DNA from: an uncultured Paracoccaceae bacterium
GTDB lineage: Bacteria > Pseudomonadota > Alphaproteobacteria > Rhodobacterales > Rhodobacteraceae
Length of the DNA stretch: 64,000 nucleotides
Direction of reading: 5' to 3'
Assembly: GCA_938028765.1 (NCBI GenBank)
Contig: CALIZF010000004.1
Location: 62,001 to 126,000 of the forward strand
In this document: positions 1-64,000 of the stretch, piece by piece
How positions within the stretch are numbered: the stretch's first letter is position 1
Layout of the letters: each line of letters starts with the position of its first letter
The notes under the pieces: model-generated
The model's database searches: none
What the model was told of the DNA's origin: nothing
Seen by the model: the letters and a program-made list of their open reading frames with translations, nothing else
Translations under genes and position numbers: made by a program

Positions 1-102
1 GTGCTGATGGCGCCGGTCGAAGGCTTCCTGCACCGGGTCAACGAACTCGACACGCTGGGCACCGACGAACCCGAAAGCGCCTGCCGCGCCTTCGTCCGCT
101 GA
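1..102 (+). CDS. 3' end of an unidentified gene (partial)
   Basis: Only the last 33 codons are in the window, open from base 1 to a TGA. The visible end is hydrophilic and contains the run ELDTLGTDEPESAC. It sits 25 bp upstream of the beta-propeller gene on the same strand, so it is probably part of the same PQQ-linked operon. By analogy with related PQQ/ABC clusters it may be the tail of a substrate-binding protein of a PQQ-dependent alcohol dehydrogenase system, but that comes from context and a weak resemblance. The first codon here is not necessarily the start. Confidence 0.5.
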   Translation: MLMAPVEGFLHRVNELDTLGTDEPESACRAFVR

Positions 103-127
103 CCCTGGGCCCGAAACGGAGACGACG

Positions 128-1105
128 ATGCGCAATGCCGCCGCCGCCCTGATCCTCGCCCTTTCCGCCGCGACTGCCGCCGCGGCGGGCGAAATCTGGG
201 TGACCAACGAAAAGGACAACACGATCAGCGTCATCGATGCCGACAGCCTCGAGGTGGTGCGCACCATAAGGACCGGCAAGCGACCGCGCGGCATCCTCTT
301 CAGCCGCGACTTCAGCCGCGTCTATGTCTGCGCTTCCGACAGCGACGCGGTGCAGGTGATCGACCCGGCAACTGGCGAAATCCTGCACGACCTGCCTTCG
401 GGCGAGGATCCCGAGACCTTTTTCCTGCACCCCGACGACCGTCACCTCTACATCGCCAACGAGGACGACGCGATCACCACGGTCGTCGATGTGGTAGCGC
501 GCCGGGTGGTGGCGCAGATCGACGTCGGCATCGAACCCGAGGGCATGGCGGTCAGCCACGACGGCCGCATCGCCGTCACCACCTCTGAAACCACGAACAT
601 GGCGCACTGGATCGACACCGCGACCCACAGGCTTTTCGCCAACACGCTGGTGGACAGTCGCCCCCGGCACGCCCGCTTCACCGCCGACGATGCCGAATTG
701 TGGGTGTCGTCCGAGATCGGCGGCACGGTGACGGTGTTCGACACCGCCACCCAGACCGAGAAGGCCAAGATCCGTTTCGCCATCCCCGGCGTGCATGCCG
801 ACCTCATCCAGCCCGTGGGCTTCGAGTTCACCCCCGACGGCACCACCGCCTTCGTGGCGCTGGGTCCGGCGAACCACGTCGCCGTGGTCAATGCCCGCAG
901 CTTTGCGGTCGAGGGCTATATCGTCGTCGGCCGCCGCGTCTGGCATATGGCCTTTTCGCCCGACTATCGTCGCCTGTTCACCACCAACGGCGTGTCGGGC
1001 GATGTGACCGTGATCGATGTGGCGAAACGCGAGGCGATCCGTTCGGTCAAGGTCGGCCGCTTTCCCTGGGGGGCCGCGATGCGGCCGGTCAAGGGCGCTG
1101 GGTAA
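128..1105 (+). CDS. Secreted YVTN-type beta-propeller protein, PQQ-catabolism associated
   Basis: 325 residues. A Sec signal peptide of about 20 residues ends in an alanine-rich stretch, followed by GEIWVTNEKDNTISVID, the first of several repeats of the form VxVID/VxVVD with G(K/R)xPxG turns. Such repeats fold as a seven-bladed periplasmic beta-propeller. Family knowledge links this type (PQQ-dependent catabolism-associated beta-propeller) to operons for PQQ-dependent alcohol oxidation. No catalytic residues are evident; it may bind a dehydrogenase, a carrier protein or a ligand. The start ATG follows a GGAG-containing leader. It heads a co-directional run through the ABC genes to pqqE. The propeller assignment is firm; the exact role is inferred from neighbours. 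Confidence 0.85.
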   Translation: MRNAAAALILALSAATAAAAGEIWVTNEKDNTISVIDADSLEVVRTIRTGKRPRGILFSRDFSRVYVCASDSDAVQVIDPATGEILHDLPSGEDPETFFLHPDDRHLYIANEDDAITTVVDVVARRVVAQIDVGIEPEGMAVSHDGRIAVTTSETTNMAHWIDTATHRLFANTLVDSRPRHARFTADDAELWVSSEIGGTVTVFDTATQTEKAKIRFAIPGVHADLIQPVGFEFTPDGTTAFVALGPANHVAVVNARSFAVEGYIVVGRRVWHMAFSPDYRRLFTTNGVSGDVTVIDVAKREAIRSVKVGRFPWGAAMRPVKGAG

Positions 1106-1138
1106 CGCCACGATTCGCAGAGCAGAGGGAAACAGGAC

Positions 1139-1579
1139 ATGAACCGCACCATCCCTGCCGCGCTGGCGGCGGCCGTGCTTGCGCTGCCGGCGCTGGCGCA
1201 GACCACGATCACCCTGGGGCCCGCGGGCCTTCTGTCGCGCGAGAATCGCCAGAAGCTCGAGCCTCTGACGCTGGGCGCGGGCCAGCCGCTGGCCGCGGGG
1301 CCGATCCGGCTGAAGTCGGGCTTCTACTACAAACTGCCCATCGTCTCGGACGGCAGCCAGGAGCTGCAGATCGCGGCGCCCGAGTTTTTCCGCGCGATCT
1401 GGATCGACGAGGTGGTGATCAACAACATCGAGGTGCGCCCGCTCGGGCTCGACTCGCTCGAGTTCGACGACGAGGGCGAGGCCGAGATCGGTTTTGTCGC
1501 CATCAAGCCGGGCACCTATACGATCCGCGTGCCGGGGACGGAGGCCGAATCGATGCGCGTCGAGGTGACGATCGAGTGA
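1139..1579 (+). CDS. Small secreted protein of unknown function in the PQQ/ABC operon
   Basis: 146 residues with a clear signal peptide (MNRTIPAALAAAVLALPALA, cut near residue 20). The mature part is rich in alternating hydrophobic/polar strands (IWIDEVVINNIEV, GFVAIKPGTYTIRV), suggesting a small all-beta, cupredoxin- or Ig-like fold. I see no Cys, and no His/Met cluster that would make a copper site. The gene ends inside the start of the ABC ATPase gene (GTGA overlap), so it is probably translated with it. It could be an accessory or solute-binding component of the transporter. I do not recognise the family. Confidence 0.75.
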   Translation: MNRTIPAALAAAVLALPALAQTTITLGPAGLLSRENRQKLEPLTLGAGQPLAAGPIRLKSGFYYKLPIVSDGSQELQIAAPEFFRAIWIDEVVINNIEVRPLGLDSLEFDDEGEAEIGFVAIKPGTYTIRVPGTEAESMRVEVTIE

Positions 1580-2325
1580 CCGCAGCGCCGCCGGGGCTGG
1601 AGATCGAGGGGGTCCGCTTCGCCTACGGCGCGCGGCGGGCGCTGGAGGATGTCTCGTTCTCGGTGCCGGGCGGGACATTCTGCGCGTTGCTCGGCCCGAA
1701 CGGCGCGGGCAAGTCAACGCTGTTCGCGCTGATCTCGGGGCTGTTCGCGTCGCAGGGGGGGCGCATCGCGGTGGCGGGCCAGGACGTGGGCCGCGCGCCC
1801 GTGGCGGCGCTGCGTCGCCTCGGCATCCTGTTCCAGTCCTCGGCGCTCGACCCCGATCTCGGCTGCGCGGCCAATCTGCGCTACGCCGCCGCGCTGCATG
1901 GTCTTGCCGGGCGGGCCGCCAGCGCGGCGGTGGCCGCTGCGCTGGATCGGGCAGGGCTGGCCGAGCGGGCGCGGGATCAAGTGCGCACGCTTTCGGGCGG
2001 GCAGCGCCGCCGGCTCGAGATTGCGCGGGCGCTGATGCACGGGCCTGCGGTGCTCTTGCTCGACGAACCCACGGTGGGGCTCGATGCCGCGGCGCGGGCC
2101 GAGGTGGTCGCGCATGTCCACGCCCTTGCGCAACAGGAGGGTATCGCCGTGCTCTGGGCCACGCATCTGACCGACGAGGTGCATCCGGGCGACCGGCTGG
2201 TGATCCTCGACCGCGGCCGGTTGCGGGCACGGGGAACGGCGGCCGAGGTGGCGGGGGGGCGCGATCTGCGGCAAGTGTTCCTCGCGCTGACCGCCGCCGG
2301 CGCGGCGGCGGAGACGGCTGGATGA
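1576..2325 (+). CDS. ABC transporter ATP-binding protein (PQQ-dependent alcohol dehydrogenase locus)
   Basis: 249 residues from a GTG that overlaps the preceding stop as GTGA; this start places the usual short leader before the first ATPase strand. All nucleotide-binding motifs are present: Walker A GPNGAGKST (about residue 40), a Q-loop (FQSS), the signature LSGGQRRR, Walker B VLLLDEPT and the H-loop (WATH). The stop overlaps the permease start as ATGA. It energises the membrane subunit encoded next. Related ATPases are annotated as part of PQQ-dependent alcohol-dehydrogenase systems. The substrate is unknown; export is likely because the partner is of ABC-2 type. Confidence 0.9.
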   Translation: MTAAPPGLEIEGVRFAYGARRALEDVSFSVPGGTFCALLGPNGAGKSTLFALISGLFASQGGRIAVAGQDVGRAPVAALRRLGILFQSSALDPDLGCAANLRYAAALHGLAGRAASAAVAAALDRAGLAERARDQVRTLSGGQRRRLEIARALMHGPAVLLLDEPTVGLDAAARAEVVAHVHALAQQEGIAVLWATHLTDEVHPGDRLVILDRGRLRARGTAAEVAGGRDLRQVFLALTAAGAAAETAG

Positions 2326-3113
2326 GCGGCGCGCTGGTCGCGCTCGCCGGGATCGTGCGCCGCGATCTCGCGCGGTTCCTGATGCAGCGCGGGCGGCTCC
2401 TTGCGGCGCTGGTGCGGCCGCTGGTGTGGCTTCTGGTCTTTGCCGCGGGGTTCCGCATGGCGATCGGCGTCTCGATCACGCCGCCCTACGCGACCTACAT
2501 CATCTACGACGTCTACATCGTCCCCGGCCTTGTCGGCATGATCATCCTGTTCAACGGGATGCAGTCGGCGCTCGGCCTTGTCTGGGAGCGCGAGCTGGGT
2601 TCGCTGCGGCTGTTGCTGACCGCGCCCTTCCCACGCTGGTGGCTGCTGTTGTCCAAGACGGTGGCGGCAGCCGTGGTGTCGATCCTGCAGGCGCTGGTCT
2701 TTCTGGCTATCGCCGCGGCATGGGGGGTCATCGCGCCCTGGCAGGGCTATCTTTTCGCGATCCCGGCGATGTTCCTGCTCGCGCTGATGGTGGGCGCGCT
2801 CGGGCTTGCGCTGTCGGCGCTGGTGCCGCAGCTCGAGAACTTCGCCGGCGTCATGAACTTCGTCATCTTTCCGATGTTCTTCCTCTCTTCTGCGCTTTAC
2901 CCCGTCTGGCGCATGGCCGAGGCGAGCCCGTTCCTGGCCCGCCTCTGCGCATGGAACCCCTTCACCCACGGGGTCGAGCTCATCCGCTTTGCGCTGTACC
3001 GCGAGCTCAACGTGCAGGCGCTTGCGGCGCTGCTGCTTGCCACAGCCGCGTTCGGGGCGGCTGCGCTATGGCTCTACGACCCTGCCCGCGGCACCCTGCG
3101 ACGACGGTCCTGA
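2322..3113 (+). CDS. ABC-2 type transporter permease
   Basis: 263 residues with about six hydrophobic segments, typical of the ABC-2 membrane family that pairs with one ATPase gene. The stretch NGMQSALGLVWERELGSLRLLL resembles the conserved cytoplasmic region after the second membrane span (quoted positions about 85-106), and the WNPFTHGVELIRF region lies near the last spans. ATGA overlap with the ATPase gene indicates coupled translation. No binding-protein gene lies between this and pqqA, consistent with an exporter or with a binding protein encoded left of the window. A role in moving a PQQ-related compound or in detoxification is only an inference. Confidence 0.85.
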   Translation: MSGALVALAGIVRRDLARFLMQRGRLLAALVRPLVWLLVFAAGFRMAIGVSITPPYATYIIYDVYIVPGLVGMIILFNGMQSALGLVWERELGSLRLLLTAPFPRWWLLLSKTVAAAVVSILQALVFLAIAAAWGVIAPWQGYLFAIPAMFLLALMVGALGLALSALVPQLENFAGVMNFVIFPMFFLSSALYPVWRMAEASPFLARLCAWNPFTHGVELIRFALYRELNVQALAALLLATAAFGAAALWLYDPARGTLRRRS

Positions 3114-3125
3114 GCCATGCCACCT

Positions 3126-3140
3126 TGGTCTATACGACCA
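3126..3140. promoter_or_regulatory. Inverted repeat upstream of pqqA
   Basis: TGGTC-TATAC-GACCA, a perfect 5-bp inverted repeat around a 5-bp AT-rich centre, lies in the 99-bp gap between the ABC permease and pqqA. It is the only obvious dyad there and could be an operator or an RNA hairpin for separate control of the pqq genes. Weak evidence. Confidence 0.25.
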
Positions 3141-3212
3141 TCGCCGGACTCGACAGGCCGCGCCGCGCACAGCTAGCCTTGGCCTACCGACCGTGGAGGA
3201 GGAGGTCCCGAT

Positions 3213-3314
3213 ATGTCCTGGAAGAAGCCCATCGTTCGCGAAATCGCCTGCGGCATGGAGATCAACATGTACGGCCCGGCCGAAGACGACCGGCGCGACG
3301 ACACCGCGTTCTGA
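3213..3314 (+). CDS. pqqA: PQQ precursor peptide PqqA
   Basis: 33 residues, MSWKKPIVREIACGMEINMY at the front, with Glu16 and Tyr20 in the canonical E-x-x-x-Y spacing. These two side chains are cross-linked by PqqE and become the PQQ skeleton. A very strong GGAGGAGGAGG ribosome site ends about 8 bp before the ATG, as expected for a substrate peptide needed in large amounts. pqqB follows within 12-15 bp. Length and motif are diagnostic. Confidence 0.95.
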   Translation: MSWKKPIVREIACGMEINMYGPAEDDRRDDTAF

Positions 3315-3325
3315 CGCCGGCGATC

Positions 3326-4207
3326 TTGCGCGTCCGCATTCTGGGTGCGGGGGCCGGGGGAGGGCTGCCGCAGTGGAACTGCGGCTGCCCTGCCTGCATC
3401 GATGCGCGCCGGGGGATGATCGCGCCGATGACGCAGTCGTCGGTTGCCGTATCGGCCGACGGCGGCAGCTGGGCGGTGATCAACGCCTCGCCCGACCTGC
3501 GGATGCAGCTTGCTGCCCAGCCGCCGCTGCATCCGCGCGGGCTGCGCGACAGTCCGGTGGCTGCCGTTGTTCTCACCAACGGCGACATCGATCACGTCGC
3601 CGGCCTGTTGTCGCTTCGCGAGGGCGCGCGCTTCGTGCTGCACGCCACGCCGGCCGTGCTGGCCACCCTGCTCCACGACCGGGTCTTCGGCGTGCTCGAC
3701 CCCGCGCTGGTGCGCCGGGTGCCGATGCAGCTCGACCGCCCGTTCGACCTTCTGGGCCTGACCGTCACCCCTTTCGCTGTGCCGGGCAAGGTAGCGCTCT
3801 ATCTCGAAAGCGACCGGTCCGACCCCGCGGCCCTGGGCGAAGAGACGGTGGCGCTCGACATCCGCGGGTCCGGCCGGCGCATGATCTACATGCCGGCCTG
3901 TGCGGCGCTGCCCGACTGGCTGGTGGACCGGATGCGGGGCGCCGACCTGATCCTGTTCGACGGCACGGTCTTTCGCGACGACGACATGATCCGCGCGGGC
4001 TGCGGCACCAAAACCGGTGCGCGCATGGGCCATGTGGCGATGGACGGGCCGCAGGGAAGCCTTGCGCGCCTGGCCGGGCTGGCGGCGCGGCGCGTCTTCG
4101 TCCATCTCAACAACACCAACCCCGTGCTGCGCCCCGGTCCCGAACGCGACGCCGTCCTCGCGGCGGGGTGGGAGATCGCGGCAGACGGGCAGGAATACAT
4201 GCCATGA
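3326..4207 (+). CDS. pqqB: PQQ biosynthesis protein PqqB (metallo-beta-lactamase fold)
   Basis: 293 residues from a TTG start giving (M)RVRILGAGAGGGLPQWNC, which matches the usual PqqB beginning. There is no ATG or GTG nearby; an upstream CTG at 3311 overlapping the pqqA stop is the alternative. The NCGCPAC cysteines near the N-terminus bind metal in the family, and VLTNGDIDHVAGLL is the counterpart of the metallo-beta-lactamase HxHxDH region in its PqqB form. PqqB is thought to hydroxylate the tyrosine of the precursor. The unusual start suggests translation coupled to pqqA. Confidence 0.93.
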   Translation: MRVRILGAGAGGGLPQWNCGCPACIDARRGMIAPMTQSSVAVSADGGSWAVINASPDLRMQLAAQPPLHPRGLRDSPVAAVVLTNGDIDHVAGLLSLREGARFVLHATPAVLATLLHDRVFGVLDPALVRRVPMQLDRPFDLLGLTVTPFAVPGKVALYLESDRSDPAALGEETVALDIRGSGRRMIYMPACAALPDWLVDRMRGADLILFDGTVFRDDDMIRAGCGTKTGARMGHVAMDGPQGSLARLAGLAARRVFVHLNNTNPVLRPGPERDAVLAAGWEIAADGQEYMP

Positions 4208-4217
4208 GGCAGGTCCG

Positions 4218-4994
4218 ATGAACGCCCCGATGACTGTCCCCGACGATGCCCCCGTCGATGTTCCCGACAGCCGCGCCGCCTTCGAGGCGCGCCTGCGCGC
4301 GGTGGGTGCGGACCGCTACCACGACAAGCATCCGTTCCACGCGCGCCTGCATGGCGGCCAGTGCACCATGGCCGAGGTACAGGCCTGGGTGATCAACCGC
4401 TGGTATTACCAGAGCCGCATTCCGATGAAGGACGCGGCGCTGATGTCGCGGCTCGAGGACCCGGCGCTGCGCCGCATCTGGCGCTCGCGGCTGGAGGATC
4501 ACGACGGCGGGTTGGAGGCGGGCGGCGGCATCCGCCGCTGGTTGCGCCTCGCCGAGGGCGTGGGGCTCGACCCCGCCTATGTGGCCTCGGGCCGCGGCGT
4601 GCTGCCGGCCACGCGCTTTGCCGTCGATGCCTATGTGCACTTCGTGCGCGAGGCACCGCTTGTGGCGGCGATGGCCTCGTCCCTGACCGAGCTTTTCGCC
4701 CCGGCGATCCACGAGCGGCGCATCGCGGGCCTCCTTGAGCACTACGCCTTCGCCAACCCCGAGACGCTGGCCTATTTCCGCCAGCGGTTGAACGAGGCGC
4801 CGAAGGACGTGGCCTTCACGCTGGCCTGGGTGCTGGACAACGCGCGCAGCCGCGCCGACCAGGACGCGGCCGTGGCGGCGCTGACCTTCAAGACCGAGGT
4901 GCTCTGGGCGCAGCTCGATGCGCTCTGGCACGCCTATGTCGCGGGCAACATCCCGCCCGGCGCCTGGCGGCCGGGCGACGGCGGGCGGGGATGA
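4218..4994 (+). CDS. pqqC: PQQ synthase PqqC
   Basis: 258 residues, about the family length plus a short N-terminal extension. The cofactor-free oxidase carries out the last step, ring closure and oxidation of AHQQ to PQQ with O2. The sequence shows the conserved helical heme-oxygenase-like body, including YHDKHPFHARLHGG, WVINRWYYQSRIPMKD and the ASSLTELFAP helix. The ATG chosen is 10 bp after the pqqB stop with a GGCAGG leader. The 3' end overlaps pqqD as ATGA. Confidence 0.95.
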   Translation: MNAPMTVPDDAPVDVPDSRAAFEARLRAVGADRYHDKHPFHARLHGGQCTMAEVQAWVINRWYYQSRIPMKDAALMSRLEDPALRRIWRSRLEDHDGGLEAGGGIRRWLRLAEGVGLDPAYVASGRGVLPATRFAVDAYVHFVREAPLVAAMASSLTELFAPAIHERRIAGLLEHYAFANPETLAYFRQRLNEAPKDVAFTLAWVLDNARSRADQDAAVAALTFKTEVLWAQLDALWHAYVAGNIPPGAWRPGDGGRG

Positions 4995-5284
4995 CCGGCC
5001 CGGTGCTGAGCGCCGAGATCGTGCCGCGTCTGCCGCGCGGCGTGCGCCTGCACGACGACCGGGTGCGCGGCTGCCCGGTGCTGCTGGGGCCGGAACGCGC
5101 GGTGATGCTCGATCCGGTGGGGGCGGCGATCCTTGGCGAGCTGGACGGGGCGCGCAGCCTAGGCGAGATCGCTGCCCGGCTGGCCGAACGGTATGCCGCC
5201 CCGGCCGAAGAGATCGGGGCCGACGTCGCGGCCTTTGTCGCCGATCTGGCCGAGCGGCGGCTGGTGGAGCTTGGGAATGCCTGA
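4991..5284 (+). CDS. pqqD: PQQ peptide chaperone PqqD
   Basis: 97 residues with the RiPP recognition element fold. PqqD binds the PqqA leader and presents it to the radical SAM enzyme PqqE. The PqqD signatures PRGVRLHDDRVRG and VMLDPVGAAIL are present. It overlaps pqqC by 4 bp and pqqE by 8 bp, so C, D and E are probably translated in a coupled manner with near-equal output. Confidence 0.93.
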   Translation: MTGPVLSAEIVPRLPRGVRLHDDRVRGCPVLLGPERAVMLDPVGAAILGELDGARSLGEIAARLAERYAAPAEEIGADVAAFVADLAERRLVELGNA

Positions 5285-6389
5285 CGACGTCGCCCGCCAG
5301 GTCCCGCCGCCACCCGTCGCGCTATTGGCCGAGCTGACGCACCGCTGCCCTCTGTCCTGCCCCTATTGCTCGAACCCCGTCGAGATGGTTCCGCGCGGGT
5401 CCGAGATGAACACCGCCGACTGGGCACGGGTGTTCGACGAGGCAGCTGCGCTCGGCGTTCTGCAGCTGCACCTGTCGGGGGGCGAGCCTGCCGCGCGCCG
5501 CGATCTGGAGGATCTCGTGGCGGCGGCGCGGGGGGCAGGGCTCTATGTCAATCTGATCACCTCCGGCCTGGGACTGACCGAGGCGCGGCTGGATGCGCTG
5601 GAGGCGGCGGGGCTCGACCATGTGCAGCTGTCGTTGCAGGGGGTGCGGCCCGAGGTTTCCGATCGCATCGGCGGCGTTGCGGGCGCCTTTGACCGCAAGA
5701 TGGCGCTGGCGCGCTCGGTCGTGGCGCGCGGCCTGCCCCTCACGCTGAACGCAGTCATGCACCGGCACAACCTCGACGATCTGCCCGCGACGATCATGCT
5801 GGCCGAAGCGCTTGGCGCACGGCGCATCGAGGTTGCTTGCGTGCAGTTCCACGGCTGGGCGGCGATCAATCGGGCCGGCCTGATGCCGACGCGGGCGCAG
5901 ACCGAGGCGGCCAAGGCGACGGTGGCGGCGGCGCGGGCGCGGCTGAAGGGGCGGCTGGTGATCGACTTCGTGCCGCCCGACTATCATGCGGACTTCCCGA
6001 AGTCCTGCATGGGCGGTTGGGGCAGCACGGGGCTGAACGTCGCGCCCGACGGCACGGTTCTGCCCTGCCACGCCGCGCAGAGCATCCCGGGGATGACCTT
6101 CCCGAATGTGCGGGAGGTGCCGCTGGCCTTGGCCTGGGCGCACAGCCCCGCTTTCAACGCCTTCCGTGGCACGGACTGGATGCCCGAGCCCTGCCGCAGC
6201 TGCGACCGGCGCAGCATCGACCAGGGCGGCTGCCGCTGCCAGGCGCTGGCGATCCTCGGCGACGCCGCCGCCCCCGACCCGGTCTGCCGCCGGACGCCCG
6301 GCCGCGCGCAGCTCGACCGGCTGCTGGCCGGACTGCCCGGCCCCGAGGCGGCACCCGCACCCCTGACCCCGCGCGCCGCCGTGCGCTGA
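5277..6389 (+). CDS. pqqE: PqqA peptide cyclase PqqE (radical SAM)
   Basis: 370 residues. PqqE forms the C-C bond between Glu16 and Tyr20 of PqqA. The radical SAM site CPLSCPYC lies near residue 24, followed by the SAM-binding GGE (LHLSGGEPAARRD). The C-terminal half has the SPASM cysteines for auxiliary Fe-S clusters, in KSCMGGWGSTG, PDGTVLPCHAA and EPCRSCDRRSIDQGGCRCQA. The ATG is inside the end of pqqD. It ends the pqq operon; a GC-rich hairpin follows. Confidence 0.96.
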   Translation: MPDDVARQVPPPPVALLAELTHRCPLSCPYCSNPVEMVPRGSEMNTADWARVFDEAAALGVLQLHLSGGEPAARRDLEDLVAAARGAGLYVNLITSGLGLTEARLDALEAAGLDHVQLSLQGVRPEVSDRIGGVAGAFDRKMALARSVVARGLPLTLNAVMHRHNLDDLPATIMLAEALGARRIEVACVQFHGWAAINRAGLMPTRAQTEAAKATVAAARARLKGRLVIDFVPPDYHADFPKSCMGGWGSTGLNVAPDGTVLPCHAAQSIPGMTFPNVREVPLALAWAHSPAFNAFRGTDWMPEPCRSCDRRSIDQGGCRCQALAILGDAAAPDPVCRRTPGRAQLDRLLAGLPGPEAAPAPLTPRAAVR

Positions 6390-6752
6390 GCGGCGCCGGA
6401 GGGGCAGGCAAGCCCGCAGCGCGGGCATGCCGTCGCGGGCGCGGGATGCCCGGCCATCGGATACTGTCCCATGGCGTGGTGCAGCTGTGCTCGCCATCGC
6501 CGTGATGCAGGGCGCAGACCTTCCCGAACAGGATGCTGCGGCGGGCAGGCTGCCGACGCGCCACACCGCCACCGGGGACACGACCCGGGCCACGCCGCCG
6601 GCCCGGACCGTGGCGCAAGACACCAGACTGGCATGATGCGACCGAAGGTTGCTGGCGGGGGCCGGATCGGGCAATCGCAGGCCCTTCCGCCGGGCCCCGC
6701 CGAGTGGACCGGCCGCGGCGCGCGCGCCCGTGCCGACGGCAGCAGTGGCGGG
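6390..6752. other. 363-bp gap between convergent pqqE and pyrF
   Basis: Apart from the hairpin just after pqqE, I see no supported gene here. The frames that stay open have no recognisable domain, no good ribosome site and look like by-products of high GC. Several short GC-rich dyads occur, as expected of a terminator region between two converging operons. Confidence 0.5.
6407..6431 (+). terminator. Hairpin after pqqE
   Basis: Inverted repeat GGCAAGCCCGC / GCGGGCATGCC around a 3-base loop, with one mismatch, 18 bp beyond the pqqE stop. There is no T-run, so it is a weak intrinsic terminator or an RNA-stabilising stem. Confidence 0.45.
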
Positions 6753-7475
6753 TCAGGGAAGGCTGGCGGCGATGGCGCGGGCAGCGGCAGCAGGGTCGGG
6801 CGCGGCCCAGACGGGGCGGCCGACCACGATGTGGTCAGCGCCGGCGCGGATCGCGGCTTCCGGGGTGACGATGCGCTTCTGGTCGCCGGGATCTGCCCCC
6901 GCGGGGCGGATGCCGGGCGTGACGATCAGCCGACCTGCCGCCTGCGGCAGGGCACGGATTGCCGCCGCTTCCTGCGCGCTGGCGATCACGCCGTCAGCGC
7001 CCGCGTCGAACGCGGCGGCGGCGCGGGCCAGCGCGATCTCGGCCACGGTGCCGGGGCGGATCTGGCCTGCGTCGAGGTCAGCGCGGTCGAGCGAGGTCAG
7101 GACGGTGACGGCAAGGATCTTCGTGTCGCCCTTGGCGGCCGCCGCCGCGCGGACCACCTGCGGATCGCCGTGCACGGTGAGGAAGTCGAGCCCGAAGGCG
7201 GACAGGCCGCGCACCGCCGCCTCGACGGTCGCGCCAATGTCGTAGAGCTTGAGGTCGAGGAACACGCGCTTGCCGCGCTCGTCCTTCAGGTCGCGCGCGA
7301 GCGCGAGGCCCCCGGTGGTCAGCATCCCCAGGCCGATCTTGTAGAAAGACACCGCGTCACCCAGCCGGTCGGCCAGGGCGAGGCCGGCGGGCGCATGGGG
7401 CACGTCGAGGGCGACGATCAGTCGGTCGTCGGGCAGCCGGCCGTCGGGCGCCGGTGCACGCGGCTCAGCCGGCAT
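6753..7475 (-). CDS. pyrF: Orotidine 5'-phosphate decarboxylase
   Basis: 240 residues. It converts OMP to UMP, the last step of de novo pyrimidine synthesis. The catalytic Asp/Lys stretch VFLDLKLYDIG, the N-terminal LIVALDVP strand, the phosphate-binding VTPGIRPAG and the C-terminal DHIVVGRPV are all present. The start overlaps the end of trmO by 11 bp, so it is the last gene of a leftward aminotransferase-trmO-pyrF set. Confidence 0.95.
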   Translation of the reverse strand: MPAEPRAPAPDGRLPDDRLIVALDVPHAPAGLALADRLGDAVSFYKIGLGMLTTGGLALARDLKDERGKRVFLDLKLYDIGATVEAAVRGLSAFGLDFLTVHGDPQVVRAAAAAKGDTKILAVTVLTSLDRADLDAGQIRPGTVAEIALARAAAAFDAGADGVIASAQEAAAIRALPQAAGRLIVTPGIRPAGADPGDQKRIVTPEAAIRAGADHIVVGRPVWAAPDPAAAARAIAASLP

Positions 7476-7947
7476 GGGGGCAGGTCTCGGGCTTGAGGTC
7501 GATGAGGGGGGTGCCGTCGAGACAGTCGAGCCCGCGGACGGTCAGAACGGGCCCGTCCACCGCGAGGACCGCGACGGTCGAGACGGCGACGGGGTTCGGC
7601 CGGTTGGGCGACCGGATGGCGAAGGTCCCCGTCGGGCCGCGATGACCGGGGCTCTGGCGCACCAGATCGCGCCGGGCGCGGTGCATCCAGTAGAGCACCT
7701 GGAGCCGCTGGCCGGGCGCCACCCCGTCGAGCGCCCCCTGCCAGCGCGGATCGAGGACGATGCGGCAGTCCGGGCCGCCGACCGGGTCGCCCCGGCGCGG
7801 GCACTCGGCACGGCTCGCCCAGGGCGTCTCGATCCGGCCGATGAACCACAGCGCGGCGTCGGTGCCGGCGGGGGGCTCTGCCGTCTCCTCCCCTGGGCGC
7901 AGGCGGGTTTCGTCCGGGTCGCGGGGCATGGAGGGCGCGCCGGTCAC
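7465..7947 (-). CDS. trmO: tRNA (N6-threonylcarbamoyladenosine(37)-N6)-methyltransferase TrmO
   Basis: 160 residues, UPF0066/TsaA-like family. TrmO methylates t6A37 in threonine tRNAs using SAM. Diagnostic parts are IGRIETPW near the N-terminus, FAIRSPNRPNPVAVS in the middle and LDCLDGTPLIDLKP near the end. GTG at 7947 overlaps the aminotransferase stop and is favoured for coupling; an ATG at 7929 would shorten the acidic N-terminal tail by six residues. tsaE, which works in t6A formation itself, lies elsewhere in this window. Confidence 0.9.
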   Translation of the reverse strand: MTGAPSMPRDPDETRLRPGEETAEPPAGTDAALWFIGRIETPWASRAECPRRGDPVGGPDCRIVLDPRWQGALDGVAPGQRLQVLYWMHRARRDLVRQSPGHRGPTGTFAIRSPNRPNPVAVSTVAVLAVDGPVLTVRGLDCLDGTPLIDLKPETCPHAG

Positions 7948-8849
7948 GAGGCGGCCACCAGGGCCCGGTAGAGCTCGCGCAGCCGCGCCGTCACCGGCCC
8001 CATCTGTCCGGTGCCGATGGTGCGGCCGTCGATCGAGCCCACGGGCGTCTGCGCCCCGAAGGTGCCCGTCAGGAAGGCCTCGTCGGCGGAGTAGGTTTCG
8101 ACCAGCGAGAAGTTCCTTTCGAACACCGGGATGCCGTTCGCGCGGCAGAGGTCGATCACCTTGGCGCGGGTGATGCCGGGCAGGCAGTAGTCGCCGGTCG
8201 AGGTCCAGACCTGCCCCTTACGGACGATGAAGAAGTTGCAGGCATTCGTCGTGTTCACGAAGCCGTGAACATCGAGCATCAGCGCCTCGTCCGCGCCAGC
8301 CTTTTCGGCGGCGATGCAGGCAAGGATGCAGTTCAGCTTCGAATGCGAGTTCAGTTTCGGATCCTGCGTCATCGGCAGACCGCGGATGTGCGGCACCGTG
8401 GCCAGCCGGATGGGGCGCGGGATCTTCGGTCGCGAATGTTCCATGATGATGGCGACGGTCGGCCCCCGCTGCGACAGCCGAGGATGCTGGAAGGGCCGTG
8501 TCTTGGGTCCGCGCGTGACCATCAGGCGGGCGTGGGCGTCGGTGGTCATGCCGTTCGCATCCTGGGTGTCGCGCAGCGCGCGCGCGAGGTCGCCCTTCGT
8601 CATGCCGATGTCGAGATCGATCGCGCGCGCGGCTTCGAACAGGCGGTCGAGGTGTTCGTCGAGGAAGGCCCAACGCCCGTCGTAGAGGCGGATCCCCTCC
8701 CACACCCCGTCGCCCAGCATGAAGCCCGAATCATAGACGCTGACGAGCGCCTCGGCCTTCGGAACGATGCGGCCGTTCAGCCAGAGCCGGATCGTTTCGT
8801 TGCGCGCGTCCTCTTCGGCCGCGTGGCTGAAGGTATCGTCGGGGGTCAT
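7944..8849 (-). CDS. PLP-dependent class IV aminotransferase (branched-chain / D-amino acid type)
   Basis: 301 residues. Fold type IV signatures are [10 protein letters not shown], the [19 protein letters not shown] core, the PLP lysine region [11 protein letters not shown] and the cofactor-binding [16 protein letters not shown] with CLPGITR. The motif set fits the branched-chain/D-alanine aminotransferase family but does not decide the substrate; aminodeoxychorismate lyase is less likely. It is the first gene of the leftward trmO-pyrF group (4-bp overlap) and diverges from msrA across an 80-bp gap. Confidence 0.85.
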
Positions 8850-8929
8850 GCGGAAGCCCTCCCTGCAACGTGAGCATAGAGGGCGGGCAAGGCGGGTTAA
8901 AGGGGCCTGCGGCGATGGAGGAGGATGCC

Positions 8930-9550
8930 ATGCGGTGGGTGCTGGGCCTGATGCTGGCGGCGCTGACGCTTCCGGCGGCGGCGACCGAGCGGGCGATCCT
9001 GGCGGGCGGCTGCTTCTGGTGCGTCGAGGCGGATTTCGAGAGCGTGCCGGGGGTGCTGTCGGCGGTGTCGGGCTACACCGGCGGGACGGTGGAGAACCCG
9101 ACTTATGCCGCGGTCAGCCGCGGCGGGACGGGGCATTACGAGGCGGTCGAGATCACCTTCGATCCCGCGGTGATAGGATACGACCGGATCCTTCATCTCT
9201 TCTTTCGCAGCGTGAACCCGACCGATCCGGGCGGCCAGTTCTGCGATCGCGGCGACAGCTACCGCACGGCGGTCTTCGTGCTCGGCGCGCGCCAGCGGGC
9301 GGCGGCCGAGGCGGCGAAGGCCGCAGCGGAGCGGGACCTCGGTCGGCGGGTGGTCACGCCAGTGCTGGAGGCGACGCGGTTCTGGCCGGCCGAAGCCTAT
9401 CACCAGGATTACTGGCGCAGCGAAGAGATCATTCTGACCCGGTTCGGGCCGCGGCGGAAGGCCGTCGCCTATCAGCTTTACCGGGCCGCCTGCGGCCGCG
9501 ATGCGCGGGTGCGCGATCTGTGGGGGGATGCCGCCGCGTTTGCGAAATGA
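8930..9550 (+). CDS. msrA: Secreted peptide-methionine (S)-S-oxide reductase MsrA
   Basis: 206 residues. It reduces methionine-S-sulfoxide in proteins. The active-site cysteine is in [13 protein letters not shown], with the family motifs [12 protein letters not shown] and GHYEAVEI following. The chosen ATG has GGAGGA 6 bp upstream and gives a clean signal peptide ([18 protein letters not shown]), so the enzyme is predicted to act in the periplasm. Upstream GTG and ATG starts would bury that signal. It ends exactly where the convergent rbsK gene ends. Confidence 0.92.
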
Positions 9551-10408
9551 TCAGCCGCGGGCGAGGACGGCATCGACCTCGGCCGCGGTCGGCATCGCGG
9601 CGGCCGCGCCGGCGCGCGTGACCTGGATTGCGGCGGCGGCAGCGGCGCGGCGCATCGCGGCGGCGGGCGGCAGACCGGCATCGAGCGCAGCCGCCAGCGT
9701 GCCGGTGAAGCAGTCGCCCGCACCGGTCGTATCAACCGGCGTCACCGGAAAGGCGGGCACATGCAGGGGCGGCCCGTCGGGCGGCCGCCAGTCCGCCCCG
9801 GCTGCGCCGCGGGTGACGACCATCGTGCAGGCGGGCGCGATGCCCGCGGCCGCCAGCGCCGCAGCCTCGCCCGCGTTGAGGACGAGGATCGCGACATGCG
9901 GCAGGACGGCCGCCGTCGCGGCGGCATCGAAGGGGGCGGCGGAGTAGATGACGCGCAGCCCCCCGGCGGCGGCGCGTGCGGCGGCCTCGACCTGCCGGTC
10001 GGTCTCGTTCTGCAGCATCAGGGTGTCGCCGGGCCCTGCGGCGTCAATGGCGGCGGCGATGGCGGAAGGACTTTGCGCCGCATTGGCGCCGGGGTGGATC
10101 AGGATGGCGTTCTCGCCCGCGTCGTCCACGGCGATGATGGCATGGCCGGTGGCCGCGTCGAGGGAGGCGACATGCACGCAGTCGACCCCTGCGGCGGCAA
10201 GTTCGGCAAGCGTCCAGGCCCCGTCGGCCCCGATCGCCCCGATGTGGCGGACGATTGCGCCCTGCCGGGCGGCGGCGACCGATTGGTTCGCGCCCTTGCC
10301 GCCGAGGCCGCGGGAATAGGCGGTCGTCGCCAGCGTCTCGCCCGGGACGGGGATCCGGGGAACGCGGTAGACGTGATCGACGTTGATCGAGCCGAGACAG
10401 AGGATCAT
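9551..10408 (-). CDS. rbsK: Ribokinase-type PfkB sugar kinase
   Basis: 285 residues. PfkB-family features in order: N-terminal LGSINVDHVYRVPRIP, the substrate/phosphate region GLGGKGANQSVAAARQGA (start quoted), and the C-terminal catalytic signature VDTTGAGDCFTGTLAAAL with the base Asp. Ribose is the most likely substrate by similarity to ribokinase, but no ribose transport or regulator gene adjoins it, so another furanose is possible. It is divergent from mutS. Confidence 0.85.
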   Translation of the reverse strand: MILCLGSINVDHVYRVPRIPVPGETLATTAYSRGLGGKGANQSVAAARQGAIVRHIGAIGADGAWTLAELAAAGVDCVHVASLDAATGHAIIAVDDAGENAILIHPGANAAQSPSAIAAAIDAAGPGDTLMLQNETDRQVEAAARAAAGGLRVIYSAAPFDAAATAAVLPHVAILVLNAGEAAALAAAGIAPACTMVVTRGAAGADWRPPDGPPLHVPAFPVTPVDTTGAGDCFTGTLAAALDAGLPPAAAMRRAAAAAAIQVTRAGAAAAMPTAAEVDAVLARG

Positions 10409-10417
10409 GCGGCCGAG

Positions 10418-10446
10418 CCTAGCGGGGCGCGGCGTCGCCCGCTAGG
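10418..10446. promoter_or_regulatory. Palindrome in the rbsK-mutS divergent gap
   Basis: CCTAGCGGG and CCCGCTAGG form perfect 9-bp arms around an 11-bp loop, in the 65-bp gap between the two divergent starts. It could be an operator shared by both genes. Each arm includes CTAG, a tetranucleotide usually avoided in bacterial DNA. Function unknown. Confidence 0.35.
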
Positions 10447-10473
10447 GTCGCCGGCGCAACGCGGGAGGGGCGG

Positions 10474-13119
10474 GTGGGCGACGACGGCGTGACGCCGATG
10501 ATGGCGCAATATCTGGAGATCAAGGCCGAGGCGCGCGATGCGATCCTGTTCTACCGGATGGGCGACTTCTACGAGATGTTCTTCGAGGACGCCGCCCTTG
10601 CCGCCGCGGCGCTGGACATCGCGCTGACCAAACGGGGTCAGCATCTCGGGCGCGACATCCCGATGTGCGGCGTGCCGGTCGTGTCGGCCGAAGGTTACCT
10701 CATGCAGCTGATCGGCAAGGGGTTCCGCGTCGCGATCGCCGAGCAGGTCGAGGACCCGGCCGAGGCGCGCCGGCGCGGCTCGAAGGCGGTGGTGCGGCGC
10801 GAGATCGTGCGGGTCGTCACCCCGGGCACGCTGACCGAGGACGCGCTGCTGGAGGCGCGGCGCGCGAATTGGCTGTGCGCCTGGGCCGAACTGCGCGAGG
10901 AAGGAGCGCTGGCCTGGGCCGACATCTCGACCGGCGAGGTGCGCGCCGCAGCGGTCGGCCGGCCGCGGCTGGCGGCGCTGCTGGCGCGGCTGGCGCCGCG
11001 CGAGCTGCTCTTGGCCGAGGGTGGCGATGGCGGGGTAGAGCGGCTGGCGGCCGAGCTGGGCATCGCCGCGGCACCGCTGCCGCGGGCGTCCTTCGACAGT
11101 GCGGCGGGCGCGCGGCGGCTGGCCGCAGCCTTTGGCGTGGCGGGTCCGGAGGCGTTCGGCGACTTCGGCCGGGCCGAGATCGCGGCGCTCGGCGCCCTGA
11201 TCCAGTATCTGGAGCTCACGCAGCGCGGACGACTGCCGCTGTTGCGTCCGCCGGTGCGCGAACGGCTGGGCGAGGCGATGCAGTTGGACCCGGCAACCCG
11301 CCGGAGCCTCGAGATCTCGACGGCGCAGGGGGGTGGGCGCGAGGGTTCGCTGCTGGCGGCGGTCGACCAGACGGTGACGGCGGGCGGCGGGCGGTTGCTG
11401 GAGCGGCGGCTGTCGGCGCCCTCGACCGATGTCGCCGTCATCCGGGCGCGCATCGCGGCGGTCGGGCGGCTGGTCGAGGCCCCGGACCTGCGGGCGGCGC
11501 TGCGGGCGGCGCTGACGCAGGTGCCGGACATCGACAGGGCGCTCGCGCGGCTGGCGCTGGACCGCGGCGGCCCGCGCGACCTCGCCGCGCTGCGCGACGG
11601 CCTGCGCGGGGCGGCGGCGGTGGCGCGGGTGCTTGCGGAGGCGGACGGGGTGCTGGACGACCCCGCGCGGCTCGGTTGCGCGGGCAGGCTGGCGGCGGAA
11701 CTGGAGCGGGTTCTTGTCGCCTCGCCTCCGGTGCAGCTGCGGGACGGCGGGTTCGTGGCGGCGGGCGTCGATCCGGACCTCGATGCAACGCGGGCGCTGC
11801 GCGACGAATCGCGCGGCGTGATCGCCGACCTGCAGGCGCGCTATGCCGCGGAGACCGGCATCGCCAGCCTTAAGATCCGGCACAATCACGTGTTGGGGTA
11901 TCACATCGAAGTCTCGGCGGCGCAGGGACCGAAGCTGCTGGCGGAACCCCATGCCGGGCGGTTCGTCCACCGGCAGACGACGGCGCAGGCGCTGCGGTTC
12001 GCCACGCTGGAACTCGCGGAACTCGAATCGCGGATCGTGAACGCGGCGGCCCATGCGCTGGACCTCGAGCGGGGATGGTTCGACCGGCTGCGCGCGGCCG
12101 CGCTGGCCGAGGCGGCGGCGCTTGCCGGCGTGGCGCGCGCGCTGGCCGAGGCGGACGTGACCGCCGGCTGGGCGGAAGCAGCCGCCGAGGGCGACTGGTG
12201 CGCGCCGGTGGTGGACGACAGCCGCGCCTTCATGGTGGCCGCCGGCCGGCATCCGGTGGTGGAACGCGCGCTGCGCCGGCAGGGGCAACCTTTCGTCGCG
12301 AACGACTGCGCGCTGACAGCCGGGGATACGCCCGCGATCTGGTTGGTCACCGGGCCGAATATGGCGGGCAAGTCCACCTTCCTGCGGCAGAACGCGCTGA
12401 TCGCCGTGATGGCGCAGGCGGGCGGATGGGTGCCGGCGCGGTCGGCGCGGATCGGGGCGGTCAGCGCGGTATGGAGCCGGGTGGGGGCGGCGGACGACCT
12501 TGCGCGGGGGCGGTCCACCTTCATGGTCGAGATGGTGGAGACGGCGGGCATCCTGAATCAGGCCGACGACCGGGCGCTGGTGATCCTGGACGAGATCGGG
12601 CGCGGCACGGCGACCTGGGACGGGCTGTCGATCGCCTGGGCCGTGCTCGAGCATCTGCACGCGACGAACCGGTGCCGCGCGCTGTTCGCCACGCACTACC
12701 ACGAACTGACCGCGCTGGCCGCGCGGCTGCCGGGCGTCGCGAATGCGACGGTGGCGGTGCGCGAGTGGGAGGGATCGGTGATCTTCCTGCACGAGGTGCG
12801 GCCGGGTGCCGCCGACCGCAGCTATGGCGTGCAGGTGGCGCGTCTGGCGGGACTGCCGGCGACCGTGATCGACCGCGCGCGGGACATCCTCGAGCGGCTC
12901 GAATCCGGCGGGCACGGCGCAGGGGCGGGGCGGGCGGCGGCGATGGAGGATTTGCCGCTGTTCGCGTCTCGGCCCCCGGCCCGCACCCCGACCGCGCTGC
13001 CGCCGGGCGCGGCTGCGGTGCTGGACCGGCTGCGCGACGTCAACCCCGATGACCTGAGCGCGCGACAGGCGCTGGCGCTGCTATACGAGCTGCGCGGGAT
13101 GCTGGAGGGGGATGTTTGA
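10474..13119 (+). CDS. mutS: DNA mismatch repair protein MutS
   Basis: 881 residues, the usual MutS length. It recognises mismatches and starts repair. The mismatch-wedging F-x-E is in RMGDFYEMFFEDA (about residues 28-40), and the ATPase has Walker A GPNMAGKSTFLRQ, Walker B ILDEIGRGTATWDG and the FATHYHEL switch. The start is GTG behind a GGGAGGGGCGG leader. Mature domains I-V are all present. The 3' end is 7 bp from the convergent grpE stop; both stop codons lie within a small palindrome TGACA-GAA-TGTCA. Confidence 0.97.
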   Translation: MGDDGVTPMMAQYLEIKAEARDAILFYRMGDFYEMFFEDAALAAAALDIALTKRGQHLGRDIPMCGVPVVSAEGYLMQLIGKGFRVAIAEQVEDPAEARRRGSKAVVRREIVRVVTPGTLTEDALLEARRANWLCAWAELREEGALAWADISTGEVRAAAVGRPRLAALLARLAPRELLLAEGGDGGVERLAAELGIAAAPLPRASFDSAAGARRLAAAFGVAGPEAFGDFGRAEIAALGALIQYLELTQRGRLPLLRPPVRERLGEAMQLDPATRRSLEISTAQGGGREGSLLAAVDQTVTAGGGRLLERRLSAPSTDVAVIRARIAAVGRLVEAPDLRAALRAALTQVPDIDRALARLALDRGGPRDLAALRDGLRGAAAVARVLAEADGVLDDPARLGCAGRLAAELERVLVASPPVQLRDGGFVAAGVDPDLDATRALRDESRGVIADLQARYAAETGIASLKIRHNHVLGYHIEVSAAQGPKLLAEPHAGRFVHRQTTAQALRFATLELAELESRIVNAAAHALDLERGWFDRLRAAALAEAAALAGVARALAEADVTAGWAEAAAEGDWCAPVVDDSRAFMVAAGRHPVVERALRRQGQPFVANDCALTAGDTPAIWLVTGPNMAGKSTFLRQNALIAVMAQAGGWVPARSARIGAVSAVWSRVGAADDLARGRSTFMVEMVETAGILNQADDRALVILDEIGRGTATWDGLSIAWAVLEHLHATNRCRALFATHYHELTALAARLPGVANATVAVREWEGSVIFLHEVRPGAADRSYGVQVARLAGLPATVIDRARDILERLESGGHGAGAGRAAAMEDLPLFASRPPARTPTALPPGAAAVLDRLRDVNPDDLSARQALALLYELRGMLEGDV

Positions 13120-13126
13120 CAGAATG

Positions 13127-13699
13127 TCAGCCTTCGGCGGGCATCGACGAGACGCCGACCTGTGCGGGCCGCAGAAGCCGGTCGTGCAACATGAAGCCTT
13201 CGGCCATGACCTGGATGATCTGGCCGGCGGCGGTGCCGGGGACCGGTGCCTCGAACATCGCCTGATGCTGCTGAGGATCGAAGGCATCGCCCACGGCGGG
13301 GGCGACGATGCGGATGCCGTGGCGGGCGAACACCGCCTGCAGTTCGCGCAGGGTGAGCTCGACGCCCTCGATCAGCGCGGCCCGGGCATCGGCGCCCTCG
13401 CGTCCCGCCGCGTCGCGCGCGGCATCGAGGCCGCGGCGCAGGGCGTCGTGCACGGGAAGGAGATCGCGGGCGAGACGGGACGATCCGTAGGCCTCGGCCT
13501 CGCGGCGGTCGCGATCGGCGCGCTTGCGCGCGTTTTCGGCGTCGGCCAGCGCCCGCATCCAGCGGTCGCGCAGCTCGTCGCGCTCGGCGCGCAGCGCATC
13601 GAGTTCGTCGGCGTCGATATGGGCATCCTCGCCCGCGGGCGGCGTCGCGTCGGCGGCGGTCGCATCGGTCATGGCGGTGTCGTTCCGGTCCTGCTGCAT
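13127..13699 (-). CDS. grpE: Nucleotide exchange factor GrpE
   Basis: 190 residues. GrpE releases ADP from DnaK. A charged N-terminal tail leads into the long dimer helix (DELDALRAERDELRDRWMRA), then the conserved NARKRADRDRRE and the C-terminal beta-domain with GDAFDPQQHQAM and GFMLHDRLLRPAQV. The ATG at 13699 is chosen for its CAGGA leader; an ATG at 13672 would give 181 residues. It follows hrcA by 20 bp, a common heat-shock pairing. Confidence 0.94.
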   Translation of the reverse strand: MQQDRNDTAMTDATAADATPPAGEDAHIDADELDALRAERDELRDRWMRALADAENARKRADRDRREAEAYGSSRLARDLLPVHDALRRGLDAARDAAGREGADARAALIEGVELTLRELQAVFARHGIRIVAPAVGDAFDPQQHQAMFEAPVPGTAAGQIIQVMAEGFMLHDRLLRPAQVGVSSMPAEG

Positions 13700-13719
13700 C
13701 GAATCCTGCGCCTCTGTGA

Positions 13720-14787
13720 TCACATTTGCCGGTCGGATACCAGCCGGCCGACAAGCTGCGCCGTATAGTCCACGATCGGGACGATCCGGCCGTAATTGAG
13801 CCGCGTGGGGCCGATCACGCCGATCGCGCCCACTATCCGCCGCTCGGCGTTCATATAGGGCGAAACGACGAGAGCGGAACCCGAGAGGGAAAAGAGCTTG
13901 TTTTCGGACCCGATGAAGATCCGCACGCCCTCGCCCTCTTCGGCGAGGGCCAGGAACTCGGCGATGTCGCGTTTGCGTTCGAGGTCGTCGAAGAGGCGGC
14001 GGATGCGCTCGAGATCGGGGCCGGGATCGACGTCGGGCAGAAGGTTCGCGCTGCCGCGGACGATCAGCCGTTCCTGCGGCAAGCCGGCGTTTTCCCACAG
14101 CACGAGGCCGGATTCGACGAGTTCGCGCGCGAGGCTGTCGATTTCCTGCCGCCGGCGGACCATGTCCGCGGCGACCTGCCGGCGCATCTCGGCCAGGGTG
14201 CGGCCGCTGGCGACGCTGTTGAGGAAGTTTGCCGCCTCGCGCATGGACGATGGTGTCTGACCGGGCGGCGGGGCGAAAAGCCGATTTTCGACATGGCCGT
14301 CGGCGAAGACGAGAACCGCGAGCGCCCGATCCGGCCCGAGTGGGACGAAGTCGACGTGGCGCACCGGTGCCTCGTGCTTGGGCGTCAGGACAAGGCTGGC
14401 TCCGCGGGTGAGCGCGGAGAGCGTTTCGCCCACGCGATCGAGGAGCACGCCGACATCGGGGCTGTCGGCGGCCGCCGCCGCCTCGATGCTGGCGCGGTCG
14501 GCCGCGTCGGGCTCGCAGAGTTCGAGGAGCCCGTCGATGAAGAGCCTGAGCCCGAGCTGGGTGGGAACGCGGCCGGCCGACACATGCGGGCTGTCGAGAA
14601 GCCCGAGGTGCTCGAGGTCCTGCATCACGTTGCGGACCGTCGCGGCCGAGACCTTTTCGGACATGGTGCGTGTGAGGGTTCGCGAGCCGACCGGATCGCC
14701 CGAAGCGAGATAGCCTTCCACCACGCGACGGAAGACTTCGCGGCTGCGGGCATTGAGATCGGCAAGGAGCCTCGGGTTCTCGGGCAT
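13720..14787 (-). CDS. hrcA: Heat-inducible transcription repressor HrcA
   Basis: 355 residues. HrcA represses groE/dnaK-class genes at CIRCE elements and is kept active by GroEL. The N-terminal winged helix is visible ([25 protein letters not shown], quoted in part, then [18 protein letters not shown]), and the C-terminal GAF-like part ends in [20 protein letters not shown]. It is transcribed with grpE. No CIRCE sequence is visible in its own upstream gap, so autoregulation through CIRCE is not supported here. Confidence 0.95.
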
Positions 14788-14808
14788 GGCGGGTCGTTTT
14801 TCGGGCGG

Positions 14809-14868
14809 TCCCGGGGGATTGTCCCGGGAGGGCACAGGACCATATCGGCAGCGGTGCGGGATCGTCAA
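14809..14868 (-). promoter_or_regulatory. Putative hrcA promoter with TCCCGGG repeats in the leader
   Basis: On the minus strand TTGACG (14868-14863) and TATGGT (14844-14839) are separated by 18 bp, a plausible housekeeping promoter. Downstream, in the expected leader, TCCCGGG and CCCGGGA (14809-14829) form a 7-bp dyad with a 7-bp loop and can also be read as direct repeats 13 bp apart. No classical CIRCE is present. Confidence 0.4.
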
Positions 14869-14936
14869 TCGGGGTTGCGCGCGCAACGGACCGGCGGATA
14901 GTGAGCCCGTATCGTGCAGAGGACGGAGGATCGACG

Positions 14937-15656
14937 ATGCGGCCATCGGGCAGGGCGCTGGACGCCTTGCGAGACGTGCAGATCCTGCCGCATGCCGTGA
15001 AGCATGCGGAGGGATCCTGCCTGATCGAGATCGGCGACACCCGGGTCTTGTGCACGGCCACGGTGGAGGACAAGCCGCCACCCTTCCTCAAGGGCACTGG
15101 CCTTGGCTGGGTGACGGCAGAGTATGGGATGCTGCCCCGGGCGACCCACACGCGCAACCGCCGCGAAGCTGCTGCCGGGCGGCAACAGGGGCGCACCGTC
15201 GAGATCCAGAGGCTGATCGGTCGGGCCTTGCGCGCCGGGGTGGACCGGGCGGCCCTGGGCGAGCGGCAGATCGTCGTCGACTGCGACGTGCTGCAGGCCG
15301 ACGGGGGGACGCGCTGCGCGGCGATCACCGGCGGATGGGTTGCGCTGCGGCTGGCGATCGACCGGTTGCTGGCAAGCCGCGCAGTCGCGACCGATCCGGT
15401 GATCGATCACGTTGCGGCCGTCTCATGCGGACTTTACGGCGGGCAGGCCGTGCTCGACCTCGACTACGCCGAGGACAGTGCCGCGGAAGTGGACGGGAAC
15501 TTCGTCATGACGGGACGGGGGGCGCTGGTCGAGGTTCAGATGTCGGCGGAAGGCGCAACCTTCGACCGGGCGGAGCTCGACCGTCTTCTGGCGCTTGCGG
15601 CGGCTGGGACGGCGCGTCTGGTGGCCGCACAGGCGGCAGCGACGGGGGCACGATGA
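14937..15656 (+). CDS. rph: Ribonuclease PH
   Basis: 239 residues, the standard length. It is a phosphorolytic 3'-5' exonuclease that trims tRNA 3' ends. [15 protein letters not shown] at the front and GEVQ-type residues in [12 protein letters not shown] near the end match the family, with [16 protein letters not shown] forming the phosphate site. The ATG has GGACGGAGGA just upstream. rdgB follows with an ATGA overlap, a common pairing. Confidence 0.96.
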
Positions 15657-16288
15657 CTGCGGCAACTGTGACGGGCCGACGGCGGTTTGCGGGGGATCGC
15701 TTGATCATAGCGACGCACAACCTTGGCAAGGTGGAGGAGTTCGCCGCGCTCTTTGCGCCGCGCGGCATTCGCCTGGTGTCTGCGGGGGCGCTCGGCCTGC
15801 CCGAGCCGGTGGAAACGGAAGAGACTTTCGCGGGAAATGCGCGGCTGAAGGCATTGGCGGCTGCAACGGCCGCCGGTGGGGTCGCGCTGGCGGACGACTC
15901 CGGGATCGCGGTGGATGCCCTGAACGGGGCGCCGGGCGTCCACACGGCAGACTGGGCGACATTGCCGGACGGATCGCGCGACTTCGTGGCGGCGATGCAG
16001 AAGGTCCACCGGATGCTGGTCGCATCGGGTGCGCCGGAACCCTGGACCGCACGGTTCTGCTGCACCCTGGCACTGGCGTGGCCGGACGGGCATGTGGAAA
16101 CCGTCAGCGGCACGGCGGAGGGCGCCGTGGTCTGGCCGATGCGCGGGCGGCAGGGGCACGGGTTCGATCCCGTGTTCCAGCCTACGGGTGAAACGCGCAC
16201 GTTTGCCGAGCTGACGCCAGCGGAGAAGAATCAGCGCAGCCATCGCGCTGCTGCGTTGGCGCAGCTGCTGGACGCCTGTTTCACGTGA
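15653..16288 (+). CDS. rdgB: dITP/XTP pyrophosphatase RdgB (Ham1 family)
   Basis: 211 residues. It hydrolyses ITP, dITP and XTP to keep them out of nucleic acids. The substrate loop [12 protein letters not shown], the metal site [20 protein letters not shown] (quoted in part) and the C-terminal [10 protein letters not shown] with [11 protein letters not shown] are intact. The end of the gene is unusual: the last codons and stop lie inside a parS palindrome, which also holds the hemW start. Confidence 0.95.
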
Positions 16289-16292
16289 AACA
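16277..16292. promoter_or_regulatory. parS: parS site 1 (perfect palindrome)
   Basis: TGTTTCACGTGAAACA is a perfect 16-bp palindrome identical to the bacterial ParB-binding consensus. It spans the rdgB stop and the hemW GTG start, about 1.15 kb from the parB stop. ParB loads here, spreads as a CTP-dependent clamp and recruits ParA and SMC. Confidence 0.95.
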
Positions 16293-17445
16293 TGACGCCG
16301 AGACCACGCGGTTCGGCCTTTATGTCCACTGGCCGTTCTGCACCTCCAAATGCCCCTACTGCGACTTCAACTCGCATGTCGCAGCCGAAGTCGACATGGG
16401 CCGGTGGCTTGCGGCCTATCAGGCGGAGATCGCGCGCGTTGCCGCGGCCACCGGTCCACGCGTGCTCTCGACCATCTTCTTCGGGGGCGGCACCCCGTCC
16501 TTGATGTCTGCAGACCTGGTCGCGGCTGTGATCACCGCGGCGCGGGCCGCGTGGACACCAGCCAACGACCTCGAAATCACGCTTGAGGCGAATCCGGGGT
16601 CGGTCGAAGCAGGGCGGTTCCGTGATTTTCGCGCTGCCGGCGTCAACCGCGTATCGCTCGGGGTGCAGGCGCTCGACGACGCAGCACTGCGTCGCCTGGG
16701 TCGCACTCACGGAACGGCTGAGGCGCTTGCCGCTGTCATCACCGCGCAGGACACATTTGAGCGCGTGAGCATTGACATGATCTATGCACGGCAGGACCAG
16801 ACGCCGGCCGACTGGATCAACGAGCTGCGCCGGGCTCTCGCGCTGGGTACAGGGCATCTGTCGCTGTATCAATTGACCATCGAAGACGGCACCGTTTTTG
16901 CCGCCCGCCGGACACGCGGACTGCTTCCAGGCCTGCCGGATGACGACCGCGCGGCCGAGATGTTCGACGCGACGCAGGCCTTGTGCGAGTCAGCCGGGAT
17001 ACCGGCTTACGAGATCTCCAACCATGCCCGCGCAGGCGAGGAATGCCGGCACAACCTCGTCTACTGGCGCGGCCAGGAATACGCCGGCATCGGGCCGGGA
17101 GCGCACGGCCGATTGAACCTGCCCAGTGGAAGGTCGGCCACCGAAGCCATTCGGGCCCCCGGCGCTTGGCTGTACGCTGTCGAGCGACGGATGAGCGGCG
17201 AGGCATCGTGCACTTTACTGTCCGCACGCGACATCGCTGTGGAACGGATGCTGATGGGTTTACGCCTTCATGAAGGCCTGACCTTGGCGGCCATCCCGAC
17301 GGAGCTTCGGCCATCCGAGGCCATCATTGCGGAGTTGGTCGACAGCGGCCTGCTCTTCGATGAACCCGGCCGACTGCGCATCACGCCGTCAGGGCGCCTT
17401 CTGACCGACCGGATTACAGCGATGCTGCTCCCGGAGCCGACCTAG
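16285..17445 (+). CDS. hemW: Radical SAM heme chaperone HemW
   Basis: 386 residues, once annotated as oxygen-independent coproporphyrinogen oxidase-like. The Fe-S motif CTSKCPYCDFN (CxxxCxxC) follows LYVHWPF near residue 15, then FFGGGTPSLM for SAM binding and GIGPGAHGRL. HemW proteins bind heme and deliver it to respiratory enzymes and lack HemN oxidase activity. The start is a GTG inside parS site 1 and overlaps rdgB by 4 bp. Its stop overlaps that of parB tail to tail. Confidence 0.93.
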   Translation: MKHDAETTRFGLYVHWPFCTSKCPYCDFNSHVAAEVDMGRWLAAYQAEIARVAAATGPRVLSTIFFGGGTPSLMSADLVAAVITAARAAWTPANDLEITLEANPGSVEAGRFRDFRAAGVNRVSLGVQALDDAALRRLGRTHGTAEALAAVITAQDTFERVSIDMIYARQDQTPADWINELRRALALGTGHLSLYQLTIEDGTVFAARRTRGLLPGLPDDDRAAEMFDATQALCESAGIPAYEISNHARAGEECRHNLVYWRGQEYAGIGPGAHGRLNLPSGRSATEAIRAPGAWLYAVERRMSGEASCTLLSARDIAVERMLMGLRLHEGLTLAAIPTELRPSEAIIAELVDSGLLFDEPGRLRITPSGRLLTDRITAMLLPEPT

Positions 17446-18341
17446 GCACGCGCGCGAACGCGTGACAGCGCCTCGCAGAGCGCATCAAGGTCTTCGAGCG
17501 TGCGGTAGGCAACCGTCAGCGTCCCGCCGCCGGTCAGCGCGGGATCGTGCCGGATCCGCACACCCATCCGCAGCGCCGCGGACAGATCCCGCTCGAGCGC
17601 TGCAGTGTCCGCATCTTTCTGCTGATCCGGCTTGCCGGCAACGCGCCCAGACGGTGCCTTCTGCCGCCTTGCGAGCGCCTCGACATCGCGCACCGTCAGA
17701 TTTTTCGCCACGGCAAGCGTTGCCACGGCAGTTGGATCCGCGAGGCCGAGAAGGGCGCGCGCGTGGCCGGCGCTCAGGCGGCCGTCCCGCAACATCTCGA
17801 GCACCGGCTCGGGAAGCATGAGAAGCCGCATTGCGTTAGCGACATGGCTTCGGCTTTTCCCAAGCGCCTCGGCGATGCGTTCCTGGGTGTGACCGAAACG
17901 GTCGGTCAGGGTCCGATATGCCAGAGCCTCCTCGACCGGGTTCAGATCGGCGCGCTGGATATTCTCGACGATCGCGACCTCCAGAACCTCCTGGTCCGAA
18001 TAGTCCCGCACGATGGCCGGCACCTCGTGCAGCTGTGCCTGTTGTGCTGCACGCCACCGTCGTTCGCCTGCAACAATCTCGTATCCCGCGCCGGCGGGAT
18101 TCGGACGCACGATCAGAGGTTGAAGCACGCCCTTGTCGCGGATGGACCGGGCGAGCTCTGAAAGCTGGTCGGGATCAAAATCGCGCCGGGGCTGATCGCG
18201 ATTTGGAACGAGAAGGTCGATCGGCAGGATCGAGACACCCCGGTCTGCGACCGAGATATCGGCCCCGTCGCCGGCGACATCTGCCATCAGTGCAGACAGC
18301 CCCCGACCCAATCCCCGTCGATCGCTCTTCCGCTCGGTCAT
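17442..18341 (-). CDS. parB: Chromosome partitioning protein ParB
   Basis: 299 residues. The N-terminal CTPase domain carries GERRWRA (residues 92-98) and [15 protein letters not shown] helix-turn-helix ([24 protein letters not shown], quoted in part) recognises parS, and a C-terminal dimer domain follows. The [12 protein letters not shown] stretch at residues 8-19 is typical of chromosomal ParB, where it contacts ParA. It overlaps parA by 4 bp. Three parS sites lie within 4 kb, supporting a chromosomal origin-segregation system rather than a plasmid one. Confidence 0.97.
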
Positions 18342-19159
18342 GCGACGGTCCTTTCCTGGATGTGGCCGATCCGGCTCAGATACTCGGACGCCAACCTACG
18401 GTAGGCTTCGCTTCCGCGCGACGTGCGGTCATATCTCAACACAGGCATGGCGTGCGACGGCGCCTCACTTATCCGCACGTTGCGCGGAATGACGGTGGAG
18501 AACACCAGATCGCCGAGCGTTTCGCGTGCGTCGGTCTCAACCTGCTGTGCCAGATTGTTCCGCGTATCGACCATCGTCAGCACAACGCCATCGATGCGAA
18601 GTTTCGGATTCGCCGTCCGCCGAACCTCGCGAATCGTCAACATCAATTGCGATAGGCCTTCCAATGCAAAGAATTCGGCTTGTAGCGGAACCAGAACCGC
18701 ATCTGCGGCCACCATTGCGTTGACGGTCAGCAGGTTGAGGGAGGGCGGACAATCGATCAGGACCAGATCGAAGGCCAAGTCAGCCAGTGCAGGGCGGCGG
18801 AGCGAATCGCGGAGCAGAAAACTGCGCTTCTCGCGGCCGAAAAACTCGAGATCGGCAGACGCGAGGTCCGTGGTTGATGCAATCACGGAGAGTCTGTCGA
18901 TTGACGTCGGCAAGACCAGTGACGCCAGGTCCTCTTCACCAGCCATCAGTTCGAAGCTCGTCTGATTGCGGCTTGCAGCCGGGATCCCAAGCCCTGTCGA
19001 GGCATTGCCTTGGGGATCGAGATCGACGACCAGCACCCGAAGGCCCGTGTCAGCAAGCGCGGTAGACAGGTTGATGGCGGTCGTGGTTTTTCCGACGCCG
19101 CCTTTCTGGTTCGCGATCGCAACAATGCGCGTCCGTTGGCCGTCTGCAAGCTCAGGCAT
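18338..19159 (-). CDS. parA: Chromosome partitioning ATPase ParA
   Basis: 273 residues with no N-terminal helix-turn-helix, so it is the chromosomal type. The deviant Walker A KGGVGKTT starts near residue 19, the switch strand LVVDLDPQGNASTG follows, and DLVLIDCPPSLNLLT is the Walker B region. ATP-bound ParA coats the nucleoid and pulls ParB-parS complexes. It overlaps rsmG by 8 bp and parB by 4 bp. Confidence 0.97.
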   Translation of the reverse strand: MPELADGQRTRIVAIANQKGGVGKTTTAINLSTALADTGLRVLVVDLDPQGNASTGLGIPAASRNQTSFELMAGEEDLASLVLPTSIDRLSVIASTTDLASADLEFFGREKRSFLLRDSLRRPALADLAFDLVLIDCPPSLNLLTVNAMVAADAVLVPLQAEFFALEGLSQLMLTIREVRRTANPKLRIDGVVLTMVDTRNNLAQQVETDARETLGDLVFSTVIPRNVRISEAPSHAMPVLRYDRTSRGSEAYRRLASEYLSRIGHIQERTVA

Positions 19160-19760
19160 CGCGGATCTCCGTCACTAAAAGAACCACCGCACCCGGTTCG
19201 GTCGCGCTCGGCTGCGCGGCACAGTCGAACGCGTACCGTTTCCGTGCGTCGCGATACTCGTCGCCATGCCGATTGCCCTTCGGCAAGAGCGCAACGCCAT
19301 TCGGCGAAAGGTGACGACGCACCAAGGGAAGCAATGACCGAAGCGGCGCAACTGCCCGGGCGGATACGACGTCCGCGCCGATCGGAGGCAAGGCCTCGGC
19401 ACGTTCTGCCTCGACGTGAACCGTGACCCCCATCGCACGAGCTGTCTCTCTCAGGAATACGGCCTTTCGCCGGTCGCTTTCGACCAGGATCATCTCGACC
19501 GCAGGCATTCGATCAGCGAGGCAGGCAGCCACGACAAGACCCGGGAAGCCAGCGCCGCTCCCAAGGTCTGCCCAGCGCCTGACAGCCTGCGGCGCAAGAC
19601 GAACCAGTTGTGCCGAATCGAGGACGTGCCGCTGCCACAGTTCCGCGATCGAGGATTCCGCCACAAGATTGATCCTCGGGTTCCAGCGCCTCACGGCATC
19701 GCACAGAATGCGGAGACGGGCCTCAGTTTCACGTGAAACACCCGGCGTGACCTGCTCCAT
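19152..19760 (-). CDS. rsmG: 16S rRNA (guanine(527)-N7)-methyltransferase RsmG
   Basis: 202 residues (203 if GTG at 19763 is used). It methylates G527 of 16S rRNA with SAM; loss gives low-level streptomycin resistance in many bacteria. The SAM-binding core WADLGSGAGFPGLV and the following VESDRRKAVFLRE are clear, as are the early WNPRINLVAESS residues. The N-terminal residues GVSRET are encoded by parS site 2. It overlaps mnmG upstream and parA downstream. Confidence 0.95.
   Translation of the reverse strand: MEQVTPGVSRETEARLRILCDAVRRWNPRINLVAESSIAELWQRHVLDSAQLVRLAPQAVRRWADLGSGAGFPGLVVAACLADRMPAVEMILVESDRRKAVFLRETARAMGVTVHVEAERAEALPPIGADVVSARAVAPLRSLLPLVRRHLSPNGVALLPKGNRHGDEYRDARKRYAFDCAAQPSATEPGAVVLLVTEIRDA
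19725..19740. promoter_or_regulatory. parS: parS site 2
   Basis: AGTTTCACGTGAAACA matches the 16-bp parS consensus at 15 positions (first base differs), with an intact 14-bp palindromic core. It lies inside the start of rsmG, about 3.4 kb from site 1. Confidence 0.9.
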
Positions 19761-21634
19761 CACGCTCGCGCTCGCTGAGCATTTTCACGCCGCGCCCGCG
19801 TCAGCAGCAACAAAAGTGCGGCAGGAGTCATCCCCTCGATCCGCGCTGCCTGCGCCAAATTCGCGGGTCGTATGCGCATCAACTTTCCACGAAGTTCTTC
19901 CGACAGACCCGCAATCGACCCAAAGTCCATGTCCTCCGGCAACGCCTGTCCTTCATCACGGCGAATCGCCGCGGCAGACGACGCCTGCCGCTCAACAAAC
20001 GTCGCATACAACGCTTCGCGACGAAGCTGACTGACCGCCTCCGGCGGGATCGCCGCAGCCTCAGGTTCGAGAACAGCTAGCGTCTCTTGCGAAACCGCTG
20101 CAAAACCAAGACACTCCAAAAGATTTCGCGACCTGCCGTCAGCGCTAACAGGTATCCCAGCGCTTGCGAGGATTTGCGGCGAAAATCGTCGCGCAGACAG
20201 GACCCGGCGCGCCTTTTCTAGTGTGGCGATCTTCTTGTCGAATGCTGCCAGACGGGCGGCCCCGACAAGGCCGACGGCCGCACCCATCGGTGTCAGGCGC
20301 TGGTCTGCATTGTCTGCCCTCAACGTCAGCCGATACTCGGCGCGCGACGTGAACATCCTGTAAGGTTCGGTCACGCCCCGAACCGTAAGATCATCGATCA
20401 TCACACCGATATAACTCTCGGTGCGCGACAGAACGATCGGCGCCTCCCCACGCGCATGACGTGCCGCGTTCGCGCCGGCGACCACCCCCTGCGCCGCGGC
20501 CTCCTCATAACCGGTGGTCCCGTTCACTTGCCCCGCGAAGTAAAGACCCTCAATTCCCCGAACCGCAAGCGACCGGTCAAGCGCACGCGGATCGACATAA
20601 TCGTATTCGACTGCGTAGCCCGGTGCGGTCAAACGGACCTGCTCGAGCCCTCGAATGCTGCGTACGTAAGCCTCCTGCACATCTGCCGGCAGCGATGTTG
20701 AAAGGCCATTCGGATAGACCGTGTCATCGTGCAGGCCCTCGGGCTCCAGGAAAACCTGATGCGACTCCTTGTCGGCAAAGCGTACGACCTTGTCCTCGAT
20801 CGACGGGCAGTATCGCGGCCCCACCCCTTCGATACGTCCCCCATACATCGCTGATCGTCCCAGATTCGCCCGCACGATGTCGTGAGTCCTCCCGTTCGTG
20901 TGGGTGATCCCGCAGACAACCTGCGGCACGACAGGACCGGACGACAGGAACGACAACATCACCGGATCCTCGTCGCCCGGCTGCCGCTCGAGCCGCCCCC
21001 AGTCGATGGTTCGCCCGTCCAGTCGTGGCGGCGTTCCTGTCTTCAATCGCCCGCGCGGCAGGTCTAGCGCAGCAAGCCGCGCCGCGAGTTTCTCGGACGC
21101 CGCGTCGCCGACTCGGCCGGCCGGTCTGCTGACATCACCAATGTGGATGACCCCGTTCAGGAATGTCCCAGCCGTCAGGACGACGGCTCGTGCGCCAAGA
21201 GACGTGCCATCCGCAAGCACGACGCCGGAGATCCGGTTGTCACGTTCAACCAGGTCGACGACCTCGCCCCGAATGATGGTCAGCCCGGACAATTTGCCAA
21301 GAAGGTCCTGGACCGCAGCCCGAAACAGCGACCGGTCCGCCTGCACGCGTGGCCCTTGCACAGCGGGGCCCTTGCTTCGGTTCAACAACCTGAACTGTAT
21401 ACCTGCCGCATCCCCGGCACGACCGATGATGCCATCCAGGGCGTCGACCTCCCGCACAAGATGCCCCTTCCCGAGCCCACCGATCGCCGGATTGCAGGAC
21501 ATGACTCCAATCTTGGCAGGGTCGAGCGTGACCAACCCGACGCTTGAACCCATCCGGGCAGCCGCAGCAGCGGCCTCGGTTCCGGCATGACCGCCGCCAA
21601 TGACGATGACATCAAACTGTTTCACGTGGAACAC
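19760..21634 (-). CDS. mnmG: tRNA uridine-5-carboxymethylaminomethyl modification enzyme MnmG (GidA)
   Basis: 624 residues. With MnmE it installs cmnm5U at wobble position 34 using FAD, glycine and methylene-THF. The FAD-binding [10 protein letters not shown] starts at about residue 13, with [24 protein letters not shown] and [12 protein letters not shown] further on. It begins with GTG in MFHVKQ, residues encoded by parS site 3; FHVKH-like starts are frequent in alphaproteobacterial MnmG for this reason. It lies 12 bp after mnmE in the leftward operon. Confidence 0.97.
21618..21633. promoter_or_regulatory. parS: parS site 3
   Basis: TGTTTCACGTGGAACA differs from the perfect palindrome at one base; read on the other strand, TGTTCCACGTGAAACA, it fits the TGTTNCACGTGAAACA consensus exactly. 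It lies across the first codons of mnmG, about 1.9 kb from site 2. Confidence 0.9.
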
Positions 21635-21646
21635 CGCGCCATGCTC

Positions 21647-22930
21647 CTACTTGCCGATGCAGAACTGCGAAAAGACCGCCCCCAGAACCATCTCGACATC
21701 CACCCGCCCGGCCAGCGCCTCGATCGCCGCCAACGCGCCACGGATATCCTCCGCCACCAGCTCGGCCACCTGCCCGCGATCTAGCCCGATCATCGCCGAT
21801 TCCAGAAGCCCCTTCGCCCGGAAAACCGCCGCCCGTTGCCGCTCCCGCGTGACCAAACCGCCGACGGCTACCCGCGCCGACAGGATCGATGCAATCCGCT
21901 CCAGCAACGCATCCACCCCGGCGCCCGTCGCCCCGGAAACCCCCTCACCCTCGCCCGGATCCCCGTCCGCCTTGGCACGCAAGACGATGTCCGACGCACT
22001 CGGGCACACGCCCTCCGGTAGGCGCCCGTCCTCAACCAGTATGATGCGAAGATCCGCCGCCTGCGCCCGGTCGCGACCGCGCGCCACGCCGATCGCCTCG
22101 ACCGGATCCGACGCCTCGCGCAATCCGGCCGTGTCGATCAGGGTCACCGGCAGTCCGGCAAGATCCATGCGAACCTCGATCACATCCCGGGTCGTGCCGG
22201 CCTCGGACGATACGATTGCTGCATCACGCCCTGCCAGACGGTTCAGAAGCGTGGACTTTCCGACATTCGGCGCACCGACGATGGCAACCTCGAAGCCGTC
22301 CCGCAAGCGCTCTGCCACGGCAAAGCCGGACAGCTCCCGCTCCATGTCGAGGACGACCCGCGCCAGCAGCGCTCGAACCGTCGGCCCCACGTCAACAGGC
22401 ACATCCTCTTCGACGAAATCGATCGTTGCCTCCAGCAGCGCAGCGGCCTCGATCAGCAGCCCGCGCCAGCCTTCCGCCGCCCGACGCAACGCCCCGTCAA
22501 ACCCCCGCATCGCCTGCCGACGCTGCGCTTCGGTCTCGGCCTGCAGAAGATCGCCGAGGCCCTCCACTTCGGTCAGCGTCATCCGTCCGTTCTCGAAGGC
22601 ACGGCGGGTAAACTCGCCGGGCTCGGCAGGACGGAGGCCAGGCACCGCCGCAAGGGCACCCAGAACCGCCGCAACAACTGCCGGGCCGCCATGGAGGTGA
22701 AACTCCACGACGTCCTCGCCGGTCGCACTGGCACCCGCCGAAAAGCGCAGAACCATCGCCCGGTCCAATACGTCGCCGCCACGGCGCAGCGTCCGCAAGG
22801 CGGCCGTCCTCGGTGACGGAAGCGCACCGCACAACGCCACCCCGGCTGCAGTGGCCGCAGGGCCCGAGACACGCACGACGGCGATCCCCGCCCGTCCGCG
22901 CGCCGTGGACAGGGCATAGATCGTGTCCAT
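21647..22930 (-). CDS. mnmE: tRNA modification GTPase MnmE (TrmE)
   Basis: 427 residues. It is the dimerising GTPase partner of MnmG. The N-terminal THF-binding domain begins DTIYALSTARGRAGIAVVR; the G domain shows GAPNVGKSTLLN, GTTRD and DTAGLR; and the C-terminal CIGK is the conserved catalytic-cysteine tail. The G4 motif is atypical, AKAD instead of NKxD. It starts 8 bp after the rho stop. Confidence 0.96.
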   Translation of the reverse strand: MDTIYALSTARGRAGIAVVRVSGPAATAAGVALCGALPSPRTAALRTLRRGGDVLDRAMVLRFSAGASATGEDVVEFHLHGGPAVVAAVLGALAAVPGLRPAEPGEFTRRAFENGRMTLTEVEGLGDLLQAETEAQRRQAMRGFDGALRRAAEGWRGLLIEAAALLEATIDFVEEDVPVDVGPTVRALLARVVLDMERELSGFAVAERLRDGFEVAIVGAPNVGKSTLLNRLAGRDAAIVSSEAGTTRDVIEVRMDLAGLPVTLIDTAGLREASDPVEAIGVARGRDRAQAADLRIILVEDGRLPEGVCPSASDIVLRAKADGDPGEGEGVSGATGAGVDALLERIASILSARVAVGGLVTRERQRAAVFRAKGLLESAMIGLDRGQVAELVAEDIRGALAAIEALAGRVDVEMVLGAVFSQFCIGK

Positions 22931-22938
22931 CGCCGCCT

Positions 22939-24210
22939 TCAGCTGTTCATCGACTCGAAGAACTCGCTGTTGGTCTTGGTCGCCTTCAGCTTGCCCAGCA
23001 GGAACTCGATCGCGTCCGTCGTCCCCATCGGGTTCAGGATACGGCGCAGCACGTAGGTCTTCTGCAGGTCGTTGCGCGACACCAGCAGCTCTTCCTTGCG
23101 CGTCCCGGACTTCAGGATGTCCATCGCCGGGAAGATCCGCTTGTCGGCCACCTTGCGGTCCAGCACGATCTCGCAGTTGCCGGTTCCCTTGAACTCCTCG
23201 AAAATCACCTCGTCCATCCGGCTTCCGGTGTCGATGAGCGCCGTCGCGATGATCGTCAGGCTGCCGCCCTCTTCGATGTTCCGCGCTGCCCCGAAGAACC
23301 GCTTCGGCCGCTGCAGCGCGTTGGCATCGACCCCGCCGGTCAGCACCTTGCCTGAGGACGGGACCACCGTGTTGAACGCCCGCCCCAGCCGCGTGATCGA
23401 ATCGAGCAGGATCACCACGTCGCGCTTGTGTTCGACCAGCCGCTTGGCCTTCTCGATCACCATTTCGGCCACCGCCACATGCCGCGTCGCCGGCTCGTCG
23501 AAGGTCGAGGACACGACCTCGCCCTTCACCGACCGCTGCATGTCGGTCACCTCCTCGGGCCGCTCGTCGATCAGCAGCACGATCATATAACACTCGGGAT
23601 GATTGACCTCGATCGACCGCGCGATGTTCTGCAGAAGCACGGTCTTGCCGGTCCGCGGCGGCGCCACGATCAGCGCACGCTGCCCCTTACCGATCGGCGC
23701 CACCAGGTCGATCACGCGCGCCGACCGGTCGCGGATCGTCGGATCCTCGATCTCCATCTTCAGCCGCTCGTCCGGATAGAGCGGCGTCAGGTTGTCGAAA
23801 TGCACCTTGTGCCGCGCCCGCTCGGGATCGTCGAAGTTGATGCGCGTCACCTTCGTCAGGCTGAAGTACCGCTCGTTCTCGCGCGGCGCCTGGATCACGC
23901 CCTCGACCGAATCGCCCGTCCGCAGCGACCACTGCCGGATCATGTCCGGGCTCACATAGATATCGTCTGGCCCCGGCAGATAGTTGGCCTCGGGGCTCCG
24001 CAGGAAACCGAACCCGTCCTGCAGAACCTCCAGAACGCCGTCGCCGCCGATCTCCCAGCCTTCCTCGGCATGTTCCTTCAGGATCGAGAACATCATCTCG
24101 CCCTTGCGCATGGACGAGGCGTTCTCGATCTCCCATTCCTCGGCCATGGCCAGAAGGTCGGCGGGCGTCTTGGCCTTCAGATCGGCAAGCCGCAAATGCT
24201 CTTTCGTCAT
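22939..24210 (-). CDS. rho: Transcription termination factor Rho
   Basis: 423 residues. Rho is a hexameric RNA helicase. The N-terminal RNA-binding domain contains [20 protein letters not shown] and [18 protein letters not shown]; the motor has Walker [10 protein letters not shown], Walker [15 protein letters not shown] and the Q/R-loop region. The ATG of [14 protein letters not shown] is used because it matches the family length; the frame is open further upstream without support. It starts the tight rho-mnmE-mnmG-rsmG-parA-parB run. Confidence 0.97.
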
Positions 24211-24339
24211 GCGGTTGGTCCCGGATATGGAACGTGCCGGGCCGGACGGCGGCACAGGAAGTCTGGGGGGGTTCTCGCGCGCCGGACGGCGCACCCGGCC
24301 TGCTACACCCGGGGCTGCGCCGAGTCAACCGACACGCCG

Positions 24340-24813
24340 TCAGAACCGAACGATCACCGCCAGCACGATCACCACCATCAGCAGCGTCGGTACCTCGTTC
24401 ATCAGCCGGTATTGACGACCGGTCAGGCGGTTCCGGCCCTCGGCCAGATCGCGCCGCCGCGCCGCGAGCCACCCGTGGAACGCCGTCATCCCGACCACGC
24501 CCGCAGCCTTCGCCCAGGGCCAGGCCGACCCCCAGTCCACCACACCGGGCGTCAGCACCAGCGCTAGGCCGAAAATCCAGGTGGCCACCATCGCGGGGTT
24601 CATGATGGCGCGAAGCAAAAGCCGTTCCTGATGGGCGAACAGCAGGTCCATGTCGCTGCCGCGCACCACCCCCTGCTTCCGCAAACCCTCGACATGATAG
24701 ACATAAAGCCGTGGCAGGTAGAACAAGCCCGCCATCCAGGCGATCATGGCCATCACATGCCCGGCCTTGACCCAGGGATATGCGGTTGCAAGGAAATCCG
24801 TCACGCTGCCCAT
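24340..24813 (-). CDS. hemJ: Protoporphyrinogen IX oxidase HemJ
   Basis: 157 residues with four predicted membrane helices. HemJ oxidises protoporphyrinogen IX to protoporphyrin IX in the heme pathway. The conserved histidine lies in WVKAGHVMAMIAWMAGLFYL and further signatures are LPRLYVYH and LMNEVPTLLMVVIV. In relatives it pairs with hemE near the origin; no hemE is present here. It is the last leftward gene before the putative origin and is separated from rho by 129 bp without other features. Confidence 0.93.
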   Translation of the reverse strand: MGSVTDFLATAYPWVKAGHVMAMIAWMAGLFYLPRLYVYHVEGLRKQGVVRGSDMDLLFAHQERLLLRAIMNPAMVATWIFGLALVLTPGVVDWGSAWPWAKAAGVVGMTAFHGWLAARRRDLAEGRNRLTGRQYRLMNEVPTLLMVVIVLAVIVRF

Positions 24814-25228
24814 CCGTCCCGGTCCATCGCTTCATCCCTGAAGGATAAATGGAAACGATGATGCTGATGAAGGGGCTGTGGACGAGCGGGATAGCGAATT
24901 CGATCCCCTGCGTCATCCCCAGCCCGCAACCTGTGGATCATCGGTGGACAACCCTCGGGTCCGTCACGATTATGACTGAGAAACCCATGCAAATCAGATC
25001 ATTGAGGCGTATCCATGAACCTCGGTCCTGTGGATGAAGCACGACGCGCCTGTGGCCGGTGCCCGCCGTCCGCAGCAGCGTCGTCCCACCGTCCACACGG
25101 GGACGGAGACGGTCCTGCGGCTTGACAACCGCCCGCCTCCGTCCCAGCCTCCGCCCGCTTCCGTCGGTCGGGGCAGAGACCCGGCGGAACGAAGCACGAA
25201 TGTCAACAGACTTGTCCTGCGCGCCCGG
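24814..25228. other. oriC: Candidate replication origin (oriC)
   Basis: A 415-bp gap, the largest in the window, where genes diverge: hemJ to parB run left, maf to dnaQ run right. DnaA-box-like 9-mers cluster in it: TGTGGACGA (24877), TGTGGATCA (24932), GGTGGACAA (24943), TGTGGATGA (25029) and, inverted, CCGTCCACA (25089). The two best differ from TGTGGATAA at one base. AT-rich patches occur at 24835-24900 and 24965-25015, in contrast to the GC-rich surroundings. Three parS sites lie 3.2-8.6 kb away. In Caulobacter and relatives the origin lies beside heme genes in a comparable order. No perfect DnaA box is present, so this is an inference. Confidence 0.65.
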
Positions 25229-25834
25229 ATGACCGCGCCGTCGCCCATGATCCTCGCCAGCGCCTCTGCGCCGCGCCTCGCGATGCTGCGGGCGGCAGGT
25301 CTCGATCCGGTATCGCATCCCGTGCGGATCGACGAAAGTGCCGCCATCGCGGCCCTCGCCGCCGATGGCGCTTCGCCGCGCGCCATCGCGGATGCGCTCG
25401 CGGCGGCGAAGGGCGTGCGGGCGGCCGCGCGGTTCCCCGAGGGTGTCGTCATCGCAGCCGACCAGATCCTCGATCTCGACGGAGAGGTGATCGACAAGGC
25501 GGCGGACGCTGATGCAGTCCGGGCACAGTTGCTGCGTCTTCGCGGACGGCGGCACAGTCTTCACAGCGCCGTCGTGGTATTTCACGATTGCAATCCTGTA
25601 TGGCGGCATGTGGGGGAGGCGCGCCTGACCATGCGGCAGTTTTCGGACGCCTATCTTGCGGCCTACCTGGCTCGCAACGGCGCGACGCTGGTCGGCAGCG
25701 CCGGCGGTTACCGGATCGAAGAGGAAGGCATTCGCCTCTTCGCCCGGGTTGAGGGCGACTGGCCCACAATTCTCGGCCTGCCGCTCGTGCCTCTGCTCGG
25801 CTACCTCGGGCAGCGGGGCTGGATCGCCGCATGA
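25229..25834 (+). CDS. maf: Maf-family nucleotide pyrophosphatase
   Basis: 201 residues. Maf proteins hydrolyse non-canonical or pyrimidine NTPs. The N-terminal ILASASAPRLAML corresponds to the SxSPRR loop, RIDESAA carries the conserved Glu, and the metal site reads AADQILDLDG. The ADQ form resembles YceF-type (m7GTP) rather than the ADT of dTTP/UTP-specific enzymes, so the substrate is open. An open extension to 25034 has no supporting features; ATG 25229 (or 25247) is preferred. It overlaps aroE by 4 bp. Confidence 0.88.
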   Translation: MTAPSPMILASASAPRLAMLRAAGLDPVSHPVRIDESAAIAALAADGASPRAIADALAAAKGVRAAARFPEGVVIAADQILDLDGEVIDKAADADAVRAQLLRLRGRRHSLHSAVVVFHDCNPVWRHVGEARLTMRQFSDAYLAAYLARNGATLVGSAGGYRIEEEGIRLFARVEGDWPTILGLPLVPLLGYLGQRGWIAA

Positions 25835-26670
25835 CCGCGGCGGCGCGCATTCCGCTTGCCGGCGTCATCGGCTCGCCCGTGGCGCACAGCCTGTCGCCGC
25901 GCCTGCACGCCTATTGGCTGCGGCGATATGGGATCGTCGGCCATTACATCCCGATCGATGTTGCACAGGGGGATCTGCGCGCGACCTTCGAGCTTCTGCC
26001 GCGGCTTGGCTTCGTCGGCCTCAACGTCACGCTCCCGCACAAGGAAACGGTGCTGGGCCTCGCCGACATCGTGACCGACCGCGCGGCCCTGATCGGCGCG
26101 GCCAACACGCTCATCTTCCGCAAGGACGGGAAGCTGCACGCCGACAACACCGATGTCACGGGTTTCCTCGCCAGCCTGCGGCAGTCTGCACCCTGGTGGA
26201 CCGCCGCGGCAGGCCCTGCCGCCGTGTTCGGCGCGGGCGGCGCGGCGCGGGCCGTAGTCGCCGCGCTGATCGAAGCCGGCGCGCCCGAGGTGCGCATCGC
26301 CAATCGAACCCGCCAGCGCGCCGAAGCGCTGCGCGCCGACATGGGCGCGCGCGTGACGGTGATCGACTGGGTGCAGGCCCCCGCGATGCTGGAAGGCGCG
26401 ATGACAGTCGTGAACACGACCGCGCTCGGCATGGACGGCAAACCCGAATTCCGTGTGCCGCTCGACGCGCTGGAGCGCGATGCCCTGGTGACCGACATCG
26501 TCTATCGCCCGCTTCGCACCCCCTTCCTCGAGGCTGCGGCGGCGGCCGGCTGCCGCACGGTGGACGGGCTCGGGATGCTTCTGCACCAGGCGGTCCCCGG
26601 TTTCGAACGCTGGTTTGGACGCCGCCCCGAGGTCGATGCGGACACGCGGGCGGCCGTGCTTGCCCCATGA
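25831..26670 (+). CDS. aroE: Shikimate dehydrogenase (NADP+)
   Basis: 279 residues. It reduces 3-dehydroshikimate to shikimate in aromatic amino-acid synthesis. The substrate-binding VIGSPVAHSLSPRLH, catalytic Lys in NVTLPHKE and the Asp in DNTDVTGF are present, with the NADP-binding FGAGGAARAVV and NRTRQRAEAL following. It has ATGA overlaps on both sides (maf and coaE). Confidence 0.95.
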   Translation: MTAAARIPLAGVIGSPVAHSLSPRLHAYWLRRYGIVGHYIPIDVAQGDLRATFELLPRLGFVGLNVTLPHKETVLGLADIVTDRAALIGAANTLIFRKDGKLHADNTDVTGFLASLRQSAPWWTAAAGPAAVFGAGGAARAVVAALIEAGAPEVRIANRTRQRAEALRADMGARVTVIDWVQAPAMLEGAMTVVNTTALGMDGKPEFRVPLDALERDALVTDIVYRPLRTPFLEAAAAAGCRTVDGLGMLLHQAVPGFERWFGRRPEVDADTRAAVLAP

Positions 26671-27275
26671 CGCGCAGTTTCCGGCTGGGCCTGACGGGGT
26701 CCATCGGCACGGGCAAGTCCACCACCGCCGCGATGTTCCGCGACGAGGGCTTGCCGGTCTGGGATGCGGATGCGGCAGTGCACCGCCTCTATGCCGCCGG
26801 GGGCGCGGCCGTGGCTCCGATCGCGGCGCTGCACCCGCCCGCGGTTCACGCAGGTGCCGTGGACCGGTCCGCCCTGCGCGTCTGGATCGCCCGCGACGAC
26901 ACCGCGCTGGCGCGGATCGAGGCGGTGGTGCACCCACTCGTCGCCGCCGACCGCGCCGCTTTCGTTGCCGCTGCGACCGCCGATATCGTCGTGCTCGACA
27001 TTCCGCTCCTGTTCGAGACCGGCGCGGAGGCGGAGCTCGACGCGACGCTGACCGTCACCTGCCCGCCCGATCTGCAGCGCCGCCGGGTTCTTGCGCGGCC
27101 GGGCATGACCGCGGCGCATTTCGCCGCGCTCCTCGCCAAGCAGATGCCCGATGCGGAAAAGCGCGCGCGCGCGACCCATGTGATCGAAACCCTGGGCCTC
27201 GATGCCGTGCGCGCCGCCGTGCGCGCTCTCATCGCCTATATCCGGGAGACCCGCGATGCGCGAGATCGTGCTTGA
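26667..27275 (+). CDS. coaE: Dephospho-CoA kinase
   Basis: 202 residues. It phosphorylates dephospho-CoA in the last step of CoA synthesis. The P-loop is GLTGSIGTGKSTTAAMF, followed by WDADAAVHRLY and the lid/substrate segment VVLDIPLLFETGAE, all typical. It overlaps aroE at the front (ATGA) and runs 20 bp into dnaQ at the end. Confidence 0.95.
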   Translation: MTRSFRLGLTGSIGTGKSTTAAMFRDEGLPVWDADAAVHRLYAAGGAAVAPIAALHPPAVHAGAVDRSALRVWIARDDTALARIEAVVHPLVAADRAAFVAAATADIVVLDIPLLFETGAEAELDATLTVTCPPDLQRRRVLARPGMTAAHFAALLAKQMPDAEKRARATHVIETLGLDAVRAAVRALIAYIRETRDARDRA

Positions 27276-27954
27276 CACCGAAACGACCGGCCTTGACCCG
27301 GCCGAGGGGCACCGTGTCGTCGAACTCGGTGCGGTCGAGCTGATGAACCACCTGCCTACCGGCCGGACGTTCCACGCCTACATCAATCCCGAACGTCCCA
27401 TGCCCGCCGAGGCGCTGGCGGTTCACGGGCTCGACGATGCCTTTCTGCGCGATAAGCCGCCCTTCGCTTCCGTCGCCCCCGGCTTTGTCGCTTTCCTTGG
27501 CGACGCGCGGCTGATCGCCCACAACGCGGCCTTCGACGTGCGCTTTCTCGACGCCGAGTTCGCCCGCATCGGCCTGCCGCGCATCGACCCCGCGCGCGTG
27601 ATCGATACGCGCGCCCTGGCGCTTGCGCGGTTTCCCGGCGCGCCCGCCTCGCTCGACGCGCTGTGCCGGCGCTTCGGCGTGGACAACAGCGCCCGCACCA
27701 AGCACGGCGCGCTTCTCGATAGCGAAATCCTGGCCGAGGTCTATCTCGAACTGATCGGCGGGCGACAGCCCGACTTCGGCCTCGCGCAGGTCGCTGCCGC
27801 GCCGGCGTCGCGCGAAACCGCTGCGGCGACAGTGGCCCGCACGCAGCGCCGCGCGCGCCCGCTGCCCCTCCGGATCACCGAGGCCGAGGCCGCAGCCCAT
27901 GCCGCCTTCGTTGCCAGCATGGGCCCCGGCGCGCTGTGGCTCAAGGACGCCTGA
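27256..27954 (+). CDS. dnaQ: DNA polymerase III epsilon subunit (3'-5' proofreading exonuclease)
   Basis: 232 residues. The exonuclease motifs are ExoI VLDTETTGLDP, ExoII IAHNAAFDVRFLD and ExoIII KHGALLDSEILAEVY, giving the DEDDh catalytic set. The C-terminal tail (about residue 180 onward) would bind the alpha subunit. The ATG inside the end of coaE gives the family start MREIVLDTETTG. It ends 7 bp from the convergent secB stop. Confidence 0.96.
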   Translation: MREIVLDTETTGLDPAEGHRVVELGAVELMNHLPTGRTFHAYINPERPMPAEALAVHGLDDAFLRDKPPFASVAPGFVAFLGDARLIAHNAAFDVRFLDAEFARIGLPRIDPARVIDTRALALARFPGAPASLDALCRRFGVDNSARTKHGALLDSEILAEVYLELIGGRQPDFGLAQVAAAPASRETAAATVARTQRRARPLPLRITEAEAAAHAAFVASMGPGALWLKDA

Positions 27955-27961
27955 CGGTCGC

Positions 27962-28438
27962 TCACGCCTGCGCGCGGCGCGCCATCTCGTTGCGGTAAAG
28001 CTGAAGGAAATCCACCGCGTCGAGGTTGAGGGGGGGGAACCCGCCGTCGCGGGTCATGTCCGACACGATGCGCCGCACGAAGGGGAACAGCATCCGCGGG
28101 CACTCGATCAGAAGGAACGGGTGCAACTGTTCCGCCGGCACGCCCTCGATGGCGTAGAGGCCAGCATAATCGATCTCCAGCAGGAACAACGTATCGCCGC
28201 CCGCCTGGTTCTTTGCGGTGATCTTGTATTTCTGCGACACTTCGAACTGGCCCGGCTGCGGGCGCTGCTTGGCGTCGAGGCTGACCTGCACCTGGATGTC
28301 GGGGCGCACCTCGCCGGGCTGCGTCAATCCCTTCTGCGCCAGCGCGTTCTCGAACGACAGGTCGCGGATATACTGCGCCAGAACCTGCATCCGGATTTGC
28401 GGCACGCCCTGCGGTGCTGCGCCAGTGTCGTCGGCCAT
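27962..28438 (-). CDS. secB: Protein-export chaperone SecB
   Basis: 158 residues. The tetrameric chaperone keeps preproteins unfolded for SecA. QVLAQYIRDLSFENALA and the later FPFVRRIVSDMTRDGGFPPL (LFPFVRR region) are diagnostic. It stands alone on the minus strand with fxsA upstream and 75 bp between them. Confidence 0.96.
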   Translation of the reverse strand: MADDTGAAPQGVPQIRMQVLAQYIRDLSFENALAQKGLTQPGEVRPDIQVQVSLDAKQRPQPGQFEVSQKYKITAKNQAGGDTLFLLEIDYAGLYAIEGVPAEQLHPFLLIECPRMLFPFVRRIVSDMTRDGGFPPLNLDAVDFLQLYRNEMARRAQA

Positions 28439-28513
28439 CGTTCCTACTCCCCGAACGCCCGTCCCGCGCCTTAGCAGGAAGGGCGCGCGCCCTCAAGGCG
28501 CGGCCCGGTGCCG

Positions 28514-28930
28514 TCAGGGCCTGCGGTCACGCGGGCTCACGTCGCGGTAGTCGGTCGCGATCACGACCGGCCCTTCCCGGTCTTCCCGCCGGCTGCGGCG
28601 CAGGCGCGCGACCAGCGCCGCCCGAACCGGCGGCAGCAGCAGCGCCAGACCGACGGCATCGCTGAGGAACCCCGGCAGGATCAGCAGCACCGCCCCCAGC
28701 ATCCCGAGGGTGCCCTCGGCGATCGGCCGCGCCGGGTCGCGCAGCCCCTCGATCGCCGCGATCGTCGCGGCCATCGTGCGCGCGCCAAGGCCGCGGACCG
28801 CCGCAACCCCCAGCATCGCGCTGGCCACAACCCACAAGAGCGTCGCCGGCACGCCGATCCGCCCCCCGATCTCGACAAACAGCGCAATCTCGGCCAGAGG
28901 CCAGACGACAAAGGCGATCAGCAGCCACAT
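28514..28930 (-). CDS. fxsA: FxsA family inner-membrane protein
   Basis: 138 residues with about four hydrophobic segments, starting MWLLIAFVVWPLAEIALFVEIG, the FxsA signature (quoted positions 1-22). E. coli FxsA is named for suppressing phage T7 exclusion by the F plasmid; its normal role is unknown. The charged tail RLRRSRREDREG is cytoplasmic. It diverges from the Tim44-domain gene across 166 bp. Confidence 0.9.
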   Translation of the reverse strand: MWLLIAFVVWPLAEIALFVEIGGRIGVPATLLWVVASAMLGVAAVRGLGARTMAATIAAIEGLRDPARPIAEGTLGMLGAVLLILPGFLSDAVGLALLLPPVRAALVARLRRSRREDREGPVVIATDYRDVSPRDRRP

Positions 28931-29096
28931 TCCCGTGTCCTTTCCAGCGACCCATCGTGCCGCACGGCCGCGGCGGTGGACTTGCACGCCGCGCCACCTT
29001 ACATAGAGCTCTCGAAGTCCTGGTTCGACCGGGGCCGCGCAGAAATTCACGGCCGTGCGATGCCCCTCCGCTGCATCCGGCAAGACAGAGGTACCG

Positions 29097-29765
29097 ATGA
29101 GTTCGTCCGTGATCCAGCTCCTCGTACTTGCCGCGATCGCGATCTTCCTGATCCTGCGGCTTCGCAGCGTCCTCGGGTCCCGCGAGGGGTTCGAGAAACC
29201 GCCTGCGCCGCGGACGATCGAGGCCGAGGATGCGCGCCCCCGCCGGCGCGACTTCGCGGTGATCGAGGGCGGTGCCGACCGCGACATCACCGACCACGCA
29301 CCCGAAGGCAGCCCGACAGCAAGGGCGCTGGCGGCGATGAAACAGGCCGAGCCCTCTTTCTCGGTGTCCGAGTTCCTTCGCGGCGCGCGCAGCGCCTACG
29401 AGATGATCCTGATGGCCTTCGAAAAGGGCGACCTCGAGTCGATCCGCCCCTTCCTGTCCGACGACGTGGCCCGCAGCTTCGCCGAGGTGATCGAGGCCCG
29501 CGAACGCGAGGGCCTGTCGATCGAGGCGCATTTCGTCGGTCTGCGCGAGCTGGCGCTGCACGCGGCGTCCTATGACCGCGACACCGGAGAGGCCGAGATC
29601 GCCGTGCGGTTCGTGGGCGAACTGACCTCGGTGGCGCGCAACCGGTTGGGCGAGGTGGTCGATGGCAGCCCGACCGAGATCCGCCGCCAGCGCGACGTCT
29701 GGACCTTCGCCCGGCGGATGGGGTCGCCCGACCCGAACTGGACCCTCGTCGCCACCGGGGAATGA
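29097..29765 (+). CDS. Tim44-like domain membrane-anchored protein
   Basis: 222 residues. One N-terminal membrane helix (VIQLLVLAAIAIFLILRL), a short basic linker, then a Tim44/MBA1-like domain with FLRGARSAYEMILMAFEKGDLESI and WTFARRMGSPDPNWTLVATG. Mitochondrial Tim44 tethers Hsp70 to the import pore; the alphaproteobacterial relatives (TimA) sit in the inner membrane and their role is less clear. secB and fxsA precede it, and mltA starts 7 bp later. Confidence 0.88.
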   Translation: MSSSVIQLLVLAAIAIFLILRLRSVLGSREGFEKPPAPRTIEAEDARPRRRDFAVIEGGADRDITDHAPEGSPTARALAAMKQAEPSFSVSEFLRGARSAYEMILMAFEKGDLESIRPFLSDDVARSFAEVIEAREREGLSIEAHFVGLRELALHAASYDRDTGEAEIAVRFVGELTSVARNRLGEVVDGSPTEIRRQRDVWTFARRMGSPDPNWTLVATGE

Positions 29766-29772
29766 TCCGGCC

Positions 29773-30786
29773 ATGTGCCTGCGGCGGTGGATCGCGGCCG
29801 CGGCCCTCGCCGTGACGTCGCAGGCGGCACCGGCCGAGGTAATCGGCTTTGCCGATCTCGACGGCTGGGTTACCGACGATCACCGCGCCGCGCTCGACGT
29901 CTTCCGCGAGACTTGCGATCTGACGCAGGGTGCCGAATGGGCTCCGCTCTGCCGCCTCGCCGGGGACGTGACCGATGCGCGGGCGTTTTTCGAGGTTTTC
30001 TTCCGCCCCGTCGTGATCGGAACTCCGCCCGCGGTGTTCACCGGCTATTACGAGCCGGAACTGCATGGCGCGCGCCGGCGCGGCGGACCGTTCCAGTGGC
30101 CGATCTACCGCCGCCCGCCCGAACTGCCCGAGGGTAGCCCCTGGCTGACCAGGGCCGAGATCGAGGACGGCGGCGCGCTGGCCGGCCGAGGGTTGGAAAT
30201 AGCTTGGCTCGACGATCCGGTCGAAGCGTTCTTCCTCCAGATTCAGGGCTCGGGCCGGATCCGGCTGACCGACGGCAGCGTGATCCGCGTGGGCTTTGCA
30301 GGCAAGAACAACCAACCCTATCGCTCGGTCGGCGAGGAACTGGTGCGCCGTGGCGTCTATCAGCCCCATCAGGTCTCGGCCCAGGTGATCCGGTCCTGGG
30401 TCCGGCGCAATCCGGTCGAGGGCGTGGCGCTGCTGAACTTCAACCCGTCCTATGTGTTCTTCCGCGAGATCCCCGATCTTTCTGCCGACCGCGGGCCGAT
30501 CGGGGCAATGGGGCGGCCGATCACGGCGCTGCGCAGCCTCGCGGTCGATCCAGCCCATGTGCCGCTCGGCGCGCCGGTCTGGGTCGAAAAGGACGGCGCG
30601 GTGCCGCTGCGGCGTCTGATGATCGCACAAGACACCGGCGGCGCAATCCGGGGCGCGCAGCGTGCCGACATCTTCTACGGATCGGGCGATGCGGCGGGGG
30701 ATGCTGCCGGGATCGTCCGCGATCCGGGGCGGCTCGTGACGCTCCTGCCCATCGACCTCGCCGACAGCCGCGGCCCCGAGGGCTGA
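29773..30786 (+). CDS. mltA: Membrane-bound lytic transglycosylase A (MltA)
   Basis: 337 residues with a signal peptide ending near AAPAEV. It cuts peptidoglycan to 1,6-anhydro muropeptides. FTGYYEPELHGARRR opens the MltA domain; the C-terminal 3D domain has ALRSLAVDPAHVPLGAPV and the aspartates in DTGGAIRGAQRADIFYG. The only N-terminal Cys is residue 2, before the hydrophobic core, so a lipobox is not evident and the protein may be soluble periplasmic. smr starts directly after the stop. Confidence 0.93.
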   Translation: MCLRRWIAAAALAVTSQAAPAEVIGFADLDGWVTDDHRAALDVFRETCDLTQGAEWAPLCRLAGDVTDARAFFEVFFRPVVIGTPPAVFTGYYEPELHGARRRGGPFQWPIYRRPPELPEGSPWLTRAEIEDGGALAGRGLEIAWLDDPVEAFFLQIQGSGRIRLTDGSVIRVGFAGKNNQPYRSVGEELVRRGVYQPHQVSAQVIRSWVRRNPVEGVALLNFNPSYVFFREIPDLSADRGPIGAMGRPITALRSLAVDPAHVPLGAPVWVEKDGAVPLRRLMIAQDTGGAIRGAQRADIFYGSGDAAGDAAGIVRDPGRLVTLLPIDLADSRGPEG

Positions 30787-31407
30787 ATGGCCCGCCGCCG
30801 GACGCTCGCGCCCGAGGAGGCGGCCCTGTGGCAGGCGGTGGCCGCCAGCACCCGGCCGATGCGGCCGGACCGCAAGGGCACAGCCCATGGCACGCTGCCG
30901 CCTCCTACTGCGCCGTCGTCACCCGATCCGGCCGCTCGGCCAGCCGGGGTGCCTGTGCCGATACCTCCGTTCCGCGTCGGCGCGCTCGCGCCGCCGATTG
31001 CGGCGCGGCACGATCTTGCGCCGACCATCGCCGACCGGCTGGCCGACGCGCCGCTGCGGATGGATCGCAAGGCCTTCGTCGCCATGATGCGCGGCCGCAG
31101 CGACCCGGAGGCGCGGCTCGACCTGCACGGGCTGACCCTTTCCGAGGCGCAGCCGCGGCTTGCGCGGTTCGTGCTGTCGGCGCAAGCCGAGGGGCGGCGG
31201 CTGATCCTCGTGATCACTGGCAAGGGCCGCCCCTGCGATCCCGGCGCGCCGATGCCCGTGCGCGTCGGCGCGTTGCGTCATGCGGTGCCGCAATGGCTTT
31301 CGCTGCCGCCGCTTGCGCAGGCGGTGCTTCAGGTCGCCCCTGCGCATCGCCGCCACGGGGGCGAGGGCGCGCTCTACGTCTACCTGCGGCGCATGCGCGC
31401 AAGCTAG
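30787..31407 (+). CDS. smr: Smr domain protein
   Basis: 206 residues. A proline-rich, low-complexity N-terminal half is followed by an Smr domain (LDLHGLTLSEAQPRLARFV, then VITGKGRP and ALYVYLRR). Smr domains in MutS2 and YdaL-type proteins are DNA or RNA nucleases acting on branched or stalled structures. The order mltA-smr is common in this family of bacteria. Its stop overlaps that of the convergent hydrolase gene by 4 bp. Confidence 0.9.
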   Translation: MARRRTLAPEEAALWQAVAASTRPMRPDRKGTAHGTLPPPTAPSSPDPAARPAGVPVPIPPFRVGALAPPIAARHDLAPTIADRLADAPLRMDRKAFVAMMRGRSDPEARLDLHGLTLSEAQPRLARFVLSAQAEGRRLILVITGKGRPCDPGAPMPVRVGALRHAVPQWLSLPPLAQAVLQVAPAHRRHGGEGALYVYLRRMRAS

Positions 31408-32519
31408 GGTCGCAGCGCGTTCTGAAGGCCGACGACCGGTGACAGGACGATGCGGGTTGCCCGTTCCAGCGTCAGCACGGTGCCCGGCAACAGACCGATC
31501 CGCGTTTCGGCATCGCTGTTGAAGGCACGGTCGATCTCGCCCGCACGGTTCAGCAGGCCGATCAGCTGCGGCGAGGTCCCGGGGGTCAGATGGCCCAGTC
31601 CCGACGAGAACGCCGTCACATCCACAAGCACCACGTCGAGATCCGCCACCCGCGACAGATCCGACAGGTTGCCCAGCCGGTTGGGCTCGCGCGCGATCAG
31701 GGCCGACAGCGACAGTGCCCGGTCGCGCTCCGACGAGAAGACCAGGATCGGCTGGCGCAGCTTTCCGACCGTCCGCGCTTGCGTGCGGAACACGTCCACG
31801 TCGATGTCAGGCGACATCAGCACGATACCCTGCAGCCGACGCATCAGCGGGCTGTCCGTCAGCCGCGCCTGCCGCACCGCTTCCATCACGAGAGCGGCCC
31901 CCATCGAATGACCGAACAGCAGGATCCGGTCCACCCCCGCCGCGGCAACCTCTTCCAGCAGCGCCTCGAGCCGGTCCCGCGCCGCCAGCGCCGAATCGCG
32001 ATCATAGACATAGGCCAGCGCGTCGCCCTCGGAAGGCCAACTGAAATGAACCGTCGTGCCCCGAAACTCCAGGTCATGCGCCAGTTGCGCGACCCGGTAG
32101 ATGCCTTCGGCGAAGTTCGTGTTGAAGCCGTGGACGAACACCGCCGCCTCGCGCTGGCCCCGTCGGCTCGGCCGCAGCGAAGCGGCCAGCGCGGCGCGGA
32201 ACGCGGCGGGGCTGGCATAGGCCGTCTCCTCGATCGTCACGAAATGGCGTCGCGGGTCCGGCACGGCCCTGGGGGGCGGCCATTCCAGCGATCCCGGCCT
32301 GCGGTCTGGCGGGATCGACAGGACATACCTTCGGTAGTGATCAGTCTCGCCGCGCCTGCGGCCGAACCGCGCCGGCCCGTCCTCGGGCACGCGGTTGGTG
32401 GCGACAAAGACGACCTGGGCCGCTCCGACCCCACGGGCGGCCGGGTCGACCGTCATGCGACCGCGCGGGGCGCAAGCCGCCAGCGCGACGACGACGAGAA
32501 GACCGACAACGAGACGCAT
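31404..32519 (-). CDS. Alpha/beta hydrolase lipoprotein (DUF900 type)
   Basis: 371 residues. A lipoprotein signal with lipobox LAAC (Cys about residue 17) suggests an anchored envelope protein. The hydrolase core shows AAVFVHGFNTNFAEG (oxyanion region), the nucleophile elbow LLFGHSMGAALV, and an Asp/His pair further on. VFVATNRVPEDGP near the front matches the DUF900 group. Substrate unknown; lipase or esterase activity is possible. It lies 40 bp from the hslU stop on the same strand. Confidence 0.85.
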   Translation of the reverse strand: MRLVVGLLVVVALAACAPRGRMTVDPAARGVGAAQVVFVATNRVPEDGPARFGRRRGETDHYRRYVLSIPPDRRPGSLEWPPPRAVPDPRRHFVTIEETAYASPAAFRAALAASLRPSRRGQREAAVFVHGFNTNFAEGIYRVAQLAHDLEFRGTTVHFSWPSEGDALAYVYDRDSALAARDRLEALLEEVAAAGVDRILLFGHSMGAALVMEAVRQARLTDSPLMRRLQGIVLMSPDIDVDVFRTQARTVGKLRQPILVFSSERDRALSLSALIAREPNRLGNLSDLSRVADLDVVLVDVTAFSSGLGHLTPGTSPQLIGLLNRAGEIDRAFNSDAETRIGLLPGTVLTLERATRIVLSPVVGLQNALRP

Positions 32520-32559
32520 GCGCCCAGCTTGATGCGAAACGCCGGACCCCCGCAAGCCT

Positions 32560-33864
32560 TCAGAGCACGTAGCGGCTGAGATCGGCGGACCGCGCAAGGT
32601 CGCCCACCTGCGCCTCGACGAAGGCTGCATCCACCGTCACCGCCTGACCATGCCGGTCGGGGGCAGCGAAGGACAGGTCCTCGAACACCCGTTCCATTAC
32701 CGTGTACAGCCGTCGCGCTCCGATGTTCTCGACGTTGCGGTTCACCTCGGCGGCGATCCGGGCGATGGCGGCGATCCCGTCCGGGGCGAAGGTCACGCAA
32801 ACCCCCTCGGTCCCCAGAAGTGCCGCATACTGGCGTGTCAGCGCGTTGTCGGTCTCGGTCAGGATGCGGGCGAAGTCCTTCTCGGTCAGGGCCGACAGCT
32901 CGACCCGGATCGGCAGCCGGCCCTGCAGCTCGGGCAGCAGGTCCGACGGCTTGGCGATGTGGAAGGCGCCCGACGCGATGAAGAGGATATGGTCGGTCCT
33001 CACCGGCCCCAGCCGGGTGGAGACCGTCGTCCCCTCGATCAGCGGCAAGAGGTCGCGCTGGACGCCCTCGCGGCTGACATCGGCCCCCCGGGTCTCGGCA
33101 CGGGCGGCGACTTTGTCGATCTCGTCGATGAAGACGATCCCGTTCTCCTGCACCGCTTCCAGCGCCGCGGCCCTCACCGCCTCGTCGTCCAATAGCTTGT
33201 CGGCCTCTTCCGCGATCAGCAGGTCGTGGCTTTCCGCGACCGTCAGCCGCCGCCGCGTGCGCCGACCGCCGAAGGCGCGGCCCAGAAGGTCGCCGAGGTT
33301 GACGGCCCCCATGCCGCCGCCCATTCCCGGCAGGTCCAGCATCGGCAGCGACGGGGCGGGATCGGCCAGATCCACCTCGATCATCGTCTGGTCGAGCTCG
33401 CCCCGCTTCAGCCGCGCGCGAAAGATCTCGCGCGTGCCCTCGCGCGCATCGGCGCCGGCCAGCGCAGCGATGACACGATCCTCGGCGGCGCGGCGGGCGC
33501 GCGGCTTCACGGCCTCGCGCATCCGGGTCCGCGTCTCGACCAACGCCGCATCGGCCAGGTCCCGGATGATGCTGTCCACGTCGCGGCCGACATAGCCGAC
33601 TTCGGTGAACTTCGTCGCCTCTACCTTCAGGAACGGGGCGCGGGCCAGCCGCGCCAGGCGGCGGCTGATCTCGGTCTTGCCGACGCCGGTGGGGCCGATC
33701 ATCAGGATGTTCTTCGGGTAGACCTCCTCGCGCAGCGCGGGGTCCAGCTGCCGGCGGCGCCAGCGGTTGCGCAGCGCCACGGCGACGGCGCGCTTCGCGG
33801 CCGTCTGGCCGACGATGAAGCGGTCAAGCTCGCTCACGATCTCGCGCGGGGTCAGGTCGGTCAT
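32560..33864 (-). CDS. hslU: ATP-dependent protease ATPase subunit HslU (ClpY)
   Basis: 434 residues. It is the unfoldase of the HslVU protease. It starts [20 protein letters not shown]; Walker A is [13 protein letters not shown], Walker [10 protein letters not shown], and the pore loop GYVGRD is present. The C-terminal LSRYVL tail, which inserts into HslV, is conserved. Unlike the usual hslVU pair, a membrane-protein gene lies between it and hslV, overlapping both. Confidence 0.97.
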
Positions 33865-34925
33865 GCGGCAATCTCCCATGGGGGCAGGCGGTCCTTGCCG
33901 GGGAAGCCGGGCAACGCGCGCATCAGCCGCGCCCGCAGACGTTCCCACTGCGCGCCGAGCAGGACGAGCCCGAGGCCAAGCGCCACGATCGCCGGCGCAG
34001 CACCGTCCCGAAGCATGATCACGGCAAGCGCGGCCACATAGCCCACGCCCGACACCAGGAACGACCGCCGGTCGATAACGACGGCAAACAGCGCGACCAG
34101 CGCAACGAAGCCGACAAGCGCCGCCTGCGCGGCGGGCGTGCCCGCGTCGAGAAGCGTCAGCGCAACGGTATTCACGATCGCCGGCGCCGCCACGAGGTGC
34201 AACCAGAATCCGGTCGCCGACCGCAGCCCGACGCGGTGCGGATCGCCCATGTCGAACCACAGCGCGGCGGCAAGCCCCAGGACGCCGAGGGTCAGGGTCA
34301 CCCAGGCGAACGGCCCCCGCGCGGTCAGAAGGAACAGGTCCGACGCCGCGTCGGGCAGCGCCCCGCCCGATACCTGCACCGCAACGGCGGTGGCGAATAC
34401 GCCCAGCGCCACCAGCGCAATGGCGAAGGGGATGCGGAACACGGCATACCAGACGGCCAGCGCCAGCGTCGCCGTGGCGGCCGCCAGCACGAAGCGCGGC
34501 CCGAACGCCAGCCCCATTGCCCAGCCTGCCGAAAGACCCGCCTGCACCGCCATCAGCGCGGCCATCACCGTCAGCGCGATCGAGGGGGCGACCATCCGCC
34601 GGCGAAGGGTGAAGTAGCGTGCCAGTCCCGCCAGCCCTGCCATCGTGGCCAGCGCCATCCCGGCCTGCCGGGCACCCTGCATCCCCAGCATCTCGAACGC
34701 GAGAACGCCGGTCAGCGCCGCCCAGCCGCCGAACAGGATGACAAGCCCCACGACGATGAATAGCTCGTTGAACCCGCGAAAGAGTTCGAACGGCTCTTCC
34801 CGCGGGTCGAGCGCCGCCCGCGCGCCGCGCCGGGCTTGGCCGAGCGCCATAAGCCCGGCCGCCTGCCGTTCGTCGATCAGCCCCGCCGCCACGGCGGCAC
34901 GGACATCGGACGCATCGAGCGTCAC
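33861..34925 (-). CDS. Polytopic membrane protein between hslV and hslU
   Basis: 354 residues. A soluble N-terminal 60 residues ([20 protein letters not shown], resembling the start of DUF2157 proteins) leads into about 9-10 hydrophobic helices and a short basic tail. No transport motifs are recognised. It overlaps hslV by 4 bp at its start and hslU by 4 bp at its end (ATGA on both sides), so all three are one translational unit. Placement suggests a link to proteolysis or membrane stress, but that is an inference only. Confidence 0.85.
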
Positions 34926-35485
34926 GCGCCGCCCCCGATCGTCTCGACCGTCACCGCGCCGTTGGTGTAGACGCAGATGTCGGCGGCGATCGCCATCGCG
35001 CGCCGGGCGATCTCGTCCGCCGGAAGATCGGTCGCCATCAGGCCGCGGGCAGCGGCGAGCGCGAACATGCCGCCCGATCCGATGGCGGCGGCATCGTGTT
35101 CGGGCTCCAGCACGTCGCCCGCGCCGGTGACGACATAGATCGCGGCGCCATCGGTGACGATCAGCATCGCCTCGAGGTTCCGCAGCATCTTTTCCGTCCG
35201 CCAGTCGCGTGCCAGGTCCACGCAGGCGCGCTGCAACTGGCCGGGCGCCGCCTCCAGCTTTCTCTCGAGCCGGTCGAGCAGCGTGAAGGCATCCGCGGTC
35301 GAGCCGGCAAAGCCCACCACCACCGGCTGCCCGCCCGGGTCAAGCCGCCGCACCTTGCGCGCCGTCGCCTTGATCACCGTCTGCCCGAGACTGACCTGGC
35401 CGTCGCCCGCCACCGCCACGACGCCGCCGCGCCGCACCGCGAGGATCGTGGTGCCGTGCCAGCCCGGAAACCGCTCGTCTGCCAT
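34922..35485 (-). CDS. hslV: ATP-dependent protease peptidase subunit HslV (ClpQ)
   Basis: 187 residues. The proteasome-like threonine peptidase. The catalytic Thr is predicted at residue 12, after a propeptide [11 protein letters not shown], giving the mature start [10 protein letters not shown]. Propeptides of this kind are common in alphaproteobacteria. [20 protein letters not shown] and the [14 protein letters not shown] segment are canonical. The ATG chosen gives this standard propeptide; the open frame beyond it is the repeat-bearing leader. Confidence 0.96.
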
Positions 35486-35510
35486 CCCGCCGCTCCGTTC
35501 CGTCAGCCCA

Positions 35511-35555
35511 GGATATGGTCGCCAAGGATACGACCGCCGCAGATATGGCCGCACC
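35511..35555. repeat. Three degenerate 15-bp tandem units upstream of hslV
   Basis: GGATATGGTCGCCAA, GGATACGACCGCCGC and AGATATGGCCGCACC follow each other directly; the second and third each share about 10 of 15 bases with the first. They sit in the 127-bp divergent gap between hslV and the glycosyltransferase-like gene, where a promoter or binding sites are expected. Confidence 0.35.
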
Positions 35556-35612
35556 CGCCGCCCGTCACAACCCCGCCCTTCCACCCCGCGTCCGGGGCAG
35601 TTAGCCTCGGGC

Positions 35613-36536
35613 ATGACCAGGCTGCACCTCTACCTGCCCGAGCCGATGCGCAGCGACGCCGCGCGCGGCAACGTGAACGTGATCAACCGCCTGCTGCAGG
35701 CGCTGCCGGGCTGGACCCCAGTCTGGCATCCCGACACGCCGGCCGAGCGGGCGCGGTCGCTGGCGCGCGAAGGCTACAGCCTCTGGCACATGCAGACGCC
35801 GCCCGACGATCGCGGCCTGTGCCTGCGCCGCGCCTACTGGTACCCGTTCTGGACCTTCGAACGGACGAACGACCGCTGGCTGACCGAAACCGCGCTGGCC
35901 GCCTACGATCCCGCCACCGTCGATGCCGGGGCGGCGCAGCCCTGGTTCCGCCGTTGGCGCCGCAAGATCCTCGGCGACGTCGCGCTGCGACGGGATGGCT
36001 TCGTGCTGGTCGCGCTGCAGGGCCGGCTGACCGAGCACCGCAGCTTCCAATCGATGAGCCCGCTCGACATGATCGAGGCGACGCTCGCGCAGGACCCGCG
36101 GCCCCTGCGCATCGCCCTGCATCCGCACCCGAAAGAGGCCTATGCGGCGTCCGACCTGCGGGCGCTCGACCGGCTTGTGGCACGGCATCCGCGGGCGCGG
36201 CTGGCAAAGGGCGGGGCCGACGCCTTGCTGCCCGCCTGCGACCTCGTGGTGACGCAGACCTCGTCGGTGGCGTTGACCGGGTTCTTCGCGGGCAAGCCCG
36301 CGGTCCTGTTCGGGGGCACCGACTTCCACCATATCGCAGGGTCGGTGCCGCGCGACGGGCTGGACGCAGCCTTCGCCGCCGCCCGCGCGCCGATGGCGGA
36401 CCCGGCGATCTACCTCTACTGGTTCCTCCAGCTGCGCGCGGTCAACGCCGGCCTGCCAGAGGCCGCGGCCCGGATCGCGCGTCGGCTGGCGCATTTTGGC
36501 TGGCCAGTGCCCGATGCGCCCGGCGCCCCAGAATAA
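35613..36536 (+). CDS. Glycosyltransferase-like (capsule-synthesis type) protein
   Basis: 307 residues, no signal peptide or membrane helix. The C-terminal half resembles the sugar-nucleotide part of GT-B/capsule-synthesis (KpsS/KpsC-like) proteins: [11 protein letters not shown], then [20 protein letters not shown] followed by VLFGG. The N-terminal half, with [17 protein letters not shown] and the aromatic run [14 protein letters not shown], is unfamiliar. There is no adjacent polysaccharide cluster, so the acceptor is unknown. It stands alone between divergent hslV and a very small gene. Confidence 0.7.
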
Positions 36537-36598
36537 TTCACCGGCACCGCTGCCGCTGCCGTGCCCCAGGATCGGGAATGAACGGAGGAGGACAAGCT

Positions 36599-36808
36599 TT
36601 GGCCCTGCCGATCACCACCGCGCGGACCGTATTCCGGAACATCGACCGCCTCGATTCCCGCGCCTTCGACGTCGAACCGCTCGTGGACGGGTCGGCTGGC
36701 CTGCCAGGCCGACGGGGCGGGTCCGCGCAACCGGGTGCCCCCGTGGCCACGCTCGGAAATGTCGCGTCGCTCGCGCAGGACGACATCTTGCCGCTGCTGA
36801 CCAACTGA
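36599..36808 (+). CDS. Small protein of unknown function (69 residues)
   Basis: I chose TTG because a strong GGAGGAGGA ribosome site (36584-36592) lies 6 bp before it; an in-frame ATG at 36578 would instead turn that site into three glycine GGA codons, rare in this genome. The protein starts ALPITTARTVFRNIDRLDSR, has a glycine/proline-rich middle and ends ASLAQDDILPLLTN. No domain is recognised and there is no signal peptide. A perfect 9-bp hairpin follows 5 bp after the stop, so it looks like a self-contained transcription unit. Confidence 0.5.
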   Translation: MALPITTARTVFRNIDRLDSRAFDVEPLVDGSAGLPGRRGGSAQPGAPVATLGNVASLAQDDILPLLTN

Positions 36809-36813
36809 CGACA

Positions 36814-36839
36814 GCGGGCCGGCGCCGGGACCGGCCCGC
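36814..36839 (+). terminator. Strong GC hairpin after the 69-residue gene
   Basis: GCGGGCCGG and CCGGCCCGC form a perfect 9-bp stem around an 8-base loop. No T-run follows. It lies 20 bp from the convergent trxA stop and could serve both genes. Confidence 0.6.
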
Positions 36840-36859
36840 ACCAGCGCGGTGCAGGGGCG

Positions 36860-37180
36860 TCAGATCGCGCCGGCGATCCAGGATTGCAGCGCCGCCTTGG
36901 GCGCCGCGCCGGTCCTGTTCGACACCACCTTGCCGTCCTTGAACAGGAACAGCGCCGGGATCCCGCGCACACCGAGCTGCGCGGGCGAATTCGGGTTGTC
37001 GTCCACGTTCACCTTGACGATCTTCACCTTGCCGGCCAGTTCCGCTGCCAGTTCCTCCAGCGCCGGGCCGATCTGCCGGCACGGGCCGCACCATTCGGCC
37101 CAGAAATCCACCACGACGGGGATCGGCGACTTGCGCACTTCGGCGTCGAAGGTCGCATCGGTGACGGCGACGGTGGCCAT
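36860..37180 (-). CDS. trxA: Thioredoxin
   Basis: 106 residues. The active site is [10 protein letters not shown] with Cys31 and Cys34; the cis-proline lies in [13 protein letters not shown]. The cytosolic disulfide reductase also serves methionine sulfoxide reductases and ribonucleotide reductase. The ATG in [11 protein letters not shown] has a GGAG leader. It lies 57 bp downstream of addA, an arrangement common in this bacterial family. Confidence 0.97.
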
Positions 37181-37237
37181 GACATATCTCCAACACGGAA
37201 TGTGTTCGATCAAAGGTAGGAACGCCGTCGCGCAGCG

Positions 37238-40200
37238 TCAAGCAGCCCCTGCACGCAGGAAGGCTGCGCGCAACAAGGGGTCGGACAGCGGCATCAGGCG
37301 CGGGCCGGCGGTCCAGAGAACGGCACAGTCTATGGCGCGGCCCGGAAAGGCGGCCGCCAGCATCGCGCGATAGGCGCCCATCTGGCGAAGGATCCCTTCG
37401 GGCACCGCCTCGGGCGCGGGCGGAATAAGCCGGTTCGTCTTGAAATCGACCGCTAGCGCGCGCCCCGGCCGCAGGATCAGCCGGTCCACCGTCCCGAACC
37501 ACCGGACGCCGCCGATGGTCGCCGAGACCGCCGCCTCGACCAGCGCGTCGGGCGCGAACACTTCGGCCAGTGCGGGGTCGGCCAGCGCGCGCCGCGCCTC
37601 GTCGAGCAGCGCCCCGGCGGACCCCTCGGGGTCCAGCGCGGCGGCGATGGCCGGCCAGTCGGCCGGGTCGGCAGTCGGCAGGGCCTCGAACAGGCGGTGC
37701 AGCAGGGTTCCGCGACGCTTCGCCGCCTCGGCATCGCCGCCCTCGCCCGGCAGCGCCTTCTCGCCCCCGAGGTCCGAGGGCGACCGTGGGCGCATCGGGG
37801 CCGCCGCGGCTGGCGGCGGGCCGGGGTCGGCGACGGCGGCCGGCGGCGGTTCCGGCGCGGCTGCGGGCCGCCGCGGCGCGGGCCAGTCCCCCGTCGCCAG
37901 CCGCAGGCCCTGGCCGGTCGGCTGGTCCCACGCCCCGGCACCTGCCGCCTGCAACCCCGCCGCGACCATCGCGTGCCAGCTTTCCGGCCGCTCCGCCTTC
38001 CCCGCCGCCGCCACGACCAGCCAGCTTTCGGCCCGCGTCATCGCAACGTAGAGAAGCCGCCGGTCCTCTTCCGCGGCGGCCTTGGCCCTCGCCGCGCGGG
38101 CGGCGGCGACGGCGGGGGGCGGCTCCTCGCCCGCCGGATGCCACACCGGCAGGCCGTCTTCCAGCGTAACGATCTCGTCCCGGTCCCGCCGGTGGGGGTC
38201 GGCGCAGTCGGGCAGGATCACGACGGGCGATTCCAGCCCCTTCGCGCCGTGCACCGTCATCACCCGGATCCGGTCCGACGCCGCATCAACCTGGCGGCGC
38301 GCCTCGATGTCGTCGGTCGTCAGCCAGACGAGAAAGGCCGTCAGCCCCGGCACTTCGGCCGCCTCGAACGCCAGCGCCTGCGCCAGGAGCTGGTCGATCC
38401 CGTCCTCGGCCTCGGGGCCGAGGCGCGCGATCAGGCGGCGGCGGCCGTCGTGGCGCGTCAGGATGCGTTCGATCAGGTCGTAGGGGCGCAGGAAATCCGC
38501 CGAATCGCGCAGGTCGCGCAGCACCGCCAGCGTCTCGGCCCACCGGTCCGCCCCGGCGCGCAGCGCCTGCCACAGGGTCGCGCCCTCCGGCCGCGGTTGC
38601 GCAAGGTCGTAAAGGTCGCCCTCGGTCCAGCCGAAGAGGGGCGAGCGCAGCGCGGCTGCCAGCGACAGGTCGTCGTCGGGCGTGTCGAGGAAGGCCAGAA
38701 GGGCGGCGATGTCCTTCACCGCCAGTTCCGCCCCTAGCTTCAGCCGATCGGCCCCCGCCATCGGCAGGCCGCGCGCCTTGCAGGCGCGGATGATCTCGGC
38801 GAAGAGGGCCGACCGCCGGCGGACGAGGATCAGCACGTCGCCCGCCCGCATCGGCCGCGTGCCGTCGCGCGTCGGCACCTGGGTGCCCGCGGCCAGCCAG
38901 CCCGCGATGGTGTCGGCGATGGTCTCGGCAAGCCGCACCGCGGGATCGGCCGGACGGCTGAGGTCAACCGGATCGAACCAGGCGGCCGCCTCGGGCGCGT
39001 CGTCCCGCACGACCGCCGGCCACAGGTCCACCCGCCCGGGTCTTTCCGCGAGGAACGCCCGGTGCCGCACCGCCCCGCCGACGCCCGCCGGGCCGGCCGC
39101 GGCGAAGGTCGCGTCCACCGCCGCCAGAACCGCCGGCGACGACCGGAACGAGTGTTCGAGCTCCACCCGTTGCAGGCCGCGCCCATGGGCGAGCTGCGCG
39201 GCGAAGCGCGCCTGCATCGCCTCGAACGCTGCAAGATCGGCACCCTGGAAGGAATAGATCGACTGCTTCCGGTCGCCTACGACGAACACGGTCCGCCCCG
39301 GTCCGCGCGCACCTTCGCCGGCCAGAATCTCCTGCGCCAGCCCCTCGATCACCTTCCACTGGGCGGGGCCGGTGTCCTGCGCCTCGTCGATCAGGATATG
39401 GTCGATGCCGCCGTCTAGCCGCCACAGCACCCATTGCGCGACGCCCGGGTCGGCCATCAGCGCACGGGCGCGGGCGATCAGGTCGTCGAAGTCCAGCCAG
39501 CCGCGGGCCGCCTTCGCGGCCGCGTAGGCATCGAGGAACGCCGCGGCAAAGGCGTGCAGCGCCTCGGCCCTTTCCGCCGCCATCAGGGCAAGCCGCAGCG
39601 GCCGCGCCGCCTCGACCCGGCCCATCAGCGCCTCGAACGGCGCCAGCGCAGGGCCGAGCGCGGCGCGCACCGCCTTGGTCGGCAGCGCCCCGACCTTCGC
39701 GAGATTGGCCTTTTCGCCCGATGCATAGAGCAGCACGCCCTCCAGCGCGACCAGCGCCGCGAGATCCCAGGGCTCGCGCAGCGCGGCGAGCTTTTGCGCG
39801 GCCTTCGCGTCGTTCGGCCCGCTGGCCGCAAGTGCCGGCAGCACCGCCGCGATCGCCTCGGCCCCGTCGAGGCCGCGCACCTGCGCGACCAGACCCGCAG
39901 CCGTCAGCCCCTCGGGCAGGCCGAGGGCCGCGCGGATCGCGCCTGCATCGGCGCGCGGATCGAAGGCGGCGCGGGCACCCGCGATCCGGGTTGCGAGCGC
40001 GCCGAAGTCCTCGCCCGAGTGGTGGCGTGCGACGCCTGCGACCAGATCGGGCTGCGCCTCGGCCAGCCGTTCCACGAGATCGGCGCGCAGAAGCTCTGCC
40101 GCGCGGTCGTCCGCCTCCTGGAACCGCGGCGATACGCCCGCCTCCAGCGGAAAGCGGCGCAGCAGCGCGGCGCAGAAGCTGTGGATCGTCTGGATGCGCA

Positions 40201-40549
40201 GGCCGCCCGGCGTCTCGATCGCCTGCGCGAAGAGGCGACGGGCCGCGGCAAGCGCCGCCGCATCCGGCACCTCGGCCGCGCCCAGCTGCGCCAGTTCGCC
40301 CCGCAGCGCATCGTCCGGCAGCATGGCCCAGGCCCCGAGGCGGCGGAACAGGCGATTCTGCATCTCGGCCGCCGCGGCGCGGGTGTAGGTCAGGCACAGG
40401 ATGCGCTGCGGGCTGCACCCTTGTAGCAGCAGGCGCGCGACCCGGTCGGTCAGGACCCGGGTCTTGCCCGATCCTGCATTGGCGGTGACCCAGGTGGAGG
40501 CCGCCGGATCGGCCGCCGCGACCTGCCGTTGCGTCGCCTCGTCGCGCAT
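37238..40549 (-). CDS. addA: Double-strand break repair helicase AddA
   Basis: 1103 residues. It is the 3'-5' helicase/nuclease subunit of AddAB, the alphaproteobacterial counterpart of RecBCD. Walker A ANAGSGKTRVLT lies near residue 23, with LCLTYTRAAAAEMQNR, HILIDEAQDTGPAQW (Walker B), VGDRKQSIYSFQGAD and MTVHGAKGLE marking the UvrD-like motifs. The C-terminal nuclease has LAVDFKTNR. It overlaps addB by one base (TGATG). Confidence 0.95.
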   Translation of the reverse strand: MRDEATQRQVAAADPAASTWVTANAGSGKTRVLTDRVARLLLQGCSPQRILCLTYTRAAAAEMQNRLFRRLGAWAMLPDDALRGELAQLGAAEVPDAAALAAARRLFAQAIETPGGLRIQTIHSFCAALLRRFPLEAGVSPRFQEADDRAAELLRADLVERLAEAQPDLVAGVARHHSGEDFGALATRIAGARAAFDPRADAGAIRAALGLPEGLTAAGLVAQVRGLDGAEAIAAVLPALAASGPNDAKAAQKLAALREPWDLAALVALEGVLLYASGEKANLAKVGALPTKAVRAALGPALAPFEALMGRVEAARPLRLALMAAERAEALHAFAAAFLDAYAAAKAARGWLDFDDLIARARALMADPGVAQWVLWRLDGGIDHILIDEAQDTGPAQWKVIEGLAQEILAGEGARGPGRTVFVVGDRKQSIYSFQGADLAAFEAMQARFAAQLAHGRGLQRVELEHSFRSSPAVLAAVDATFAAAGPAGVGGAVRHRAFLAERPGRVDLWPAVVRDDAPEAAAWFDPVDLSRPADPAVRLAETIADTIAGWLAAGTQVPTRDGTRPMRAGDVLILVRRRSALFAEIIRACKARGLPMAGADRLKLGAELAVKDIAALLAFLDTPDDDLSLAAALRSPLFGWTEGDLYDLAQPRPEGATLWQALRAGADRWAETLAVLRDLRDSADFLRPYDLIERILTRHDGRRRLIARLGPEAEDGIDQLLAQALAFEAAEVPGLTAFLVWLTTDDIEARRQVDAASDRIRVMTVHGAKGLESPVVILPDCADPHRRDRDEIVTLEDGLPVWHPAGEEPPPAVAAARAARAKAAAEEDRRLLYVAMTRAESWLVVAAAGKAERPESWHAMVAAGLQAAGAGAWDQPTGQGLRLATGDWPAPRRPAAAPEPPPAAVADPGPPPAAAAPMRPRSPSDLGGEKALPGEGGDAEAAKRRGTLLHRLFEALPTADPADWPAIAAALDPEGSAGALLDEARRALADPALAEVFAPDALVEAAVSATIGGVRWFGTVDRLILRPGRALAVDFKTNRLIPPAPEAVPEGILRQMGAYRAMLAAAFPGRAIDCAVLWTAGPRLMPLSDPLLRAAFLRAGAA

Positions 40550-43497
40550 CAAGGCGCCCCCGCGTCGTCGCCGTCGTCGCCGTCGCCGACCGGAACGGGC
40601 ACCGGCAGGTCGCTGTGCGTCCATTCCCCCAGCCGCGCGAGATGGTCGTAATCGCCCGCGCGGTCCGTCCGGTCCACCGCCCGGCGCGCGGCATAGCCCT
40701 GCGACCGACGCGCATAGCGGGCGATCAGCGTCTCGAGCTCCGACCAGACCGCATCGAGGTCGGCCGACGACGGTTCGGCGGTGTCGATCCTGCCTGAGCC
40801 GAGGCCGACATAGCTTGTCCGGCCGACCTCGGCGGGACCAATGATGCGGAAGGCCCCGCGCCGGGCCATCGCCGCCTCGAGCGGCAGCTGCTTGTCGAAA
40901 TGCCGCTGCTGCGGGGCCGAGGGCGGGCTGCCGGTCTTGTAGTCGATGACGTGAAGCCTCCCGTCGGGAAGCCGGTCGATCCGGTCGGGCCGGGCGGTCA
41001 GGGTGAAGCCCAGGGCGGGCATCGTGCAGGCCCCCGGCTCCTCGAGCAGCAGGGGCTCGCCCCCATGCGCCGCCTCGAAGTCCAGAAGGGCGTCGGCGGC
41101 CCGGGCGAGGCGCGCCAGCCACAGGGCGCGCGCCGCAGGCCAGGGCACTTCGGCCGCCAGAACCGCCGCGGCGGTGGCCATCAGGCGCTGTCGGGCGGCC
41201 TCGCGCGGCTCCGGCCCCGTGCGGCCGCGCACGAAGGTTTCGAGCACGGCGTGCAGCGTCGAGCCGCGCAGGCGGGCGTCCGGTCCGGCGCTTATCGGGT
41301 CAAGCGGGCGCAGCCGCAGGACATGGCGGGCATAGACCGCATAGGGATCGCGGACCAGCGTCGTCACCTGCGTGACCGACAGCTGCCGCGGACGGGCGGC
41401 GACCGGCGGGCAGGGCGCGGGCCGCGCCGCGCGGGGCACCGGCATCGGCGGACAGTCGAGCGCCGCGGCGCGGGCGAGGATCGCCTGCCCGCGCGCCCGC
41501 ATCGCCTGCAGCGCGCCCGGCCCGCCGCGGCCGGGCAGGCCCTCCAGGAGGTTCGTCAACCGGTTCAGCCAGCGCGACGGGGTGGTTTCCGAATCGGCAT
41601 CCCGCACCGCGCGCGTCAGGATCGCCTCGGGGGCGGCCGCCGCCTGCTGGAAGTCGTGGGCGGCCAGGCCGATCCGGCGCTCGGGCAGCAGAAGCCCGGC
41701 CCCGGCCCGCATCGTGCGGTTCAGCCAGGGGTCCGTCCCGGGCGCGGCGGGCCAGGTGCCTTCGTTCAGCCCGCCGAGGATGACGAGGTCCAGCCCGCCG
41801 ATCCGCGCCTCGAGCGTTCCGAGGATGCGGATCCGCGGATCGGCCGTCACGGGTTCGCGCACGGCCTCGGCGTTCAGGACGGCGCGCAGGAGGTCGGCAA
41901 AGCCCGCGGGCGTCACCTCGCCGCCATGCGCCGCCTCGCGTGCGAGCGTCTCGACCGCCGCCAGCGCCGCCGCGCCGGCGGCCCCGGCCCAGAGCGGCGC
42001 GGACGTCCCGCCCGGACCGCCGGCAAGCCGTTCGGCCAGCGCGCGGTGCGCCGCGGCGGCCTCGGCGAGCGGCCGGGGCCCGGCGTCCGCTGCTTGCTTC
42101 GCCGCGTTCAGGCACCCGGCCAGCCAGTCCGCCCAGGGGGCCGCCTGCGGCGCGCGGGCGGCGAAGGCGCGGATGGCGTCCGGCGTCGGGAAGGGCGGCC
42201 CGTGCCGGCGCAGCCGTGCCTCGAGCGCGCGGGCGTGCAGAAGGTGCAACCCGCGGTCGCCACCGGCGGCTGCCAGCGGATGCTTCAGCACGGCGAGCAA
42301 GCCCGCGACGGTCGGCCGGTCGGCCGCAAGCCCGGCGACAAGCCGCAGGAACCGACCCGGCGCGGATGCATCCAGCGGCTCGCCCGCGGCATCGTCCGGC
42401 ACGATGCGCCAGCGGTCCAGCGCTGCGGCCACCTGGCGCGCAAGGTGGCGGTCGGGCGTCAGCAGCGCCGCCTGCCGCCCTGCCGCCGCCGCATCCCGCA
42501 AGGCGAGCGCGATCGCCAGCGCCTCGGCCCGGGGCGAGGGTGCCTCGACCAGTGCCACCCGCGCCATGGCCTCGGGCAGGGACGGCAGCGCCGGCCCTTC
42601 CTCCAGCCAGCGGTCGGTCACCGGCGCGGGCCGCAACGCAAGGGACAGCACGCGGTTGCGGTCCGGGTCGGGGGCCGCCGCGCCGTCCCAGGCGCGCACA
42701 TCCGCCGGCGTCGCCCCGAGCAGCGCCAGCAGCCGGACGAAGCGGTATTGCGGATGATCCTCGCCGGTCAGCGGGTTGTCGAGCGCGGCCCAGGCGGCGG
42801 GCGGCATGTCGAAGTCGAACCCCGGCAGCACCAGCGCGCCGCGGGGCAGCGCCGCCACCGCCCGCATCAGCGCCGCGGTTGCACCGCGCGACGCGGTCGA
42901 ACCCGCAACGTAGACCGGCCCGTCCGGCGGGCGGCGCGCCCAGAGCGCGGCCAGACGGTCGGCGGCGCGGCGCAGGCGTCCATCCGGCCCCTCGGCAGCG
43001 CCGGCGTAAAGCGGGGCCACGAGCGCGAGGAACGCCTGTGTCCGCTGCCAGTGCGCCGCGTGCTCGCCCGCGTCGATCCGCGCCAGCCGGTCGGGCGGGA
43101 CCCCCTCGCCCTCCATCTCGTCGAGAAGCGCGGCCAGCGTCTCGGCCAGATCCCAGGCCGCGCTGCGCGGGGCGAGGCCCGGGTCGGCGGTCAGCAGCCG
43201 GTCGGTCAGCCGCGACAGCTCCAGCACCCGCCGTAGCCGCGGCGGCGCGGGCGGCAGCGCCAGCGCGGGATCGTCCGCCGCCGCGGTCACCACGCGCAGC
43301 CGCGGCAACAGGCCGTCGCCGCACCCGACAAAGGCATCAGTCACCGCCCGGAGCATCCGCAGGCTGTTGAGATAGACCGTCACCCGGCCCAGCCCTTCGC
43401 CCGCCCCGTGGCGCGCGCGCAGCCCCCTGGCCAGCGCCCGGGCGAAGTCCGCGCCCGGGGGCATGGCATAGAGGGCGGGGCGGGGCGCCTCAGCCAC
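40549..43497 (-). CDS. addB: Double-strand break repair protein AddB
   Basis: 982 residues. It holds a degenerate helicase fold used for Chi scanning and a C-terminal PD-(D/E)xK nuclease (HVIDYKTGSPPSAP). The cysteines that bind an Fe-S cluster in Firmicute AddB are not visible at the expected place (RDPYAVYARHVL instead of CPF-type residues), as in other alphaproteobacteria. Its start lies inside the end of murU, so murU, addB and addA form one string. Confidence 0.94.
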   Translation of the reverse strand: MAEAPRPALYAMPPGADFARALARGLRARHGAGEGLGRVTVYLNSLRMLRAVTDAFVGCGDGLLPRLRVVTAAADDPALALPPAPPRLRRVLELSRLTDRLLTADPGLAPRSAAWDLAETLAALLDEMEGEGVPPDRLARIDAGEHAAHWQRTQAFLALVAPLYAGAAEGPDGRLRRAADRLAALWARRPPDGPVYVAGSTASRGATAALMRAVAALPRGALVLPGFDFDMPPAAWAALDNPLTGEDHPQYRFVRLLALLGATPADVRAWDGAAAPDPDRNRVLSLALRPAPVTDRWLEEGPALPSLPEAMARVALVEAPSPRAEALAIALALRDAAAAGRQAALLTPDRHLARQVAAALDRWRIVPDDAAGEPLDASAPGRFLRLVAGLAADRPTVAGLLAVLKHPLAAAGGDRGLHLLHARALEARLRRHGPPFPTPDAIRAFAARAPQAAPWADWLAGCLNAAKQAADAGPRPLAEAAAAHRALAERLAGGPGGTSAPLWAGAAGAAALAAVETLAREAAHGGEVTPAGFADLLRAVLNAEAVREPVTADPRIRILGTLEARIGGLDLVILGGLNEGTWPAAPGTDPWLNRTMRAGAGLLLPERRIGLAAHDFQQAAAAPEAILTRAVRDADSETTPSRWLNRLTNLLEGLPGRGGPGALQAMRARGQAILARAAALDCPPMPVPRAARPAPCPPVAARPRQLSVTQVTTLVRDPYAVYARHVLRLRPLDPISAGPDARLRGSTLHAVLETFVRGRTGPEPREAARQRLMATAAAVLAAEVPWPAARALWLARLARAADALLDFEAAHGGEPLLLEEPGACTMPALGFTLTARPDRIDRLPDGRLHVIDYKTGSPPSAPQQRHFDKQLPLEAAMARRGAFRIIGPAEVGRTSYVGLGSGRIDTAEPSSADLDAVWSELETLIARYARRSQGYAARRAVDRTDRAGDYDHLARLGEWTHSDLPVPVPVGDGDDGDDAGAP

Positions 43498-44176
43498 CGG
43501 CCAGCATCCCCTCGGCCAGCGCGATGCCCTCGGGCTGGCCCACGTCGCACCAGCCGCCCGCGTGGACGATGCCGAAGGCGCGCCCTTGCGCGATCAGCCG
43601 GTCCCAGGCGCGGTTGAGCGAGAAGGCGGGACCGGGGATCCCCGCCAGCGCGCCCGGATCGATCACGCCCGCGCCAAGATAGACGAAGCGCCCGCCCCGC
43701 ACGATCCGCCCCGCGCCATCCAGCGCGAAGTCGCCGGGGCCCCTGTGGCCGGTCGCCCGGTCGGCCGGGGCCAGCAGCAGCAGCGCGCCCATCCTGCCCC
43801 CCTCCCAGGCGGCGGCCAGGGTGGCCAGAGGGTTCGGCCCGGTCCAGACCGCGTCGGTGTTCAGCGTCAGGACCGGCCCCTGCGGCAGCAGCGGCAGCGC
43901 CGCGCGAAGGCCGCCCCCGGTCTCGAGGATCCGCCCGCGTTCCCAGGACAGCGCGATGTCGCGCCGCGGCCTAAGGTGCCTGGCGATCTGGTCGCCGCGG
44001 TAATGCAGGTTGAGCGCGATCCGGGCAGGATGCGCGGCGTCGGCCACGTCCAGCGCATGGTCGAGCAGCGGCCGCCCGGCCACCGGCACCATCGGCTTCG
44101 GCCGGTCCGCCGTCAGCGCCCCCATCCGGGTGCCGAACCCGGCGGCGAACATCATCAGCGGGAAGGACGGGCGCAT
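43490..44176 (-). CDS. murU: N-acetylmuramate 1-phosphate uridylyltransferase MurU
   Basis: 228 residues. It makes UDP-MurNAc from MurNAc-1-P in the fosfomycin-bypassing recycling route. The nucleotidyltransferase signature MMFAAGFGTRMGALTADRPKP (20 residues from MFAAG) opens the protein; TLNTDAVWTG carries the metal Asp and WCDVGQPEG ends the domain. It overlaps amgK by 22 bp; both genes together identify the pathway rather than a mannose-1-P guanylyltransferase. Confidence 0.9.
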   Translation of the reverse strand: MRPSFPLMMFAAGFGTRMGALTADRPKPMVPVAGRPLLDHALDVADAAHPARIALNLHYRGDQIARHLRPRRDIALSWERGRILETGGGLRAALPLLPQGPVLTLNTDAVWTGPNPLATLAAAWEGGRMGALLLLAPADRATGHRGPGDFALDGAGRIVRGGRFVYLGAGVIDPGALAGIPGPAFSLNRAWDRLIAQGRAFGIVHAGGWCDVGQPEGIALAEGMLAGG

Positions 44177-45165
44177 CGCGCGGCGATCCGGTCCAGCACG
44201 GCCGGTTCGGGCGGCGGCAGCGTGGCGGCCACGGCGCGGGCAAGGGGCGCCAGCGACGGTACCGCAAGGTTCCCCTGCAAGTGCCCCCAGACCCTCGGCA
44301 TCAGGCGCAGGTAGCCCGGCTTGCCGTCGCGCAGGCACAGGCGCGCAAACACGCCGAGAATCCGCAGCGCCCGCTGCGCCCCGAGGACGGCCAGCGCGCG
44401 CTGCACCTCGCTCAGCTGCCGCCCGGTGCGGTCGGCAAAGCGCCGGGCGGCCGCGGCCGCAGTCTCGGCCGTCACGTCGCGGCGCGCGTCCTGCAGCAGC
44501 GACACGAGGTCGTATTCCGCCGCCGCATGCTCGGCCGACTGGAAGTCGAGCAGCCCCACCCGGCGCAGCCCGTCACGGTCGGGCAGCCACAGCAGGTTTT
44601 CGGCGTGGTAGTCGCGCAGGGCGATGGCGACGGGCGAGCGAAGGGCTGCCACGGCCTCGGCCACCGTGCCGGCGAGGCGTGCCGGGTCCGGGGCGGTTCC
44701 AGCGGCTGCGGGCGCATACCATTCCGCCGCCAGTGCGGCCGCCGCGCCCATGGCCGGCGCGTCGTAGGCGGCAAGGCCAGGCGGCGGCGGCAGCGCCTGC
44801 AGGTGCGCAAGGACGTCCACCGCCGCGGCATAGATCTCGGGCTCGGCCCCCGGGTCGCGCGCGACGACGCGGGCATAAAGGTCGTCGCCCAGGTCCTCCA
44901 GAAGAACCAGCCCCGCCGCCGCGTCCGCGGCCAGGGCCGCGGGCGGCGACAGGCCGGCTGCGGCAAGGTGCGCCGCGATGCGCAGGAAGGGGCCCACGTC
45001 CTCACCCGTCGCGGGATCGGCATCCATCAGAACCGCGGTTCGCCCGTTCAGCCGCAACCGCTCGTAACGGCGGGGCGAGGCGTCGCCGGCAAGCGCTGCC
45101 CGCTGCGCAGCACCCCAGCCTGAGGCGTCGAGGAAGGCCGCGATCACGGCGCTGCGGTCAGGCAT
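44155..45165 (-). CDS. amgK: N-acetylmuramate/N-acetylglucosamine kinase AmgK
   Basis: 336 residues, aminoglycoside-phosphotransferase fold. It phosphorylates the anomeric position of MurNAc. The catalytic loop reads LRDYHAENLLWL and the metal site VGLLDFQSAEHAA. LVLLEDLGDDLYAR is the hinge region. It lies between tsaE (8-bp overlap) and murU, the usual order. AmgK feeds MurU directly. Confidence 0.92.
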   Translation of the reverse strand: MPDRSAVIAAFLDASGWGAAQRAALAGDASPRRYERLRLNGRTAVLMDADPATGEDVGPFLRIAAHLAAAGLSPPAALAADAAAGLVLLEDLGDDLYARVVARDPGAEPEIYAAAVDVLAHLQALPPPPGLAAYDAPAMGAAAALAAEWYAPAAAGTAPDPARLAGTVAEAVAALRSPVAIALRDYHAENLLWLPDRDGLRRVGLLDFQSAEHAAAEYDLVSLLQDARRDVTAETAAAAARRFADRTGRQLSEVQRALAVLGAQRALRILGVFARLCLRDGKPGYLRLMPRVWGHLQGNLAVPSLAPLARAVAATLPPPEPAVLDRIAARCARPSR

Positions 45166-45661
45166 GGGCGCACCCGGCCGCTGCCAGGCCGAAGCGCAGC
45201 GCAGTCGCCCCGCTCGCCGAGAGGGTGGCCGTCCGCCCGTCGCCCGCCGGCGCAAGGTCGATCCGCAGGGCGTCCCGGGGCACGAGGTGCGGCGGCAGCC
45301 GGTCGGCCCATTCCACCACGCAGAGGGCCCTGCCGAAGGCGTCGTCGAGGCCCAGCTCCGCGATCTCCCCCGGATCGCCCAGCCGATAGAGGTCGGCGTG
45401 CCAGATCTCGACCGGACCCGCGCGATAGGTCTGCACCAGCGTGTAGCTGGGCGAGGGGATATCCTCCGGCGGCTCGCCGGCAGCAGCTTGCGCCGCTGCA
45501 ATCAGCGCGCGCGCGAGGTGCGACTTGCCGGCCCCGATCGGCCCCGTCAGCAGAACCGAGTCCCCGGCGAGCAGGCCGCGGACAAGCCGCCGGCCGAGGC
45601 GTGCGGTATCGTCGGGACCGGGCAGATCGATACGGCTGGGCAGCGGGGGGGCATCGGGCAT
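45158..45661 (-). CDS. tsaE: tRNA threonylcarbamoyladenosine biosynthesis ATPase TsaE
   Basis: 167 residues. It is the ATPase of the TsaBDE complex that forms t6A37. The P-loop GPIGAGKSHLARALI is atypical only in Pro-Ile for the usual Leu-Gly, PSPSYTLVQTY is the switch, and HADLYRLGDPGEIAELGLDD the conserved Walker-B-like block. It follows the PAS-protein gene by 40 bp on the same strand. Confidence 0.93.
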   Translation of the reverse strand: MPDAPPLPSRIDLPGPDDTARLGRRLVRGLLAGDSVLLTGPIGAGKSHLARALIAAAQAAAGEPPEDIPSPSYTLVQTYRAGPVEIWHADLYRLGDPGEIAELGLDDAFGRALCVVEWADRLPPHLVPRDALRIDLAPAGDGRTATLSASGATALRFGLAAAGCAHA

Positions 45662-45701
45662 CGGCCCGACCTTAGCGCCCTCGCCGCCGCCCGCAAGCCG
45701 G

Positions 45702-47273
45702 TCAGAGCATGCCGGTCCGCGCAGCCTGGGGTGATTCGGCGCCCGAGCGCCTCGCGCGGTCCAGCGCCGCCTGCCGCGGTGCGGCGTGGCCGAAGACCGC
45801 AAGGCGCGCACCGCCCGGCAAGGGCGCGATCTTGCAGCGGACCAGCCGGCCTGTGCGCAGGCGCAGCGTCGCCTCGACAGGATCGGGCGCGGCCACCTCG
45901 GCACCTGCGGCGAGCGCGGCCTCGATCCGCGCCCAGGCCGGATCCGGGGCGCAGCGCGCCGCCCAGGCGCGGACCAGGGTCTGCGCCGGCGTGCCGGGCC
46001 GGAGGGTGTCGGCATCGTCGCCCCAGAGGCGCAGGGCGGCGCGGTTGGCCTGCGCGAGCGTGCCGTCGGCGGCGAACACCGCCACCGCCTCGTCCAGCGC
46101 ATCGAGGACGGATTGCCCCAGCGCGATATCAGCTCGGGCGGTGCGCAGGCGCCCGACCTCGGCCGACACATCCTCGACGAGCATGGCCAGCGCGCCTTCA
46201 GGGTGGTGGCGCAGGCTGACGCGGAAGGTGCGGCCGTCGGTCAGGGACCAGGTTTCGGCAACCGGCGCCGCATCGGCAGCCGGTCCGGCGATCCGCTGCC
46301 GCCACGCCTTGTAATCCTTCGGTTCCGGCATCAGCCGCCGGTCGCGCATCGCGTCCAGCATGGCGTTGAGCGTGGGCCGGGCCGACAGGAAATCGACCGG
46401 CAGGGCGATCAGGTCGGTCAGCGCGGGGTTGAACAGGATCAGCCGCCGCGCCCGGTCGAACACCGCAAGACCGATGGGCAGATCGGCAAAGGTCTTGGAC
46501 AGCGTCTGGACGAAATCGCGCAGCGCCGCTTCGGCGGCGACGGCGCGCCCGGCGGGCAGCGCATAGCATAGCGCGCCGTCCGCCACCGGAATCCGCAGCA
46601 CGTCGAACCATTCCGGCCCCTCGGGCGCGGCCAGGGCGACCCGTCCGCCCGCGCCCGCCGCGCCGAAGATCGCGGGGGGCGGCCAGTCGTCGGGCCGGTC
46701 CGCCGCCCCGGCGCGCACGGCCGCGTCCATGTAGCGGTCGTTGGCCCAGACAACCGCGGCTTCCGATCCCTCTTGCCACATCGGGAAGGGGGCGCCCTCG
46801 GTCGCGCTGCGCAGGCTGCGCAACTCGTCGTCCTGTGCCCGCTGCACCATCGCGTCGTGATGGGCGGCCTCCGGCCGACGGTTGGCGTCGATCAGAACGA
46901 TCCGGCGCAGGCCCCCCCGCCATTCTGCCCGCAGCACGAGGGGATCGTCCCCTTCGGACGACACGGTGACCGCGCCGACGTCGCGCAGCCGCGCCAGCGT
47001 GGGTCCGATGCCGGGGAAACGCGGCTCGATGTAGGCTGTCAGCCGGTCCCAGGCGCTGCCGCGCCCGCGCATCGCCGCAAGCAGCGCCCGCCCCCTTGCG
47101 GTGGCGTCCACCAGCGTCTCGTCATCGAAGATGAACGCGACCTCGTCGCCGTCGTCGGCCAGCACGTTTGCTTGCCGCCGTGCCGGCAGGGGCAGGTATG
47201 ACGCGACCGCGATCGCCGCCACCGCGGCGGCAAGCGACACGGCGAACAGCGCGGCTAGGCCCATCACGGTCAT
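45702..47273 (-). CDS. Membrane-anchored PAS-domain protein without kinase domain
   Basis: 523 residues. One N-terminal membrane helix (MGLAALFAVSLAAAVAAIAV), then about 220 residues of mixed alpha/beta sequence, then at least two PAS-type domains (LPIGLAVFDRARRLILFNPA and LDALDEAVAVFAADGTLAQA). It ends with a basic tail; no H-box, N-box or G-box of a histidine kinase is present. The PAS arrangement resembles the sensor half of DivL-type proteins. It is encoded between regB and tsaE. Its partner and signal are unknown. Confidence 0.8.
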   Translation of the reverse strand: MTVMGLAALFAVSLAAAVAAIAVASYLPLPARRQANVLADDGDEVAFIFDDETLVDATARGRALLAAMRGRGSAWDRLTAYIEPRFPGIGPTLARLRDVGAVTVSSEGDDPLVLRAEWRGGLRRIVLIDANRRPEAAHHDAMVQRAQDDELRSLRSATEGAPFPMWQEGSEAAVVWANDRYMDAAVRAGAADRPDDWPPPAIFGAAGAGGRVALAAPEGPEWFDVLRIPVADGALCYALPAGRAVAAEAALRDFVQTLSKTFADLPIGLAVFDRARRLILFNPALTDLIALPVDFLSARPTLNAMLDAMRDRRLMPEPKDYKAWRQRIAGPAADAAPVAETWSLTDGRTFRVSLRHHPEGALAMLVEDVSAEVGRLRTARADIALGQSVLDALDEAVAVFAADGTLAQANRAALRLWGDDADTLRPGTPAQTLVRAWAARCAPDPAWARIEAALAAGAEVAAPDPVEATLRLRTGRLVRCKIAPLPGGARLAVFGHAAPRQAALDRARRSGAESPQAARTGML

Positions 47274-47424
47274 ATGCAGTCCGCCGGTCAACGCGCTTCG
47301 GGGCGCGCGCACAATCAGAGGTATAATGTATTAACGAATGGTAACCAGAGCGTGGCCGCGGATTTTCCGCCTGGCGCGCGCGAAATCCGTCACGCGCCGC
47401 CGTCTTGCCGCGGCGGCGCACCGC

Positions 47425-48813
47425 TCAACTGCGGATCGGCTCGTTCCGGCCCGCGGTGTCGGACAGTCCGGCCTCGATCCGGTCGCGCCGCCAAACCACC
47501 GCGACGATCGCGCCGCCGCGTTCGGGGCGTTCGCGCTCGGTCAGGAAGGGATCCGCGCCGTTGGCGAAGCTGAGTTCGGCGCCGGTGCGTTCCAGCAGCG
47601 TCTTGGCGATGAAGAGGCCGAGGCCCATGCCGTCGTATTCCGGCCGCCGGTCGCTTTCGGGCCGGGCGCGCACGAATGGATCGCCGATCCGCCCGATCAC
47701 GCTCGGCGGAAAACCGGGCCCGTCGTCGGCGATCCGCACCCCGATCTCGGTTTCGGACCAGGTGCCGTCGATCCAGACGTTGCCGCGCGCGAAATCGACC
47801 GCGTTCTGCACCAGGTTGCGCAGGCCGTGGATGACCTCGGGCGACCGGCGCACCAGCGGCTGGCGAACGTCGCCGTCGCCTGCGGGGCGCACCGAGAAGT
47901 GCAGGCTGATGCCCCGGCCGGCGTGGGGCTCGGCGGCTTCGCGCAGCACGGTGTCGAGCGGCGCCTGTCGCAGCAGGCGGTCGTCCTTTCCCGCCCGCCC
48001 CATCGACCGCAGGATGTCGCGGCAGCGGTCGGCCTGGTCGCGGATCAGCTTCGCATCCTCGTAGAGCGCCGCAAGCTCGGGCCGGCCCTCGAGTTCGGAC
48101 ATGAGCTCGGCCGAGACCAGCTTGATCGTCGCCAGCGGCGTGCCGAGTTCATGTGCCGCCGCCGCAACGACCCCGCCGAGGTCGGTCAGCTTCTGTTCCC
48201 GCGCCAGCGCCATCTGGGTCGCCAGCAGCGCCTCGGACATCGACCGGATCTCGGTCGCGACGCGGTGGGAATAGAGGCCGAGGAACGCCACCCCGATGAC
48301 GATGGACAGCCAGAAGCCGATCTCGAACAGCACCGGCACGCGCAGCGGCATCCCCGCGGCGTCGCGCAGCGGGACATGGACGAAGGCCACCACCGTGACC
48401 AGCGCGACCGCCACCGCGCCCAGCACGATCGTCGAGCGCAGCCGCAGGGCGGTTGCCGAAATGGTTACCGGCGCCACGATCAGTGGCACGAACGGGTTGT
48501 GCAGCCCCCCGGTCAGGGCGAGCAGCAGCGACAGCTGCCCGAGGTCGAACAGGAGAAAGCCGAAAGCCCCGGCCTCGGTCAGGCGCTTGTTCTCGGGATA
48601 GACGAAGGTGGCGATCAGGTTCGAGATGACCGAGGCACCGACCACCAGAAAGCACAGGCCGAGCGGCAGCTGCAGATTCAGCACCCGGTGCGCCACCGCG
48701 ATCGCGGCGGCCTGGCCGATCACCGCCATCCAGCGCAGGAGGATCAGGGTGCGCAGCCTGACCGGGGTGCTGGACTGGCCTTGCGGCCCCAGGCCGAACG
48801 TGGCGGCAGGCAT
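47425..48813 (-). CDS. regB: Redox sensor histidine kinase RegB (PrrB)
   Basis: 462 residues. Six membrane helices fill residues 22-182, with the quinone-sensing heptapeptide GGLHNPF at 102-108. The phospho-accepting His221 lies in AAAAHELGTPLA, and the redox-active cysteine is Cys264 in DQADRCRDIL. The catalytic domain has the N-box NLVQNAVDFA and the G-box DDGPGFP with GMGLGLFIAK. RegB phosphorylates RegA when oxygen is low. It is divergent from senC-regA-hvrA, as in Rhodobacter. Confidence 0.96.
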   Translation of the reverse strand: MPAATFGLGPQGQSSTPVRLRTLILLRWMAVIGQAAAIAVAHRVLNLQLPLGLCFLVVGASVISNLIATFVYPENKRLTEAGAFGFLLFDLGQLSLLLALTGGLHNPFVPLIVAPVTISATALRLRSTIVLGAVAVALVTVVAFVHVPLRDAAGMPLRVPVLFEIGFWLSIVIGVAFLGLYSHRVATEIRSMSEALLATQMALAREQKLTDLGGVVAAAAHELGTPLATIKLVSAELMSELEGRPELAALYEDAKLIRDQADRCRDILRSMGRAGKDDRLLRQAPLDTVLREAAEPHAGRGISLHFSVRPAGDGDVRQPLVRRSPEVIHGLRNLVQNAVDFARGNVWIDGTWSETEIGVRIADDGPGFPPSVIGRIGDPFVRARPESDRRPEYDGMGLGLFIAKTLLERTGAELSFANGADPFLTERERPERGGAIVAVVWRRDRIEAGLSDTAGRNEPIRS

Positions 48814-48910
48814 CGGACCTCCGGGGATGCGGGGCAAGCGGTCGCAGCCCCGCACACTTGTTAAGCGCAGCCGATTGGCCGATCAATCGCACGGCAGGGG
48901 GAGTTGGCGC

Positions 48911-49552
48911 ATGACACGTTTCTTTGCCGCGTCGGCAGCCGCCGTGGTGACGGCGCTCCTTGTCGTGACCGCCTGGTTCGCGTTGTTCCGCACGGCCGAC
49001 GATCCCTTCGCGCAGTGCCGCGCGTCGTCGGTGGCGGGCGGTGCGGGTGCCATCGGCGGCCCCTTCACGCTGGTGGACGAAACCGGCCGCACGGTGACGG
49101 AGGCCGATGTGTTCGTCCGGCCCGCGCTGGTCTATTTCGGTTACACGTTCTGCCCGGACGTCTGCCCGCTCGATACAGCGCGAAATGCCGAGGCGGTCGA
49201 TATCCTCGAGGAAATGGGATACGAGGTGACGCCGGTCTTCATTTCCATCGACCCCGCCCGCGACACGCCCGAAGTTCTCGCAGAGTTCACCGACCATGTG
49301 CATCCCCGGATGATCGGCCTGACCGGAACCCCGGAGCAGGTCGCGGCCGCCTCGCGCGCCTATCGGACGTTCTATCGCAAGCAGGACGGCGATCCCGAAT
49401 ACTATCTGGTTGACCATTCCACCTTCACCTATCTCGTCCTGCCGAAAACCGGCTTTGCCGAGTTCTTCCGCCGCGAGGATACGCCCGAGGCGATCGCCGT
49501 GCGGGTGGCCTGTTTTCTCGATGCCGCTCGTTCCGCCGGGGCCGGAAATTGA
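48911..49552 (+). CDS. senC: SCO1/SenC family protein (PrrC)
   Basis: 213 residues. An N-terminal anchor (residues 5-26) leads to a periplasmic thioredoxin fold with the copper-binding CPDVC (Cys81, Cys85) and a histidine in LVDHSTFTYLV. SCO proteins insert copper into cytochrome c oxidase and, in Rhodobacter, transmit oxidase state to RegB. It lies between regB (98-bp divergent gap) and regA, 57 bp upstream of the latter. Confidence 0.94.
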   Translation: MTRFFAASAAAVVTALLVVTAWFALFRTADDPFAQCRASSVAGGAGAIGGPFTLVDETGRTVTEADVFVRPALVYFGYTFCPDVCPLDTARNAEAVDILEEMGYEVTPVFISIDPARDTPEVLAEFTDHVHPRMIGLTGTPEQVAAASRAYRTFYRKQDGDPEYYLVDHSTFTYLVLPKTGFAEFFRREDTPEAIAVRVACFLDAARSAGAGN

Positions 49553-49609
49553 CCGCGCGGGGTGCCCGGGCTAGAACCTCGCAAGGGGCACAACCGTCTG
49601 GAACAGCGC

Positions 49610-50164
49610 ATGTCAGAGACCGAACCGGCCGATCTGGGCGAGGACCGCAGCCTGCTTCTGGTCGATGACGACGAGCCGTTCCTGAAAAGGCTTGCCAAGG
49701 CCATGGAAAAGCGCGGCTTCATTCCCGAGACGGCCGAAACCGTCGCAATGGGCCGGGCGATCGCGCAGGCGCGCCCGCCGGCCTACGCCGTCGTGGACCT
49801 GCGGCTCGAGGACGGCAACGGCCTTGAAGTGGTCGAGGCGCTGCGCGAGCGGCGGCCGGATTGCCGCATCGTGGTGCTGACCGGATACGGCGCGATCGCG
49901 ACCGCCGTTGCGGCGGTGAAGATCGGTGCGACGGATTACCTGTCGAAGCCGGCCGATGCCAACGACATCACCAATGCGCTCCTGTCGCGCGGCGAGACGC
50001 TGCCGCCGCCGCCGGAAAATCCGATGTCGGCCGACCGTGTCAGGTGGGAACACATCCAGCGCGTCTACGAATTGTGCGACCGCAACGTTTCCGAAACGGC
50101 GCGGCGGCTGAACATGCATCGGCGGACGTTGCAGCGGATCCTCGCCAAGCGCAGCCCGCGCTGA
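49610..50164 (+). CDS. regA: Redox response regulator RegA (PrrA)
   Basis: 184 residues, the standard length. The receiver domain has the acidic pocket LLVDDDEPFL, the phospho-accepting Asp63 in VVDLRLEDG and the Lys in YLSKPAD. A proline linker (LPPPPENP) joins the Fis-type helix-turn-helix NVSETARRLNMHRRTLQRIL. RegA controls respiration, carbon and nitrogen fixation, and photosynthesis where present. hvrA follows. Confidence 0.97.
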   Translation: MSETEPADLGEDRSLLLVDDDEPFLKRLAKAMEKRGFIPETAETVAMGRAIAQARPPAYAVVDLRLEDGNGLEVVEALRERRPDCRIVVLTGYGAIATAVAAVKIGATDYLSKPADANDITNALLSRGETLPPPPENPMSADRVRWEHIQRVYELCDRNVSETARRLNMHRRTLQRILAKRSPR

Positions 50165-50252
50165 ATTGCCGGCGGCCGGCGCTGCTATTGCGCGGCGCGG
50201 ATTTCGGGGGTAAGCCGCAATCACCGGATTTGGCCGGACAGGGAATTCCGTG

Positions 50253-50579
50253 ATGGACATCGACATCGACGCGCTGTCACTGCGCGAATTGCGCGACCTT
50301 CAGGCCCGTATCGGCCGCGCCATCGCCACCTTCGAGGAGCGGCGGAAGAAACAGGTGCTTGCAGAAGTCGAGGATTTCCTGCGCGAGCGCGGATTCACGC
50401 TGTCGGAAGTGACCGCCATCGCCGCCGCGCCGCGGCGCGGCAGGCCGAAGGCCGCAGGCACGCCGCGATACGCCAATCCCGCCAACCCCGCCCAGACGTG
50501 GTCGGGCCGCGGCCGCAAGCCGCGCTGGTTTGCCGAGGCGATCGCGGCCGGCGCCGACCCCGAGACCCTGCGCGCCTGA
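50253..50579 (+). CDS. hvrA: H-NS family DNA-binding protein HvrA
   Basis: 108 residues (109 with the GTG at 50250). The N-terminal coiled-coil RELRDLQARIGRAIATFEER drives oligomers, and the C-terminal H-NS core motif is TWSGRGRKPRWF. In Rhodobacter capsulatus HvrA lies just after regA and modulates light-harvesting and nitrogen genes; the same position here supports the name. It starts 88 bp after regA with an AGGGA leader, possibly in the same operon. Confidence 0.9.
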   Translation: MDIDIDALSLRELRDLQARIGRAIATFEERRKKQVLAEVEDFLRERGFTLSEVTAIAAAPRRGRPKAAGTPRYANPANPAQTWSGRGRKPRWFAEAIAAGADPETLRA

Positions 50580-50662
50580 CGCCGCGGCCGGCGGATGCCG
50601 GCCTTGCTGGACAGACTCGGGCCCCCCATGCCATCGTCCGCGCGTTGGCGGTGGAGGTCTTC

Positions 50663-53600
50663 ATGCGGCGTGTCGGTCGGGCGTTGGGGATGGCGGCGGC
50701 GCTGGCATGGGGCCTTCTAGCCAGCGCCGCGCCGGTTGCGGCGCAGGGCGAGGTGCCGGAGCGGCGGGCCGCCTATGCCGCGGACACCGACCTGCCGGGG
50801 GGCGACCTGCGCGCCGTGTTCGGCACGACGCTCGAGGCCTGCGAACGGCTGTGTCTCGCCGATGCCGCTTGCACCGCCTTCACCTTCAACACGCGCAACG
50901 GCTCGTGTTTCCCGAAGGCGGCGCCGGGTGCCGCGGCCGCCTATCGCGGCGCGCTGTCGGCGCGCATCCTGCCCGCCGCCGCCGGCGCCGCGGCACGGGC
51001 GACCGAACGGCGCGGCGACCTGTCGTTTCTCTATCCGGGCGATTTCGAGGCCGCGCGCGCGCAGGCAGCGGGGCTCGGCCGGCAGCATCTGGTGAACGGC
51101 GAATCCCCGGCCGCGCTGCTGGCGGCCGCCCGCGCCGCGGAGGCCGCTGGAAACGCCGACGCGGCCCGCGGCCTCTACGGCGCCGCGGCGGTCGCCTCCG
51201 ACGCGCCCGAGGCCTGGGCCGCCTATGCCGAAGCCACCCGGGCGGCCGCGGCCCGCGCCGGCGACCGCGCGCTGGCCGAGGCTGCGCTGTCGGCCTTCGT
51301 CAACGCCTATCTTCGGGCCGATGGCGCGGGGCAGCGCCATGCGATCCTCGCGGGCATGGCGGGCGTGCTGGAGCCGCTCGGGCGCGGGCGCGAGGCCTAC
51401 CGGGCCGTCCGGCTGGCGCAGAACGTCCAGCGCCGCGACGACACGGCGACGGCCGAGGACAGGCTGGCGGCGCTCTACGGCTTCCGCATCGAGGACCACG
51501 AGGTCGAAAGCGACAGCGCGCGGCCGCGCCTCTGCGCGACCTTCACCGAACAGCTGGTCGAGCAGGGCCTGGACTATACCCCGTATGTGCAGCTGCCCGA
51601 GCCCGGCCTGACGGTGGAGCCGGGCGGGTGGCGGCAACTCTGCGTTGCCGGCCTTGCGCACGGTCAGCGCGTCAGCGTGACGTTCCGGCAGGGCCTGCCT
51701 GCGGCCGACGGGCAGAGCCTCCGCCGCCCGGTCACGATCGCGGCCTACGTGCGCGACCGCACGCCGGCCGTCCGCTTTCCCGGCCGCGGCTATATCCTGC
51801 CCGCCGCCGGCACCGCCGCGCTGCCGGTCGAGACGGTGAACGCGACCGCGCTGTCCCTGACACTGTACGCCGTGAGCGACCGCAACCTGATCCGGTCGAT
51901 CCAGAACGACTGGTTCGGCGCGCCGATGCGCGCCTGGTCGGGCGAACAGTTCGCCCAGCAGGCGGGCGAGGCGATCTGGACCGGCACCGCGACCGTGCCG
52001 ATGGAGGTGAACCGCGACATCACCACCCGCCTGCCCATGGCCGCGGCGCTGGCTGGCCGGCCCCCGGGCATCTATGTGCTGGCCGCACGGGTGCCGGGCG
52101 GCGACGATTACGAACGCCCCCCCGCCTGGCAGTGGTTCGTGGTGTCCGACCTCGGGATCACCACCTTGTCGGCGACCGACGGGGTCCACGTCGTCGTGCG
52201 GTCGCTGGCCACGGCGGGGCCGAAGGCGGGGGCGACGGTGGCGCTCATCTCGCGGTCGAATCGCGAGCTCGGGCGCGCGGTGACGGATGCGCAGGGTCTG
52301 GCCACCTTCCCGCCCGGCCTTGCGCGCGGCACCGGCGGGGCCGAGCCCGCGCTGGTCACGGTCGAGGACGGGGGCGACATCGCCTTCCTGTCGTTGACCG
52401 ACCCCGAGTTCGACTTGTCGGACCGCGGCGTTGCGGGGCGCGAGGCTGCGCCGCCGGTCGATGTGTTTCTCGCGACCGACCGCGGCGCCTATCGCGCGGG
52501 CGAGACCGTCCATGCCACGGCCCTGGCGCGCGACGGCAAGGCGGCGGCGATCGAGGGACTGCCGCTAACGGCGGTGATCCGGCGCCCGGACGGCGTCGAG
52601 TACGCCCGCCAGGTCCTGGCCGACCGGGGCGGCGGCTATGTGCTGGCCCAGCCGATCGCGGCGTCCGCACCGCGGGGGATCTGGCGGGTCGAGCTTTTCG
52701 CCGACACCGCTGCCCGGCCGCTGGCCGCGCAGACCTTCCTTGTCGAGGACTTCCTGCCCGAACGGATCGATGTCGCGCTGACCGCGCCCGAGACCCCGGT
52801 CGCGCCCGGCGGGGCGGTGCCGGTGACCCTGGCGGCGCGTTACCTCTTCGGTGCGCCGGGCGCGGATCTGGCCATCGAGGGCGAGGCGGTGCTGCGCGCC
52901 GCCGAGGGGCTGCCGCAGTTCCCCGGCTATCGCTTCGGCCGCGCGGGCGAGGCCTTTGCGGCCGTCCTGCAACCGCTGGAGGGCGCGCCGCGCACCGATG
53001 CGGCAGGCCTGGCGGACCTCGCGCTGCGCCTGCCCGCGCTGCCCGCCGATCCCGGCCGGCCGCTGGAGGCGGTGCTGCGTCTGCGCGTGGCCGAGGGCTC
53101 GGGCCGCCCGGTGGAGCGCGCGATCGTCCGCGCCGTCGCGCCCGCCGCGCCGCTGATTGGCATCCGCCCCGAAACCGACGGCACTGTGCCCGAGGGGGGC
53201 GAGGCGGCCTTCGACCTGATCGCGGTCGGCGAAGGCGGGGCGCGCGTGGCCCTCGACCTGGCCTGGCGGCTCGACCGGATCGAGACTCGCTATCAGTGGT
53301 ATCAGACCTACGGCGACTGGATGTGGGAACCCCTCACGACCCGCACCCGGGTGGCCGAGGGGCGCGCATCGCCCGGCACCGGCGATCCCGCGCGGATCGC
53401 GGCGGGGGTGGATTGGGGCGAATACGAACTGACCGTGTGGCGTGCCGACGGCGCGCCCGGCGGATCGTCGCTGCGGTTCTTCGCCGGCTGGTATGCCCCG
53501 GCCGACGCCAGCCGCACGCCCGATGTGCTGGATCTGTCGCTGGACCGGCCCGCCTACCGCCCGGGCGATACCGCCCGCCTGCGGATCGTGCCCCGCGCGG

Positions 53601-56116
53601 CAGGGACGGTGCTGGTCAGCGTCCTGTCGAACCGCCTGATCGCCTTGCGCGCGGTCGAGGTTCCTGCGGGCGAAAGCACCATCGAGCTGCCCGTGACCGA
53701 CGATTGGGGTGCCGGCGCCTATGTGACCGCGACGCTGCTGCGCCCGATGGATGCGGCCGCAGGTCGCCTGCCGGCGCGGGCGATCGGCCTAGCCCATGCC
53801 GCCGTCGATCCGGGCCGCCGCCGGCTGGCCGTCGCGGTCGAGGCCCCGGCCGAGGCCGACCCGCGCGGCCCCCTGCCGGTCGCCGTGCGGGTGGAGGGCG
53901 TCCAGCCCGGCGAGACGGCGCATGTGACGCTGGCGGCGGTCGATGTCGGCATCCTGAACCTGACCGCCTTCGCGCCGCCCGATCCCGAAGGCCACTACTT
54001 CGGCCAGCGTCGGCTGGGCGTCGGCATCCGCGATGTCTATGGCCGGCTGATCGACGGGTTGACCGGGGCCGAGGGGCAGGTGCGGTCGGGCGGCGACGGC
54101 GGCAACCGCAACCGCCTGCTCGCCCCCCCGCCGACCGAGGAACTGGTGGCCTACTTCACCGGCCCGGTGACGGTCGGCGACGACGGGCTGGCGCGCGCGA
54201 CCTTCGACCTGCCGCCCTTCAACGGCACGGTGCGGCTGATGGCGGTGGCCTGGTCGCGCACCGGCGTCGGGCAGGCCAGCGCCGACGTGCTGGTGCGCGA
54301 CCCGGTGGTAGTCACGGCGAGCCTGCCGCGCTTCATGGCCCCGGGGGACGACTCGCGCCTGCTGCTCGAGATCGTCCATGCGACGGGACCCGCGGGCCGC
54401 ATGGCGCTCGACGCGACCGCGGCGGGCGTCACGCTCGGCCCAGTGCCGGGCGTCGTCGATCTGGCGGAGGGCGGGAAGGCCTTGGTGTCGGTGCCGCTGC
54501 GCGCGGGCGATCCGGGCCTCGCGCGGCTCACGGTCGTGCTGACGACGCCCGACGGCCGACGGCTGGAAAAGCCGCTGGTCCTGCCAATCGAGGCGAACGA
54601 CCCCGAGATCGCGCGGACCGACCGCCTGACCCTCGCCCCCGGTGCGACCTTCCGGTTCGACCGCGACGTGCTGGCGGGCCTGCGCCCAGGCACCGCCCGG
54701 GCCACGCTGGCCGCCGGGGCGCTGGCGCTGATGGACGCGCCGGGGCTGCTGGCGGCCCTCGACCGCTATCCCTACGGCTGTACCGAGCAGATCGCATCGC
54801 GGGCGATGCCGCTGCTCTACCTGTCCTCGGTCGCGGAGGCGGCCGGGCTCGCGGCCGCAGCCGACATCGACGCGCGGATCGGGCAGGCGGCGCGGGGCAT
54901 CCTTCTGAACCAGACGGCCGAGGGCGGGTTCGGCCTGTGGTCGGCCGGCTATTCGGGCGATCTGTGGCTGGACTCCTACGCGACCGATTTCCTCAGCCGG
55001 GCTCGCGCACAGGGCCATGCGGTGCCCGACACGGCGTTCCGCGCGGCGCTCGACAACCTGCGCAGCCGCGTGAACTATGCCGGCGAGTTCGAGACGGGGG
55101 GCGAGGATCTCGCCTATGCCCTGATGGTTCTGGCGCGCGAGGGCGCGGCGGCGGTCGGCGACCTGCGCTACTTCGCCGACGTGAAGGGCGACGCCTTCGC
55201 CACGCCGCTGGCCGCGGCACAACTCGGCGCGGCGCTGGCCTTCTACGGCGACCAGCCGCGGGCGGACGCGATGTTCGCCCGCGCCGCGCGGCTGATTGAT
55301 CTCGACGCGGACGCGGCGCAGACCTGGCGGGCCGATTACGGCACGGCGCTGCGCGACGCGGCGGGCGTGGTGGCGCTGGCGCGCGGGGCGGGCAGCGCGG
55401 CGGTCGATGTCGAGGCGGTGACGAGGGCCATCGCTGCGCGCACCGGCGGGCGGGCGCTCTCGACGCAGGAAGCGGCCTGGATGCTGCTCGCCACCCATGC
55501 CCTCATCGACCGGCCCGAGGTTGCGGGCCTGACGCTTGACGGCGCGCCGATGCAGGGGTTGCCGGTCCGGGTGCTGGGGCCGGGACAGGGCGGCGCGGCG
55601 GTGGTCGCCAACGGCGGCGCGGCGCCGGTGGACCTGACGCTGTCGGCCTTCGGCGTGCCCGAGGCTGCGGTGCCTGCGGGCGGCGACGGCTATGCCATCG
55701 CGCGGCGGTGGTTCACGCTGGACGGCAACGCGGCAGATCCCGCGCGGGTGCGGGCCGGCACGCGGCTGGTGGCGGTGATCGACGTGACCCCCTATCACAA
55801 CGGTGAGGCGCGGCTGATCGTGAACGACCCGCTGCCCGCCGGGTTCGAGATCGACAACCCCAACCTGATCGCCGCGGGGCAGATCGGCGCGCTCGACTGG
55901 CTGGCGGCGGAAACCGAAGTGCAGCACGCCGAGTTCCGGCAAGACCGCTTCATCGCCGCGATCGACCGGCAGGGGCCGGGTCCGTTCAGTCTGGCCTACA
56001 TCGTCCGCGCCGTCAGCCCGGGCACCTTCCGCCACCCCGCGCCCTCGGTCGAGGACATGTATCGCCCGACCTTCCGCGGCTGGGGCGAGACGGGCCGGGT
56101 CGTCGTGACCGAGTGA
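50663..56116 (+). CDS. Bacterial alpha-2-macroglobulin with N-terminal PAN/apple domain
   Basis: 1817 residues. A signal peptide ends at AAPVAAQG without a lipobox, so it is likely a soluble periplasmic protein, unlike lipoprotein E. coli YfhM. Residues about 27-105 look like a PAN/apple domain (cysteines in LEACERLCLADAACTAFTF and NGSCFPKAA). Macroglobulin domains follow. The thioester motif is YGCTEQ with Cys1373 and Gln1376, so covalent trapping of proteases is expected. The ATG has GGAGG upstream. pbpC overlaps it (GTGA); A2M proteins are thought to protect peptidoglycan-repairing cells with broken outer membranes. Confidence 0.92.
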   Translation: MRRVGRALGMAAALAWGLLASAAPVAAQGEVPERRAAYAADTDLPGGDLRAVFGTTLEACERLCLADAACTAFTFNTRNGSCFPKAAPGAAAAYRGALSARILPAAAGAAARATERRGDLSFLYPGDFEAARAQAAGLGRQHLVNGESPAALLAAARAAEAAGNADAARGLYGAAAVASDAPEAWAAYAEATRAAAARAGDRALAEAALSAFVNAYLRADGAGQRHAILAGMAGVLEPLGRGREAYRAVRLAQNVQRRDDTATAEDRLAALYGFRIEDHEVESDSARPRLCATFTEQLVEQGLDYTPYVQLPEPGLTVEPGGWRQLCVAGLAHGQRVSVTFRQGLPAADGQSLRRPVTIAAYVRDRTPAVRFPGRGYILPAAGTAALPVETVNATALSLTLYAVSDRNLIRSIQNDWFGAPMRAWSGEQFAQQAGEAIWTGTATVPMEVNRDITTRLPMAAALAGRPPGIYVLAARVPGGDDYERPPAWQWFVVSDLGITTLSATDGVHVVVRSLATAGPKAGATVALISRSNRELGRAVTDAQGLATFPPGLARGTGGAEPALVTVEDGGDIAFLSLTDPEFDLSDRGVAGREAAPPVDVFLATDRGAYRAGETVHATALARDGKAAAIEGLPLTAVIRRPDGVEYARQVLADRGGGYVLAQPIAASAPRGIWRVELFADTAARPLAAQTFLVEDFLPERIDVALTAPETPVAPGGAVPVTLAARYLFGAPGADLAIEGEAVLRAAEGLPQFPGYRFGRAGEAFAAVLQPLEGAPRTDAAGLADLALRLPALPADPGRPLEAVLRLRVAEGSGRPVERAIVRAVAPAAPLIGIRPETDGTVPEGGEAAFDLIAVGEGGARVALDLAWRLDRIETRYQWYQTYGDWMWEPLTTRTRVAEGRASPGTGDPARIAAGVDWGEYELTVWRADGAPGGSSLRFFAGWYAPADASRTPDVLDLSLDRPAYRPGDTARLRIVPRAAGTVLVSVLSNRLIALRAVEVPAGESTIELPVTDDWGAGAYVTATLLRPMDAAAGRLPARAIGLAHAAVDPGRRRLAVAVEAPAEADPRGPLPVAVRVEGVQPGETAHVTLAAVDVGILNLTAFAPPDPEGHYFGQRRLGVGIRDVYGRLIDGLTGAEGQVRSGGDGGNRNRLLAPPPTEELVAYFTGPVTVGDDGLARATFDLPPFNGTVRLMAVAWSRTGVGQASADVLVRDPVVVTASLPRFMAPGDDSRLLLEIVHATGPAGRMALDATAAGVTLGPVPGVVDLAEGGKALVSVPLRAGDPGLARLTVVLTTPDGRRLEKPLVLPIEANDPEIARTDRLTLAPGATFRFDRDVLAGLRPGTARATLAAGALALMDAPGLLAALDRYPYGCTEQIASRAMPLLYLSSVAEAAGLAAAADIDARIGQAARGILLNQTAEGGFGLWSAGYSGDLWLDSYATDFLSRARAQGHAVPDTAFRAALDNLRSRVNYAGEFETGGEDLAYALMVLAREGAAAVGDLRYFADVKGDAFATPLAAAQLGAALAFYGDQPRADAMFARAARLIDLDADAAQTWRADYGTALRDAAGVVALARGAGSAAVDVEAVTRAIAARTGGRALSTQEAAWMLLATHALIDRPEVAGLTLDGAPMQGLPVRVLGPGQGGAAVVANGGAAPVDLTLSAFGVPEAAVPAGGDGYAIARRWFTLDGNAADPARVRAGTRLVAVIDVTPYHNGEARLIVNDPLPAGFEIDNPNLIAAGQIGALDWLAAETEVQHAEFRQDRFIAAIDRQGPGPFSLAYIVRAVSPGTFRHPAPSVEDMYRPTFRGWGETGRVVVTE

Positions 56117-58140
56117 GGGCGCGCCCCGTTCTTGCCGCCGCCGCGGCGCTGTGGCTGGCGGCGGCCGGGCGCGACGGGTTCGACGCCTGGGTTGCCGCCA
56201 CCGCGCTTCCCCCCTTGACGGTGGAAACCGGGGCCGAGGTGCGCGGGCAGGGCGACCGGCTGTTGCGTGCCTTCCAGGTCGCCGACGGGCGCTGGCGGCT
56301 GGCGGCCGACCCCGCGCGGGTCGATCCCCTCTATCCTGCCATGCTGATCGCGTTCGAGGACCGGCGGTTCCATCGCCACCCCGGCGTCGATCCCCGCGCG
56401 CTCGCCCGCGCGGCCTGGCAGTCGCTGCGGGCGGGGCGCGTCGTATCGGGCGGGTCCACGCTGACGATGCAGGTCGCCCGGCTGATCGAGGATGGGCCGA
56501 CCGGCACGATCGCGGGCAAGCTGCGGCAGGCGCGGGTTGCGCTGGCGCTCGAACGCCGGCTGACGAAGGCGCAGATCCTTGCGCTCTACCTCGACCGCGC
56601 GCCCTTTGGCGGCAACATCGAGGGGGTGCGCGCGGCGGCCCTTGCCTGGCTCGGGAAGGAACCCGCCCGCCTGACCCCGGCCGAGGCGGCGCTGCTGGTC
56701 GCCCTGCCGCAATCGCCTACCCTGCGCCGCCCGGACCGCGGGGGCGAGGCCGCGCGGGCGGCGCGCGACCGGGTGCTGGCGCGCGCTGCAGCCGCCGGCG
56801 TGATCGACGCCGACACCGCCGCGGCGGCGATGACCGAACCCGTCCCCGACCGCCGCCGGCCCTTCCCGATGCTGGCCCCGCATCTGGCCGACCGTCTGCG
56901 CGCGGCCGATCCCGGCCGGGCCGTTCACCGCACCAGCATCGACCCCGCGCTTCAGGCCGCGCTGGAACGGCTGGCCGCGCAGGCGGTCGCGGACCGGGGC
57001 GAGCGGGTGCAGGCGGCCATCGTGGTGGCCGACCATGCGACGGGGGCGATCCTCGCCACCGTGGGGTCGGCCGGCTACGCGGCCGACGCGCGGCAGGGCT
57101 TCGTGGACATGACGCAGGCCCTGCGCTCGCCCGGGTCCACGCTGAAGCCGCTTGTCTATGCGTTGGCCTTCGACGACGGGCTCGCCCACCCCGAGACGCT
57201 GATCGAGGATCGCCCCGTGGCCTTCGGGGCCTATGCGCCGCAGAACTTCGACCGCCGGTTCCGCGGCACCGTCCGGGTGCGCGCGGCGCTGGCGGAAAGC
57301 CTCAACATCCCCGCGGTCCTGCTGACCGAGGCGATGGGGCCGGAGCGGCTGATGGCGGCGCTCGCGCGGGCCGGGGTGCGGGCCGAACTGCCGGGCGGCG
57401 CGCCGGGGCTGGCGGTGGCGCTCGGCGGGGTCGGGGTGACGCTCGAGGGGCTGGTGCAGCTTTACGCGGCGCTTGCCCGCGGCGGCGCGGCGGTGGCGCT
57501 GTCGGCGACCGAGCCGCGCGTCACCGGGGCGGTGCTGACCGGCCCGGTCGCCGCCTGGCAGGTGGCCGACGCGCTGGCGCAAATCGCGCCGCCCCCCGGC
57601 GCGCCGGCCGGCATTGCCTACAAGACGGGCACGAGCTACGGCCACCGCGACGCGCTGGCCATCGGCTTTGACGGGCGGCATGTGGCGGGCGTCTGGCTGG
57701 GCCGGGCCGACGGCACGCCGGTTCCGGGCGCCTTCGGGGCCGAGGTGGCGGCGCCAGTGCTGTTTGAGGTCTTCGCGCGGCTGAAGCGCGCCCCCGACCC
57801 TCTGCCGCCGCCGCCGCCCGCGGCGCTGACGCTGCCCACGGGCGCCCTGCCGCCGCCCTTGCAGCGGTTCCGCCCCCGCGACACCGCGCTTGCGGACGGC
57901 GGGCCCGCCGTCGCCTTTCCGCCCGAGGGGGCCGAGGTTGCGCTGGACGGCGGCCCGCTGCTGGCGCGGGTGCGCGGCGGGGTGCCGCCCTTCACCTGGC
58001 TTGCCGACGGACACCCGGTGCTGCTGCGCGATCCTGGGCGCGAGGCGCTTCTGCCGCTCGACGCGCCCGGCTTTGTGACGCTGGCGGTGATCGACGCGGA
58101 AGGCCGGTCGTCGCGCGTCAAGGTGCGCCTGTCGCCCTGA
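56113..58140 (+). CDS. pbpC: Penicillin-binding protein 1C
   Basis: 675 residues. A transglycosylase domain shows EDRRFHRHPGVD and GGSTLTMQVAR (catalytic Glu near residue 83). The transpeptidase has the nucleophile in SPGSTLKPLVY (Ser342-x-x-Lys345), ESLNIP and KTGTSYGHRDA (Lys504). The last 90 residues match the PBP1C C-terminal domain. It starts with GTG overlapping the macroglobulin stop. A 1C-type enzyme with A2M is the classic pair; it is thought to repair peptidoglycan. Confidence 0.95.
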   Translation: MRARPVLAAAAALWLAAAGRDGFDAWVAATALPPLTVETGAEVRGQGDRLLRAFQVADGRWRLAADPARVDPLYPAMLIAFEDRRFHRHPGVDPRALARAAWQSLRAGRVVSGGSTLTMQVARLIEDGPTGTIAGKLRQARVALALERRLTKAQILALYLDRAPFGGNIEGVRAAALAWLGKEPARLTPAEAALLVALPQSPTLRRPDRGGEAARAARDRVLARAAAAGVIDADTAAAAMTEPVPDRRRPFPMLAPHLADRLRAADPGRAVHRTSIDPALQAALERLAAQAVADRGERVQAAIVVADHATGAILATVGSAGYAADARQGFVDMTQALRSPGSTLKPLVYALAFDDGLAHPETLIEDRPVAFGAYAPQNFDRRFRGTVRVRAALAESLNIPAVLLTEAMGPERLMAALARAGVRAELPGGAPGLAVALGGVGVTLEGLVQLYAALARGGAAVALSATEPRVTGAVLTGPVAAWQVADALAQIAPPPGAPAGIAYKTGTSYGHRDALAIGFDGRHVAGVWLGRADGTPVPGAFGAEVAAPVLFEVFARLKRAPDPLPPPPPAALTLPTGALPPPLQRFRPRDTALADGGPAVAFPPEGAEVALDGGPLLARVRGGVPPFTWLADGHPVLLRDPGREALLPLDAPGFVTLAVIDAEGRSSRVKVRLSP

Positions 58141-58142
58141 CC

Positions 58143-58165
58143 GGTGTTTCGAAAGATGAAACACC
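58143..58165 (+). terminator. Hairpin after pbpC
   Basis: GGTGTTTC and GAAACACC form a perfect 8-bp stem around a 7-base loop, 3 bp after the pbpC stop. A six-T run follows 19 bp further on, so it may act as a terminator. The AT-rich 58141-58210 stretch could also hold the promoter of the following operon; otherwise nothing is seen up to 58366. Confidence 0.5.
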
Positions 58166-58366
58166 ATCACGCGCATCGAAAGCTTTTTTGTCGAAATAGC
58201 CCGAAAGTGCGACATTCGGCCTTGCGACCGCCTGCGCGCGCGGCCTGCTCCTTGCCGGTCACGCCGAAAGAGGCGCCGACGCTCGCCCCCCGCCCCAGCG
58301 GCGCTAGAAGACCCGAAGCGCGGCGATGGGCCGGGGATCCGCCGGCGCGCCGGGAAGGAGGCATCG

Positions 58367-60023
58367 ATGACCGAAACCGAGACCGCGCCAAGCGAAGCAG
58401 ACCTGATCGGCGCCGAGCGTGTCCTGGCGCTGGCCTGGACGGCAGCAGATGCTGGGCAACCTCGGCGGCCAGATCGAGGGGGCGCGCGCGATCCGCGGCT
58501 TCGCGCTGCCGAACCATGCGCCGACCGCTTGCCGGTTCGACCCGCGCCTGCCGGGCTTCCGGATGCCGATGCCGGGGGGTGTGCTGCGCTTCAGCAATTC
58601 CGACCCCGGCCCGCTGCCCGCCGATCTGGCCGACATTGTCTTTGCCCCTGTCACGCAGCTTGCGGGCTGGATCCGCGCGGGCGCGCTGACCAGCGTGCGG
58701 CTGACGCGGATCTACCTCGACCGGATCGCGGCGCTTGGCCCGCGGCTCGAATGCTGGGCGATGGTGACGCCCGACCCGGCGCTGGCCGAGGCCGAGGCGG
58801 CCGACGCGCTGACGCGGGCCGGGGTGAACCTCGGGCCGCTGCACGGGATCCCCTACGGCCTCAAGGACCTGTTCGATACGAAAGGCATCGTGACCGGCTG
58901 GGGCGGCGAGCCGTGGCGCAACCGCGTGCCCGACGCCGACGCCGCGATCGTGCGTCGCCTGCGCGCCGCAGGGGCCGTGATGCTGGGCAAGACCGCCCTC
59001 GGCGCCATCGCCTACAACGACATCTGGTATGGCGGCATTACCCGCAACCCCTGGAACACCGAAGAAGGGTCGAGCGGCTCATCCGCCGGATCGGCGTCGG
59101 CCACCGCCGCGGGCCTTTGCGCCTTCGCCATCGGGACGGAAACGCTGGGGTCGATCACCTCGCCCTGCCAGCGGTGCGGCACGACGGGCCTGCGCCCGAC
59201 CTTCGGCCGCGTCAGCCGGGCGGGCGGCATGGCGCTGTGCCCCAGCCTCGACAAGGTCGGCCCGATCTGCCGCACGGTCGAGGACTGCGCGCTGGTGCTG
59301 GCCGCGATCAACGGCGGCGATCCGGCCGATCGCGGGTCGATCGACGCGCCCTTCGCCTTCGACGCGACCGCGCCCGTCGAGGGCATGCGCGTGGGCTTCC
59401 TGCCCGCCGCCTTCGGCGAGGGTGCGACGGCGGTCGATCACGCGGCCCTCGCCGCGATGCGCCGCCTGCCGGTCGAGGTGGTGGAGGAAAGCCTGCCCGA
59501 CTTGCCGTGGATGGCCCTGATGAATGTCGTCTATGCCGAGGCGACCGCGCTGTTCCAGGATGTGACGCTGAAGGACGTCGACGACACCCTGACCTGGCAG
59601 GAGGCCGGGGCATGGCCCAACACCATGCGCAAGGCCTGGTTCCTGTCGGCGGTCGATCACGTCAACCTCGACCGGCTGCGCTATGCCGCGATGGAGGCGC
59701 TCGATGCCCTGTTCGGCCGGGTGGATGCGCTGATCGGCCCTTTCGCCACCGGGCCGATGCTGGTCGCGTCCAACTTCACCGGCCAGCCATGCCTGCACCT
59801 GCGCGCGGGGTTCGACGCTCTGCCGACCCGCCAGCGGGGCACGCTGGGGTCGAAGGGCGTGTCCTTCACCGAACCGGGCGACGATGCGGGCGCCGCGCAC
59901 CGGGTGCCGCAGGGCATTTCGCTGTGGGCGGGTCTCTTCGACGAGGGGCGGCTTCTGAACCTCGCGATGGCGCTCGAGCGCGAGTTGCGCGTGTGGCGTG
60001 AGCGGCCGCAGTTGACGGCATAG
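58367..60023 (+). pseudogene. Amidase signature enzyme, frameshifted near its N-terminus
   Basis: The good start (ATG with AGGAGG 5 bp upstream) gives MTETETAPSEADLIGAERVLALAWT, then the frame leaves the homologous path. The conserved protein resumes in another frame from about 58437 (RQQMLGNLGGQIEGARA) to the stop. The Ser-cisSer-Lys amidase core is intact: GIPYGLKDLFDTKG with the Lys and EEGSSGSSAGSASATAAG (20-residue window) with the serines. An ATG at 58449 could still initiate a near-full enzyme lacking about 30 residues. The shift fits loss of roughly 11 bases. It heads a peptide-transport operon, so it may hydrolyse an imported amide. Confidence 0.8.
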
Positions 60024-60061
60024 GCGCGGCGCGCGGGCCGCGGCAACAGGGAGACGGAACG

Positions 60062-61610
60062 ATGATGAAACGCAGGGACTTCCTCCGCACGACGGCGGTG
60101 GCGGGCGGGGGGCTGGCTGCTGGCGAAGCTGGCGCCGGGTGCCGCGGCGGCGGAAACGCCGGTGCGCGGGGGCACGCTGATCTGGGGCCATTCGGAAACT
60201 GTGCAGAACCTCGACATGCACCAGACCGGCACCGCCTCGACCAGCCCGGTGATGCAGAACGTCCACGCTTCCATCGTCACGCTGGACGCGAACCTGAACG
60301 TCATCCCGAACCTCGCCGAAAGCTTCGACGTGGCGCCCGACGGGCTGACTTGCGCCTTCAGGCTGCGGCCGGACGTGAAGTTTCACAACGGCAAGACGAT
60401 GACCTCGGGCGACGTGAAGTATTCCTTCGACCGCTGCCGCGATCCGGCCACTGGCGCGGTGAACTTCGAGGTGTTCAACAACGTCGCCGCGATCGAGACG
60501 CCCGACGACCTGACCGTGATCGTCCGCATGAGCGCGGTCAACGCGCCGTTCCTGTCGCGCCTCGCCGCGAACGGCGCAGGCGTGATCATGCCCGAAGGGT
60601 CGGGCCCGCAGCAGGGCACGACGCCGATCGGCGCGGGGCCGTTCCGCTTCGTCAGCTACACCCCCGGCGTGGTGGTGGAGCTTGAACGCTTCGACGACTA
60701 TTTCGGCGGCCCGGCTTACCTCGACCGGATCATCATCCGCGAGATCAGCGAGAACACCACCCGCCTGACCGGCCTGCAGACGGGCGAGCTGCACATGATC
60801 AACGACATCCCGGCGGACCGGGTGGCCGAGATCGAGGGCAACGCGAACCTACAGGTCGTGAAGTGGTTCCCGCTCAACTGGGGCTTCGTGAACCTCAACC
60901 AGGCGAGGTTCGAACCCTTCAGGGACCGCCGCGTGAGGCTGGCCTTCGACCGTGCCATCGACAAGGCGGCGCTGCTGGAAGGCGCGCCGTGGGGGCAGGG
61001 GCAGCCGACCGCCTCGCCCAGCTATCCGACCTCGGCCGCCTACAACGGCGTGCTGAAGCCCGCGCGCGCAGGATTTCGCGCAAGCCCGCACGTTGCTGGC
61101 CGAGGCCGGTCATCCGCTTGGCAGCCTCAAGGTGGTGTTCAAGGCGACGACGAACTACCCCTACCACATCGAGGCCGCACAGATCCTGGCCGAATGGATG
61201 CGCGAGATCGGCGTCGAAATGACGATCGAACAGCTCACCTGGGCCGACTGGCTGAGCCAGTGCTGGATCGACCGCGACTTCCAGATGTCGATGATGAACT
61301 TCTTCACGCTGTGGGAAAGCGATTTCCTCTACTACAGCCTGTGGAACAGCGAGGGGCGTTCAACTACCGGTCGATCTCGAACCCCGAGATCGACCGGCTG
61401 ACGACCGAGGCGCGCGGCATCGTCGATCCCGCGGCGCGGGCCGAGGTCTACAAGCAGGTGCAGCAGGTGATTTACGACGAGGTGCTGGACATCATCCTGT
61501 GGTTCAGGAACGGCACCATCGCCGCGCAGCCGCGGGTGTGCGGCCTTGACACCGTGGTGCACCCGAACGGGTCGAACCTGAACTTCCACAAGGTCTGGCT
61601 CGCCGCCTGA
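60062..61610 (+). pseudogene. Peptide/oligopeptide ABC transporter substrate-binding protein, three frameshifts
   Basis: The start MMKRRDFLRTTAVAGGG is a twin-arginine-like leader. Three single-base events break the frame: an extra G in the run at 60107-60112, an extra C at about 61059-61061, and a missing G at about 61353-61356. Repairing all three gives 515 codons, the usual SBP family 5 length, with VRGGTLIWGHSE, LKPRAQDFAQARTLLAEAGHP and EGAFNYRSISNPEIDRL in one frame. Family members bind peptides, opines or glutathione in the periplasm. Read as given, no full product can be made. Confidence 0.85.
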
Positions 61611-61668
61611 CTCCTTGCGGGTTGCCCTGCGCGCAGGGCCGCCCCTTTCCCGACCGGAGCGCCGCCAC

Positions 61669-62632
61669 ATGGCCTACATCCTCAACCGCCTCCTGTCGCT
61701 GGCGCTGACGCTGTTCATCATCTCGGTCGCCACCTTCGCGGTGACCAACGTCCTGCCGGGCGACGTGGCGATGATGATCTTGGGCACCCAGTCGAACCCC
61801 GAGGCGCTGGCGGGGCTTCGGCAGAGCCTCGGCCTGAACGACCCGCTGGCCGTGCAGTATCTGCGCTGGATCGGCGGGATCTTGACCGGAGATTTCGGCA
61901 CGTCGCTGATCTTCAGGCAAAAGATCGGCCCCCTGATCCTGCAGAAGATGACGGCCAGCGCTTTCCTCGTGGTGCTGTCGATGGCCTTCGCGCTGACTTG
62001 CGCCGTGCCGCTGGGCGTCTGGGCGGCCGTGCACCGCGACCGCTGGCAGGGCATCACCGCCTCGACCGCCTCGCTTCTGGGCGTCAGCCTGCCGGATTTC
62101 TTCTGGGGGCCTGCCGGATTTCTTCTGGGGGATCGTCATGATCCTTCTCTTCGCCCGCACGCTCGGCTGGCTGCCGTCGTCGGGCTTCGTCGATCCCGCC
62201 GTCAGCTTCGCGGGCGCTGTGCGGCACGCGATCCTGCCGTCGCTGGCGCTGGGCCTCGGGCTGATGGCGCATCTCACCCGGATGACGCGATCCACCATGA
62301 CCGGCATCCTGAACCAGGAGTTCATCCGCGTCGCACGCGCCAAGGGCCTGCCCGAACGCAAGGTGATCTGGCGCTACGGCCTCGCCAATGCGATCGGGCC
62401 GGTCATCACCATCGCCGGGTTGCAGATCGGCTATCTCTTCGGGTCGATCATCGTGATGGAAAGCCTGTTCGGCTACACCGGGATGGGCTGGCTGACCCAT
62501 CAGGCGCTGTTGAACCGCGATCTGCCGCTGATCCAGGCCTGCGTGTTCACCATCGCGGCGGTGGTGATGCTGTCCAGCCTGATCGTCGATCTTCTCTATC
62601 GCGCGGTCGATCCGCGCATCCGGCTGGGCTAG
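61669..62632 (+). pseudogene. Peptide ABC transporter permease (DppB type), broken by a 22-bp duplication
   Basis: It starts MAYILNRLLSLALTLFIISV. About 140 codons in, a 22-bp segment is repeated in tandem, moving the frame by one; the downstream part (FARTLGWLPSSGF, the EAA-like loop RVARAKGLPERKVIWRYGLAN, and the last membrane spans) is in the new frame. Removing one copy gives a clean 313-residue permease. The partner permease follows. It starts 58 bp after the binding-protein stop. Confidence 0.85.
62088..62131. repeat. 22-bp perfect tandem duplication inside a permease gene
   Basis: Two identical adjacent 22-bp units (62088-62109 and 62110-62131), each containing GCCGGATTTCTTCTGGGG. The length is not a multiple of three, so it causes the frameshift. 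Slippage between the copies could restore the gene. Confidence 0.95.
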
Positions 62633-62635
62633 GCG

Positions 62636-63454
62636 ACGCGGCGGTTCCTCAGCGCGCGCGGCCTCATCGGCCTCATCCTCGTCGCAGCGGTGGTCGCGGT
62701 GGCGGTCCTCGCCCCCCTGGTCATCCCGCCCGAATACGCGACCCGGATGGACATCCGCGCCCGCCTGTCGCCGCCCACCTGGACGCATCCGTTCGGCACC
62801 GACCAGCTGGGGCGCGACCTGATGTATCGCGTGCTGCTCGGCGCGCAGACCTCGCTCGGGATCGCCGTCGCGGCGGTCGGCATCAGCATCGTGCTCGGCC
62901 TGCACCTCGGGCTGATCTCGCGCTATTACGGGGGGCGGCTCGACAACGTGCTGATGCGGCTGGTCGATGCCTTCCTCAGCTTTACGGCGCTTCTTCTGGC
63001 GCCGACGATCTCGGCCGTGCTGGGGCCGAACGTGCAGAACACGATCATCGCCATCGGCGTCGCATTTACCCCATACCTTGCCCGGATCGTCCGGGGCGAG
63101 GCGCTGCGCGTCGCCGCCATGCCCTATGTAAAGGCAGCGCGGTCGGCCGGCACGCGCGACCTGCCGATGATGACGCGGCACATCCTGCCCAACATCATGC
63201 CCGCGATCATCGTGCAGGCGACCATCAGCCTTGCCTTCGCAATCCTCGCCGAGGCGGGGTTGTCGTTCCCGGGCCTCGGCACGCAGCCCCCGTCGGCATC
63301 CTGGGGCCTCATGATCCTGGCCAGCCGCGACTACCTCGACCGCGGGTCGTGGACGGCGCTGGTGCGGGGCCTTGCGGTGGCGCTGACGGTGCTGGGGCTG
63401 AACCTTCTGGGCGATGTGCTGCGCGACGTGCTGGATCCGAGGGCGAAGCGATGA
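62636..63454 (+). CDS. Peptide ABC transporter permease (DppC type), start codon apparently lost
   Basis: The coding frame runs from just after the previous stop to a TGA, about 272 codons. The first membrane span needs codons from about 62636 (RRFLSARGLIGLILVAAVV), but no ATG, GTG or TTG lies before 62690, a GTG inside the span. The codon at 62636 is ACG, one base from ATG. The rest is normal: PTWTHPFGTDQLGRDL, the EAA loop RVAAMPYVKAARSAGTRDL and FPGLGTQPPSASWG. It overlaps the ATPase gene (ATGA). Confidence 0.75.
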   Translation, partial: TRRFLSARGLIGLILVAAVVAVAVLAPLVIPPEYATRMDIRARLSPPTWTHPFGTDQLGRDLMYRVLLGAQTSLGIAVAAVGISIVLGLHLGLISRYYGGRLDNVLMRLVDAFLSFTALLLAPTISAVLGPNVQNTIIAIGVAFTPYLARIVRGEALRVAAMPYVKAARSAGTRDLPMMTRHILPNIMPAIIVQATISLAFAILAEAGLSFPGLGTQPPSASWGLMILASRDYLDRGSWTALVRGLAVALTVLGLNLLGDVLRDVLDPRAKR

Positions 63455-64000
63455 CCGAGCCGCTGGTCGAGATCGAGGGCCTCCGGGTCGAGTTCGCGGG
63501 TGAGGCGGGCATCGTCGCGGGGGTCGAGGACGTGTCGCTGACCGTCGCCCCCGGCGAGACGGTGTGCATCGTCGGCGAATCGGGGTCGGGCAAGTCGGTC
63601 ACCTCGCTGGCGCTGATGCGGCTGGTCGAGTTCGGCGGCGGGCGGATCGCGGGGGGCGCACTGCGCCTGCGCCGCCGCGACGGGCGCGTGACCGACCTTG
63701 CCCGCGCCGGCGAGGCCGAAATGCGCGACATCCGCGGCGGCGAGATCGGGATGATCTTCCAGGAGCCGATGACGGCCCTGAACCCGGTGTTCACCATCGG
63801 GCGGCAGCTGACCGACGGGCTGATGCTGCACAAGGGCCTGGACGACGCCGCCGCCGAGGCCCGCGCGCTGGACCTGTTGCGCACCGTGCGGATCCCCGAA
63901 CCGGAACGGCGGCTGGCGCAGTATCCGAATGAACTGTCGGGCGGCATGCGGCAGCGGGTGGTGATCGCCATGGCGGTCGCCTGCGAGCCGCGCCTTCTGA
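63451..64000 (+). CDS. Peptide ABC transporter ATP-binding protein (DppD type), partial
   Basis: The window ends after 183 codons, before the Walker B strand is complete. Walker A is VGESGSGKSVTSLALMRL, the Q-loop is MIFQEPMTALNPVFTIG (quoted), and the signature is LSGGMRQRV. The MTALNP motif marks the oligopeptide/dipeptide class. The visible part is intact, unlike the genes before it. A second ATPase is probably beyond the window. Confidence 0.93.
   Translation, partial: MTEPLVEIEGLRVEFAGEAGIVAGVEDVSLTVAPGETVCIVGESGSGKSVTSLALMRLVEFGGGRIAGGALRLRRRDGRVTDLARAGEAEMRDIRGGEIGMIFQEPMTALNPVFTIGRQLTDGLMLHKGLDDAAAEARALDLLRTVRIPEPERRLAQYPNELSGGMRQRVVIAMAVACEPRLL

Follow-up and report, generated by a model that had tools for sequence, protein, structure and literature searches.

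Among the described chromosomal origins, those of Caulobacter crescentus (Cori) and Rickettsia are the natural comparison for an alphaproteobacterial locus, and we take hemE-oriC-PPSR to be the gene order of both. CtrA sites (TTAA-N7-TTAA) have been reported for the Caulobacter and Rickettsia origins; we did not treat them as defining for the hemE-linked alphaproteobacterial origin class. The Caulobacter G-box sequence and the W-box definition used here are those of PMC4285127. The unwinding step has been described in Bacillus, where cryo-EM and genetics show that DnaA is transferred from its boxes to 3'-GAT-5' trios, which lie on the strand leaving the box as a 5' tail, and that each pair of protomers captures the first two bases of a trio. 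The first G is touched by Arg202 and Glu228, the middle A by Asn187 and Glu183, and the third base by Asn196 (PMC10721633). That "deviant DnaA-trio motifs" lacking the middle adenine should exist was anticipated by the authors of this system (PMC8287927). For the Rhodobacteraceae, an Ori-Finder study (PMC6699656) predicted oriC by GC disparity and box counts and left it unplaced in 8 strains. Our analysis resembles those predictions in deriving a family-level oriC from DnaA boxes and nearness to parAB, and differs from them in an unwinding module that is not reported in the sections consulted.

The locus lies in a window of 64,000 nucleotides (the whole stretch of DNA that was analysed, the coordinates of which are used below), which comes from a draft genome of 2.94 Mb, assembled in 75 contigs and 83.6% complete. 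Judged by hemJ, the closest named relatives are Rhodobacteraceae/Paracoccaceae, e.g., Defluviimonas, Thioclava and Rhodobacter. The initial annotation proposed that the gap between hemJ and maf is a chromosomal origin, and this reading is supported by synteny, a conserved element, parS clustering, a change of strand polarity in complete relatives and hemE-PPSR intermediates. We conclude from these sequence comparisons that 24814-25228 is very probably the chromosomal replication origin, a placement that would fix the replication axis of the genome. The gap and the main genes around it are as follows:

24814..25228, no strand: probable oriC, the hemJ-maf intergenic region of 415 bases (conserved length and gene order; sole match of model R1 in its own genome)
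24340..24813, minus strand: hemJ (UPF0093), left flank (Pfam PF03653, E 1.8e-54)
25229..25834, plus strand: maf, right flank (Pfam PF02545, E 4.2e-36)
22939..24210, minus strand: rho (Pfam Rho domains)
18338..19159, minus strand: parA (Pfam AAA_31/CbiA; gene order with parB)
17442..18341, minus strand: parB (Pfam ParB_N, HTH_ParB and ParB_C)

The flanking blocks point away from the gap, as the initial annotation stated: hemJ, rho, mnmE, gidA, gidB, parA and parB run leftward, and maf, aroE, an open reading frame at 26667-27275 to the right of aroE (without Pfam assignment) and a dnaQ-like exonuclease gene run rightward. The further statement that this is the largest gene-free gap has to be corrected: by a crude coding-potential call it ranks fourth in the window, after 28439-29096 (658 bp), 61611-62137 (527 bp) and 7476-7943 (468 bp), although genes overlooked by the crude call may be present in these three longer gaps. 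Rfam and tRNA scans of the window returned no matches.

The five DnaA-box-like 9-mers that drew attention to the gap are indeed present in 24814-25228 and, as expected of a bacterial oriC, form an intergenic cluster; together with a degenerate tandem position they are:

24877-24885, minus strand: DnaA box TCGTCCACA, proximal box of the putative unwinding module (sequence match and relatives)
24886..24894, minus strand: second tandem box position, degenerate, GCGGGATAG versus TGTGGATTA in relatives (alignments)
24913-24921, plus strand: DnaA box TCATCCCCA, containing the Caulobacter W-box core TCCCCA (at 24916)
24932-24940, minus strand: DnaA box TGATCCACA, an exact Caulobacter G-box
25029-25037, minus strand: DnaA box TCATCCACA (sequence match and relatives)
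25089-25097, plus strand: DnaA-box-like CCGTCCACA (sequence match)

The gap thus has both G-boxes and W-boxes, and the G-box TGATCCACA and the core TCCCCA are shared with Caulobacter crescentus Cori and Rickettsia oriC. The motif TCCMCA occurs five times in the gap, compared to 0.66 in dinucleotide shuffles (P 0.0005), a count unsurpassed by any other 415-bp stretch of the window. There are 49 TNATCCACA sites in the assembled genome, and the sole pair less than 1 kb apart is that in the gap, with a distance of 97 bp. The exact consensus TTATCCACA is absent from the window's gap; in the gaps of 118 relatives it was found 34 times versus 0.3 in shuffles, at a density of 0.80/kb versus 0.002/kb in the flanking genes. 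Positions are also maintained among the relatives: 66 box matches on the same strand as the TCGTCCACA box fall in the bin 60-80 bp from hemJ, and 34 on the same strand as the TCATCCACA box in the 200-220 bp bin. Single 9-mers were rejected as the main evidence. Because the window contains 13 G-box matches (at most one mismatch) versus 7 expected, isolated boxes carry little weight, whereas the cluster does. The initial annotation relied mainly on such 9-mers and did not notice the conserved, putative unwinding module (24841-24885), which is better evidence for oriC.

In the most conserved part of the gap, a short GC spacer separates a DnaA box from five triplets, and an AT-rich tract lies beyond these. 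To the left of the box at 24877-24885, the components are:

24841..24856, plus strand: tract rich in A/T and in purines, putatively the first region to melt (low GC in relatives)
24858..24872, plus strand: five triplets ATG ATG CTG ATG AAG, putative DnaA single-strand track (period-3 G conservation, alignments)
24873..24876, plus strand: GGGC, the GC-rich spacer that separates the box from the triplets (first-position G conservation)

In the aligned gaps, an A/T-rich tract is followed by GATGATGATGATGTAGG-like triplets, a CTGTGGA box and then the second tandem box. Every third base of the triplets is G, and the track would be read 3'-G-N-N-5' from the box. Period-3 conservation was computed on 87 aligned matches: G occupies the third column of the successive triplets in 90, 92, 68, 93 and 72% of the 76 family sequences and in 100, 100, 100, 100 and 81% of the 11 sequences from other families, and the first spacer position is G in 97% of the family sequences. 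Across the alignment, the base directly 5' of G is mostly T, and the third position is A/T, so that DnaA would capture G first, as in Bacillus, but then mostly T. The register of the triplets was set by the position of the conserved G; a shift by one would give middle A/C triplets in the window, at a position that varies between A and T in other families.

Compared to the basal unwinding system of Bacillus subtilis, the module has the same components, i.e., a box, a GC-rich spacer, a three-base repeat and AT-rich DNA, in the same orientation, with the repeats on the 5' tail; the box at 24877 is no more than 16 bp from the three-base repeat at 24858-24872. There are three differences: (i) the invariant base is G, with T 5' of it in most triplets (5'-WTG-3'); (ii) the middle A is not conserved, and in the conserved-G register it occurs in the first triplet only, fewer than the at least three 3'-NAN-5' trios (consensus 3'-GAT-5') of the DnaA-trio system; (iii) alphaproteobacterial DnaA has Tyr/Phe in place of Asn187 and Lys in place of Arg202. 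Because the module does not fit the strict trio definition, it was not filed in the DnaA-trio family. Searches of the main text of open-access papers found neither the triplet variant nor a DnaA-trio in a named alphaproteobacterium.

The genome's own DnaA carries Tyr for Asn187 and Lys for both Asn196 and Arg202; Glu183, Lys222 and Glu228 are unchanged. In an alignment that represents better-matching genomes only, related by descent and with the divergent alphaproteobacterial DnaAs of G028 and G036 left out, residue 187 is Tyr in 36 of the 37 alphaproteobacterial rows and Phe in one (the own DnaA being counted twice); in the 25 rows from other Pseudomonadota it is Thr, Asn, Ala or Gln, and Tyr/Phe in none. 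Lys at position 202 is also found in many outgroup rows, and the only class-specific position is 187. The association of residue 187 with the triplet pattern, which carries no phylogenetic correction, is suggestive. A change at 187 alone is no proof of another triplet code because outgroup DnaAs often lack Asn187 (Thr, Ala). With these reservations, we tentatively propose, at not quite an even chance, that alphaproteobacterial origins may use a variant single-strand code, in which 3'-G(T/A)(T/A)-5' triplets replace 3'-GAT-5' and which would have co-evolved with the class-wide Asn187-to-Tyr change, Glu228 being kept and Arg202 becoming Lys. If true, the basal unwinding system would have a second dialect in this variant code. 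Whether a single code, that of Bacillus, is universal or whether dialects of it exist is the question to which the variant triplets speak, as a concrete candidate for a deviant trio with a matching protein change.

Beyond the first boxes, the gap contains two further elements:

24969..25018, no strand: second AT-rich patch of 50 bp, 40% GC (window GC; matches relatives)
24992..25004, plus strand: IHF-like site AATCAGATCATTG (consensus match)

The AT-rich patches mentioned at the outset are thus two in number and lie at conserved positions, one of them adjoining the boxes like the unwinding region of a bacterial oriC, but both are weaker than in the relatives. At 20-60 bp from hemJ, the mean GC in the 118 relatives' gaps is 0.21-0.34, compared to 0.40-0.45 in the window; the second patch falls where the relatives average 0.29 (160-180 bp), and the 50-bp stretch at 24969 is within the lowest 0.01% of the window by GC. 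The IHF-like motif WATCARNNNNTTR was detected in 27 of the 118 gaps (28 sites versus 4.0 in block shuffles), nearly all sites being in the 125-200 bp bins from hemJ. The relatives' layout, counted from hemJ, is AT-rich DNA at 20-60 bp, boxes at 60-120 bp, an AT dip with the IHF-like site, and a box at 200-220 bp; the window carries each of these elements at the matching place. Control by CtrA and CcrM was rejected: unlike the Caulobacter and Rickettsia origins, the window's gap has no exact CtrA site, it has no exact CcrM site either, and the relatives are only modestly enriched (exact CtrA sites in 12 of the 118 gaps).

In the mechanism that we propose, DnaA would bind the box cluster at 24877-25097, with IHF bending at 24992-25004 as a probable aid (IHF binding being predicted from the motif). 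A DnaA oligomer would be transferred from the 24877-24885 box to one strand of the triplets at 24858-24872 and capture the G of each triplet, a step that we regard as fairly probable. The AT-rich tract next to hemJ would be opened, helicase would load and forks would leave both ways, the direction of unwinding being likewise predicted; ParB bound at the three parS sites, which lie 3-9 kb left of the gap, would then segregate the new origins. The alternative that survives best accepts the gap as oriC and takes the triplets to be part of the AT-rich melting region or the site of another protein, with unwinding achieved otherwise, e.g., by an E. coli type of loop-back with IHF. We give this a substantial minority of the probability: the triplets fail to match the 3'-GAT-5' trio, and the IHF-like site is conserved between two groups of boxes, as loop-back needs, whereas the period of three, the adjoining box and G/C spacer, and the AT-rich DNA beyond constitute the Bacillus layout. 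There is a moderate likelihood that the module works like the Bacillus system.

The expectation that the gap is conserved in relatives was borne out. The order rho-hemJ-gap-maf was found in all 80 named relatives, with a median gap length of 391 bp, and the length is 359-463 bp in all named loci except one of 119 bp, the contig of which carries the label Flavobacteriaceae. The sequence model R1, for which 35 relatives were used and the window was excluded, matches the window once (24844-24910, E 7.8e-7), and this match, inside the gap, is the only one in its own genome. R1 matches 228 of the 296 family genomes, mostly once each, and the remaining 68 have no match at the threshold; the coordinates of hemJ and of the model across family genomes were compared by reading two lists. 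A relatives-only profile matched 73 of the 80 named loci, some of which are possibly the same genomes as in the model training set, with E<0.01 and at most 150 bp from hemJ, and none elsewhere in the loci. For draft genomes of the Rhodobacteraceae, in which GC skew is not always usable, the module offers a near single-match origin marker. Two contigs labelled Flavobacteriaceae (L252) and Sphingomonadales (L196) have a Rhodobacteraceae-like rho-hemJ-maf locus and are probably misassigned bins.

The gap also occupies the slot of the hemE-linked alphaproteobacterial origins. In G004 (locus L164), the order is rho-hemJ-hemE-gap-PPSR-...-coaE-dnaQ, with a weak profile match in this locus. In other alphaproteobacterial families, aligned model matches adjoin hemE and have PPSR or maf opposite; class-wide matches weaker than about E 1e-4 were unused, being probably mixed with chance matches, and at three of the loci of the best class-wide matches (L262, L272 and L274) none of the flanking genes searched for was found. 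Intermediate stages of hemE and PPSR loss around oriC were observed: G004 has both genes, and L018 and L023 have PPSR only, the genes in these three loci being what we take to be PPSR and hemE on recognition of their translated sequences. The window's locus is thus like the Caulobacter and Rickettsia origins in its slot, to which it is linked by the intermediates, and unlike them in that hemE and PPSR are gone, with hemJ and maf as the flanks.

On the scale of the chromosome, the three parS-like sites within 8.6 kb of the gap and the parAB genes that the initial annotation reported were recovered; such nearness of parS and ParAB is expected of a bacterial oriC. The sites are:

16277..16292, no strand: parS, perfect (sequence match)
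19725..19740, no strand: parS, one mismatch (sequence match)
21618..21633, no strand: parS, perfect on one strand and with one mismatch on the other (sequence match)

Sites of this kind (at most one mismatch) lie beside hemJ in nine genomes; single extra degenerate matches were found in G003, G190 and G139, that in G139 being far away. Strand polarity was sampled in four complete relatives (G003, G190, G109 and G285) rather than in the draft genome, at twenty stretches of 20 kb per relative. The octamer GGGNAGGG, used purely as a strand marker with no KOPS role implied, lies predominantly on the minus strand to one side of hemJ and on the plus strand to the opposite side; the switch can be located no more precisely than to a few hundred kb. 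This octamer replaced GC skew, which was rejected as a locator: the skew is weak, in the window it is positive to the left of the gap and negative to the right, i.e., locally inverted, it is flat in G190, and it is ambiguous in the sampled complete relatives. GC skew is uninformative here, unable to locate the origin, and skew alone would mislead near this oriC. The octamer, as the stronger strand marker, supports the origin at the gap. The following points count against oriC: the missing clean skew minimum at the gap, the coarse resolution of the octamer switch, the use of relatives in place of this draft genome for the strand comparison, the absence of a perfect TTATCCACA and of exact CtrA and CcrM sites from the window's gap, the degenerate second tandem box, the weaker AT tract, and the 68 family genomes without a model match. 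A local reversal of the skew was also observed in G190 (C1:330000-530000).

A second alternative takes the gap for a divergent promoter under DnaA control, or for a DnaA-titration site, of hemJ/maf, with the origin elsewhere within the same few hundred kb. The gap does divide divergent genes, DnaA boxes occur in promoters too, and the resolution of the octamer switch would permit such a shift. However, the element keeps its slot, not its genes, as is evident from the hemE-PPSR position in other families and in G004; the fixed order of AT tract, triplets, box and IHF-like site is unexpected of a promoter; it is the sole model match in most genomes; and parS clusters adjoin it, so that we regard this alternative as improbable. 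An origin at dnaA, the arrangement of many bacteria, has a negligible chance of being correct: dnaA is about 25-95 kb from hemJ in some complete relatives (G109, G003 and G139), but it is ~385 kb off in G190 and about 1.58 Mb off in G285 (dnaA at C1:1348960-1349445 versus the module at C1:2928071), with parS and the polarity change remaining at hemJ, and the window's own genome has no DnaA-box cluster beside dnaA, the place that the initial annotation had singled out for an opposing finding.

In G285, the polarity at dnaA is reversed and terminus-like, and the switch stays at hemJ; in this genome dnaA has moved near the terminus, and parS and the origin module have remained together. A separate observation in G190 is an island of 10 kb (C1:600001-610000) with 34% GC in a genome of ~68% GC.
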